From Paramecium tetraurelia (Eukaryota > Ciliophora > Oligohymenophorea > Peniculida > Parameciidae), in assembly GCF_000165425.1 (NCBI RefSeq), contig NW_001799300.1, positions 124,001-188,000 on the forward strand: a stretch of DNA of 64,000 bases. The letters run 5' to 3'. Positions 1 through 64,000 of this stretch are shown here, one piece after another (positions within the stretch are counted from its first letter, which is position 1; each line of letters opens with the position of its first letter). Under the pieces are notes generated by a model. The model ran no database searches, had not been told where the DNA came from, and saw only the letters and a program-made list of their open reading frames with translations. Position numbers and translations under genes: made by a program.

Positions 1-3000
1 TTGCTGGAAAAGGCATAATTTTTAAATCCAATGAAGATCTATTATAATATTTTATTGACACAAATTTTTACTATTCCAACAAATAATAGCACATTGTGGA
101 TATAAGATAATAAAATAAACGTTTTGCCAAAATTTTGAATCTACTTACAGAAATAAATGATGAAGACAAGAGAAAAATAGCAACAATTATTAAAAAAGTA
201 ATTTAGGATTCATAAGATATTTTTGAAATACTTGATGACATATATGAACTAAAATATCAATATGATGAAGAATAAGTAGAAGTCATATTTAGAATTATAT
301 GTGAAATGTTAAACAAAACCTTTGAAGAATTTTGGATATATAGATATGCCTTGAATAAGAGTTTTAAAAAAAAACATATTCCAAATTTAAAAAAGATTTA
401 AAATATAAAAGAAAAAATGAAAATATAAGAAATGGTTTAAATAGTCAAAACTTTCGATAGGGAATTTTGGGAAATTATGTAAAAGAAGTTTCTTAAGTAT
501 TATTGCACAATTCTCAATTCTCTAATTTAACATACAATGTCAAACCAATCAGGAAATCCAAAAGAAGTTATCCAAATTTTAAGAGATCAGTTTCTTTAAA
601 ATAGAATGCTTTAATAGTAAATTCAAAATGCTTAATTATTTTATCATTTATTATAAAGACTAAAAGATGAATAAGTATGCAGTTTATTTATAGAAAATCA
701 AAAATAGAACATATCTTTATAGCCATATCTTTTATCCGTGGACATCTTATTTTAGGTTTTTTGCTTTCTTTCAAATGATACTGATTAACAACAATTTAAA
801 AATAGTCTTGAATAAGGATTCAAATAGTTTACTTCCTATCATCTTAATTTTTTAATCGAATAGGCATAAAATAAAATAAGCAAGAATGTCTTAGATTAAA
901 TCTATACATTAGTTTACTATTGGACTTTTAAAAAAAACAACAATCTTGAATAAGAGGCAAAATCCTTTTTTTTAAATGATCCTCAATTATATAAGAAAAC
1001 ATTTTCAAAATTGAACTTTTTTGATAATTAGGTATTGGCAGCTGATAATTTGGAATATATGGAAAAAAAGAAATAATACGACATTTACCCCAGAGGTCTT
1101 TAAATCAGTGTGGACGAATTTAATTTAACCTTAGTTGAATTAAGTCAACAAGATTAATATCAATTAGTCCATGTTTGGGTTTTAGACATTAAAAATAATA
1201 AGAAGTTCAAAAGTCTTTTACCATTTTACTTGAATATTATTAAAAGAGGGGAGTCTCCAACAATATTTTTAAATATGATAAACCAGCTTATCTAAACCCA
1301 GTAGGAATAATCCATCAAGTATGGATATTTTAATTTTAAATCTATGTTTTAGTTATTGTATAATAATTCAAATGCTGAATTGTAATGCCTCCTTTTAAAG
1401 CAAATAAGTTAGAACTATCCTGTACCTTTCCTTTATAAAGTTCCTTATGACGATTAAACAAAAAAAATAGAACACTTCTTTTTGAATTTAAACATATTTT
1501 ATATCCACCAAATGAGTTTTACAATTATTAATCTAAGCTTATAGTAGATACAATAAAGAATAGGCAAAACCTAATTAATAAATAAAATATTCTATTAACA
1601 AGATAAATTCGAAATATTAGACAATAATAAATTAAATAATTGTTCCATTGATATAATGTATGATTCAGAATTCTAAGGGACAAGATATTTATCAATAGCA
1701 GATGTCCATAATTTTATTCCGCTAGAAATATTAGATGAAATATTGCCCTTATTTAAATTATGGATTATTTAATTGGATACGGAATAAGAAATTGAGTCCA
1801 CAATTTCTATTTTGGAATAACTAAAATCCTTTTAATTAAAAAATAAAACTGTGTGTTTTCTTATAAGAGATTCATCTTTATAATTAGAATCTGCTTAAGT
1901 AATAAAATTAAAGTAGTTAAATATTGAATACAAACAAGTAGTTAATTTGACTGATAATAATTTAAATAAATATATAATTGATAATGAAATTAAATAAGTC
2001 AGCTAATTTTTATATGATTTAATAGAAAAAAATGAAAATGATAATACGATTGATGCAAATTAATGTTTTAATGTAATCTCTAAAATAAAGAATTAAAACC
2101 TATAATATACTTAAGAAATTGGATCGACTTGGCAAATCTTATCCTAAATTGAATAGAATTTAGTTAAAATTAATTAATCAGAAGCCCCATTCCTTTAATC
2201 CTTTGGTTTTTTATTATAGTAATAAAATTTCTTTATTTTACATCTTAAATTTAAGGATATTTTATAGCAATTTAATTAAAGTAATTCCCAAGAGAAGAGG
2301 ATAACGATTGGAAAACTAATGGATAAGATTTCCTAAATATAATAAATGGATCCTGGTCATTAAATTTAGAGTTTAATGTACTAAAAACTTGAGGAATTGA
2401 TTTTAAAAGGAGAACCTTTTTAATTAATAGATTCTTAAATTTAATTTGACTATTCCAAAAATATACTAAAAAAATTAAAAGATTAAGGAGAAACTATATT
2501 CATAAGTATTTTAGGATCAGGTTCTGGAAACTCGAATATTTTAAATAAAATTTTTGGATCCCCAGTATAGAGGTACTCCAATGTTAATACTGAAGGATAT
2601 TATTTTTAATTATTCAATATATACAATAAAAGCATCTTTGGAGATTTATTTAAATAAGTTATCGTTTTAGATACTGAAATATTACAAGATCACAATTAAG
2701 ATAACTAGGTATTAGATAAAAAAATCATTCTATTCGTCTTGTCTATAAGTGACATTATTATTATAAATACTGAAGTGGATATAAAAACAGAGTTCAAGTA
2801 ATTAGTCGAGACCAGCATTTATAATATGGCTAAATTAGTAAATACTCCTAAATAGATAACATGGTGTTTCCATTTGAATAATAATAATTTAGAACGGAAT
2901 TCTGAGATAATTTTAAATCATTTGTAGATTATAGAATAGGATTTGAAATAAGAATTTATTTATTAAGTTGATGAGGAGAAAGCTCAATATTATGAGGACA

Positions 3001-6000
3001 TATTTGATGTTAATTAATACAAAACAGTGTAGGGATACATGCAAATTGAATATTTTTGGAAATAAAATAAGAATTTGGATATGAAATATAATTGGAGACA
3101 AATAATAAAGAATGATGATTTCTTTAATGACGCAATTAATTATGGGATTTAAAATATTTAAGCCTTTATAAAAAAGAGATAAAATTCAAGTTAATCAATA
3201 GGATAGCAATTATAAAATATAGATCAAATTTATGAAGAAATTATCAAAATGGAAGAATTATCAGAATTGAAAAAATTAAAGTAATTTTAACAAAATGATT
3301 TTATGTTGCAGTAATATGAGGAAATTGTATCTAATATTAACTTTCCAAATGATGATTAAATTATTGAAAGTATAGATTTGAGTCTAAATTAAAATAAGCA
3401 TATTCTCTCCATAGAATTAGTAAATACTATTTACAATGAATAATTCGAAAACGTAAAATTCTATGATTAAATTTAATTAGAAGTAAATGAAAAATTAAAG
3501 TCCATATAAGATGATAATAATATATCACTTAAAATATCTTCTAAGTATCAAAAAATGATAACTGAAAATATTAATCAGAAAAAGTAATAGACCATCAATA
3601 TTATTAATTCTAAATTATAACATTTGGACTAGTTTCAATAAATTAGGGAAATTTAGTAAGAATCACTTATGAGGGATAAATTTAACTAAATAGTGAGTGG
3701 CTAAGTGTTTCCAGAAAAATCAGAATTTATAGCAAATATTTAATAATAAATTTAAGAAAATAACTAAGAAATAACCACTGAAAAAGTAGAATTAATCAAG
3801 ACAGAATAAATTGAATATCTTGGTTAAATATTTGATTAAAAGGAGAAAGAATTAAAGTAATAAATATCACTCCTATAACGTGAAAATAATATAAAGGAAG
3901 AAATTATCTAAAAATATGAGGTGAAAATTTAAGAGTAAAAACATGTTGAATTGTAGGCTTGTAGTCTTGCTATTTCTTCAGAAACAAAAAATATTTAAGT
4001 AAACCTATCAAAGACTTAAGAACAAAAATTATATTAAGTCAAAATAAAGGAAGTGCAATAAAATCCTGATATGATAAAAGAATTAATGGAAAATCCAGAT
4101 AAGTTGAAGGCTGTATATAATTAAGTTTAAAATGAAGCCAAATTGAAAAAAGAAAAATAAGATGAAACTTTGTTAAAAGATCGCTGCAACGAATTTTTCA
4201 ACATTATTCAATCTTAAATTAAAGGATCCTCATTATAATCTACTTCATAAGAAAATTATAAATAAGCTTTCCTTGAAAAGTTAATTAAAGATCAACCAAA
4301 ATAATAAGATCATGTTGTGTAATATAATATACTCTAACCAGAATTATAGTAATTATAATTTAAAGTGCTTGAGAAAACTGATAAAAAATAATATTTAGAA
4401 ATTTTCACTCAAAATATTAAAAACAAACTCGCCAGTAGTGCTGATAAACCTATTTTGCATTTAAATAAGTTTTATGTAAAAATAATTAAATGCATCAAAA
4501 AATAAAATATTGATAATTATATGAAAAATGGTGAAATGATGACAGATTTTGAAAGTGAAATTAAAAATAATGATAAATAGTTAATATAAAGCTTTTTAGC
4601 AAAATTTACTGTATTCGATTTTGAGATTATAGATTAAAATGTTGATTAACTTTGTTAAGCAATTTAAAATGGAATTTAAGGTTAATAAAAATAGTAGTCT
4701 CTCTTGTAATGTTTGAAATCGATTCAAAAATAAGATACCTTAAATATATTGAATGAAGACTCTATAAATAAAATTCAAAAAAATTGTTAATAATTAAATA
4801 AAGTTCTGAGTCAATTTGAACAAATTCAAATTAATAATAATTCTGAAATAGATAAACAAAAAATACAAGAAAACTACTTAATTGAAACAAAACCATAATT
4901 ATAAAAAAAATTGAGTCGGATAGAAATTGATATTTTCAATTATATTATGAATCAACCACAAGATTTAGAAACAAAATTTAATTAAAACATTGTAAAAAAA
5001 ATTACAGAGTTAATGAATGATGAATAACAAAAAGGTTGGAATATGTTGTATGAGCAGATTTTTTAAATGGTATATGATGATATGCTGGTTAAGAATACTG
5101 TTACAGCATCTTAAGAGAATTTTGCAGGTTTGATAAAAAGATTGTAACAAAGACTTGAAATTTAAATTAAAGATTTTAATAAATAATTTTCACTATTCGG
5201 TGTTTTATTAAATGAAATAGGAGAAAAATGCATTTATAATTATGCTATGTTTATGATTTGGAGAATAGTATGCTTTAAATATTGGGAGTAAAAAAAGAAA
5301 AATGATGAAAATGAATAATAAGAACTAGAAAAAGATCTATTTATTAAATTTAAAGCTGACCTTCTTTAAAATAGATAAGAGTAAAGCGAAATTAGAGGTA
5401 AACAATAAGCGACTGAGATAATAAAATTATAATATTAGCGGTTATATTAAAGTTATGAAACAGAGGTGAAAGGATTAATATCTAATTATGATAAGGAAAC
5501 AAGTTTTGATCTCATAAAACGACTTGATAAAGAAATCCTTGAAAGGTAGAATAGCAGCATAACAAATAGTTAGTTGTTATAATATATTAGAAATCATGCT
5601 GATTATATTGAGTCATATGTAAAATACAATCTAAATACAATTAAAACTGAAATATAGTCACAATTAACCAAGAAATTAATAGATGATATGAAATCATTTT
5701 TAAAAAGGATTTTTTAAAACACAAAAAAATTGAATGATTTTAACTAAAATTTGTCTGCCAAAGATTATTTTGTTAAACTAAAAAATTTAGATGAAGCTCC
5801 AAGCTTATTGTATACAGCTGTTTTCGGTTGCATGCAAGGAGCATTAGATTAAAATATAATCAATATAATTAAACCTGATATGATACAAGGATTTTAGATC
5901 CAAGGATGTTATAAATTTCCATTTACATTAAAGAATAATTTATAAAATAAATTTGATGAAGAAATATAGATCTTATATTACTTTATGCAATCTTTTAATA

Positions 6001-7144
6001 AGAAAATCTAAGAAGAAATGAAATAATTGGATTAATTAAAAATTGATTTTGAAAAATTAGATGTTTAATCTCATTTAGATGCTTTACAAGTAAAGTAGAT
6101 TGGATGCTAAGAATCATGCCCTATTTGCAAAAGAAAATGCGATTTAGAACTTGATAGAAATCACAAACATTAATGCAGAAGCGGACATTAACTAAGAGGT
6201 AATATATTAATATTCAATATTAGGAATGAGTGGAGTTTTGATAGGTGTCAACCCTTCATTATTTACTTGTGAAGAAATTCAAGATTATTGTAAGATGTAG
6301 GTAATGGAAACTAAATCAATAAAATATTGGGGAGATATCAAAGAGATCTATAATGATTGGTTATTCTCTTGCATAGATGTTGCAGAGAAGAAGGCTTCTC
6401 TGAAAAAAAAGTTTACTGATATTTGGAATTTGCATGTTGGAGAAATGATATGTAAGTAATTAACACAAGAGATTGGATAGGAAATTCAATTCATTAAACA
6501 GGAAGACTTTGATAAAGAATAACTCTAAAGAGCCCCTAAAGCAATACATTATGTTATTATGTTAGATGACTCTGGCTCAATGCAAGGGGAAAAGTTTGAT
6601 AACGCAAAGGCAGGCATCATAGCATTTCTCGCAGAAATTCATAAAATGAAAAATAAGGATTCAAGAGTAACAATTATCATATTTAATGATCTTGCAAGAG
6701 TTGTAGTTGATTCTGAAGTTATTGATTCAAAAGAGCAAGAATAAAAAATAACATTTAAAGGTCTTGGGACAAATTTTGATGAACCATTCACTAAAGCTTA
6801 TGAAAAAATTATTTAAAGGCCTGATTTTGATAAATTCCATTAGTAATTATTTATTGTATTTTAGGCATTCTATGTTCTTTTATACTGATGGATAAGCAGA
6901 TTACCCTTAAACAGCATTAGGCTTATTTGATTAATTAAGTCCAGAATAAAAATAAAAAATAGAACTTGTTGCCTGCACTGAATAGAAATATAAATTAGAG
7001 GCTCTTCAGAAAGTAGTTGGCTACTTTAAAGAAAAGAATTTTGCTTATGCTGAATTAAAACACTCTATTGAGCCTGGACAAATAGGATCAACATGGATAG
7101 AAACTATCAGTTAAAAAACTCATCAGCTTTAAAAATTGGGTTGA
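1..7144 (+). CDS. Giant VLIG/GBP-like G-domain protein with zinc knuckle and VWA domain (5' partial)
   Basis: Open in one frame from base 3, continuing from beyond the left edge; about 2,364 residues are visible. Near visible residue 837 is a large-GTPase G domain: ISILGSGSGNSNILN at the P-loop, then VIVLDTEIL in the switch II position and LFVLSISDIIIINT. This pattern is that of very large inducible GTPases and guanylate-binding proteins. The invariant P-loop Lys is Asn here (GNS for GKS). Long Gln/Lys-rich helical sequence follows, then a cysteine cluster near residue 2034 (CQESCPICKRKC...HKHQC) and a VWA domain near 2180 with the MIDAS motif LDDSGSMQG and FFYTDGQAD. Two introns: 6199-6223 (25 nt) and 6843-6864 (22 nt). 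Stop TGA at 7142. The family is inferred from motifs. Nucleotide binding is doubtful without the Lys. The role is unknown. Confidence 0.75.
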
Positions 7145-7281
7145 TTTTATATAAACTAAATTAATAATATTTTTGTCCTTAGAATGGTCTTAGTTATTTA
7201 GAATTCATAAAATTATTAAATTGAATATTTTTAATTTAAGTCTTCTAATTTTAAAGTTAAAAATGAAAACAAGCAAAGATC

Positions 7282-7605
7282 ATGAATATAATGATTTAAT
7301 TTGATTGCATTCATAATGCCAATCAATTACAAAAATTATTGTTTTTATTAATAAAATACAATAAAAATAAACTTCTAATTAACAATAATTCTATATATCA
7401 TTTAGGTTTTATGGCATCTAAAACCCCATTTTTTACATTACTATATATTGAGTTCTTGAGATTTGTTAAATCAGAGTTTATAGTATTAAAGTTTAATATT
7501 AAAAATAGCAGAACTTAAATTGAATCTTTTATAGCAAATCCAGCAGAAGAGGAGATAAAGATAGAATTATTAGATTTAGATAAGAATTTCAAGAATTCTG
7601 ATTGA
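7282..7605 (+). CDS. Doubtful small hypothetical ORF, 107 aa
   Basis: An ATG-initiated frame of 107 codons with TAA/TAG read as Gln, ending TGA at 7603. It is Leu/Ile-rich in the first half and acidic at the end (IANPAEEEIKIELLDLDKNF). No family was recognised. It follows the giant VWA gene on the same strand, so it could be a final exon of that gene, but I found no intron of normal size joining them. Its end overlaps the 3' end of the converging TPR gene by about 17 nt. The region 7145-7281 shows nothing else. Confidence 0.25.
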
Positions 7606-10085
7606 ATTCTCTAATTCTCTAATTTAATACCTGCCCTAATCTATCTATCTTTTAATCTCGCAATCTTTTTACCTAATTCTATCATATCCATTATCATAAC
7701 TACTTTTGTGCCATTGTCAGGATGATACTTGGCTTAATATATAGACAATAGAATTCTTATTATTTGTTCATTGCTAATCTTAACTTCACAATCAAACTTA
7801 TTCAAGATAAAGTAGCGAACTATTTCAAATAGATTTGATATTTTTGGAAAATTCTCCTTCATTTTTAGATTCAGCAATTTAATAATTGAATCTACTTCAA
7901 TAGTTGGTACTAGTGATTCTTATTTAGATAATTATTCCCCAATTTCGAAGAACATTACTATCAGATACACAAATACATTTGCATATTCTCTAACATGTTT
8001 AGGTTTGGCCTCTAAACTATCAATCAGATTTTAGCAATCCTCAAACTCTGGAAATTAATTAATAGCATCTTTTAGATACTCTATTGCTTCTTTATCAAAA
8101 TCTTGCAAAGAAAGAGCGATTGCCCTCTTGATATGATATTACTCAATTTCTGGTGCTATTACCAGTGCCTTTCCAAACATTTCGCATGCTTTCTCGAAAT
8201 TGCTTGACATGTATTAAGCCTAGCCAGATTCAAAAAGTGCTTGGTGATTATTGGGTTCCAGTCTTATTACTTGCTCAAAGTCTTGTAAGGCTTCATCATA
8301 TTATTGAGTTTACATATTTGCTTTTCCTCTCAACATAAACGGTTTGGCTTAGTTTTTTTATAGATCAATGGCTCTGCTGCATAAATGAATCGTTTAAGAG
8401 TTATTTTATTATAGATCCATTAATATCGCCTTTTCGATATAAGCATCTACAAATTTCGAATTTGCTTAGATTATCTTATCATATAACATAATAGCTTGTT
8501 TAAAATGCTTGGTGTCTCTAAAGCAATTAGCAATCTTAATTTAAGTGTTCAATAGATTAAATTAGTATTTTAATGCTTTATTGAAATTTATCTCTGCATT
8601 TTCGATATTTTTCGAGATTAAATAATAGTATCCTTTGTCAATATGAATTTTGATTTTATCTTAATCATTATTAGTAAAAGCCAGTAGAAAGTCGTAGCAA
8701 TCTTAGATCTATTGAAATTGTTGAAATTCTAAATGACACTTAACTTGAAAATTTAATATCAAATAAATACTTTTAGACTGATACACTTTTTGATTAAAAG
8801 TATGGTGAAGTTCAAAATTTATTGCTTTCTCAAAATCATCAATTGCATTACCAAATGCCTTCATATTCATATACGCCAAACCTCTTATATAAAATGAGTA
8901 TGAATCATTAGCATCCAATTCGAATAGTTCATCACAAGTTTGTAAAGCCTGTTAGAAGCGTTATAAGGATATTTAGAGATTTGCTTTAAAATTTAATAAT
9001 TTTTTATTTTTTGGGGAAAGTAAGAGAACTTTCTCTAAGCAATTCAGAGCTTACGAATATTTGCCTTATGCTTTGAGACATTTTGAAATATTATAGAGAG
9101 CTTCAATATTATTTTTATCCTCCTTTAAGATCAACTCACACATTTGTTGTGCTTTATCATACTGTTCTTATCCAAAGTAAGCTTAACCTATTGAATTAGG
9201 AGTTTCATTATACTTTTTAGTTATAAAACATGAATATTCCAAGATGAATTGCTGCTATTCTAATCACAGAATTCTAGCAATTCATTGAACTTTTTTTATT
9301 AATAATATAAGTTTCCAATAGCTTGAAAGGCACTCAGATATTCTTTATCAATGGCTAATGATTTTGTATAAAATTTCAAGGCCATATCATAGTTTTTTTA
9401 TTTAAACAACATGTGGCCTAAAAATACTTAATAAACATAGTACCATAATTCAGAGAGGTTATTTTCTCCTCTAAACCACAATTTAAAACAAACTCGTAAT
9501 GCTATTATGCTGTCTTAAAGTCATTGATTTGTGTTCGAATAAAGCCTAGTCCCAAATGGGCTTCAAAGGACTTCTGGTCTATTTTCAAGAGTTCTGTGAA
9601 TACTTAATGAGCCTCCTCGTATTTTTAAGCCAATATATAAATATTCCCTAAAAGAGTTAAATCTCTTTTTAACCTATTTCTGCCAAGGCAAGTATGTGAT
9701 TTGGATCGTATTTAATTGCTTATTCACAGGATTCTTAAGCCTTTTGGAGATCATTTAATCCTAGATATGCCAAACCTGAAAGTAAATTTAAGAGGTTACC
9801 CTTCCAATAATGAAAATCAGGAGTCTAAGAATGCAGATCCTCCATAATTTCTAATTGTTTCAAGGCCACACTATAGTTGGCTTGTCTTATTAGTGAAATA
9901 ACTGAGGAATAATTATTGTTAGTACTTTTTTTGAACAGTGTAGGATTGGATTTTTTATTTTCAACTGAGATATCGGCTCTATTGCTAGCTTTAAAGATTA
10001 AAACATTTTTACTATTAGGAGTTGAGTGTTATGTGTTTGTTCCTTCCTAAGATATTTTATTATCCTTAGAATTTCTACCACCCAT
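7589..10085 (-). CDS. TPR-repeat protein with C-terminal J-like segment, possibly N-myristoylated
   Basis: Starts MGGRNSK, which fits the N-myristoylation consensus (Gly2, Ser6). After a Ser/Asn-rich leader come many tetratricopeptide repeats, such as AYMNMKAFGNAIDDFEKAI and ANMQTQQYDEALQDFEQVI, covering most of about 802 residues. Near the C-terminus, IIRILLSIYQAKYHPDNG contains an HPD tripeptide after a helix, as in the J-domain helix II/loop. This is a short segment, so J-domain function is only an inference. The frame needs four introns of 26, 23, 17 and 22 nt; the 17-nt one is exceptionally short. The last intron, ending next to the stop, decides the C-terminus AEFNQNS. TPR-plus-J architecture is known in DNAJC3/DNAJC7-type co-chaperones. 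Homology to those is not shown here. Confidence 0.75.
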
Positions 10086-10166
10086 AATGGAATTATGATA
10101 TAATAAATGATAAATTTAAAGAAATTTGCACTCATAGATTAATGAAACATATTTAAACAATATTTA

Positions 10167-11577
10167 TCACTGTTATTGGTTTCTATTGTGATTCATATGT
10201 ATTTTTAGATCACTCCTGCAGGTGGGACAGTTTTTGTTGATATAGATCCAAGAAAGAATGCATTCCCTATGAAATAAATGTCTGAGATAGTTTAATACAA
10301 TACCTGCATTTAGTAGATCTGAGATCTGGTTTATTGATGTAAAGATCTAGGCAAATTGGACAGACATCTGTGTTTTTGATATGATCATTTTGAATTTGGG
10401 GGAGTTGCTCTAAGATTTCATCATCAAAGCTTTTTGCACTGTATTTTTTTTCCTGTTGCATCTATCTTATCACGGCCAAAGCAGCCAAGGTTTCTTTAAT
10501 TTTCTTATTTCTGAAGTATCTGCCGACAGCAAATGATATACTTATGAACATGATAATCCCAGCAGTCGATGCAACTATGATTATTACTGTACTAGTTGAG
10601 ATTGTATTTTGGGTTCGTTGATTAATAAGATCCAAAGAAATTTGGATGTGTTATTCTCTAAGAGACTTCTATTTGAATATGAATCTGACTCGTTTTTGAA
10701 TTTGAGTGCTGACATCATTTCTGTCTTTTAAATCAAATTCGATTGGGTACATGGATGAGACTTCATAGCCATATACTAGTTGATCGTAATATTTCGCATT
10801 CAAATCCTCTAAAGCAGGAATGTAAAGAACTCTAGTTTTCATTCTATATAGATCTACTCCCTCAGAACTGTTAGTCTTGATTTCATTATTTCAAATACTT
10901 GTACTATTAGAACCATGGTTTGGTTTTCACTTTCTTCTAAATCTACGTAAGCATACTTTACAGTGTTCTCTAAGTTAAGAAACATCTCTTTATTTTATTC
11001 AATATAAGTTGCCGGCTAACGACAATCATTTCCAATATAATTCTTGTTGCATAAACATTTTCCATCCTTCATAGATAATTTATTGAATACTTAGCAACTG
11101 CCTTGGTTGGTGCAGTTGTTTGGACACAGTTTATCGTAAGTGGCAGTAACTGTAATATTGTAGTTTTGGGTCCATTCTGAAGAAGTAGATATATAAACTT
11201 ATTTTTGATGGAAATCTTCACTGGACAACAAGATGAAATGAGTAAACCTATTTTCAAGATACCTAATAAGTATTGGTATAGTTGCAATACCCGTATATAT
11301 CAAATCCTTACACTTCTGTAATTTCAGATAAATTTAAACTAAATTCAGGGGGTTTGCCGATTCCGTAGTGCAATGAAAAGGTGTCATCTTGCTTGTGCAG
11401 TTCAACATTAATGGCATAATAGGGAAATGTTACTGTATTCTCTATATTTAGTATATAAGTATTGTTTGGGGAACTCATTTGGACGTCTGTCCAAGTTTTT
11501 GCATTTTCTGAGATTTGAATCACAGTTTCTAATGATGAAACGATGTGAATTTATAGGAATTATAGAATGAACCACAT
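10167..11577 (-). CDS. Single-pass membrane RING-H2 protein with EGF-like domain (putative E3 ligase)
   Basis: About 445 residues. A hydrophobic signal sequence (MWFILQFLQIHIV) leads into an extracellular part with an EGF-like module, CPNNCTNQGSC...KCLCNKNYIGNDC. One transmembrane helix follows (TVIIIVASTAGIIMFISISF). The cytoplasmic tail ends in a RING-H2: CPICLDLYI...TKCRHLFHRECILSW...CPTC. All eight zinc ligands are present when a 22-nt intron inside the RING is removed. Two further introns of 28 and 23 nt lie in the ectodomain. The ciliate macronuclear genome has many such membrane RING proteins; by family this one would recruit an E2 enzyme and ubiquitinate membrane or endosomal substrates. 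The substrate is unknown. It lies 81 nt upstream of the TPR gene on the same strand. Confidence 0.85.
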
Positions 11578-11770
11578 TTTGAGTTATTAATTAATCCTTT
11601 ATTAGGTTTTAATTAAATATATAATGGAAAAGTAAGGAGAGGGAGTGGTTAAGAATTTGAGATGTGGCTTTCGTGAGGGATTATTGTGATATCAAGTCTT
11701 TGTTGAAATAATAGCTTGCATTATTATTAATTTAAGCAAAAAGTATTATATAAAATAATTGAAAATTGAG

Positions 11771-14438
11771 ATGAATGGCAACCAGTTTAAATATCCTGAA
11801 ATAGAAATTATAACTGCAGAGGAAAAGGAATCTAGACAACCAAAATAATAATATATATCGATATGTTTCTGTGTTTTGCTTATCATAATATATTCGGTTC
11901 TATTAGGAATTGAGCAATCATCATCACCATTAATGATTTGCAGCATATCTTATAACATCATAATAACTATTATAATATTCCTCAAGACATCCAAAATTAA
12001 ATACGCATGGACGTTTGCAATGATCTTGTTGAGCAAATTGATAAGTTTAGTGGTCTTATTGTTCTTAGATTAAGAAAACCAAATTATCATAGCTCTCTTG
12101 ATTGATAGCCTGATGCAAGAACCCACTCACATGAATGCTTTGGAATAAACGATTATCAAACTGTGTTCACTTGTTATTGTGTGCATCAACGGAAACCTAC
12201 TATCCATTATAGTTATGAGTTCCATTTTGGTGTTGCAATTGCTTAAAGATTTGCTTTAAAAAATGACATAAACCAAAAAATAATTGAATGCAACATGCGT
12301 AATTCAAAATCAGAATAATTCGTTGTATTCTCATATCGAAAAACAAAATGATGAGATCTGGAAGAATAGAATGCAAACTATACCCATTATTGTCATTATC
12401 ATATCCATGCAAAATCTGTAAATTGTCCATAAAAACTAGTCTTTTTATAATTTCTTCTCCTCCTTTAATAAAACAGAAAAAGAGTTGGAAAATATGGTAA
12501 TGTATCATTTGAGTTTTAATGTTTCCAGTAGTAATCTTGAGGAATAAGATGTCTCCTCGATCAATTAGTTCATCAATCAAATAAGAAAACCTCACACCAT
12601 GACGTTTAATTAGAAAAACTAAGAAACACTTCAAGATATACCCTTAGGTTATCAGTCTTTGAATGATATTGTTTTGAACTTTAAGAGCAAAGTCCAATCC
12701 TCCTTCATAAATCTTCATCATTCTGGCTATTACGAAGTCTCATGCAGATAAAAACTGGAAGATGGATACTATTTATAATTATTCGGATAAATCGTATAAA
12801 ATGAAAAAGACAATGAATTATTAATTTTTTTGAATGATGTTTCAGGCTAAAATGAAATGTAACAAAATATTCTTATTAATGATTTCAAATCCAAAGTAAA
12901 ATCTAACATATATCTAGATCCTTCAATCATTCTCCCATGAACTCAGAACTCCCTTGAATGGAGCCTTGAATTTTTTATCATCCTCTCTCTAAGAACAGAA
13001 GATGCCCCAATCAGTCAAAGATAATTAGATAGAGCCAGCCATCAATTCCTTGAAAATACAACAATATCTGATAAACGACATCATTGACTTTTCTTCCTTT
13101 TATCAAGATCAGATCAAAATTAAACTCAGAGAATTCACCATCTCTGAACTCATTACAGAAATTAGTTCGATGTTTTATTATCAATTCAATACTAAACAAT
13201 TAGCATTCCATGTTGATTTAAAAGAAAACTAATTAAGTTCGTTTTGTACTGATTATAAGAAACTCCTTTAAATTTTGGTTAATCTCATATAAAATTCTTT
13301 AAAATATTCGTTTAAAGGAGGTTGCATTGTTAGACTTATATCATTACCTAATCAGAATATGGTATTTGAAATAGCTGATTAAGGAATAGGTATTCAATAA
13401 GATGTATTATACAAATTACAAGTTATCACAAAGAACGTAGATAAAAATAAAGAATTTGTGAAAGATTGGCATGGTATAGGTTTATTAATTTCTTCTATCA
13501 TTTTATAATATCTAGCTCCTCCAGAAATGACTTTTTTCGATATTAAGTCAGAAGGGGAAAATAAAGGTACACTAATATCATTTTGTATTAAAAACTTTTT
13601 TCGAGTCCCTGCTTCCTAATAGAATATCAAAAACAGTACTTCTAATTTTATGAATGCTGGAAGTGCATCAAGTCAATTCAAATTATCATGTTCCCAATAA
13701 TTACAAGTTAACAGTTCTCTGTTTAATGTTATGGGCACTTTAGTCAAAGCTACAGAATTTCATATAACAAGTACTTAAATCAAGACCTAATACGCTCAAT
13801 TTCCCTCAAAAAAATCTTAAAATGACTCATTCTATTCCGAAAGTAATGATGACTATTTGGAAAGGAGATTGGATGATTTAGAAAGCTTAAGTCCATTTTT
13901 AATAACAGATATCAATAATGTCTATAACAAACTAAAAGATAAATCCTCCAAAGTTATAAATCTAAGGTAAATTAAATAGTTAGAGGAAAGAGAGAGTGAG
14001 CTTTTTATGACTGGATTGAATAGTCTAAAAAAATGTAATTGTATGAGGATTTTGAGTGTTGATGATGAAATCTTCAATTAAAAGTCTTTATAAGTTTTGA
14101 TATCCAAAATGGGATTTGAAGTTGTGTTAGCTTTTAATGGGTTATAAGCAATTTAAGTAGTGTAAGGATTATAAAAATGCTGTTCCTCATGTAATTTGCT
14201 GTCTTTAATTTTGATGGATTATTAGATGCCAATTATGAATGGGATTGAAGCTACTAAATAATTGATAAGCATGATGAATAAATCTTAAATTCCTTATATT
14301 TAAATTGTTGGATTGACAGCTTTCACTGGTACAAAGGATATTGACAATTGTTTGAAAGCAGGGATGCATGAAGTATTGGCTAAGCCTTTAAATATATAAG
14401 AATTGAAACATATTTTATTATGTGTATTTAAGAAATGA
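11771..14438 (+). CDS. Membrane hybrid histidine kinase 1 (kinase plus receiver)
   Basis: About 881 residues. An N-terminal block of 5-6 hydrophobic helices (residues ~30-180) anchors it in a membrane. After a PAS-like linker the kinase core carries the H-box FSHELRTPLNG, N-box LVNLIQNSLKYS, G1 box ADQGIGI and G2 box HGIGLLIS. The C-terminal receiver has VDDE, the phospho-acceptor in LILMDYQMPIMNG, and the conserved Lys in LAKPLN. All catalytic residues look intact, so autophosphorylation and intramolecular phosphotransfer are expected. One intron, 12896-12917 (22 nt), sits just before the H-box; without it the H-box is out of frame. The start is chosen because a TGA precedes it closely. It would need an HPt partner, and none was recognised in the window. 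Confidence 0.9.
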
Positions 14439-14481
14439 TGATAGTGGAATACTGTATATGATTTTATAAGTATACTTCATA

Positions 14482-15122
14482 TCAAAACTATTATTATTAT
14501 TGTTATTATTGGATTTTTACATCATCAACCTTCTCAATTAAATCCTTCTTGATGATTTAGAAAAAGTCGTTTACTTCAGGAGAATTCTTCGATGCTCTGC
14601 CATATTTTAGATATTTACTTGATCAATTCAACCACAGTTAATCTATTCTCCTTTTCAAAATATTTAGTGGCAAACACAGTCAATTCTTCATTGTTGATTT
14701 CACTTGAAATAGAGTATATTTTAAAAGTGGCACTCATGCAACAGTATATCATGAATTCAATGTCAGTAGGTGATAAAGATTCCAACTCATTGAAATCAAA
14801 CAAATCAAAGAGAACTAGAAATGAATAAATTATCAATTTTACATCTAATCTTATCATCGAATTTAGTATCACTAAATATACAAATACCACTAAATAATTC
14901 TAAACTATCTATTAAGCCATTATTATCTGTATCCCAAATAACAAAGGCACTTTCACTAGCTCCAAATATATGTTCAAATTCTGACAAGTCCATTGAGAAG
15001 TTGTCACATATTGATTTAAAAGAAGCATGATAATCCCTCAATTTGGAAAGCGTTACATTCAATAAAGGACTTGTGTTTTTTCTGAAGGAATTCATTTTTA
15101 CAGTTGTTATATGGCTACCCAT
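14482..15122 (-). CDS. EF-hand calcium-binding protein, possibly N-myristoylated
   Basis: About 196 residues with two introns (28 and 22 nt). The N-terminus MGSHITTVK has Gly2 and Thr6, compatible with myristoylation; another in-frame ATG lies 36 nt upstream, so the start is an inference. The loop DTDNNGLIDSLELF is a canonical EF-hand with all calcium ligands. A second, weaker loop is seen at FDFNELESLSPTDIEF. This resembles neuronal calcium sensor or calcineurin B-like proteins, but I cannot assign a subfamily. The C-terminus ends in a short poly-Gln tract coded mainly by TAA and TAG. It converges on hybrid histidine kinase 1, whose stop lies 44 nt away. Confidence 0.75.
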
Positions 15123-15826
15123 ATTTAATATAAAAATTTGTTTATTAAATATTCTCAATTCATATGAATTAAAGAATGGAAATGAAATTTTATTTTGTAT
15201 TAGAAATACTCTAATGTAGAATTAAATGATAGTATACATGTTGTGAACAATGGTTTATAACATTTTAAATATATAAATAAGTTTTGATAGGTTTAAAAAA
15301 ATGAATACATTGCTTAACTAATTCTTATAGGCGATTGTACGAAGTGTCTAATACGAAATTGTTATCAGAAATGAAATTAATAATTTAATACAAAAATAAA
15401 TTTCTTGTTCAGAATTAATTTAATTATGCCTTTAAAGGGAAAATTATATTTAAAGAAATTTATTTATTTAATTAAATCAAATAATTAATACTAAAATCCA
15501 ATTTTTTATTCTAAACAGACAATATGTATTTCTATTAAAATGGTTAGAAGAGCAATAATAAGATTATCCTCAAATATATGCTATGAAATACTATATTGCC
15601 TTTTTTGAATATATTCCGAGCTTATTAAGTTAAAAACATAAAGGAAAAAATTTGTCTCACTTTTTTATATTAAAATCTAAAAAAATGTCTCACTCATATG
15701 AATTATCTTTTTATATCATTAGTAAAAACTTCTGAAAAATTTTGTATTATCGTACAAATATATTGACTCATAAATTTGAAAATGTACAAAATTTTTAATA
15801 TAAATTTAATAACAACATAAAATAAT
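15123..15826. other. Intergenic, AT-rich, nothing recognised
   Basis: About 700 bases between the start of the EF-hand gene and the 3' end of the nucleosome assembly gene. Short frames are present but none looks like a protein. A nonamer, tgtctcact, occurs twice about 35 nt apart (near 15653 and 15688). It presumably holds the EF-hand promoter. Confidence 0.4.
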
Positions 15827-16675
15827 TCAATCATCTTCTAAAGAGTCCTCCTCTTCTTCAGATTCATCTTCATCTCCTTCAAAGTCATCATCCTCATCAT
15901 CAACCTTTAATCCTAAATAGGTGAATAAAGCTTTAGGAATGATTTAATTGACAAATTAAGATCCCAATTCATAGTCAAATTGTTGTCTCTCAATTTTTTC
16001 ATCTTCGTTGTTAATTGAATCCACTTCTTCAAAGAAATGGAAAAAGGTTGGGGCTTTTTCTTCCTTTTCAATATCTCTAGTTTATCCAGTTTTCTTATTT
16101 TTTTACTTGCGTTTAACAATCTTCTTGGTGATGTTTTTACCTTCCTTCCATTTAATTTGTGATCCCTTTTATTTAGTAGGCAATTCATCATCAGAGTCTT
16201 CGAAAACATATGCTTTAGTTAAGATGCATGCCTCAAAATGATCATTATCTCCAAACTCAAATTTCAATGTGAAATCTTTGCCATTTTCTCCTAATTCAAC
16301 ATTCACTGATTGTAAATGTTTAAAGATTTCTTTGTCTGCTTCTGAGATTAATTTTCCTGTCAAACTATTATTCATCAAAACTTGTCCCCAATAATTTTAG
16401 AGTGGTGATGCTTAGATATCCTTGACTTCTATTTAGTATGTATTTGCATCTTTAATTTCATCTTCTGTAGGAGCTCTGAGACCTTTGATGATGGCATTAA
16501 TTTCATTTTATAAAGGAATCACACTTCTCAAATACTCTGTCTAGAGTTGTCGTACTTTCTTGGAAACTTGTTTCTCTGAATCTGCCCATTTGTTAAGATG
16601 ATGCTAGATTGCAACGGCTGTTGGTTATTATTTTGGAGGAAGTTGTTTGATTGCTTCTAAAATAGTTGTGTCCAT
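15827..16675 (-). CDS. Nucleosome assembly protein (NAP1/SET family histone chaperone)
   Basis: An intronless 282-residue frame. The N-terminal helix-rich part leads into the NAP core: YWGQVLMNNSLTGKLISEAD, EIFKHLQSVNVELG, DFTLKFEFGDNDHFEACILT and WKEGKNITKK, then FFHFFEEVDS. The C-terminus is a strongly acidic tail of Asp/Glu (VDDEDDDFEGDEDESEEEED), the hallmark of histone chaperones. By family it binds H2A-H2B or H3-H4 and helps nucleosome assembly and histone import. Length is shorter than NAP1 (about 400) and close to SET. Whether it is the NAP1 or the SET branch cannot be settled by eye. Confidence 0.9.
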
Positions 16676-16696
16676 AAATTAAAATGAAAAATTAAT

Positions 16697-18488
16697 TCAA
16701 TTAATACTATTATCTAAATCAGAAACCTTTAATTTAAACTTTGAAAATAGAGTCTAAAAATTAAATCGCTGTAATTGTTAAGAATCAGAAAAAATTTCCA
16801 ATTCCAAATAAAGTCTCTGTCTGGTAGTTAAAAGGATATCGCAATATTTTAGTGCTTCCTATATTACATATGTGGAATTACATTAAAATCTTCATATTCA
16901 CATTGATTATTCCCCAAGTACTTTTTTTTAATGTTGAATTATTTAATTGCAGATTCCATCCCCTAGTTGTATTTGTGAAACAATTGGCAAAAATACTCAT
17001 ACATCTATTGTTTCTCTAAAGCATCAAACAAATTGAATTCGCCCAATAATTTCTTATATACAGATTTAATTATAATCTTCGTTTATGTTCTTTGCTAATC
17101 ATAGAGAATATGATCTTCAGTGTTGTCCTCAATCAAATATCTGGCTAAAAGACTCGATTCGTCCTCAGTTAGTTCAAACGGTGCTTTCTACAATCGTAAT
17201 TACATTTCCTCTAAAGTTAAAAACTCATCATCATCTTCACACAAAATTTATTCTTATGTTTCATAATCAATATTATTGCTCAACAACTTTATTTTTAAAT
17301 TGCTAACGATCTCTTTGATGTCATAAGAATTTACTTTTGAACATTGTTTTTTATTCGTAAAACCCAATTGTAATTGCAATTTCTAAGGACTATTATTACT
17401 CCTAGGACTACCATAAATTGTCATTGCTTATTTAAGTCCTATTGATTAGAGGGAACCTTCTTAAGATTACTCGTGATCATCTCTCTTCTAATTCAATTCC
17501 TCTATCTACTTTTTTAGCATGTTTAATCTATCCTACAATTTCTCCTTCTCTTTACTCTCCATTGATTTAAATACATCATAATTATGCTATAACTCTCCAT
17601 TTTTTTGTTCCAATTCTTCTATTAGTTTTTTATTTTATTGTAATTATTTAGCTTAATTTTAGACCTATTATTACAATTCATCTATCTTTTTCAAATAATC
17701 TTCAGATGGAGTTTACTTTTTAGTGTTTTACATCTCTTATCTCATATACATCATATGTTTATTCACAGATTCGAATTGCTTCTCTAATTCCTTCAACCTA
17801 TTCGTCAATCTATCCTTCTCATTCTTGATTGATAATTAATTCTATTGTAAACCGTGATTCTCCTATTACAAACTGAGAATCATTTATGATAAATTCAAGT
17901 TGTCTTGTTTGTAGGCTTAAACCAAATTAATTTGAATTTGATCCTTTAATGATTAATTAACCATCAAGGTTTCGTTTGCATCTTGATTGCATTTGCTACT
18001 AATGTATAACTATAATTTTTGATATGCTTCTTTTTATTCTTCTAATTCTGCTTCCAATTCTTTGTTCTTAGTCCTCTCAGGATTGCGCTTCAATTGAAAA
18101 ACCTAATCCTCAAGTTCTTTGATTAGCTTATCCTAATCCTTGATTCTCACTCTCTAAGACAAGATTACTTGAAACTGTCTAAATGATTCACATTATTACA
18201 TCTTTTTAAGTTTCATTAGTTTTCTGCACTTGTTTCTCAAAATTGGCATGTTCTTGTCTCTCCTTCTTCAATTCAAATTTCACCTGTTGCAATTCCTTCT
18301 TCAACTTCAGGTTTTCCTCATACAATCCCTCCTTATCATAAAGCATCTATTAGGGCATTTGCCTATGCAAATAGAGATTTCACTTACCTATTTTTCTTAT
18401 TTTCCTTAATTCTAAATGAAGTACTACTATTATCATAAAGTTTCGATTATTATTGAGATGATGTGAGGCTGGTTAATGGCCTTTACAT
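16697..18488 (-). CDS. Long coiled-coil protein with C-terminal helical domain
   Basis: About 572 residues after removing introns of 25, 25 and 23 nt. Residues ~40-380 are almost continuous heptad-type sequence rich in Glu, Lys, Gln and Leu (for example ENLKLKKELQQVKFELKKER). A globular helical C-terminus follows (EYEDFNEALKYCDILLTTRQ). No enzyme motif is visible. Such proteins in ciliates often serve basal bodies or cilia, but nothing here proves that. The start at MQRPLTSLTSS is typical. However, the frame stays open upstream for a further 80 codons to an ATG at 18728, with protein-like sequence, so the N-terminus may be longer. Confidence 0.75.
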
Positions 18489-18811
18489 AAAACAATTTAA
18501 TGATAAAATAAAATAAAAAACCTTATAGAAATAATTCACAACTCCTTCTATTTAGTTATTTCTCTTTGGGAAATAATTGTTTTGATTCATCATCTTATTG
18601 ATGTTTTCAGCTTCCAATAATTTGCTAGTATTTTGTAAAGGAACTAAAAATTATAAAACCTTTTAGACACTAGTAGAAATAATTAAATATTCAATTAATT
18701 GATAGTCAATAAATGATACAAAACTCATTAGCAATGAAACCTATTAATATATCTATATAACATATCAATTATACTTATTAATACTACTTTGGTATATATT
18801 TTATTAAGAAT
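18489..18811. other. Spacer with possible N-terminal extension of the coiled-coil gene
   Basis: From 18728 to 18488 the minus strand is open in the same frame as the coiled-coil gene, with a protein-like stretch (LLEAENINKMMNQNNYFPK). It may be an upstream exon or an alternative start. The rest, next to the cyclotransferase stop, shows nothing recognisable. Confidence 0.35.
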
Positions 18812-19663
18812 TCATTATGATTATTATGATTATAATTCAATTTAATAAAAATATGGCCATTGTTTACCACCTAATATTAAATTGCCATCTTTATAGGCTA
18901 TCCCATTTAATACCTTGTTAAACATAGGGTCTGCATATCCCTTACCCTTCACACTCTCTACATCCTAGATCAATGCAGTAAAGTCAAGAATGTCAATTAA
19001 CTTTCCGTCATGTGGATCTATTTAGGCAATAAAAGGGGTTTCATAAATGTTTGCTAAAATTGTTCCATCTCCAATAATTTCTAGTTCATTTAATTTATTG
19101 AGATCACTTCCATTCTCCAAACGAACACTTACAGTTTTCTTCACTTTAAAATCGCTTGGGTCTAAATGATACAATCTATTTGTTCCATCAGAAATTAACA
19201 ATATGTCTTCATCATCGCTATTCCTATAAGATGTCATTCCCCACCCTTCCTAGATTTCTCCTGGGATTTCTAATTCCTAAACCAATTGCAAATTGCTATT
19301 CAATAGAAATGCTTTTCTCTCTTTCCAAGTTAACATATAGATCTCATCTTTTCCGTTTTTGTTTTTTATTTTTGAACACCCCTCCCCAAAATATTATTTG
19401 CCAATGGGCTATCGTGCTTTCAGTCCAATATTCTATTTATCAAATATATTGTCAATGTAATGTATCTCGGAATCTCCATACAACCCTGTGCTCTCCAATA
19501 ACATGTCATCTGCAATAAATGTCAGACCTTCTGTAAAGAAAAGCAAGTCATTTGGTCTCTATATTCTATCCTTTATTATATATGAGACCTTGTCAGATGC
19601 CTTAAAAACTGTAGGATCTTGACAATATGATAAAAATAGTAGCGAAAAGAAAATTAAATACAT
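18812..19663 (-). CDS. Glutaminyl-peptide cyclotransferase, plant/bacterial type, secreted
   Basis: Intronless, 283 residues. A signal peptide is evident (MYLIFFSLLFLSYC). The body matches the glutamine cyclotransferase beta-propeller family: FFTEGLTF, GWGMTSYRN, ILLISDGTNRLYHLDP, LNKLNELEI, ANIYETPFIAQIDP and the terminal VLNGIAYKDG...GGKQWPYFYQIEL. The enzyme converts N-terminal glutamine of peptides to pyroglutamate in the secretory pathway. The protein is slightly longer than bacterial members, as expected for a secreted eukaryotic form. The C-terminus ends in a few Gln/Ser codons before TGA at 18812. No neighbour shares its pathway. Confidence 0.88.
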
Positions 19664-19974
19664 ATTTAATAATAATAATTCATTATAAACAACATCTGAA
19701 TTTCACAAAGATATTTTATATATATTATATTTAAAAGAATAGATCACTGTTTCATTTTTTAAGGGTGATTCATGGTTCTGAAATAATTAAGATGGCTAAT
19801 CATTCAGAATTTGAATTCAAAAATCAAAAGATAAAGCTAAATCCTCAAAATGTTCTTTATATATTGTGCATTGGAGGTTGTAAAAAACGAAGAACCCTAG
19901 AAAACTGAGTAATTTGAATTAAATTTAAATAATAAAGCGTATATCTTGGAATTAAGTGGAGAAATATCAGAGAT

Positions 19975-20048
19975 GCCCTTGTAGCTCAGTTGGTTAGAGC
20001 GCGAGTCTCATAATCTCGAGGTCGTGGGATCGACCCCCACCAAAGGCA
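19975..20048 (+). tRNA. tRNA-Met, anticodon CAT
   Basis: A cloverleaf can be drawn by eye. The acceptor is GCCCTTG/CAAAGGC, the D arm GCTC...GAGC, the anticodon loop CTCATAA with T33 and A37, and the T arm GTGGG-ATCGACC-CCCAC. Discriminator A. Two oddities are a C-A mismatch at position 4-69 of the acceptor and a T-T pair at 31-39. There is no intron. The internal A box (TAGCTCAGTTGG) and B box (GGATCGACCCC) are visible. Confidence 0.93.
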
Positions 20049-20050
20049 TA

Positions 20051-20059
20051 TTTTTTTTT
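20051..20059 (+). terminator. Pol III oligo-T terminator of the tRNA gene
   Basis: A run of nine T directly after the tRNA 3' end, as expected for RNA polymerase III termination. Confidence 0.85.
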
Positions 20060-20112
20060 ATTAAAATGAGGTTCTGTTATTAAGTTTTTAAAGAATAAAT
20101 ATATTATTAATA

Positions 20113-21262
20113 ATGTAAAAGGTGTTGAGATTCAACTTTGGGGCATTGTAAAGACCAAAATTGCACATTTTTGATAATGGTAGTAAACATACACCATCTG
20201 GAATCAGGGCTACAATTCATGGGGGTACCAGTTTTTCAGGGATTTACATGGGTGGTATGCTTGGAAATATAGGATCAGAATTAATATTTCCTCACAATCA
20301 CTAGTAAGGATTAAATTTAGATGAAGATATAATTATGAAGATCATGTTAGAGAATTGAAGACAACATCAGGACCTGGTTAAAATTGGTTATTGCACGATA
20401 TGAATTATGATAACAAAGAGATGATAGAGTGGACAATGAAGAATTCAAATGTTGTTGTTAATTTATTGGGACCAAGAAAGCATTTAAAGAACAGAAAGGA
20501 TTTTGAATGGATCAATATCACAGTGCCCAAAAGGATAGCTGAGGCATGTGCTAAAAACCCAGGAGTGATCAGATTGATTCATTTTTCTGCTTGTGGAGCC
20601 AATCCTCATGCTTAGTCTTTGGATTTACAGACTAAATACATAGGAGAATAGGAGGTAGAGCAAAAGATTAAAATAGGTCTTAAATGCCTTTCCAAATGCC
20701 ACTATTTTCAGACCAAGTGTAATGGTTGGAGATAATGATGATTTCGCTTATCATTGGTAGGTTCAAAAGAGATACTTCCATAATTTTAATATTGTGCCAG
20801 ATAATTGCTAAGCAAAAAGACAACCTGTAAGTGATGTTTAAATATAATTAGATCTTTGTTCAAGATGTAGCATAAGCTATGTTAAATGCTTTAAAAATGC
20901 CTGAAACCATTGGACAAACATATGAATTGGGAGGTCCTCATGTGTATACTTTGTTGGAATGTTACGAGATGTTTCATAATATTGTTCAGAGACCACCAAA
21001 ATTGGCTCATGTGGACAAGCAATTATTATTAAAAATTGGTAAATATGAGATATTATATGAATTAGCTTAATATATTCCAAATTGGAAGTATTTCAATATA
21101 GATTACATCTTAAAGCATGGAGACGATATGGTAGTTTAAGCTGGATCAAAAACAATAGATGAATTATGCGTTAGACCATTGTCATTAACACAAGCACTCC
21201 AAAATATCTTCTGGGATATCCAAGCTCGTTATGGTGGATCAAGTGAATTATATGAAAGATGA
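20113..21262 (+). CDS. NDUFA9: Mitochondrial complex I 39 kDa subunit, NDUFA9-like
   Basis: About 359 residues with introns 20304-20326, 20655-20676 and 20827-20851. The N-terminal Rossmann part reads GGTSFSGIYMGGMLGNIGSE, the family's atypical SDR dinucleotide fold. Other family signatures are NVVVNLLGPR, IRLIHFSACGAN, ATIFRPSVMVGDNDDF, YVQDVAQAM-like FVQDVAQAMLNAL and TYELGGPHVYTLLE. This accessory subunit binds NADPH structurally within respiratory complex I on the matrix side. The first 20 residues (basic, no acidic) could act as a mitochondrial presequence. Length agrees with the family, and no defect is seen. Confidence 0.92.
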
Positions 21263-21315
21263 TTTGGCATGTTGGGTTATTGAAAAAAACGATTAGAAAT
21301 AATAATAATATTTAT

Positions 21316-23805
21316 TCATAAATATCTCTTGAGTATTTCTTGAAGTTCTGTTTCGGTGACAGGTTTGGTGATATAATCTGACATTCCTGCATCGAGACAT
21401 TTCTTTTTCTCTTAGTTATCTGTATAACCACTACAACCTATTATGATCTGGCTGGGATGAAAAGCCAATATTTATTTAGTAGTTTGTATTCCATTCATAA
21501 TGGGCATTTCTACATCCATGAATATTAGTTTGTATCCTTGGCATGAATTGTTGTTACACTTCTTGTTTTTCACTTTATCGATGGTCTCCTTACCAGATAG
21601 AGCAGTCTCTATATCAATTGATTAAAAATTGTTTTTCAGAACTCCCTGTAGAATTTAATTGAAGGTGTAGGCATTGAAGAATTCATCATCAACAATCAAA
21701 CAATGAGAACATTTCGAAATAGCATCTCGAGTTATTTTCTATTATTCACGATTGAATGTTAGTATTTCATCAACTTCCTGATACAGAGGATAGATTTCAG
21801 GAATTTTAAAACTAGCCACTCTCTTTTTTTCTGTCTATTCTATTAACATATCGAAATAAAATAAGGAATAATGATTGTCTTGATCCTTTCTCGATTCTAT
21901 GTTCAATCCACTGCATCCTATAGTCAACGCAATCTGATTGCTAATAACTAACCCTAACCCTACGCCTTATTCATTTAATTTCCTGCTTTCTTCCGAATTT
22001 ACCTTAGAAAATGCCTTAAACAACATCTACTAATCCTCTTTACTGATCCCAATTCCATCATCTCTAACTCCAATTCTCAACGAAGCAGACTAAAGCGAGA
22101 CAATGATTTCTACTTTGCTATAAGTGAATTTGAAAGCATTGCTTAGCAGATTGACAATAATTTGTTTCAACCTATTCTAATCTGATACAACGAACTTTGG
22201 GATATTGTCACCAATATTTTTGACTAATTACAGATTCTTCAATTTAGCTTTTAAAGTGAACATTTTCATGCAATCATTAATTAGATTTTCAAAATAGAAA
22301 GATACCTTCTTTATTTTGAATTTTCCATTCTTTATTTAAGCCAAATCCAATAAATCATTGGACAAATTCAACATGTATTTCGAATTGTCCAATGCTATTT
22401 GCAGATTATCTGCTATGTCTGTATTTGAGGTTATGATTGGCTACATTAGCACACATTCAATCATCTAAATAATACAGCTTAATGGTTGCCGATATTCATG
22501 ACTCACAAATGACAACATCTTTGATTTCTAAATGTCGTAATCTCTCAAATATCTTATTTTTTATCTATGTGTTACATCTCTACAAATTATCAAAATGCTT
22601 CGATCCCTTGTAAGAGTTAAAGTGAATTCAATCAATCTTTCACTCTATTCTTGTCTCGATTAGCCTCCCCCATTAGATTGAGAAGTTGTTATGTTTTTAT
22701 TTGTATTTAATTGAATACTGCCACTAAAATGTGTATTCACTGTTATAACATCTGGTTTCTTTGTCTTTATCATTTTCTCAAGTAACTCCTTCATACTTAT
22801 TGTTTGATATTTCTCGAACATTTGACAATCTAATAATGGTTACTTAACTGAAGTAAACAAGTCCTTTTATAAAAAGATGGATTTGCTAATACGAGAATAC
22901 TGTAAATTTGATAATCTTTATTATATGTTGGGATCATCCAAGACGTCTTAACTCTAAACATGCAATGTATTGAAACTCTCCAAAATATATAGAATCTCTC
23001 CGTCCTATTCTCTACCAAATAAACCTCTAGTCGCATTATTCATGTATTGTATCTTGAACTATTAAGTCTTTTCATCTATTATGTCTAATACTATGAGACC
23101 TTCTTGTAAGATTTCAAGTGAATTATAAATTATTTCTGAATTGATATAATGTTATTATATGTTGCTAAAATTATTGCATAACATTCCTTGGCTTTCCTTT
23201 GATTGGTCTAAAATCAAATTTTTAACACTGTCAACTACTGAAACGGCTCTCTTTCCTAAACTTTCTAATTTCTGAATTGGTCCTATCTCCATTGGCATCG
23301 TCGTATTCAACTAACTTTAATTTTTGTTTTTCAATAATATGCTATCTAATAAGGACACCAATAAACATAGCATCAATTGTGGGTACTATAATAGAAACTC
23401 ATTCTGAGTATGCAAGTATATTTATTGAAATGCACATACAACTGCTATCAAACCATAATACATGGACATCATGCTTATTGAATACTAGTTTTGTGCATGT
23501 ACCTTCTTGATGAGATCTTTCGAAATGTTTTAACTTATTATTAATTAAGCATATGAAGCATGGTTTAAGTTTTATTAATTCAGAATTATAAGGCATATCA
23601 AGTCTATTTGTATACAAAATATGGTTCCAATGATTTATGTACGCATTTTGGCATATTAAAATACTATTACCACTGGAAATACTAAGCATATAATTCCCAA
23701 ACATATTAAATTAGTTGAATTTCTATCCGAAATATAGAAATAAATGGAGTAACAAAACGACATCCAATGAATTGCTTGTACTTTCAAAAAGGATCTGTCT
23801 ATCAT
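21316..23805 (-). CDS. Membrane hybrid histidine kinase 2
   Basis: Intronless, 829 residues. The N-terminus has about four transmembrane helices (ICLGIICLVFPVVIVFQYA, IIGTIFCIQIDLICLIIL and others). A long sensor/linker of ~300 residues follows. The kinase core has an unusual H-box SHEYRQPLSC (Gln where Thr/Ala is usual), then SDQNRLKQIIVNLLSNAFKF, the G1 box VRDDGIGI and the G2 box GVGLGLVIS. The C-terminal receiver has IVDDE, the acceptor Asp in LIFMDVEMPIMNG, and ITKPV. All key residues are present. It points away from the GPCR/phosphodiesterase pair to its right. Confidence 0.9.
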
Positions 23806-23856
23806 ATTATAATGTCCTTAGCTTTGGATAAAATATTAATATAAAAACTTATTATT

Positions 23857-24484
23857 TCACAATTTAAAAATATCAATTTATATTTTAAGGCCTTTCTTTT
23901 CATCTTCCTCAAAGTTTCTTACAATGTTGATCAATGCTACCTACTTAATTTCTAATTGAAAATATTCCAAATTTTTGTTATATATTTTGAATCTGGGTTA
24001 TAATAAAAAACATAGAAATTCCCATCTCCAAGAGGTATCTCAAACCCCAAATTTCTGAACCAACCACCAAGGCAAATTGATACTTTAGAGACATAATTTA
24101 GAAAGTTATTTTATATCTAAAAATTCAAAATAATATAAATAATTATTCTAAATAATACTTTAAACAATTCCTAAATAAAATAAAATGGAAATTATATATA
24201 TCAATGTTTAATATATATTATTATGATGATTCCGACATGGTATACTTATACTACAGTTTGATTTCTTTATACAATTCTTCTTGATCAATTGAAATCTTCT
24301 GAATTTAAATATAAATAAAACATATGAATTCATATTCTAATCTCTATCTCTCTTTTTGCCTTTTATACCCAGATATTGTATTATGCATTAAGCAGCTTTT
24401 GAATTTGATATGCTTTATTTAGTTACTAAATTTTAAACAAACTGTTATTCCAGTGTAAAGCTACTCTTCTTCTGACTTGAACAT
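23857..24484 (-). pseudogene. Possible decayed small gene
   Basis: Several protein-like stretches lie in order on the minus strand but in different frames: MFKSEEEQLYTGITVCLKFS, then ICLGGWFRNLGFEIPLGDG, then LEIKQVALINIVRNFEEDE ending at TGA 23857. I found no GT...AG intron of normal size that joins the second and third. Either a single-base deletion has disabled the gene, or the sequence has an error. No family recognised. Confidence 0.3.
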
Positions 24485-25087
24485 TTTGATTGCTTTCAAT
24501 ATAAGGATAGTTTAATTTTATTCATTTTATATTAATTTAACTTTATAATCAGTATCTACAATAATTTGAATTTGTTCAACTCATCATTGTTTAGTCTATG
24601 GCGATAATTACTTTTTTGTAAAATTCATGACAAATTTTATCATCTCATAAGTTAAAATTAGTGGCTTTAAATCATCTCATAAAAATAAGCTTCTAAAAAC
24701 AAAATCTGAAATATAGTATTATAAATCTCATTAGAAGTACTCTTTTTTAAATTAGAGGATAATATTTATTAAATTTTATTATCTCTTATCAATTTAGAGA
24801 ATTCGTTATAAAACTTATAATAAAGGATAAGGAATAATTTATATCAAATTATTATCTTCTTAATGATTTATATTTCTATCAACACATGCATTTGAATATT
24901 TTCTATTAAATTAGATCTATATTATTATTTGTAAGTTTTTGATTCTTATGTAACACAGCATGTTAATGTTATATTTTAGAGTTGAACATCTTATTCAAAG
25001 GATAAATTACAAGTACACAGAAGATCGATGTGAAATAATGTAATTAAAATCAGAATGGTCTTAGTACCTTAGTTTCATTACACTTAG
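24485..25087. other. Spacer before the GPCR gene
   Basis: About 600 AT-rich bases. The only protein-like piece is on the plus strand near 24960-25097 (RINYKYTEDRCEIMQLKSEW, ending TGA inside the GPCR start region). It may be a terminal exon or relic of a small gene. The remainder shows nothing recognised. Confidence 0.3.
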
Positions 25088-26171
25088 ATGTCTAATTTGA
25101 CTTATGTTATTATGTATTATTTAATGAAATTATTATTTTATATATTCATATCACTATCAGTTGGAGGGTCAACACTTATGTTGACTCATTTGTACTTTTT
25201 CGATAATATGAGAGTATTAGCTTAAAGGATTTTATTTTTTCTCTCAATATCAGATTTTCTTTACTCAATAGGATTATTATTGTACGTAGAGCCTGCTTTT
25301 AGTGACTACAATAAATTTAGGTTTTGTAATGATAAATGATTTAGATGTACTATTTAAGGAGTAATAACTCAATTTGGAACAATAAGTGCTTTTTTGTGGA
25401 GCACATCTATAGCATATTTGTTATACATTTCAATCATTTAAGGATAATAAAGAATTGCAAAATTAGAGAGATATCAGAAGACAATCTTTATATCAGGTAA
25501 GCATAAAAACAAAAGTAGGCTTTGCTATTCCAATATTAATGTCAACTCCGCCATTATTCTTCGATTCCTATGCTCCAACTCCTTAAAAAGTACCAGTTAC
25601 CTGTTCAATCAGTTCAAATGATGAAAATAAGTCATTAGATGAAAATCGCAATCTAAGTTTGTATTTAAATCTAATGTTGTTCTACATACCATTAATTTTT
25701 ACAGTGTTAATTTCGGTATATTTCATAATGAGATCGTATTTTAAAATTAAAAAAATTAAAAGTCAATATGAATTGCTCACTAAACAGATCAACATTCAAT
25801 TAATATTTGCTAAAACGCTAATATTTTATCCATTTGGATTGTGTATTTGCTGGCTGCCTTCATTAATTGTATTTTTGATATTCACTTTCAACAATGAATG
25901 GTTTTAAGAGATTCAAATAAATTATTTTATATCCGGAAGTGGAGTATATTAGTATATTAGGATAGTTCAATACGGTTTAAGTTTTTTGCAGGGGTTCTTT
26001 AACAGTTTAGTTTATTTGGTTAACAGTTAGATAACGAGAAAATAACTGAAAACCTTAGATAAGGTGGAGGTGGATAGGATTAATGCGAAAAATATGATGT
26101 CTAATAACTTTGAAGATAGTATTAGGAGTAGTTAACTTAGTAATGGTTTTGAAAATCTTCAAGATATTTGA
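25088..26171 (+). CDS. Seven-transmembrane receptor, cAMP-receptor/GCR1-like
   Basis: About 345 residues with introns 25321-25344 (24 nt) and 25497-25518 (22 nt). Seven hydrophobic segments can be marked. Typical of the class E/GCR1 group are LSISDFLYSIGLLLY (TM2), CTIQGVITQFGTISAFLW (TM3 with the conserved Cys) and the Cys in VPVTCSIS. Later features are YIPLIFTVLISVYFIM and the segment FYPFGLCICWLPSLIV. The cytoplasmic tail is short and Ser/Asn-rich. Paramecium is known to respond to external cyclic AMP, but the ligand of this receptor is unknown. An upstream cluster of in-frame ATGs (25088, 25112, 25124) makes the start uncertain. The phosphodiesterase gene begins 49 nt after the stop. Confidence 0.8.
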
Positions 26172-26220
26172 TTTATTTTTAATTTATTTTGTTTTTTTTG
26201 TTTTTATTTCCCATATAATA

Positions 26221-27686
26221 ATGTAAAACAATAAATCTGCAACTGAATACTTGGATTCGATAGGATAATAGCTGGATTTCATTGATTAATATTATATATA
26301 ACAGGCAGATCAAAATGATGCTTAAGTTATATAGAAATTTAAAAAGGTCTACAAATATATTGATGAGGCGTACAAAGTAAGATTACATTTATATAATACA
26401 GTCCAATTTTATGAATGATGATGGTTTATTTTCAGTTTATGGATTTTTCTTATAAACAGTCAAGAAATTCAAAAGAAAATTGGAAAACAGAATCTATTTT
26501 GATAAAACTGATTATGCAGCCACACTCGAGAAATTTGAACGAACTTAAACTAAACTTGTTCCTGTTTACAAAGATCTTATATTGGAGGCTTAGAAGTAGG
26601 AAAGAATAGATTTGGAAACCTTATTAGATTCGAATATGGTTCATCATATTTATACAAAAAAAGAATTAGGTCAGTTTGCTCTATAATTGTTTGATTTCTT
26701 AAATTTGGATTAGATCAAAGTGCCAAAAGAAATTTTAGGTGATTTGATAAATGAAATTGTCATGAATTATAATGTTGTACCTTATCATAATTTTACCCAT
26801 GCCTTCCAATTATCCTAATTGCTATTTTCATGCTATATGAAATCAGACCTGAAGAAATTTTGTACTCAACTTGAAATATTTTCTGCAATTCTTGCTGGTT
26901 TGGGACATGATTTAAACCATAGTAAAAAATCAAATCATTTATATTTTAGAGGGGGTAAACAATATGTATAAGATTAAAAAGTCAAAGAAATTCAACATTC
27001 TAACATCCGAAATTGCTGTTCTAGAAAATATGCATTGCGCTACTTTCTTTAATATCATTTAACTCAACAGAAAACATGATTTCTTTCAATACATGTCAAA
27101 TGATGAGGAAAAAACTCTAGCAAAGAGATTGATTATTACATCAATTTTGGCAACCGATATGGTATTCATTTTTGTATATTCTAAAATAGAGTAAACATGC
27201 AAAACTTTTAGCTAAACTTTAAAAAAGAGTAGAATGCACTAAATAATATGATCAAGGAGAAAAAAATGATTTAATAGAGATGCAGCGATTCTCAAATGAA
27301 AGACTTGAAGATAGAATCTTTATTCTTAATATCATGGTTCATGCTTGTGATATATCAAATCCAACGATGAAATTCAATAATTATATGAATTGGTCCTATT
27401 TATTAACCTAAGAATTTAATGATTAAGTATAATTACTATAATAATTACCTAGACAATCAAAGAAGCTAAAATTGGAGTAGATGTGACTGGATTTCTAATC
27501 TATAAAGACAAACCCACTTATTATGGAGGATAGATGTTTTTTTCAAGTAATTTGATATACATAAAATTAGAATCTCTGGTTCTCCCCTTATGGGTTTAGA
27601 TTGGTGAATTGTACCCAGAGCTTAAATATTTATCCGAAGAAATCAACAAGAATTTAGAAATATTACAATAAAAATTAAAACAATGA
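26221..27686 (+). CDS. 3',5'-cyclic nucleotide phosphodiesterase
   Basis: About 444 residues and five introns: 26377-26401, 26922-26949, 27162-27189, 27427-27452 and 27547-27570. A helical N-terminus leads into the class I PDE catalytic domain. The metal and substrate motifs are in place: YHNFTHAF, LAGLGHDLNHKGVNN, VHACDISNPT and FSKSLVLPLWVQIGELYP. Removing the last intron restores the exact spacing of the Q-x-x-F...P-L-W substrate pocket motif, which supports it. No regulatory GAF, receiver or transmembrane domain is seen. Expected activity is hydrolysis of cAMP or cGMP; specificity cannot be told. It is co-oriented with the GPCR 49 nt upstream. Confidence 0.92.
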
Positions 27687-28046
27687 TGATATGCATATAA
27701 TTATTCTAACTTCATTGTTTGTATATTTTAATATCATATAATTGTATTTAACTCTCATGAGATAACATTCTTACTTGGAATATAGAAAAAATTACAAATA
27801 AAAAGTTATGGAAGTTTTGTGATTAAAATATTTTACTTATCCCTAAATATTATAATTATCGATTAATTCAGACTTTTATCATTTGATTGTGTCTTAAAAT
27901 TCTAAATTAATGTTAAAATTATGAATTTAGTGTTTAATGATTATTATAAAATTTTAACACATAATATGAATTTTAATTAATTTCTAATTAAAATCAAATT
28001 TAATGTTTTTTTTGTTTTGAATAAAGAATAAAAAATAAAATTAGAT
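27687..28046. other. Intergenic, nothing recognised
   Basis: About 360 very AT-rich bases between the convergent PDE and tandem-family genes. No coding or structured element was recognised. Confidence 0.4.
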
Positions 28047-28679
28047 TCAAATTCTTAGAAGAGTTTTCTTAATGATCTTTTTATGCTTTAAATGGCTAGA
28101 CTTTTCTTAGATTTTAGAATTATAGATATATTGGATAGATTCTTTTTTAAGGAAATTCATTCTAAAATTTAGATTATATTCTTACCCTAGAATGCGAAAT
28201 GTTTTTTAGAAGTCTAAATTGCTTGTATGTTTAACAAAATGAGTCAAATTGCTTAGTTTATTTTTTAGAGATTAGAGTAGTTCAAGAAATTCCTATCCTT
28301 TTTGTTCTCCTAAAATTCTAAAAATAAGAAATTGTTGTCTAATTGCATAAGCAACAATGGCTTTTGAAAAGTTTTTATGTAAATTAGTAGTATCAAGAAC
28401 TTTAAAGGTTTTTTTAGATTTTGATTATTCCTTTTTTTCATTTGTGATGAAACTAGGCTTTTCATTTTCCACAAATGAATCAAAGCTCTTTTCCTCATTA
28501 ACTTCAAAAGTTGGATTGCTTTAAGGGTTGTAATTTAACTAATCGGTTTATGATGAAAGTTTTTCCTATTCGGCAGATTATATCTGAGGTGAAGGTTAAA
28601 TTGGGCAATAATAGATTGGATAGCACATTTAGGTCTAATAGAATGGAAAGTAGATGTAAGGTTATTAAGAATAGAACAT
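28047..28679 (-). CDS. Tandem family protein, copy A
   Basis: About 202 residues with one 24-nt intron after FRIL. The N-terminus is Tyr/Pro/Gln-rich (MFYSQQPYIYFPFYQ...), a low-complexity leader. The C-terminal half is basic and helical: FSKAIVAYAIRQQ, LLQSLKNKLSNLTHF, FRIL, NFLKKESIQYIYNSKIQ and HLKHKKIIKK. This half aligns well with the neighbouring gene at 28874, which carries its intron at the same place. No known domain is recognised. Confidence 0.75.
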
Positions 28680-28873
28680 ATTAAGGTAAATAATAAAAAT
28701 AGTATATAGTTTAATTATTTAAAGTATTTTTATAATGCATTTTGCGTTTATTTTGATAATAAATAACATTATTTCTTACTATTATTTTTGTGATATTTTT
28801 ATAATTCAAATTAAGTTAAAAACAAATATTTGTTAATAATAATTATTTATATCATTGAAAAAGCTTAAGGTAA

Positions 28874-29534
28874 TCAGATTTTAAATAGGTTTTTTTTAAT
28901 AATATGTTTGCCCTTCAAATGGCTTGTCTTCTATTAGATTTTTGAGTTGTAAATGTAACTGATGCAATCTTTTCTCAAAAACTTATTACTAAATACTATT
29001 TTTATATATTTACCATAAAATTCTAAAAAGTTGAATGAAATCTTCGTCTCGTGTATACTTGCTTATATGAGATAAGTTTCTGATATTATTTTGCATCTTT
29101 TTTACTAACCGATAGAACTTCGAGGCTTTTTTATCCCCTAATTGAGAAATAACAGTTGCATTTTATTATTTAATGTATAGGATGACAGCTTTCGCGTAAT
29201 TTTTCTAAATATTTGTTGATCCATTCAACTAATTAACAGCATAACTTTTTTCTTGATTCTCATTCAAGCCTTTTGCACTGTAATCTTCATCATTTCCATC
29301 TGAGTGTTCATCTGCCAAATCTAAATCTTAATTCTCATAGTTCTCAGGAGGTTTTGTTTCTTCTAAATGTTGTTTTGTAACCATTTTAATGTTATTCTTA
29401 TTTGATTCATCAATTTCATTGGTCTAAACTTAGGGTTGAACTAAAATTTATTAAGGATAGATGATATATGGTGTGTAAGCTTGCAGTGGATAATAGCAAA
29501 ACACCTATGGATAGGGAAAAGAGTAATTATACAT
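28874..29534 (-). CDS. Tandem family protein, copy B
   Basis: About 211 residues with one 25-nt intron, again just after FRIL. The leader is Tyr/Pro-rich (MYNYSFPYPQVFCYY). The middle is acidic, longer than in copy A. The C-terminal domain matches copy A: YAKAVILYIKQQ, FIQLFRIL, KFLRKDCISYIYNSKIQQK and HLKGKHIIKKNL. Without the intron the gene looks frameshifted; with it, both copies align without gaps at that point. Function unknown. The two copies are 194 nt apart on the same strand, which indicates a local duplication. Confidence 0.75.
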
Positions 29535-29615
29535 TGAGTATGTTTGGTTTTGTAAAATTAATTAATGAATTTATTTGCGTTTCTTTGCCTTAAAAATCAC
29601 AATTATTTTAACTGA

Positions 29616-29935
29616 TCAAAATCTAGCTATCAAAAAAGGCATCTGAATTCTTATTATAATCTCATACGAATTATCTTCAACATTAAAATATTGATCGTAC
29701 TTAGATGATAATAAAATTTCTATTTTTTAATCTATAAAGAGAGATAGACATTTTAATATCCATTATTCATATCCTTAATTTCAATAGAATCTATTCCACT
29801 TTTAAAATTTGCTGTGATGTAACTGAATGTAAAAAACATTTTCAGTTGCATCAAATCCTTATTATTTTATTTATCTTTTTGTTGTTGAAAATTTTGATGA
29901 TTCAAAAAAGAAATGTGTACTTTTTGAAAAGACAT
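29616..29935 (-). CDS. Small hypothetical protein, 97 aa
   Basis: Starts MSFQKVHISFLNHQNF and ends PFLIARF before TGA. One 26-nt intron (starting GTGG, ending AAG) joins the two frames. The 3' part is protein-like (IEILLSSKYDQYFNVEDN). No family recognised. It directly precedes tandem copy B on the same strand. Confidence 0.5.
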
Positions 29936-30224
29936 AGAATTAGATGAGAAAATATATAAAAAAACAAAAGATGATAAATACAAAAATGTAATTTTTTTTC
30001 AAATATAATTAAGCTAAGTAAAATGCATAATTATTTATTGTATAAAAAGTAGAACCTTACCTCATTTCTTAAAAAGCCCGCTCAAATTAATTGTTATTTA
30101 GTGCTCTTTTATGTTAATCAATGCATTTACGTTCTCTCTAAATGTCATAACTTAACAAATATATATTAATTATAATGAATATAAATAATTTATAATGAAT
30201 ATAAATTCGAATAATTATCTTAAA

Positions 30225-31424
30225 TCAATATACTTCTTTTAACGCCTTAAATTCATCAACTAATTTATTGAATGAAGTAACATTCAAATTTTTCTATTCA
30301 AGTTTCATCTATTTTTATTCCTTTTTTGACTTACAAAATAATTGTCTTATTTTAGTTAAAAGTTCTTCAAATTCAAGTTAATCTCTCACTTAGACTCTCT
30401 TTTTTAAAGTTTCCCAGGCATTTTTTTTTTCATTCTTTGTTAGATTGAAATTCTTTAAGACCAGATTAAAATCGATATCTTATTCCTCTTATGGATCTTA
30501 AAGAATAATATCATTAAATAATTATTCATCATCGATTTTGAGTTTGACTTGTAATTGCCACTAATTTAAAGATTGCATCCAAAAGTTTCTAAGATCATCA
30601 TGACTTTTGGTTGGAATTTTGGTAGCTATTGAGGTCCAAGGAATATCTTTATGAGAAGTAGAATACAGTTTTTTCAAATCAATGATCTTTAGTAATTATT
30701 AAGTCTAAGTGTCCTCTTATTAAATTTCATAATAAGTTCTTTTACGAAACTTCTTTTTCTCTTATTTTATAAATAATAATGAATACATGATTGAGTAGTT
30801 AGAATTACATCTTGCCAGTCTTCACCAAATGATTATGTTAATGTGTCTAACCAGTCCTCCTTAATAAAATTTGCATTATTCTATAACTTAAAAATAATTG
30901 TTTACTTTCTTTGAAATCAATCTCAATAAATGAACTGCCTCTCCTAAAGTCCAGACTAGTTCTCTAAGTTCATGATTATGATCTCCCAATTGCCTATATT
31001 TATCCCTAATATTTTGAGGTGTTCTGTTGAGAATTTTGCTTATTTAAGTGTAGTTCCGACCAAATTAATTAACTAATTGAAGTAGATGCTACTCATCCTC
31101 CTTAGTCCAATGTCCTTAGTAATTGTCTGGGTTGAATCTTGCTTTAATGAATTTATAGACACTGTCCACGGATCTCTCTGGAAGTACTTTAGCTATTTGT
31201 AACCAAGCTTTTGGCATAGTTGTTTTTTGAGAATTGCTAAATAAATTAGCAAATTATTCTTCTGATAAGTTTTAAGATAATGCATAAGAAATCAAACTTT
31301 CTTTTACTTTTTCGATTTCATCTTCTGTAAATTTGCCTTGTTTCATGGGTGCTTTCTTTTCATTCTTCTTCTTCCAACTACTTTACAAATCGTTGACAGG
31401 GAATAAATCATTAAAATCGTCCAT
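30225..31424 (-). CDS. Myb/SANT-repeat DNA-binding protein
   Basis: About 382 residues with two introns (25 and 26 nt). A Myb repeat is clear at GHWTKEDEQHLLQLVNQFG...YTQISKILNRTPQNIRDKYRQL, with the regularly spaced aromatic/hydrophobic residues of the three-helix fold. Flanking degenerate repeats are seen upstream (KAWLQIAKVLPERSVDSVYK) and downstream (IPWTSIATKIPTKSHDDLRNFW). This layout of tandem divergent Myb repeats resembles Reb1, TTF-I or DMTF1, which bind rDNA terminators or promoters. The C-terminus is a basic coiled coil. The specific target is unknown. Confidence 0.8.
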
Positions 31425-31616
31425 TAATTAATTATTTATACTATAATATATTGTAATTCATAGCTAATTAGTATTTGTTTAGGTTTTATAATGTATTTTT
31501 ATCGTTTGTATTAATAATAGGAATAATGACTATTTAGTATTAAATTAGTATTCTTCATCAGATGAGTTCCATCTAATATTATTAATTTAATAATTTTTAA
31601 TTATTTTAAGAATAAA

Positions 31617-32001
31617 ATGTCCGATTCTGATGAATCGATAGACTCGGTAGAATTGGAGCATTAGATGTTAATTGATTAATATAAGGATTTGCTTAAGGAA
31701 TTGAATGAATTACAATAGCAGAATTAGATAAAACCAAAGAAGCAGGAAATCTCAATTGAGAATTTTGAAATGCAATGGAAGCAGTTATTGGAAACCAAAA
31801 AGTCATTAGAGGATAAAATAGGCCAAATACATTGCTAATCTCAAGTTAAATAAGAGTAATATGTTTATGATAAATAGAGAATTAGAGGATTACTAGGATA
31901 AATTGTTAATCGTGAAAGAGTAAATATCTAAGCAGAATAAAGAATTATAGGAGAAGGAATAATTAGTGAAGTTGTTGTAAAAACAACTAAAAGATATGTG
32001 A
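31617..32001 (+). CDS. Small coiled-coil protein, 121 aa
   Basis: An acidic start (MSDSDESIDSVELE) is followed by continuous heptad-like sequence, such as INRELEDYQDKLLIVKEQIS and KELQEKEQLVKLLQKQLKDM. One 19-nt intron (GTTATTGG...AAAAAG) is needed to keep the frame. Its stop lies 18 nt from the stop of the convergent Cdc20/Cdh1 gene. No family assignment. Confidence 0.6.
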
Positions 32002-32019
32002 TTATACATATTAATTAAA

Positions 32020-33490
32020 TCATCTAATTTCACACATTGTAAGAAGTGAAGACATATTATTGGAAATTTAAGATGGGAAAATTTTCCAGAATTTTAATGT
32101 TTCATCTCCAGACCCTGTCAATATAGTAGATTCGTCTATAAATATGAAATATAAAAATACCAGGACTTGCCGATAAATATAACACTCTTTCAGAATGTCC
32201 TTCTAGCTAATGGATTTTTTTCATTGTTGGATATTGCCATAAACATATTTAGTTTTTTTCGTAACCATGTGTTGAAACCAATTCATTGATAATTTTAGAG
32301 AATCTTAATTTGCAAACCTGAGAATCACAATTAACACTATTGATTTCCGTATTGGTTAACGAACTATGAATTTTAATAGTTTTATCTTGATTTCCCCCTC
32401 CTGTTGCTAGAATTCCACTTGAATTAGGGTTCCAAGCCAAAGCCCTGATGGCTGCCTTATGCGATTTAATTTCCCATGAGACATATTGACTATCCGCATA
32501 TGTATTCCCTCCCCTTAACTACCAAATGAAAACCCTATTATCATTGCCTCCTGAAGCCAGTTATAGTTCATTTCCATCAAAAGTGACCCCACAAACCTCT
32601 TAGGTATGTCCATGTAATTAAAACACCGAGTATGTGGGTACTCTGATGTCACATATATGGATAGTTTTATCTTTGCTACCATAGGCAAATATATTAGAGT
32701 TGGCCCAACTTATAGTACTGATTCTTTTCGAAGACATATTCATGGTTCCTGTATAGGCATTTTTATTGTAATCCCACAGTTTTAATTGCCCATCATAGCT
32801 TCCCATGGCTAGGATCTGCCCATTTGCATTCCATTACAAGGAAGTGTATTGTATTTGATTAACTTAATTGTTGAATCGTTGTGTTAGTTAAAAAACTTTA
32901 GAAGTGTCTACACTGTATAAATAGACACTCCTCTATAATCCTATGGCAATGAGGTTGTTCTTGCCCCAATGCAAGATGTCTTAATAGAAATCATCATCCA
33001 AGCCTGGGGCATCAAGTACTTTGATTGGCAAGGTATCAATTTTTCTTTTTGGATTTTCTAACTATTTATTAGTCTATAATTTCTCAGGTTTTTGTTTGTT
33101 AAAATTCAAAATGCTTGAATGTTTGTTCTCATCTATTTCTAATACATTTTCACTCAAGAGTTCCTCGTAGGCATTCTCTTCTTCAATCTCAAAGGGTTGT
33201 ATTTGTTTATTGAATAGATTTCTAGAGACGTTAAGTGGAATATAGCGATCGCCATAGGGAGATGCCTATTAGGAATGATCAGGAGTAGTTTGTTTCTGAT
33301 TGCTCTTTAATAAGGACTTTGGAGTTTTCCAAGGGTTGACATTTTTTGGAGAATAAAAATCATTATTATTAGGAGATTGTATTGTGGTTGATTGATTGGT
33401 TTTATTTTGCTTCTTTTCTTTGGTAGGGGTGCTTAATTGATAATTGTTTGGGGATATATTTGCGTCTTAAGAATATGATTCTTACTACAT
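32020..33490 (-). CDS. Cdc20/Cdh1 (Fizzy) APC/C activator
   Basis: About 481 residues with one 25-nt intron near the 3' end. The N-terminus is low-complexity with the C-box DRYIP. The linker has VLDAPGLDDDFYQDILHWG, the family hallmark. Seven WD40 blades follow, for example MGSYDGQLKLWDYN, YGSKDKTIHICDIR, LAWNPNSSGILATGGGNQDK and ELVSTHGYEKNQICLWQYP. The protein ends in the dipeptide Ile-Arg (CEIR), the IR tail that docks on the APC/C. C-box and IR tail together make it an activator of the anaphase-promoting complex. Whether it is the Cdc20 or the Cdh1 type cannot be told by eye. Confidence 0.93.
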
Positions 33491-33558
33491 TTGAATTTAA
33501 AAATAAAATAACTATAATTTGTCAACCTAAAATTGAGCTATAAAAACAAAAAAAATTA

Positions 33559-36500
33559 TCATAATGAATCAATTTATTTCTTTAAATCTTCAATCACTGT
33601 CTAATCATAAACATCGTCATCAATAAATTAACTATACTCATTCTAAAATCATAAATATCAAATATATACTTTGAAAGCATTTCTAAACTATGTTAGTAAT
33701 TCATTAAACTAAGTTTTATCATGCTTATTTTTTTTAATAGTATTAAATAGAATTAAAATCTGCTAAATCAATTGCAATTTATATAAATGCAACTAGTCAA
33801 TCTGCAACCTTTCGTACGCAGGATTATCCTATACCATCACACTATTGATTAAATTATTCACATATATGGATGCGAGTTCCATTTCACTTATCTTATGATT
33901 TAACAGCACTTCAAAAAAGAACCAAGTGGAAAGTTAAGTAATTTTACGTTCTTAGCATTCCTTGCTATTCACCAACTCAAAGGTCTCTGTGATTTTTTAG
34001 ATTCGAATGTATTTGTCTTTGTTTGTTAGATTCTCCAATACTAATTTCACCTACATTTTGAATAATTCAGAAGGCCATTATCTAGCATCTTAATATGAAT
34101 AGACAATAAAATTAGTCCAAACTTAATCAATAAAAAATTCATTGTATAACTATTTCTATTGTTTTTATTCCAGATAATCCATACATAAGATCTAGCCAAA
34201 ACAAATATTATTATCCTCAAAAAATTGCATGATAATATTGCAGTCTAAGATCTCAATTAATATTTTTCTTTTCTAGCTCAAATAATCTAAAAAGTCTTAT
34301 CATTATATATATACCTTCATTATCATTGGTTGCTATATAATCATACATAATATCTTAAAGAAATAGTAATTTGCTTAAGTCCTATGCTTATTTCTCAAAT
34401 TGCAGAATGTCATTTGGTACATCGTTTTTCTAACTAGATTTTATGAATTCTTATGCCTTTGATATATATCTCAAGCGTTTTCTTAATGGCAAGATTGCCT
34501 AAATATCCTCCAAAGTCATTTCTGAATTCTAAACTAGAGAAAATTGTGCCAATTTGAGTAATAATTGTATTAATTAATGGACTGCTTCATCGTCTCCCTT
34601 TACTGATTTTACTAGTAATTGCTTCTTTTGGATTTACAATTTTTCAAGTTCATTACATTACAATTCTAAATCTTAATTATAATCGATGTAGGCTATGAAT
34701 TCTTTTAGTTTTTATTTAATTAAACTGTTTATAACCACTTCAGTTGCAGTAATTAATTGATATTAGTTCAATATTTATAGAGAATCTTTTAATATATCAT
34801 AGACCTAGGTTTTAGTTAAACCTTTAGGTGGATCTAAATAATATTGTATGAGATTGTTGTATTATTGAATGAGATCCAAAAAGCAAATTCTATGTTCATC
34901 ATTGAATTGATCTTTTTCATATTGCTGACACTTTGAAGCCAAAAATTGTATGTAATACTTAAAGGTGCCAAAGGGAAACATGTAATTCAAAAAGCTCTAA
35001 GATAGATAAGAATGAGAAATAGCAAATATGACTTCTTCGATCGATTTCAATGCTTCTTTTAGTTGTTCCTACAATTCAGCTTACAATTCTTTATAATAGA
35101 TAAAAATTTCTCTTTTCTCAAGAACTTTTTCAAAAGTGATTTAAGGGGCCTTTGAAAGTTTTAGTATTCGTTTTATTTTTTCATGAATCTATTCATTGGG
35201 GTTTAATTTGATTATGTCTAAAGATTAAATAAAATCTGATACTCTTTTGGGCAGCAAATTACAGAATTTCATCAAATAAGTTCTGAGCTAGACTAATTTT
35301 GAAGTCTTGAATAGTGAAATACTCTGAGAAGTTAACATGCATGTATTGTGCCATGTCTCTGAATTTAGACTTATCACTTTTAATGATATGGATCATTAAT
35401 TATTTCAATGTCAGCAGACTTGAAGGGTCTGCATTGAGTATAGTTTTGACTGATAAATCAAATAACTATTATTTATTGGAATAACTATTAATGATGTTTC
35501 TGATTCCGTTGAGGTCTCCAAAAAAGTAGATGAAAAATTGCAATAATTGTTTGATTTGTAGACAGAAATCAAAGAGTCCTTTCATTTAGGTCTAATTAAA
35601 ATAATGAATGAAAATACATGTTCTATATCAACATTGACACTTTGAACAAGAGATTGATCAGAATAGTTGGTACTTCTTGACATATCTAATTTTGAACTCA
35701 AATCAAAGGATTCATAAATATGTTTATTGAATCCTTTTTTGTAATTGATCTATGCAATTTATTCATCCTAAGATGGTTCAACTATTTGATGTTTTCTCTT
35801 CTGGAAATAATTCGGCTCATTCTCAAATAGTTTCAATAATTTCTCTATTTATTTATAAGCCATTTAGAGTTATTGTATTGAATAACTTTCTATTGGTTGA
35901 TTGCATTCCAAATTATATACCTTCTCGTCAATGAACTTCTTAGTGGTCAATGGTGCCAAGATTTTCCAAATCAATTAAGTAGTACTAAACACCTTTTTAG
36001 ACTTCTAATTTCTATCTTCACTTAATAGTGATCTCTTGATTAATGAGAAGTAAGCTTTCATTGCCTTATCCTTAATTATAGATCCTTTGCTGACATAGAC
36101 TTAGCCTGTAACCCAAAGAGGTATTTTTTCATTGTCATCAAAAAACTTATCAATGTTTTCTGAGAAATGTATTCTTTAATATGCTTTTTATAGATCAAGT
36201 TAATATTGATGTTATAGTTCTACATTAATGTAAAATGTAGAATCTTCTTAGATTATTATTTACAAAATTTAGGCACAACTTTCTTCAATTCCAAATGCTC
36301 TTATCAATTTTTCTAATGGGAAATCTTCATAAACTTGATTAATGAAATCATAATGAGTAACTTTAATGGCAGTGAAAAAGAAATCGATCGGTCTCATTCT
36401 TACAATAAATTCTATTGTATGGTCAGCAATACATACGTAATGTTCTGGTAGATTGTACAATTATGATTCATTGATGTCTGAGTGATTGAATACTTGTTTA

Positions 36501-38039
36501 ATTGAGTACCTTCCAAGATTGTATAGATTTTCTGGGAATTCCTCATTCAAATTGACTTAATGCAATTCTATATTTTCAACTGCTTCTTTTGAAGAATCTC
36601 TATACAGGGAATATTGTAATTGATTGTAAGAATTGTATTTAGTCAATTGTTACTCTAAGTTCTTGATGTATTATATATGAGCCAAATCAATAAATTAAGC
36701 AATAATGTAGTTGTCCAAATGATACAAAGCCACATGGTCATCTCTAAAGACTGATTTGAGCTAATGTTTTTGTTGAATGCTCAACATTTCCTTTTGCTTG
36801 TATTAGGCCCTACTTTCATCTAGACAAACACCATATGGTATTTCTTGATCAAATTTCATGTATGGATATTTGATTTGGTGGATGGAATACTCAGATTTCA
36901 GTTTGATAGAATCTTGGGATTTATTTGAATTAACAATTCGGGATTGATACAAGCTGGCATCATTAAGAGTTCTATCTTATACTTCGAATGTGAAATAGAT
37001 TTGGAGTTGATCCTTGGTTGTGATTATCATCAGTATGTTATTTGTATGCCATTGCTTTTCAAAATGAACATGCTAGAATTAAAGATTGCCTAAGTCAAAG
37101 GTGTTCTTCAATTCAGTATTGTAATTGTAGACATTGGATTATTTGATGCGTACTATCTCTGTAAATTATTGGTCCTTTAAACCAATATCATAGATGGCTA
37201 CATATGTGTCACATACTTTGTCTTCTTGATCATATTGTTCGAATAAACCATAACAGATGTTGAATTCTTCTTGCACTTTCAATTGTATTAATCCTTGAGT
37301 TGAAGCCCATGGAGTAAAATCTTTGAATATTCTATTAAATTATTTTTTAATTCTTTCTTTCAATTAAGAAGTGTAATTCTGAGCAGTGTCAATAGACTTA
37401 CATGTTAGATATCCCAAGCTGCCTCCATAAATGAGGTTCTCTTGGTAAAATATGATCTGGTTTACAATTTCTCCATTAATATTGAACCCTTTTTTTAGCA
37501 TTTGAAAGTTATCCAGATCACCATTAAAAGTGTATAAAAAGATGTAAAACTCAGAAGCAATAGCCATGGTCCATTATTCATCTTGATATTAAAAGGCTAC
37601 CGCCGAAATATATTCTGTATGATTGATTTATTGTTCTTTCATTCTAATTGGGAATTTGTACTTCTTGTCATCCTAAATAATGATAAATGTCAATACTGTG
37701 TTGTAATAATAGTTGAGATCAGCCTGAGTGGGTGAATAAAAATAAAATCGCAAATATCTTTAGTTAAAAACAAAGTACAAAAAGCTTTCCTAAATACCGC
37801 TCAGAGTGATAGAATTATCAAGTTGGATCTCCTCGTGATGGAAATTAATGAAATGCCCCTTGTATAAAGGTATAGCTAAATTTTGTAATTAAATTTAAAC
37901 CTAGATTGTTTTGAAGAATGGGAGTTTGCTAATTTCCAAAGAGTGTGTTTATTGGATTAAAAGACTTGGAGGACTTGGTATACTTAAAATCTTTGTAAAC
38001 AGGTTACTGCGCAATAATCTTGGGTTTAGCTTGTAACAT
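33559..38039 (-). CDS. Nup155/Nup170-like inner-ring nucleoporin
   Basis: About 1,449 residues with five introns (25, 26, 25, 28 and 27 nt) and a fully consistent frame. The length fits Nup155 (about 1,390). The N-terminal half has propeller-like beta strands (NGEIVNQIIFYQENLIYGGS). The linker to the helical half matches the family pattern: CIADHTIEFIVRMRPIDFFF, then LEKLIRAFGIEESCAQ, as in the RPvD...yG..EaCa region. The C-terminal ~700 residues are all-helical, as in the alpha-solenoid. By family it scaffolds the nuclear pore inner ring. Another large propeller-solenoid protein is the main alternative. Confidence 0.6.
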
Positions 38040-38832
38040 AGTTATTTTATTTAATTATATTCAACAATACTCAGATTTACATGGCGCCTTTTCACAATCC
38101 TAAATGCCTATCCCCAGATATTACAACCTTATACATTCATCAACTGAATCCTCATTAAAATAACTAACTTCATTCATAATTTCTCACTTTGAATTCTACT
38201 TCGTTTGGTTTCTGAAACACACCACTCTCCTTCACTCAATTCTCTCTATTCAATCAAATTACATCTCAAGTTATCAATCTTATTGTGTATTCTCATCTCT
38301 ATGATACTCCACTTTTTGTGAGAAAAAGGTAATCATACAAAATATGATATCTAATGGATAAAATTTTAAATGAATCCATAGAATTTAACTATCAAAAGTT
38401 GAAATTTAGTAATATTGAATAGACAAAGTCCTATATAGGATACTATTTCTAAGCAGAAGATTCCTTATTATAATTGTGATTTGTTAAGTCTTGAAATAGC
38501 TGCTATTCAAATTGAAATTTTCATTAAAAGAATTCCATGATTCTAAGCTATAGTCAATATTACAGAGTAGCATAATATCCTGAATTAATGCAAGTGAAAT
38601 TGTTAAATTCAGGATAATTTCACATCTTAAAGGATACTAAACAGCTTAATTATGGATACATCAAAGAGTATATAATTCTTGTTTACCCCTCTTCTCATAT
38701 GTATAAGTTATCCAGCACATCTTTACCTTGTTTGATCATAAACAATTTCGTATTCATTCAATTTCAATTAGAAATGAGATATTTGTTTTACATTAGAGAG
38801 TTGAGTATTCAGTGTTATTATTAATATTAAAA
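38040..38832. other. Spacer with protein-like fragments, unresolved
   Basis: On the plus strand a short frame begins near 38355 (MDKILNESIEFNYQKLKFS) and stops near 38487. A second protein-like frame runs about 38537-38836 (LLNSGQFHILKDTKQLNYGY). I could not join them with a plausible intron. They may be exons of an unrecognised gene or a relic. Confidence 0.3.
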
Positions 38833-39763
38833 ATGAAAAAGCAAACGAAAGGAGAATCTGATCTTTTGATTGAATCAATGCAGAAACTGATTGAGTAAAT
38901 GTGCTAATTTTATCAATGAGTCATATGAATGATAGTAAATAACATTAAGAGGAGATCTTTCAATCTCTTACACCAATTGATGTTTAAAAAATACTTACAA
39001 ATTTTGAGGATAAAAATTAAGTAATGAGAAAGACATCTGCAGCATTTTTATGTGAACTAGTTTTTGATAATCCAACAGTTTAGAAAGGATTTTGTGAGGT
39101 TTCAAATATTTTACCTATGGATGGCAAAGTAAGAATAGATAAATTTAGATTTGTGTAAACAAAATACCATAATCATTGTTGAGTCAGTCCAAGCATTTGG
39201 CTGAGATATTCGAGACAATTAAAAGTGCTTAGATTCCATTTGATAATGAGTTAAATTATCCTTTATGTTGGTATTTTGAGAATTAGAGAGACAAGGTGTG
39301 GAAGAAAGGTGTAAAGTTCATTAAATTTGAGAAAAGCAATAATGGTGCAAAGAGTAGAATAGAGAAGTTCATAGATCCATAATTGCATCTGTTTGGTTTT
39401 ATAATAGCAAATAAGAAAGAGGTTTAATAGCAGTAGGATGAAATAAAGAAAGCAACGATATAAACGAGACAATAGTAGAGTGTGTCCACTTATGAATAGA
39501 ATGTGAAACGAATACCTAATGTGTAGAAAGTAAGACCGAATTCAGGACAGTCTCCAATTCAATCAGTGAGTCCAATAGTAAAAAGATAAAGAATGATGAA
39601 TGCCTCTGTAGATTATGATACATGTGGAAACAAATCAACTCTTGGGAAAACAATGATAGAAACAGAACAATTACAAACAATAAGTGAGGTTGATAGACCG
39701 AAATCGAAAGCCGATACTAAGAAGAGTAATAATGTTTCAAATATCTAGAAGAGATTTAAGTGA
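38833..39763 (+). CDS. Unknown protein, helical N-terminus and low-complexity tail
   Basis: About 294 residues with introns 38895-38920 (26 nt) and 39129-39148 (20 nt). The first half is helical and might be ARM/HEAT-like (IDVQKILTNFEDKNQVMRK, SAAFLCELVFDNPTVQKGF). The middle has LNYPLCWYFENQRDKVWKK. The last 120 residues are Ser/Gln/Lys-rich and probably disordered. I do not recognise the family. Confidence 0.65.
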
Positions 39764-39800
39764 TTATATTTTAATAACTAATAATAATTATTATTATAAA

Positions 39801-40212
39801 ATGGCTGGTGTATTGAAGACTATTGGAGACTACTTTGAATTAGACAAGTATGGTTGTGAAGGGGAGTAATTTGACAGATTCAAAATGAGATAGCTCCAGT
39901 TGTAAAGGAGAACTATGATATGGTTTAGAAGATGAAAGAGAAGGAGTGTTTGAATAAGAATTTAGATAATGAGTAGAAATATGTTGAGTGTATGTAAAAG
40001 AATGTTGAACGATCATATTGAGCATTAAAAAGACTTGGTAATGAGATGATTATAATGATGAAAAGAATATGGTATTATGTATTGGAAATAAAAAACTTAT
40101 GAGTGTTTTCATAACGAAGCATACAAGGATAAGGAATTTAAGAATTTTGAAAGGTGCAAACGAATAGCTAATCGAGAATTATCAGAAATCTTTTCCAGTT
40201 TTAGGATGTGAA
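39801..40212 (+). pseudogene. Decayed gene for a small cysteine-rich (CHCH-like) protein
   Basis: A clear start, MAGVLKTIGDYFELDKYGC, is followed by protein-like sequence in other frames: IAPVVKENYDMVQKMKEKEC with QKYVECMQKN, then TYECFHNEAYKDKEFKNFERC. The cysteine spacing (KEC...VEC, YEC...ERC) suggests paired CX9C helices as in small mitochondrial proteins. No canonical intron restores the frame at the first switch, and at least one TGA interrupts the middle. This looks like a host gene that has decayed, sitting 40 nt upstream of the V-ATPase gene. Confidence 0.5.
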
Positions 40213-40252
40213 TAATGATGTTCATTAAATATAAATTTTATTAAAAAAAGAT

Positions 40253-42265
<2,013 letters not shown>

Positions 42266-42297
42266 GTATCAATAACAATTACATAAATAATTATTAT

Positions 42298-43139
42298 ATG
42301 ATCAATTTTATTCATATTATTCTTTTTGCATTGGTTTCGGCTAAAACTAATGAGGAAGAATTGAGAGAAGCTGCTTGCGTTATATTTTCCAGATATATAC
42401 TCCAGATTCAATCACAATAAGCAAGTCCACAGATTGGAAAATTGATTAAGGAATAGAATTATAATTAGGATGATGCCATTTACGTAGTATAAGCAGCAGC
42501 ACTTGATAAATGCTTAATTAATATCAAATAAAGAGAAGTCACCAGAGTAATCATTATCTCTTATAATCTAAGATTTTGGATGGATTGTAAAATTAGTAAT
42601 TAGAATTGGAAAAATACACTCATCTCCATGATAATATTTAATATGATAGATTCATCAATAATAAGCAAGAATTAGCTAAGCTAAATTAATTGACTGAAAT
42701 AATAAAAGATGTTGAAGAATTGATTCAAACACAGTGGTAGAAGAGACCAGATGTTGAAAAGAGAAGGTAAGAATAACGAGAATCCGAAGAAATGGATCAA
42801 GAAATCTTAGATTAATTGAATGAAGTACCAATAGTAGAATAATTTGATCTCACAAAATTTTCATTGAAACATATACTTCTTAAAAACAAGGAATACTTGA
42901 TTTTTGCTATCTTTATTTTAGTGCCAATCGTTTTGATATCAAATGGTAATTCTATGAATAATTTTTAAGTTTGCTGTAAGTCTAGAGATAAAAATGATAA
43001 GAAGAGTTCAGACAAAAAATCAGTAAAGAATGAAAAAAAGGAATCAACAAAATCAAACACTGAAAATAAGGAGGTAAAGGAATCATCTCCAGCCAAAAAG
43101 TCTGGTAAAAGTGAGAAAAGTAAAAGTAAAAAAGAATGA
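42298..43139 (+). CDS. Signal-anchored membrane protein with Lys-rich tail
   Basis: About 271 residues with one 26-nt intron (42547-42572). The start MINFIHIILFALVSAK is a signal peptide. A lumenal helical region (~150 residues, Gln/Glu-rich) follows. One transmembrane helix, YLIFAIFILVPIVLIS, ends in a very basic tail rich in Lys and Ser (KKSSDKKSVKNEKKEST). I do not recognise the family. An alternative in-frame ATG at 42262 overlaps the V-ATPase stop codon. Confidence 0.7.
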
Positions 43140-43845
43140 TTAAATTATGTAAGCTTTCATAATTTTAATTGGAATTAATTTATTTTAATTAGTTAAAGAA
43201 TTATGCATTAATTTCCAAAAAATTATTCTTTTTACAATATGCTTTAATTTACCTATAACTTTTATTCATCTAGTTCTTTGAAAATCAATTGAAAATTATT
43301 ATTTCATGCAATCATTAAATTTATTATTCATTAGCAATAATTTGAATTGCTCATACAATTAAACAAATTTATTAACCCTCATCTCTATAATTTTGTTCAT
43401 AGCCAAAATATATATTTCTTCTTTATATTAAAATCAAACTATCAATTATCAAACCACAAGATTCAATTTACATATTTTTCACCTCATCAATGGGATAGGA
43501 ATGTTAGATTCATCTTTTATAAGGATGTTGGAGAAGCTAAAGTATTAATTTAACAGATATCTTTTGCTTGAGATTTCTTTAATTCATAAAATATATATTA
43601 AAATTCAAAATTTTAATCTTTGAAGCCTCAATTTCTATTAAAAATATTTATTAAAGTTCATTTTACAAGAAATTGTTCATGCCAACATAATTTTAATAAT
43701 TCTAATTGGAATTGAAAACCCTACATTGCAGTATTATGTTCCCATCCATTAGAGACCATAATTCAGGATGGTCTGAGACTATTATCACATATGTATTGTT
43801 TTATATAATGTTAGTGTAATTATTTTTAATATAAATAATTATCGA
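43140..43845. other. Spacer with one protein-like frame and a small hairpin
   Basis: About 700 bases. From about 43347 to 43571 one plus-strand frame looks protein-like (QWDRNVRFIFYKDVGEAKVL) but has no ATG near its start; it may be a stray exon or relic. A less AT-rich patch at 43729-43790 can fold (CCATCC at 43742 with GGATGG at 43766, or AGACCA with TGGTCT). No known RNA family was recognised. Confidence 0.3.
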
Positions 43846-44876
43846 ATGGAGCATCTTTAATACATTGAAAAGATAACTGAAGAGAGAAGGATTCGAGATG
43901 AATAGTAATATTTTAATTTAGGTTCCTAAGACGCAAACAAAGACTCTTAGAAGAGGAGAAAATCAAATAACAATCACTCTAGTAACTAGAGACAATTAAG
44001 TTATTATAATTAAAGGAACTTCAGGATTCTCGCAGATTGCAATCTAAATTAAATGTGTCATATATTTAATTGAAGTCGGATGAACGATCTCAAAAGGTAA
44101 AGGAATAAAATAAAAGAGTCAAATAATTATTAGAATAATTTAGAAAGGAAAGACTACAATAAGAAATACAATAAAAGTAGTTAGAACAGCAGAAAGAGGA
44201 AGTGATCAAACAAAAACTATTACAAATAAAGGAGAAATTCAAATTATTGACAACTGAAGAAATAAAGGAGCATCAATATAAATATAAGAAATATTAACAA
44301 GAACATTAATAATAATTGACAATCTTGAGAGATCAAAAAAAATTATAAGACACTTACTTCTCACAATAAGTTTAATCCAGATTGAGGAGTAGAACATATT
44401 AAGCTTAACTTGAAATTATGAAGGAAGAAGAATAAAAAAGAAAAGATAATGTAGAGAGATTAAGAAGACAAATTAAAGAAAGATTTGCGTATGATAATTT
44501 TGTCAAAGAACACTTTTTGCCTAAAATCTCTCATAGCATTGATTTAACTAGTCAAACTATCATCAATTAAAAATCAAGCAATCAAATGTCTCCAATCAAA
44601 AGTGATTCTAGGGTTCTGGGAAATTTATATTTAAGATAAATTAGAAAATTACCCAGAAGACCTAGAATTTAATCTTAGGCTGTGGCAGATCAATCATCAT
44701 CATCTACAATAAAGCGAGACTATCTATCAGAAATTCGACAGCATTCCAAGAAAAAGACTCCGTAAACTCCCCTTGACATCAGATTTTAAGCAGACAGGTA
44801 AAGATTTTATACCCTAACATAAAAGGTTGGAAAGAGAGTCTAAATAAGCATACACAAAGAGTAAGCTAAAAGGTGA
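43846..44876 (+). CDS. Coiled-coil protein with basic C-terminal tail
   Basis: About 334 residues with one 26-nt intron (43905-43930). Residues ~15-190 are an uninterrupted coiled coil rich in Gln, Lys and Glu, many Gln coded by TAA/TAG (LLEQFRKERLQQEIQQKQLE, TYQAQLEIMKEEEQKRKDN). The C-terminal ~110 residues are basic and Ser-rich (STIKRDYLSEIRQHSKKK). No known domain. Cytoskeletal or ciliary roles are common for such proteins but are not shown here. Confidence 0.7.
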
Positions 44877-44924
44877 TAAACTATTGATGGAATCAATAAA
44901 AAAAAAAATGCTATTGTTAGAATT

Positions 44925-45945
44925 ATGAATATTAATGATACTATTTAAAGTCACTCATTTAAGATCATAATAGACAAATATTTTAGTTCCTACATATATA
45001 AATTTGATTTTTCATAATTATAACCCTTTAAATATGGAATCAAATCTTAAATATTTTCTCCTGATACTATTTTATTCAAAGTTTTCAGTATCATCTAAAA
45101 ATTAAAATGCAGTTAGCCGTTACATGGTATTAACAGTGTGGTCAATTCAAAGTTGATTTTAGAAAGATAATCCTCCAGAAAATTTTTTTGAGTATTATTA
45201 AACTCATAAAGGAGATAATTATATTGTGACTATACTTAAGTGATTAAGGAGAACGATCCGCCTTTGCTAAAGATTTAAATATATTTATCTCTTTATCGTT
45301 TACTTACTTTATTTCAGTTTTTTATTTGAAAATCTAGTCAAAATTAATCTCTAATATCTTTTCTCAAAAATACAGAGAATCAATCTTTTAATTTTTTAAT
45401 ATTAATGAAATCTATTGCATTGAATAATAAATATTATATCAGTTAAATAGTTTGTTCATATTCAGTAGTTTATACTTGAAAATGGTATTACAAATGTACA
45501 TTGTGATTTCTTTTATTATAATTGATATTCTCATAATACGATTATTGACTTTTAATATATCCCATACTCTTCTTTTTACTATTTCGCCTAATTTTTTTAT
45601 TTTATTATCATCTTTATAAGGTATTCATAATTATCCTTTTGTATAAGGTATTTTTATTATTTTTTTATTCTTAGATGAAATACATTTTAAATCTAAATAA
45701 GTATCATATCTTATGCATCTAAAATATTCAGAACGATATGAGGGTTTTCGAAAAATGATTGGATGTATTTTTTATTTAGCAAAATTGGTCCATTGATTGG
45801 ATGATAGTTAATTCAAGACTTACAGTGGTGTCAGATTAATTTCAATAAATTATTTAAAGATTTGACTTATAGAATTGAACTGATGTTATGGTAGACGAAA
45901 ACATTAAGATGCAATTTATAAATTTTGATTTGGTTGACATTTTGA
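44925..45945 (+). CDS. Poorly resolved gene for a polytopic membrane protein
   Basis: Removing introns of 25 nt (starting GTGGTCAA), 23 nt (GTGACTAT), 20 nt (GTTTACTT) and a possible fourth of 20 nt (GTCCATTG) gives one frame of about 310 codons. It starts MNINDTIQSHSFKIIIDKYF, passes DNPPENFFEYYQTHKGDNY and LLKIQIYLSLYLFYLKIQSK, and has several hydrophobic segments (MYIVISFIIIDILII, SLQGIHNYPFVQGIFIIFLF). If the fourth intron is wrong, the protein ends at 45796. The repeated success of canonical short introns argues that this is coding. The 3' end is uncertain. I cannot name the family; large ciliate TM/PAS sensor proteins are one guess. Confidence 0.45.
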
Positions 45946-46545
45946 TAAATAAGTTAAGAGTAAATATAATTAATTATCTACTTATTTTTTATAATACTTT
46001 TAAACGATATGAAAGTTATTTTTATAATATTAGTGATGATTTGGGTTTAATAATTGTGATTTGTCTCATCAATTTTTAAACTTACTCAAAATTTTCACAA
46101 ATTATACAGAGTGCTTGAGGATTAATCACAAATTGATAAATTTAATAATTTTAATTCTAAACTCATTTGAAATATAATTTCACTAAAAGTATACTTTTTG
46201 GTTTGTATATTGATCTCCTCTGTTACAACTATGATATTATAAGCATCAAAGGATCTTTGGCTTAAATTTTTAGACTTATTAGCAATTCCCATGGAAGATA
46301 AGAATAAATTCTAAGAAATTAAACAATAAATAATTATTTAGCTGAAATTACAATCAAAAGAAAACCAATTGATGGGAGTGTTGTATATTTTTCATTTTAC
46401 TCTAAAGATTCATTTGTCTAAACTATGAGACTACTCAGAACGAACATTCTGAAGAAATAAATGTACAATGAGGAAAATTATAAAACAATATTCATAATTT
46501 ATATTAATATTTAGTTCTATAGATATCTAATAATATATTTATCTA
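45946..46545. other. Coding-looking fragments after the membrane gene
   Basis: Protein-like plus-strand frames lie at 45888-46114 (MVDENIKMQFINFDLVDILI) and about 46330-46565 (AEITIKRKPIDGSVVYFSFY, SFVQTMRLLRTNILKKQMYN). They are in different frames and I could not connect them by canonical introns. They may be further exons of the gene at 44925 or a decaying 3' half. Confidence 0.3.
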
Positions 46546-47628
46546 ATGGCTTAGCAATAGCGAAATGAAACAATAGTGCCTATTTTGGTTACTCAGGAGG
46601 AATATAATGAAATAATGAAATAACCAGATTATATGTAGCAATAACTCTTATAGTAATTGCAACAAAAAAAGTATGAGTAACAATAATAAATATATCAACA
46701 TCCCTATTTACAATATCAGAATTATTAACAATAATAAAACAATAATAAGATTGAGACATAATCACCAATCCCTTCAAATCCTATTAATAATAACCCAAAT
46801 TAATAATAACAATAGTATTACTACACACCTTAGCAATTACTTTTATAATAATATAATCAAAATTTAAATTAAAATTAAGTATAAAAAGAAATAGTAATCT
46901 TGTAACATAAAGAAGTTGAAGTTGCTGGTGAACGCGAAGTTTAATTTTTCAATTAAAATCTAGCTAAATATTTTTCGCTAGAATTATCTATTTCTTTATT
47001 GCTTAATTGTGTTTCAGCATTGTTTCGAATGAAGATTATTAATCATTATTGGCACTGGAGCAGTGAACTATGGGTGGTTATAGGTCTATACATTTTGTTG
47101 AATTTATTTATATTGACTAATCCAAAGCTAATCTTATAAGTATTCATTTATAATAAATTCTAGAACAATCATTAAAAGTTCGTATATGTTATACATGTAA
47201 TTTTATATTCCTTGCTATTATAAGGATTGTAAATAGCAATATAAGGCTATGAGTACTTCTTTTGGAACTATTTCTTTTTCTTCTATTTTATGCTTACTGC
47301 AAGCTTAATATCAGTCTGCTATTTTATTTAATAAAAAGGAATAAATTTATCCTTGAGCACTTATTTACCAGCCATAATTGCTCCTCCAAGCATCATATTC
47401 CTGCTTTAACTGATTTGTGTCCAGAGATTTTACTTACCATTGGTATTATGGGGAATCGTCGTTGTATTTCTAGCCTTGGGAGTGATATTACTATTTAGAA
47501 GAATAAATAAATTGGGATATGTAAATTTATTTAAGTATATTTAGAACAAACATCATACTAATGATTTTTATGCCGTGGCATCTATTTTACATATGTTAAT
47601 GATCAGTCCATTTTATGATAACGAATGA
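46546..47628 (+). CDS. Gln-rich polytopic membrane protein 1
   Basis: 360 residues. The first ~120 are Gln/Asn/Tyr-rich, with Gln spelled as TAA, TAG, CAA and CAG. About seven hydrophobic segments follow, such as LWVVIGLYILLNLFILT, VYVIHVILYSLLL, NYFFFFYFMLTASLISVCYF and LVLWGIVVVFLALGVILLF. A frame-preserving 24-nt intron (47521-47544, GTAAATTT...TTTAG) is possible. The layout, a disordered N-terminus plus about seven helices, is like Lifeguard/TMBIM proteins, and the terminal DFYAVASILHMLMI is weakly reminiscent of that family. The resemblance is too weak for a firm call. Confidence 0.65.
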
Positions 47629-47731
47629 TTATAAATTACAAAGAAATTAAAAAATAATTAATTATAAAATTATAAGAATCATTATATCACCAAATCTATG
47701 AGATCATGAAAACATATATTTATAGCCTCAA

Positions 47732-48121
47732 TCAACATGAATCAGCCGCCTAAGAGTATACTCGTTTCCTTGTATCAAATTCAAAGTGATAATTTGAATT
47801 TCGAGACAATGAATCAGTATCTTCATTTGCTCTAATTTCTTTGTTATTTAAATTTCTCGGGAAATTTGATTTTAGGAAGTTAAATCTTAGTGGTCTTTTA
47901 TTTTTATATGTGATACTAAGACTGTCATCTAAGTCTCTTGGACTTAAATCCTAAAATAAAATGATTAAATAAAAGCATCTTACATTAATTGTTTCAAGGG
48001 TATTTTCGATGTGGGTTACACTTAATCCTCCTCTTAGTTCTTAAATTAATCTTTCAATTCGATGATTTCTACTAATCAACAGGTCTAATAATTGTTGAAT
48101 ATTATCAACCTTTTATTTCAT
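47732..48121 (-). CDS. Small basic protein, 118 aa
   Basis: Starts MKQKVDNIQQLLDLLISRNH and has one 33-nt intron after THIENTLETIN. The C-terminus reads SPRDLDDSLSITYKNKRP and ends QAADSC. The N-terminal half is a short helix-rich, coiled-coil-like region resembling a SNARE-type heptad pattern, but no transmembrane anchor follows. A second, out-of-frame protein-like stretch upstream (MDQFETIEGKILYITYNLYK, from 48211) could be a missing first exon. It lies downstream of hybrid histidine kinase 3 on the same strand. Confidence 0.5.
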
Positions 48122-48252
48122 TCTTCTACTCTATACAAATACGATTTTGCTTATATAAATTATAGGTGATGTATAGAATCTTGCCTTCAATGGTCTCAAA
48201 TTGGTCCATTATTTTTTTAATAATATAATTAGTAAGTTTAGAATATAATAAT

Positions 48253-50602
48253 TCAAAGTGAATTTCGATAATGATCGATAATGCCTTATAATGCTTTTAT
48301 TTACACAGGTTTCTCTAAATAAAATTTCATTCCAATTTGTTGACATTTCGGAAATTCAATCTCTTTTTAATGTCCAGAGCAAGCAACTATTATTGGCAAT
48401 TATATGGAATTTTCTTCGCAATATGCAAATATTAATTTGGATGCATTAATTCCATTGATTCCCAACATTTCCAGATCCATGAATATCAATTTATACATTC
48501 TACTCTCACATCTGGAGCATTTTTCTTTCTATTTTATTTTTTCTATTGCCTTATATCCATTTATCGAATAATCAACTTAATGAATGCCTCTAAATAATAT
48601 TATATAAAATACATTTTTGATAACAATATTTATAAAGTATCAATATTGAATTGAGTATCGTCGACAATTAGAATTTTGGTACAACATTCAACTACTTACA
48701 CTAATGATTTTTTTGGTTGACTTAATATGATTTAAATTTCTTTTGAACTTTCTTCCACTTCATTTAAATTTTCTAAAAATTCACTGTCCTTCAAAACCTA
48801 CTATTTATTACACAATTATTTTAAAATGTCAGATTAATAGCTCTCTCTCTCTGGTAGATTAATTGTAAATGAAAAGTTAGAGCCTTTGTGATAGGTTGAT
48901 TCAAATTTCAATCCATTTCCCAATAATAAAGCAATCTTATTACTAATTAACAATCCTAATCCAACACCTTATGCATTTAGCTTTTTACTCTCCTCTGAAT
49001 TGATTTTACCAAAAGCCATCATAAGGATTTCTTTATCCTATTCTTAAATTCCAATCCCTGTGTCTTATATTGTTATCTCAATTACAGTTTCCTACAAAGC
49101 CTCAATATTTATAAGGATTTGACCTTCTTGAGTAAATTTGAAAGCATTTCCAAGCAGATTAATCACAATTTGCTTTATTCTACCTTAATCAGATTCTATA
49201 ATAATTGGACATTGAGTTGAATATTGCAAAATCAATTTGAGATTCTTTTTTTCAGCTTAAAGATTGAACATTTAAAAGCATTCCTAACATAACTTCTTTA
49301 GATTAAACTTTTCTATTTTTAATTAAAACTTGTTAGCTTTAATTTGAGCCAAATCAAGAAGATCGTTACATAAGTTTAATAAGTATTTGGAATTCTCAAT
49401 AGATGCCTAAATATATGCATTATTTAAATCTTTTGCAACGTATTCTAACATAGTTATCATACAACCTAAAGGTGCTCTAAATTCATGGGAGACAAATGAG
49501 ATCATTTTTGAATTGTAATTGCTATGACATTGAAGCTATTAAATATATTGTTTATAACTCAAGTCTCTACAAACCAAAGTCATAATCCTTCTAAATTGCG
49601 AATTAATATACACATTCACCTCAAATATTGGAGAGTATTGAGACTAAAATATATGTCTAATAGCAATACCTGTGAACTCTACTTGCATTATTGTAAGTAA
49701 AATAAATGCTTTTCTTTATTGGGATTATTCCAAGCTTTATCAAGAAGTTGAGAAAATGAGACTTCTCTTTATTGTGGCTTATAAGCACTTTGCTATCTTG
49801 AGTGTTAAGATAGAGACCCACTCAATTAATGGAATATTGAATTCTATCTGTCAACTCCAAAACTCTTGATAGACTACATTGATCTTTTGGGTTCCATTTT
49901 ATCTATTTTGACATAGTTTTAAAATATTTATTGAAGCTGTGTTTCATCTGTAAATTAAAACATTTTCTTCGCTGATTTATTTATAAATGTTGGTTATTTT
50001 TCATAACCCTATTCAAAAAGTATGACACCTTCTCTGATTTGATTAAAACACAGATGTCTAGCATAATTCTCTTAGAAATTCTCCTGACAACTTGATTCTT
50101 TCCATCGATATCTTTCCGTGTTTGAAAATATTTCTACTAACTAAGAAGCAGCCTTCTAATTGTCCTCCTTCTATAGTTGGAGGTTGAAGATTATGAAAAT
50201 TGCATACGTAGATGTATAATGTATTACCGTCCAAATTACCTATTATTCCAATTCATAGAAAAGTCTTATAATACAATAAAACGCAATAAATAACAAATTC
50301 ACACACATCAACCACAATTTTACCTTATTTCTACATATTAAATAACCGTAATAGAGTGGATGAGCAAAATCGAATTGCGGAATTTAAATCTCTATATGCA
50401 AAGCGTATGTCAATAAAATTTGTATTACAACTACCCACTTCCTTTCTTATGATTAATTGTAGTAATGCATTATTATTGTAAAGGTTACCAATCCAAGCAT
50501 TATTACACTCTTATAAGTGAACGAATTTACGATCGATTATATTAGTTAGCCCATTAGAAGTAAAGAATTAATAAATAAGGCGTGTGATATTTTAATATAC
50601 AT
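48253..50602 (-). CDS. Membrane hybrid histidine kinase 3
   Basis: About 766 residues with introns of 26 nt (before the H-box) and 23 nt (inside the receiver). The N-terminus has 4-5 transmembrane helices (VIMLGLVTFTIIM, WVVVIQILLTYAL, LWLMCVNLLFIAFYCII, YTSTYAIFIIFNL). The core has the H-box SHEFRAPLGC, N-box RIKQIVINLLGNAFKF, G1 box IQDTGIGI and G2 box GVGLGLLIS. The receiver has IVDDTQFN, the acceptor Asp in LIFMDLEMLGING, and LEKPV. All catalytic residues are present. The start may instead be the internal MGQLIQ about 50 nt downstream. It shares the domain order of the two other kinases in the window. Confidence 0.87.
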
Positions 50603-50696
50603 TATATATTAATGTTACTACTGTCATAATCTACCTCATTTTATCCATTTTTATACATCGATAAAACCATCCCATTAAATTTAATTTAATTCCTTA

Positions 50697-51162
50697 TCAA
50701 TAAACTCCTTCCTTAACTGTTTTGATTTCTTTTCTTCCACATATACACAACCTCATTTAATCCTACTTATTTAGTTCCTCTAGTTTGTAAATTTTATTCC
50801 AGTTCATTAATAATGATTTAATAAAACACGTTGTGTATCTCAATTTAGATCTCTAAATTTCATATGCTGTTAATATCACAAAATACTTTATGTTTGTCCA
50901 AATTTAGCTTTCACTCTCATCTAACTAGTATATTTCAAATAAAATTAAAGATAATTTTTGAGACCATCAAATGATTCAATTCCTAAACTCTATTGAGATA
51001 TAATAATATCTAATAATCATTTAGAATATTAATATCTTCTTAAGAAACATATATGAAAGATTTACTTGGTATTATTTGTGAATCTATTTTTATTCTAGGT
51101 GGCAATTTCAATTAAAGGGGGATATTTGATAATAAAATATACGATTAAATTAAATAAGACAT
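50697..51162 (-). CDS. Hypothetical protein, ~141 aa
   Basis: Starts MSYLIQSYILLSNIPLQLKL. An intron of about 40 nt, longer than others here, is needed to reach the second half, DESESQIWTNIKYFVILTAY and KIYKLEELNKQDQMRLCICG, ending before TGA 50697. Both halves look protein-like. No family recognised. The unusual intron lowers confidence. Confidence 0.4.
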
Positions 51163-51474
51163 GATATTTTGTTATACAATTTTAATAATTTTAATTGGCT
51201 TTTTAAACTGAAGTTAAGGTGTATGATAATATCATTGTGTATACTTAAATTTGCAAAATATGAATATTATATATTGTACATAAATTTAGAATATAAGTAT
51301 TAAAAATGAAAATTATATTTATAAACTCTAAAGCTACAAATAATGAATTATTAAAACTATGCTCAATATGGCAATTCATAGAATTATTCAAATAATACTT
51401 AAAATTAGTATCCTTAACAATACTAAAATGGATAGTAAATTTCAAATCAGAACAACAATAACTATTAATATAAC

Positions 51475-52494
51475 ATGGTACAACCAGCTAATTACCCAGT
51501 ATTAAATTTTGAAAAAGAATCCTTTTGCCAAGATTAACCAGATCAAATTATACATAATGATTATTTATAATAACAATAATAATAGTAGTAATAATAATAA
51601 TAAGTAACTTAACAATAATAACCATATCAATAATTAGATAATAATAATCCTGCTTAAACCCAATACGTTTATGTAAATTAATAAATTGCCACTCCCTTTT
51701 TTTAACCAGAAGATTAAAATACTGATGAAATTATGAGTGAACATCTAAGAAGAAATTTAATCTATAAAATAAACTTCTTCTGGATTATCCAATAAACCAT
51801 ATAAATTATATTATGTATAATCAATATGGCAAGTTATTCATATGATAGTTTGTTTTTTGATTATTCCACTGTGTAATATAGAGCAACAATTTATGTTTTC
51901 CTATTTTTATCATTTGGATATATGATAGCTATTAGATTCGCTAAATCTTTATGGAAAGTAATTTATATTTTATAAATATTAGATGAGAGGATATTAATCA
52001 ATAATTTATCTTATTTATGCAATTGTATATTCAATTTTCATAAGTGGGATTGTTTCATCTAGTCACTTAAGTTATTATTAGTAGAAAACCTACTTTTTAA
52101 TTGGATTTCTTTACTTTATTGGAACTATAGGAATTTTAATAATGCTTATTTAGTTTTAATTTCAAATTAAAAATTTTAAAGAAGAGGAGATGCGAATAAA
52201 AGGTATTTTTATATCTCAAAATTAAGAATTCATAAAGAGTATTATAATTGGCCCAATTGGAATCCTATTTCTGATAACAGCCTTATTTGGTATTGATGCG
52301 GCCTCAATGCTACTATTTTATGAGCTTATTTGGTCCTATATCTTCACATTATTTTATATAAATAGTTTGTTATAAGTCTACAGAGGAAAGGTATGATAAC
52401 ATTACTATTCAAATAGTTCAAGTTGAAAAGAGACTAGCATTTTATTGGGGTTATTCTAGTATACATAAATATGATTATCCCTTGTATCCCATGA
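51475..52494 (+). CDS. Gln-rich polytopic membrane protein 2
   Basis: About 314 residues with introns 51958-51982, 52203-52226 and 52391-52416. The N-terminus is a Gln-rich stretch with an 11-12 residue poly-Gln run spelled mostly TAA and TAG. After EIMSEHLRRNLIYKINFFWI come about seven hydrophobic segments (AIVYSIFISGIVSSS, YFLIGFLYFIGTIGILIMLI, IGILFLITALFGIDAAS). The end, HFIGVILVYINMIIPCIP, follows a basic loop, an arrangement like the last TMBIM helix. As with the protein at 46546, I regard Lifeguard/TMBIM as a tentative match only. Confidence 0.65.
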
Positions 52495-53148
52495 TTTATA
52501 GTTATAATTATGATATTTATAAAATATAATATCTAAAGTGGTTAGATTTTTTTATTAATTTAACATTGTTTAAAAAATAAAAATTAGATGTTTTATTTAT
52601 TGTTAAACCAAGCAGAAAAAGAGGAGCAATTTTGATAAGCATTTATATGTAAATTAAATATGATTTTTAATAATATATCTTATATATAAATAAGAACTAT
52701 AAACAATATAAAACAAGATTACAACAATATAATGAAAAAACTAACATAGTTATTAAGTAAAGCAATTCTCAATCATTTCATTTTGATGATTATGCATTAT
52801 CTCATTCAGAATCAATTCTTTGTATTTTATTAAAGAAATTTATTTCATTTTATTTCAATTATTATTAGAAAAGTTATATTTACTCTCTTTAAATTCAAAT
52901 TGTGTATATTTTTTATATAGATATCTCAAGATTATTATTTGTTAATATGGGTTTCTTAAAGGAATGTTCACAGCAAATTTTAACCATAATATATTAGCAT
53001 CTGTTAAGCAAGTTTTAAGTCTACTAAGTATCTAAAAGTTCATAAATAATAATATAAATTTCACTTTATGGTTCTATTTAATAGTATGAATAATTTAGTT
53101 ACTTAAACACTTATTGAATTATATAATTATAATAAACTGTAATACTAA
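52495..53148. other. Spacer, open frame but doubtful coding
   Basis: The frame of the next gene stays open upstream to an ATG at 52732 (139 codons). The translation is hydrophobic and biased by AT-richness, so it may be chance. No conserved motif seen. Confidence 0.3.
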
Positions 53149-53640
53149 ATGAATTTTAATACATATCTGCTTTAATTACCTAAATTAACACCAATAACGA
53201 TGGATGACAGTTATAGATAACTTGGAATTATAAAAAATAAAAGCCCATTTAGAATAGAAAACAGAGATATATTTTACTTAATGAACAAAAGCTAATTTGA
53301 AAGTTTATATTCGAATCCAAAAAAATTAAAAACTGAAAAATAATAGTCTCTTCGGAATCATTCTTTTAGAATGCACTCGTGTGTAAATGAAAAGGGTAAA
53401 GAAGCTCATCATCACTCCTTTGTTGAAAATAATTAATAGCACTAAAAATAATGGGAGAAAAAAAAAAACACTATGGTAGCAAGAAGCCTCTAAAGACCTG
53501 AATTTAGGAACAAATCAGAAACCTTATGTTTAGATTAAAAAAACTAACCTGAATCAATTCAAAAATTGTAAAACAGGAAATTATTAAGAAATCCAAAAAT
53601 TATGTTAAAAGAATTATGGGATGAAAATTATGGATAATGA
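53149..53640 (+). CDS. Small basic hypothetical protein, 163 aa
   Basis: Intronless frame from MNFNTYLLQLPKLTPITMDD to KELWDENYGQ. It is Lys/Arg/Asn/Ser-rich with several short basic patches (KKLKTEKQQSLRNHSF), likely disordered. No family recognised. An in-frame ATG 417 nt upstream exists. The composition is clearly different from flanking non-coding DNA, which is the main support. Confidence 0.5.
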
Positions 53641-54634
53641 CACTCTTAATCAATTGATGTATTTAGTTTTAACAATCAAACATTTAAATATATCGTTTTA
53701 GAATTAAAATATCATAATAAATTATTATTCTGAAGATTATCTGTTAAGTGAAATTAATATGCAGGATAAAATTTTTGTAATTCTACTACTCTAACATAGT
53801 GCTTGATTATATTTTTATTAATAATATATTCATTTTAAATTGATAATATTTCAGTTTTAGTGCAATTTTCTAATTTCAAAGAATTTTGATAAAAAAATTA
53901 TAATTATAATTATTAATGATTTGCGTTCTAGCCTGACCAGTAAGCTGATGTTTAGAAGATAAATTATTAATTAGATATTTTTATTTCTTGCAAAAATCCA
54001 TAAAAAGATGATTATGAATTTTCTATATTATAAATTTAATTATAGTACTTTATTTAAGTACCAATTTATTTATTAATTATATTAAAGCTAATAACTAGTC
54101 GTAGGTAGTTCTGTAGAAAACGAATAAGATGCTTTGAGTACGTCTTATGTAATTTTATCGAAATTCCATAATTGTATATAACCTTATAAAAGATTAACTA
54201 AATGCTCAATTATAACTTTTAAGTATTCTGAAAAATGGGCTTTTGATATTAGACTTATTAAAATTTTGTTACTTTAGAGTGTTTCTATTTTTTATCTATT
54301 TTTAAAGAAAGTAGAAATAAAGAAAATCTTTAAGAATAAAAAAAAGTTCAAATTAAATAATTTTAAGAAATAGATTATTAAATTCATTTGAAAGAAGTTA
54401 TGCTTTTTGATGATAATACTTTTGAAATTGATAGAAATTATTCGTTTTGACTATCGTTAGGAAATTTCATTAAATTATTAAATTAATGTAGATATATAAC
54501 AAGTAGTAGAAATTCATCTTTTAATGGTATGAAAGTTTGCATCATAAGCTAAATCAAATATAAAAACTTAATTAACTTTCTTTAGACCATTAATAATTAT
54601 AAAAACAAATTTAATCTATTAAAATAGGCATGAG
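53641..54634. other. Intergenic, about 1 kb, nothing recognised
   Basis: Strongly AT-rich with only short weak frames. No repeats, RNA or known protein motif recognised. Confidence 0.4.
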
Positions 54635-55039
54635 ATGGAAATTAAAGATATCAGAGATTGTATAAAAAGAGTTGATTTGATAGTTTAAATGATAGATGTT
54701 GTTAAATAAAATAAATATTTTAAGAAATATAATTAGTCAATTTGTTTTATTAATGTTGGGGAACGAGAAGAAAACAAGGGTGATTAAGTTGTTGGTTAAT
54801 AGAGTTTATATATGGAGTTTTCATATTATAAATATATGATTCAAGTTTTTAAGTAGTAGTTTTCTATAACTAGTATTTTTGGTTGCTAGGTTCTTAATTG
54901 GAATGGTTTCTTTGCTGATTATCTTAATAACGCAGGATCAAAAGGCTTTTTGGGTGTGGATGGTCTGATTAGTCTAGAATCCATAAATCGTTAAATAAAT
55001 ATTTAAAATAAAAATGGAAAGTGTGAATTTTGGTGGTGA
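54635..55039 (+). CDS. Hypothetical protein, 134 aa, overlapping the next gene
   Basis: Open frame MEIKDIRDCIKRVDLIVQMI ... FFADYLNNAGSKGFLGVDGL, ending TGA at 55037. The second half looks protein-like and less AT-biased. Its last 26 nt overlap the start of the kelch-phosphatase gene, so either this is a pseudogene end or the true stop lies earlier through an unseen intron. No family recognised. Confidence 0.35.
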
Positions 55040-57587
55040 TAATCCGTAGCCACGTTTCGGTCATACAATATGTGTAATAGCACCTAACAAGATTGCATTA
55101 TTCGGGGGTAGAAGCTATTAGTAGTATTTGAATAGGAGCAGTAGGAGACACAGGAAGATATGTGATCACGGGCGATGTGTATATAGGAGACATGACAACG
55201 AAGAAATGGAAGAGAATTGAAGCAAGTGGAAGTGTGCCAACAAATAGAGCAGCACATTAAGCATTAGCAATAGAATTGAATTAAATGATTATATTTGGAG
55301 GAGCTGTAGGTGGAGGAGGATTAGCAGATGATAATTTATATGTTTTTGAACTAAGAGATGATACAGGAACCTGGGTAACAGTACCAGTAATAGGTACAAC
55401 CCCTGGTAGAAGATATGGACATACAATGGTTTTGATTAAACCACATTTAATAGTGTTTGGTGGTAATACAGGTTAGGAACCTGTTAATGATGTTTGGAGT
55501 TTTAATTTAGAGAAATCTCCTTATTCTTGGTAGAAGTTGGAGTGTTCTTCTGAATAGCCGAACGTAAGAGTTTATCATTCTGCTGCATTATGTACAACAG
55601 GTTCAGCAAATGGAATGATGGTAGCATTTGGAGGTAGAACAAATGATCAAGGAGCTTTAAATGATACTTGGGGATTGAGGAAACATAGAGATGGAAGATG
55701 GGATTGGGTGAGAGCTCCATATAGAAATTAAACTGAGTAGCCATTATAAAGATATCAGCATTCAACTCTATTTTTGGGGACATTGATGATGGTGATAGGA
55801 GGCAGATCAAATAATGTTGGGGAAACTTTGCCTTTCGAAATTTACGATACTGAAACCTCAGATTGGTATAAGTTTCAGGCAATTCAAAGATTCAGACACT
55901 CCTCTTGGTTGATTGATTAATTTCTATATTTGCATGGAGGATTCGACTCTGATTAACCAAACATTCCAACAGAGGGCATTTTACGATTGAATTTGAATAC
56001 AAGATTTGCTTAGACTCCTTAATTGTTAAGACAAATGAATACTCTAAGGACTGATCAATCATTCACATAATCATTCAACCCAAGACCTCCAACCAACCAA
56101 ACATAGACTTAAGATTAATTTAGAAGAACAAATTAATAATAACCATAGGCCAGAAGTATAATTAACTATCATATTAGATTAAAATAATAATTAGTAAGTT
56201 CGAGTATCAAGTGCAACTAACAAAAATATCAGATTAGCAAATCAGGCTATTGTTGCTATGACTTATGGACCAGAAGAGGATATAACAAATTAGGTCAAGA
56301 AAGTACCAATTGACAAATTACAGGATGAACATAAGAAATTGGGAGCTGGATTTCATGATCCAAATTCTCAAAATAAATCATAGTTCTTAGATTAATTATG
56401 CCAACCTTTCGTTTAAAATTTATTGATACCAAAAGATTATCAATCAATTCCACCTAATTCTAATTTGTTGACTGGGATAAGAAAAGAGATGATAATTAAA
56501 TTGTGCGATGAGGTTCAACGAGTTTTAGATAAGGAACCAATAGTTTTAAGACTGAGAAGACCTATCAAAATATATGGAAATCTAAATGGTTAATTTTTAG
56601 ACTTGATGAGATTTTTTGATCATTTTAAAGCTCCATATGATAATTTGTATAACGGAGACATTGATTCTTAAGATTATTTGTTTCTGGGTGATTATGTAGA
56701 TAGAGGAACAAGATCTTTAGAAATTGTGCTATTATTATTCACATTGAAATTAAAATATGCAGATCAAATTCATCTACTTAGAGGACATCATGAAGATGCT
56801 AAAATCAACAAAATTTATGGATTCGCAGATGAGTGCTTTCTAAAATTTGCAGAAGATATCATGGATCCTAATAGCATATATTAGAGAATCAATAGAGTTT
56901 TTCAATATTTGCCATTAGCAGCAGTGATAGAAGATAAAATCTTATGTGTTCATGGTGGTATAGGCTAGACTATGCGAACAGTAGATGAAATCGAACTTAT
57001 TTAAAGACCATTGGAAATTGTACATGATCCAAAAACTGTATTTGAATTAATTTAATTTTAGTACTAACAAAAGATTGCTTTGGAATTGTTATGGTCAGAT
57101 CCGTGTTTGTCTGAAGAGGAATTAGAGAATCAACCAAATCCAGAGAGAGATATATTCTAAAATAGACAAATTATAAGGTTTGGTACAAATAGGGTAAGTA
57201 AATTCTTATAAGAAAACAATTTGAACATCATTATAAGATCGCACGAACCCACTCAAGAAGGATTCGAAAGACAAAATAATAATGTCATTACAGTGTTCTC
57301 TTGTCCAGATTATGGTCCCAATTCTCAAAATAACAAAGGATGTACCCTATTTTATTAAGACTTAAGCCATGCTCACTATTTCCAAGAGAGGTGAGATTAT
57401 TCCCAAAGTTATTTTACCTGCAAATTCTACTTCGGAATCAAGATGGATGGATCTAGAAGAAGCAATCCAAAGGAAGAAAGGATTTGCCAAATATGTAGTT
57501 ATAGATAATGATGAATTATAATGGAGAAAAAGATAGTTTACACCTCCCAGATCTAAGAAATCCTAATCTTAAAAGTAATTCGCATGA
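55014..57587 (+). CDS. Kelch-repeat protein phosphatase (PPKL/BSU1-like), probably catalytically altered
   Basis: About 832 residues with introns 55108-55135, 56156-56177 and 57342-57366. Residues ~1-350 form kelch repeats ([45 protein letters not shown]). A Gln-rich linker follows, then a PPP phosphatase domain (~460-800). This architecture is known from plant BSU1/BSL and apicomplexan PPKL. In the PPP core GDYVDRG and CVHGGIG are kept, but the usual GDxHG reads GNLNG and RGNHE reads RGHHE. Three metal-coordinating positions are therefore substituted, which suggests weak or no phosphatase activity. The 25-nt third intron restores [19 protein letters not shown]. In plants BSU1 acts in brassinosteroid signalling, and in Plasmodium PPKL affects ookinete shape. 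Confidence 0.9.
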
Positions 57588-57623
57588 ATTAATTATTAAT
57601 AATTGAATAAATTTTTGTATCTT

Positions 57624-59749
57624 TCATTATCCAAATATCTCTACGATTTATTGGGGATTCCAACTAGATCCGAATCCCCCTTGTTGATTATGATACTGTC
57701 CTGCTGCAGGAACAGGTAATACGACATCTTCAATCAGATAATCTGCAACTCCTGACAACATCTGTTATGATATCTATTTCTTATTATTGTTAAGTTCTTT
57801 TTATAAAAATAAACAATAGGATTTCTATAGCTTTGTCTTATCCTTGATGTATTGGTTGATGGTGGCTTGCATTTTGCTCATATACTATTGTAATTATTAA
57901 TTAGAATCCAAAATCTGAAGCGATGCTTTCTAGAGATTTACACTATTTAACAACGCCAAAGTGATTTATTTCAATCCTTGCTCATTTAATGAATTGTCCA
58001 ATCTAACAATTAATATTTAATGATATTTACAATATTGTTAATCTTAACTTTGTGATGTTTATGCTTTTCAATGACTTAGCTATATATTCCATCCCCTAAG
58101 ATCCTAATTTCAATCCTGAATGCACTTGAAAATTCACTTATTGATTAGTCAATGATTTCCCATATAGTTACATAATACATTTTTACACAACTTCAATTGA
58201 CAAGAATGTCCATTATTTAAGAACAACTATTTACTAAAATAAATCTATCATCTAATTGCATTGAAAATTGTTTATTTTCTTAATTATCAAACTTAAAACC
58301 TTTAATTGGGATTATTATAATTATTTAATAATTGAATCTACTGACTCTTACTCAATACTTGTGGATTTAATGAAGATTTTTAAATTTTAAAACAAATCCA
58401 TTTTTTAACTTAAAGTGTTAAACAGTATTTTTATTGATTGAATAGTATCCAATTAAATTTGAAGTGTCTATTTGATCTTTCTAATCTACTATGTATTTGT
58501 GGTTACTCTTAAGTCACTGTTAGGTGTGATTTGACCTATCAAATCTATTAAATCCAAATCTGAACAATCCTTTCCTTCACTTAATTCGATAAGTAACTTC
58601 TCTGTTCGTTCAAGAAAAGGCTCAATAGATTTAAAGCTTCCTTGCTTTATTGTACTACCCTTCTACAACTTAATATCCAATATCTTAATATTGCAATCTT
58701 AAAATAATTCACTTGAAATCAATTTGTGATGAGTTCCCAAAGACAATTTAACTTATTTTATGTTTTTTACTTCTTTGTATAAGATGTCATAATTGTTAAT
58801 GCCATAATTGTTACTAATGTATTAGAAATATAATCATACCCTAAGTTTAATTCTAAATTTTCTAATTTTCCAAATGATTTCACAATTTAATCAAAAGAAT
58901 TTTATGTTAAATTTCTGGTGTCATGCAAAAACAAATTGAGTAGTCTAAGTTGTTCAATTTTTTAAAGTGCTAAACCTAATTAAGTGATTGCTTATTCATC
59001 TATTTCGGTTTAAGCACCTATTGATAGATTCAATTTTTCTATATTGGGTTATGATGCCAACCATTTAAAGAAAGAATGAAATGATGTATCTAACTTATTA
59101 AATGGACTAATAAGCAATGTAAATTCCTTTAGAATCGAATCCTTTTGTGCTTCTTCAAAGTGTGACCAATTCTGATTCACGCAAACGCCTTATCCAATCT
59201 ACAACGAAATGGATTCCAATTTTTTAGATGTAATAAATTATAGATCCTTCAAACAAAGTGGTAATTCATCCCTATTAATATATATACTACTTACTCGAAA
59301 TTTAATTTTAAATGCACAAGTTGATTGTCATGATTTTATATTGCTTCCAAAATTGGTGATATTTACTTAATTGGATTATTCAAATCAAAATGAATGTCAA
59401 GAGATTTTAGATTTTTTTAATTTAGAATAAATTAAGCCAAAATTCTTCCATCTTCATCTGAAAATTGATTATTAGCTCTAAAAATCAAAAAATACTCATA
59501 CCCATATTTCAATTTAAAACTGCTCAAATCCAAATGGTTTAACGATAGGATTAAAGTTGAGTAATGCTAATAATTTAAAAATCCCCTAAAAATGTAAATA
59601 TGTTATTCATACTCAACAACAAGAGTTAAATTCTTGCATCCAATTTTATCTAAGACAACCTATTCAGAGGTCTGAATGACAATTTATAAATTCTCTGACT
59701 TTAAACATTAAATGTCCTCTTAATGTTAAATTGTGTGAGAAAGAGTCAT
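57624..59749 (-). CDS. Leucine-rich repeat (RNI-like) protein
   Basis: About 690 residues, multi-exon; introns 59272-59294 (23 nt) and 58003-58030 (28 nt) are clear, and at least one more is needed. Repeats of the ribonuclease-inhibitor type recur, such as KNLKSLDIHFDLNNP, IEKLNLSIGAQ and LDNSLNEQGLKQITLALLNS, with 26-30 residue spacing. The C-terminus (LQQYMSKMQATINQYIKDK) is helical and ends GFGSSWNPQQIVEIFGQ. Such solenoids mediate protein-protein contacts. No catalytic domain is visible. Ciliates have large families of this kind. The exact exon structure in the middle is uncertain. Confidence 0.65.
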
Positions 59750-59970
59750 TTTTCAATATATATAAATTATTTATGATATTTAATTCTCAAAAATATGTAT
59801 ATCATTGATACCAATTATAAAATTCATTTATAATTGTATCCGATTTCCATATCTTTCCACTAACTTTGATGCTCAAATAATTTATACAATATTAATTCAA
59901 TAGTGTAATTTATATTTATTAATCCTTTTGATACAATGTTCTATCATGAACTCATTTCTATTAATGAAAT

Positions 59971-61922
59971 TCATAATTATTTTAAAGGCATATATCCTTT
60001 CTTTGTTTATGGAAAACAAGTATTTAAGTTATAACAATATAAATTTATTTATTATTTCAATATTTAAACATTATATATTTACTAAAAACAAATCAAATTC
60101 AATTAAAATAAAGTAATTCGATATTCTGTTGGGTCTAATTTGCTGGGCAAGTTCTCCCAAGAAGCAACAATTAAATCTCCACTTGATTCTGATTTTTTAA
60201 AGTGATTTTATTAAAACTGGAAATTTTATTATATGTTTTTGCTAAATATTATTAAATTCTTACATTGCTCTATTTAATGAGGATAGTATGAATAGGGAGA
60301 TAAATACATATTTTAATCGAATTTCAATATATCAACAATTCCTAAAGAATTTGAGCATAGCACATATTCTTTAATCAATTCTATTTAAGATATTTTCATA
60401 TTTTATTTATAAATTTACCTTGCTATCATAGTACTTAAATTTAAAAGTAATACATAGCATAAATCCTCATCTAAATGCCAAAATAATAAAAAGAGTTGTT
60501 GATTTTAAATATCATGTTTTATATCTACTAAAGCAAATTTCTAGTTATTCAATTCATGTGGAATGGATATGAATTGCCCATTATTAAATGTCAACAAACA
60601 CCCATTTTACAATCCAATATAGTATGTATCTTCAGAGTTTTAGTTCTAAATACTTAGGACAGATTCAATAGGATTCTCAAAATTGTAAATTCTAGGAGGA
60701 TATATCACTGCATTTTTTTGAATTACATATACCCTTAGATTTCCATCATTACTAAAGACCAAACATAAACTTCCTTAAATTTTGCAATATATGATTTCTT
60801 TAATACTTACATCCAATATTGTAAAATGTTGATAATTGAACCACAAATTAGGGTAAATTGCAATATTCCTCAATGATATTTTCTTGGTTTAATAGCAAAC
60901 AATTAATACAAGTTAATTATCGATAACTTAACTCCAAATTTAGTAAATATAACATGTATTTTCAGGTAATTAAATTTAAGTTTTGTTGTTAACATCAATT
61001 TATTCATTAACTCTATAAAAAATGATTGCATTTTTCTTTGCAATTCCTAAGACTTTAAATTCTTCATCATAAATAGATTAAATGAAGTCACTGATTTCAA
61101 GAGTTTAGATTTGTGTAAGTATTTTATTTTCGCATTCAAGTTATCTTGCATTATTTTAGAATTCATTGTGATTTTATCTTGTATTTTAATATCTGTAATC
61201 ATTTCTTTGTTGATAATTCTATGTATTTGATTAAAATCTATTATTCTATTGATCTTCATTTTCTGGTCTTTGATTGAATCTCCTTGGCTATTAGAAAGTA
61301 TTAGAATTTGATTCATTATTTTGTTAATTGAATTGTCTAAAATTTTAATATTTCTATTGATTATTGTTAGATTCATTATTAGGTTAATTAAATTTCTGAT
61401 CTCTGTTATTTTAGAACATATTTTAATCTCTGCCTTGATATTATTATCTTCCTTAATTATTTTGCCTGTCTTAATTAAAATTAAACTATCTTCCTTGATT
61501 ATCATTTTGCTATCTTCCTTGATTATCTGATTATTATCTTCCTTGATTATCCTATTATTATCTTCCTTGAGTATCCTATTATTATCTGCCTTGTATATCA
61601 TTTTATTATCTTCCTTGAAAATCATTTTATTATCTATCTCTTTAAAAAGGATTATTATTTGTGTTGTTTTATTATTATCTTTATTTCAATCCTTTTATGA
61701 ATATGTAATATTACCATCGAATCTGAATTGATTTTAAGTCCTACTTTGTTAATCATCCCTTTAATTATTTTATTATTTATATCCGTCAGGAATTCTATTT
61801 TTTAATTATTAAAAGCTCTTTTAATATTTTTCGGCTTCTGTATTATCATGCTTAAAAGGACATTGATCTCCTTTGTTGCATTTATTTCTGAGAAAATAAA
61901 TACATATTTTTTAGCTTTACAT
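59971..61922 (-). CDS. CCCH zinc-finger / Q-N-R repeat / WD40-like protein
   Basis: About 625 residues with introns of 23, 22 and 29 nt. The N-terminus is a CCCH finger, ICIYFLRNKCNKGDQCPFKH, close to C-x7-C-x5-C-x3-H. Next comes a Gln/Asn/Arg-rich low-complexity region holding about six near-perfect 8-residue repeats of the type QQxDxQGR. The C-terminal ~330 residues look like a WD40 or related propeller (DEEFKVLGIAKKNAIIFYRV, LCLVFSNDGNLRVYVI, SSGDLIVASWENL). CCCH plus WD40 is the layout of plant ZFWD RNA-binding proteins. RNA binding is inferred from the finger and the GR-bearing repeats. The stop is uncertain by a few dozen codons. Confidence 0.7.
61485..61640 (-). repeat. 24-nt tandem repeat inside the CCCH/WD40 gene
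   Basis: About six units of 24 nt, consensus on the plus strand attatcttccttgattatcc plus four variable bases. They encode QQxDxQGR repeats in the minus-strand gene. Units differ mainly at one or two bases, so expansion is probably fairly recent. Confidence 0.85.
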
Positions 61923-61989
61923 ATTATAAATAAAAATATATTTAATATAAATTTTATGCATATACTATTTATGAATACTTTAACAATCT

Positions 61990-62196
61990 TCAAATTCCTT
62001 TCAATTCATACATCAATAATTCATCTGACGTATCACTGCTAAACAGAAGTATGTTAGAGCCAATTTTGCCACTTCCACTTGAAGCAGGAGATGATTAAGT
62101 AAATAATTAAAGCTTATGCTTACCATAAATTTATTATCCCACTGTTAATTGATGTCCCAATTTGATGTCTGAGGAATGCATAGCATAAGGAGACAT
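61990..62196 (-). CDS. Small hypothetical protein, 68 aa
   Basis: Intronless frame MSPYAMHSSDIKLGHQLTVG to TSDELLMYELKGI. It is Ser/Gly-rich (PASSGSGKIGSN) and has a base composition less AT-biased than its flanks. No family recognised. It sits between the CCCH/WD40 gene and the B-box/WD40 gene, all on the same strand, and may be a short independent gene. Confidence 0.5.
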
Positions 62197-62224
62197 ACTC
62201 AAATGATGTTATGTAGCTATATTA

Positions 62225-64000
62225 TCATTGAAACTAAATGTAATTAGCCAAACAGGGGGATTAACTTAAATTAATTAAAACAATTATACTTTTCTAATCA
62301 GAAACTTCAATCAAAACGCTTTCCATTAAAGTGCTCTAAATTTTTCTATTGCCGAATTTTGAAAAAACAATGCAGTTTCTAAATAATTATTAATTTAAAA
62401 TACTTATTGAAATCAAATAACTTAACTGCGCCTTCATTTGAAACAATTATGCAATGACCTGGCCATTAAGTTGTGATGAAAATCTGACTAATAGACCCAT
62501 AAAGAGGATCATGCAAATTCTAATCACAAATTAAAACAGGATCTTAAGATGAACCATATTTCATAAGTCTCCAAATATTGATTATTGAATCTGAAGAATA
62601 GGATATAAACTTCTCTCCTTTCTTTAAAAGTGTCAATCCATTTATCTTATTCAAATGTTTAGTATTATTTGTTCCAATCTTCTGAGTGTAGAAATTGCAA
62701 ATATTGATATCTCTATTTAAATCACTAAATGCTATATGAGTATTGTCTTTCAAATCTAAGGCATTATTTGGCATTTATGATAATTGGATCTTCCTAAACA
62801 CTCTGGGTTGAGTAGATATCATTATATCGTCGATATTCCAAACAATCAATTGCTTATCCTAACCCAAAGACACAAACTATCTGCTATTTGCTTCACTCGT
62901 ACAAATCTTCTCAAGATAAACTATGTTCTAAGTGTGACCTAAATATGTTGCTATCTTCTTTTATGTTGTATCGAATATTCTTAATTAGCTGTCATTTTAT
63001 GAACCAATTGCAAACAAATTATCTAAAATTGATAGAATACATGTTATTTAAGTTCCTATTGTAAACTTTTTAGTTGGTTTCAATTAGAAACTAAATTAAT
63101 AAAATTTAATATACTTATCTATGTTTCTGGCTGCCATCTATAACTGTAGATTATTTTCTCCGGTTTGAACTTAAGATAATTCTTTGTTACTGCCAAAAGG
63201 AATGTATAATCTCGCTGACACAACATTATTCAACACAAATCCAACCTCATTCACTACTGAATCTAATATGTTCGTCTGCGGATTTTATAACTTATCATAG
63301 TTTGGAGGAGAATTAGTCATTTACAATAGGAATCTTGCCAAAGTTTGTAAATCTGTTAACATTTATAGTGGAGTAACATTTCCTTATGATAGCTACTTGC
63401 TCTTATTCAGATGATTCTTTAAATTGGATAAAAATTATTGGGCTTCTGGTGTTCCTAAAGATGCCAACTTATATTAAAATGTATTTTAATTGGAATAATA
63501 AAAGTTTTGCCTTGACAAAAGGAAAAACTAATCTATATTCGCTTTTAATGTGATAAATGATTATTTGTATTGTTCATTGAAACTATCTAGTCTCTTCATA
63601 TTCTCTTCTTTTATCGATTAAATTACAACCATAATTTTTTCTTGAAGATTTGTAATATCAATCGCCAATTCAGTCTTAGAATTATTAATAATACTATTAC
63701 TTTCTATCTAATAACCATTTCATCAATCTTTTATAAATGTGCTTCTCCTTATTCCAAAATCTACAACAAACTGATATTCTCTTTATTTTACATAAATTCC
63801 TAATATAAAACGATGTTTTGGTTAGCCAATCTCGACATTTCTTCACAAAATTGTGAGGCCTTAATTAAAATAAAGATATACAAATGCTTCGACATCGATA
63901 ATCTTTGTCAGATGATCGTTATGAAACAACTATGGGTCCTCTGGAGATTGAATAAATGGTCTTTTATCGCAAGTTATGTCAGAACACACTTTTGTGATTT
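62225..64000 (-). CDS. B-box-like / coiled-coil / WD40 protein (5' partial)
   Basis: The 5' end lies beyond the right edge. The visible start has a zinc-binding patch (VCSDITCDKRPF, LFHNDHLTKIID) like the second half of a B-box. After a 22-nt intron comes a coiled coil (EFMQNKENISLLQILEQGEA), a second intron of 26 nt and a long helical region. WD40 repeats close the protein: IGSQNDSQLRIFDTTQKKIA, FVSLGQDKQLIVWNIDDIM and FISYSSDSIINIWRLM. A third intron of 25 nt lies near the 3' end. TRIM-type B-box/coiled-coil proteins with WD40 ends are common in Paramecium. Function is unknown. The N-terminal RING, if any, is outside the window. Confidence 0.72.

Follow-up and report, generated by a model that had tools for sequence, protein, structure and literature searches.

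A Paramecium kelch phosphatase with three substituted metal ligands as a candidate pseudophosphatase

A gene located at positions 55014-57587 (+ strand) of the window, i.e. the whole stretch of 64,000 nucleotides of Paramecium tetraurelia DNA that was analysed, is predicted to encode a kelch phosphatase (PPKL) in which three of the residues corresponding to metal ligands of other PPP phosphatases are substituted. The reading that we favour, with a probability of about 0.55, is that this protein is a PPKL turned pseudophosphatase, which would have lost the metal site M1 and kept M2 and would bind phosphoproteins with its kelch domain as a tether. Judged by its sequence, the protein is probably dead as an ordinary Ser/Thr phosphatase, and its role as a trap or scaffold is put forward tentatively.

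Gene structure and surroundings

The protein of 832 residues is obtained from four putative exons, all on the + strand, when these are read with the ciliate code (TAA/TAG = Gln). Exon 1 (55014..55107) contains the ATG start and kelch blade 1, the latter being joined in frame across putative intron 1 (55108..55135, 28 nt, GTA..TAG). Exon 2 (55136..56155) encodes the kelch repeats and a linker, and the kelch query from it (positions 55162-56155) matched the Pfam entries PF24681 (172 bits), Kelch_3, Kelch_4, and Kelch_1. Following putative intron 2 (56156..56177, 22 nt, GTA..TAG), exon 3 (56178..57341) comprises the linker and the PPP phosphatase domain, which matched PF00149 with 90.4 bits. Lastly, putative intron 3 (57342..57366, 25 nt, GTA..AAG), which has an atypical acceptor, precedes exon 4 (57367..57587), where the last PPP strand, the C-terminal tail and the TGA stop (57585-57587) are found.

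If intron 3 is left unspliced, an early TGA leads to a protein of 776 aa that breaks off within the final portion of the phosphatase fold; its splicing is thus required for reaching the last PPP strand and the tail. The mean intron length in P. tetraurelia is 25.1 bp and the GTA..TAG pattern is matched in 69.8% and 77.4% of two classes of its introns (PMC5663052); therefore, intron 3 is unusual rather than aberrant. Both the genetic code of the gene and the sizes of its introns are in keeping with Paramecium. The frame had been regarded as intact in the preliminary description of this gene, which holds if the atypical intron 3 is spliced, but not in the sense of one uninterrupted ORF, as three short introns are needed. 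The spliced frame has no internal TGA in its 832 codons. Read in its other frames, the same sequence has 26 and 31 (forward) or 11, 21, and 14 (reverse), and shuffling of its bases 2000 times gave a mean of 18.3. This difference favours a gene in use, although the integrity of the frame does not date the loss of the ligands.

None of the five flanking ORFs had a Pfam match at E 0.01. Downstream of the gene, convergent ORFs on the - strand (57624-59749) contain leucine-rich-looking stretches (LKVLSL, LRLTIL, LSLNHLDLSSF), and no Pfam match was obtained for the three of them that were tested. A repeat scan of the gene revealed three direct families with two copies each as well as two inverted pairs, which we take to be due to chance. 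A 22-nt repeat (56355-56376 and 57312-57333, 91% identity) is perhaps also of this kind; its later copy lies at the position of NYCGEFDN in PP1, where the window has DYGPNSQNN.

Relationship to the kelch phosphatases

In a phmmer search of solved structures with the PPP domain, the strongest of the best 60 of 93 matches were to chains of BSU1 (9tp7, E 9.4e-65; the other chain, 3.5e-64), followed by calcineurin (3.3e-47) and PP1 (6.3e-47). The match to BSU1 covers residues 45-363 of the query. In a phylogenetic tree of 14 rows, which contained neither PP2A nor PP5 and was constructed without two of the loci described below (L003 and L004) and with the window ORF from residue 45 onwards, the window protein formed a clade with BSU1 with support values of 96/97. 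The branch leading to it was long (1.74 vs 0.56 for BSU1) and its placement was flagged as unsure by the program. The protein exhibits the architecture of a PPKL, with kelch repeats in its N-terminal part and the PPP domain in its C-terminal part, the fusion of the two being dependent upon putative intron 2. Additionally, the PPP domain is followed by a tail of the IPKVILP type, which presumably resembles that of BSU1.

Based upon the Pfam matches for both domains and the proximity to BSU1 by E value and in the tree, the gene is assigned to the PPKLs, in agreement with the preliminary description. The domain alignment to other PPPs, of the kind that it had proposed as a check, has substitutions at the three ligand positions. 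Proteins of the PPKL/BSU1-BSL type are known from plants, green algae, Apicomplexa, and ciliates (PMC8249667), and in Tetrahymena two PPKLs have been reported along with a third homologue, the kelch domain of which is variant (PMC3143110).

A confident AlphaFold model built from 12 sequences (pLDDT 84.7) has a PP1-like predicted fold, the best match being 6dcx with TM 0.77/0.81 among the 50 of 176 matches listed (E up to 0.001). These 50 did not include any chain of BSU1, and the comparison of folds thus does not aid the question of subfamily. In such a model the PPP fold is drawn from homology whatever the metal state, and it is silent on metals.

Altered and conserved motifs of the metal site

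The first motif of the phosphatase domain, usually GDxHG, reads GNLNG in this protein (56576..56590, + strand; residues 505-509), and the third, usually RGNHE, reads RGHHE (56780..56794, +). In contrast, GDYVDRG (56687..56707, +), CVHGGIG (56945..56965, +), and RSHEP (57236..57250, +) are intact. Of the signature of active PPPs (GDxHG, GDxVDRG, GNHE), only motif 2 is hence kept. GNLNG, GDYVDRG, RGHHE, and CVHGGIG, which the preliminary description had listed as changed or kept in just this manner, were all located by reading of the frame, which they share. The DNA string of each motif occurs once on the + strand and not at all on the - strand of the 64-kb window, and the interval to which the feature had originally been assigned (56565-56805) encloses GNLNG as well as RGHHE. 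A single base separates each of the altered codons from a codon for the usual residue, viz. AAT/GAT (Asn/Asp), AAT/CAT (Asn/His), and CAT/AAT (His/Asn). An alignment slip as the source of these changes was rejected, as the flanks of both GNLNG and RGHHE are gapless in the alignments to other PPPs and the match to BSU1 is highly significant.

In PP1, M1 is bound by His66, Asp64, and Asp92, and M2 by Asp92, Asn124, His173, and His248 (PMC10066265). By these assignments, the equivalent residues in the window protein (numbering of the 832-residue protein) are Asn506, Asn508, and Asp543 for M1, and Asp543, His575, His630, and His727 for M2; Asp543, which bridges the two sites, lies within GDYVDRG, His630 within CVHGGIG and His727 within RSHEP. 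The acid His576, its partner Asp546, and the first clamp Arg547 are also kept, and we take these to be residues 125, 95, and 96 of PP1. The second clamp Arg, which we assume to be Arg221 in PP1, is probably Arg695, with an insertion of 3-4 residues alongside it and the gap placed otherwise by phmmer. The preliminary description had counted three substituted metal ligands, and this number stands, but the three are not equivalent: two of them serve only M1, and the third is an M2 ligand where His, which is a good metal ligand, may still hold the metal. Hence, as judged from the alignment, both private ligands of M1 are lost, and M2 could survive as a site of Asp and three His. The His of GNHE, which remains in RGHHE, has been named as the proton donor (PMC2175518).

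Specificity of the substitutions among PPP phosphatases

A scan of viral contigs with the window protein alone yielded no match, and neither did a search of plasmid DNA or one of phage proteins. Scans based upon alignments detected 11 loci from genome contigs as well as 38 and 41, largely overlapping, from viral contigs. The 53 loci that were fetched include near-copies and represent 33 distinct local stretches. No tblastn match to the kelch region of the window was found in these 53 loci (E up to 1e-3, codes 11 and 6; flanks of 1.5-3 kb, often less), so that these comparisons identify none of them as a PPKL.

The window domain was compared with 15 PPP domains, consisting of BSU1, the chains 6dcx and 8pq7, calcineurin A, and 11 of the loci (L001-L010 and L012); L011, with a match of only 71 residues, was left out, and L013-L053 were used solely for the motif count and the kelch check. 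Across these 15 sequences 24 columns are invariant, and the window retains 21 and loses three, all of which are metal ligands. The loss thus affects 3/5 ligand columns vs 0/19 of the others (Fisher p 0.005), and within the nine eukaryote-type sequences, where 38 columns are invariant, five are lost (Fisher p 0.011), both values being biased because the gene was chosen for its differing motifs and the compared rows are non-independent. Only columns that are aligned in every row were counted, which gives five for the ligands and excludes His248, as L003 and L004 break off before it. The losses relative to the eukaryote-type set are the three ligands together with G124K and D276E (numbering of the ORF from 56258). 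The core of the domain is therefore otherwise conserved, as had been proposed, and in combination with the PPKL identity and the three substituted ligands this upholds the designation of a candidate pseudophosphatase.

The motif GDx[VIL]DRG was present in 48/53 fetched loci (all except L019, L035, L038, L043, and L047). Within these 48, DxHG was found in 47 and GNHE in 46, whereas neither NxNG nor GHHE was found in any. DxHG was missing only in L022, which is cut at a contig edge, and GNHE only in L011, where the domain breaks off, and in L040, which has GNHD. By a stricter count, in which GDxHG and GNHE were both required, the number was 25/48, and motif 1 was then relaxed to DxHG.

Some of these loci merit separate mention. 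The contig DYPS01000025.1, assigned to a Desulfosporosinus MAG, carries two eukaryote-type PPPs (L003:1360-2280 and L004:101-934), which are open over the match only with TAA/TAG = Gln, and it is probably a ciliate contamination of the MAG bin. A contig assigned to a Quinella MAG (L001:772-1683) also encodes a PPP of the eukaryote type in which the three motifs are present, and it may derive from a eukaryote of that sample. Another such PPP, likewise with the three motifs and 36% identity to the window domain, is present on a 17.5-kb IMG/VR contig (L012:2040-3116).

A possible function and alternative explanations

A predicted phosphatase fold from which catalytic residues have been lost, as is characteristic of a pseudophosphatase, is found in this protein. 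In the mechanism that we envisage, the absence of M1 would remove the hydroxide activated by two metals and ordinary dephosphorylation would stop. M2, as Asp and three His, would hold a metal and stabilise the fold, and together with the arginine clamp it would continue to bind a phosphorylated partner. This partner may be recruited by the kelch propeller, in which case the protein could protect, sequester or scaffold a phosphoprotein that is otherwise dephosphorylated by an active PPKL. A destroyed M1 combined with an M2 that has gained a His is the pattern predicted where catalysis is given up and the fold and phosphate binding are kept.

Several experimental results bear upon this proposal. 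Activity of the Plasmodium berghei PPKL was abolished by an engineered change of GDXHG to GAXNG (PMC3434153); the window protein has the same His to Asn change, whereas its Asp is replaced by Asn and that of the mutant by Ala. The activity of PP1 needs both metals (PMC10066265, PMC10776994). Its H66K variant, in which M1 is unbound, is folded and stable and has been called a substrate-trapping variant, while H248K could not be purified, from which the authors conclude that the M2 metal is required for stability (PMC10066265). The H248N variant retained the M2 metal (PMC10066265); hence Asn can replace a ligand and some binding at M1 may remain. The plant protein BSL2 appears to bind its partner MPK6 by the half that contains the kelch domain (PMC9068801). 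From the PbPPKL mutant, the PP1 variants and the kelch half of BSL2, we infer a tethered phosphoprotein binder. In a more specific version, which we consider speculative and rather unlikely in its entirety, the protein would be a natural counterpart of PP1 H66K, i.e. a stable, M1-less and M2-bound trap for phosphosubstrates with a mononuclear M2 of Asp and three His, in which His and Asn have been exchanged between motifs 1 and 3, and it would act as a dedicated phosphoprotein reader competing with active PPKL paralogues. Since feeding of dsRNA silences genes in Paramecium (PMC5663052), the role of the kelch phosphatase could be tested.

The main alternative, which we nevertheless consider unlikely, is that the gene is a duplicate in decay. 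Gene or genome duplication would have left several copies of a kelch phosphatase, and this one would have been free to lose its activity and would still be at a stage before the accumulation of frameshifts. Three single-base changes suffice for it, but the three losses all fall upon metal ligands, and the 21 of 24 invariant residues that are kept include the acid His and the clamp Arg. The long branch in the tree points in its direction, yet a new role would account for it just as well as relaxed constraint, and the 832 codons are free of internal TGA where about 18 are seen upon shuffling, which does not give the date of the loss. Similarly, retention of intron 3 with its AAG acceptor truncates the protein to 776 aa, whereas its length of 25 nt is typical for Paramecium, in which 23-30% of introns deviate from GTA..TAG (PMC5663052). 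Redundancy is plausible in view of the two PPKLs and third homologue of Tetrahymena (PMC3143110), and the ligand change may be private to one gene copy.

An altered yet active enzyme, using an M2 of Asp and three His beside an Asn-rich M1 for slow or different hydrolysis or for other metal chemistry, appears improbable. It is favoured by the general capacity of His as a ligand and by the retention of His576 and Arg547. The H248N variant of PP1 is still metal-bound (PMC10066265), but PP1 requires both metals (PMC10066265, PMC10776994) and the PbPPKL with a doubly mutated motif 1 was inactive in the assay used (PMC3434153). It is most implausible that the gene encodes an ordinary active phosphatase and that its motifs result from sequencing or assembly error: a single sequence is available, but such errors would have had to place three separate substitutions exactly on three ligand codons, at two places about 200 bases apart, within well conserved surroundings.

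Comparison with known systems

The window protein resembles the PPKL/BSU1-BSL proteins in its N-terminal kelch and C-terminal PPP domains, in its best sequence match and in its position as sister in the tree. It differs from the PPKL of P. berghei, which keeps GDxHG, GDxVDRG, and GNHE and is active (PMC3447748, PMC3434153), in the change of motifs 1 and 3. Among the papers listed in our searches of the open-licence literature of PubMed Central, we found no description of a PPKL pseudophosphatase; the 'pseudophosphatase' of a paper on the radial spokes of Tetrahymena is STYXL1, which is unrelated. The laboratory-made PP1 H66K lacks the same M1 ligand that is replaced at N508 in the window. Similarly, the BSU1 chain 9tp8 has GNIHG where 9tp7 has GDIHG, which is the same Asp to Asn change as at N506; it also has RAKE for RAHE, whereas that His is kept in the window. 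From its difference to 9tp7, the chain 9tp8 appears to have been altered in the laboratory.

Replaced catalytic residues are also seen in the trypanosomatid kPPP and a second PP2B cluster, for which pseudophosphatases were proposed in a sequence survey of 2007 (PMC2175518); these belong to other subfamilies and the proposal was made from sequence. According to the authors of a study of 2023, PfPPP8 is the first pseudophosphatase of the PPP type to have been characterised experimentally (PMC10317984). Its family, from Apicomplexa and chromerids, shares with the window protein an alveolate PPP fold in which Asp residues that bind metal are replaced by Asn, but in PfPPP8 it is motif 2 that is changed (GNLINRG) and the spacing of motifs is different (PMC10317984), whereas the window protein has an unaltered motif 2 and substitutions in motifs 1 and 3. 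The word 'kelch' is absent from the main text of that paper (PMC10317984). The degenerate motif 2 that marks the PfPPP8 family is thus not found in the window, where GDYVDRG is intact; homologues of PfPPP8 such as TgBCC5 are, however, without obvious changes (PMC10317984), and therefore an intact motif 2 alone leaves a kinship with PfPPP8 possible. The term 'locked in' has been used for the active-site architecture of eukaryotic-like PPPs (PMC10214084). If our interpretation is correct, the window protein would represent a second loss of activity in the PPPs, in another subfamily and by way of the other two motifs, which would indicate that PPPs are convertible to binding modules, and that this conversion can proceed in one defined way, in which M1 is removed and M2 is kept.
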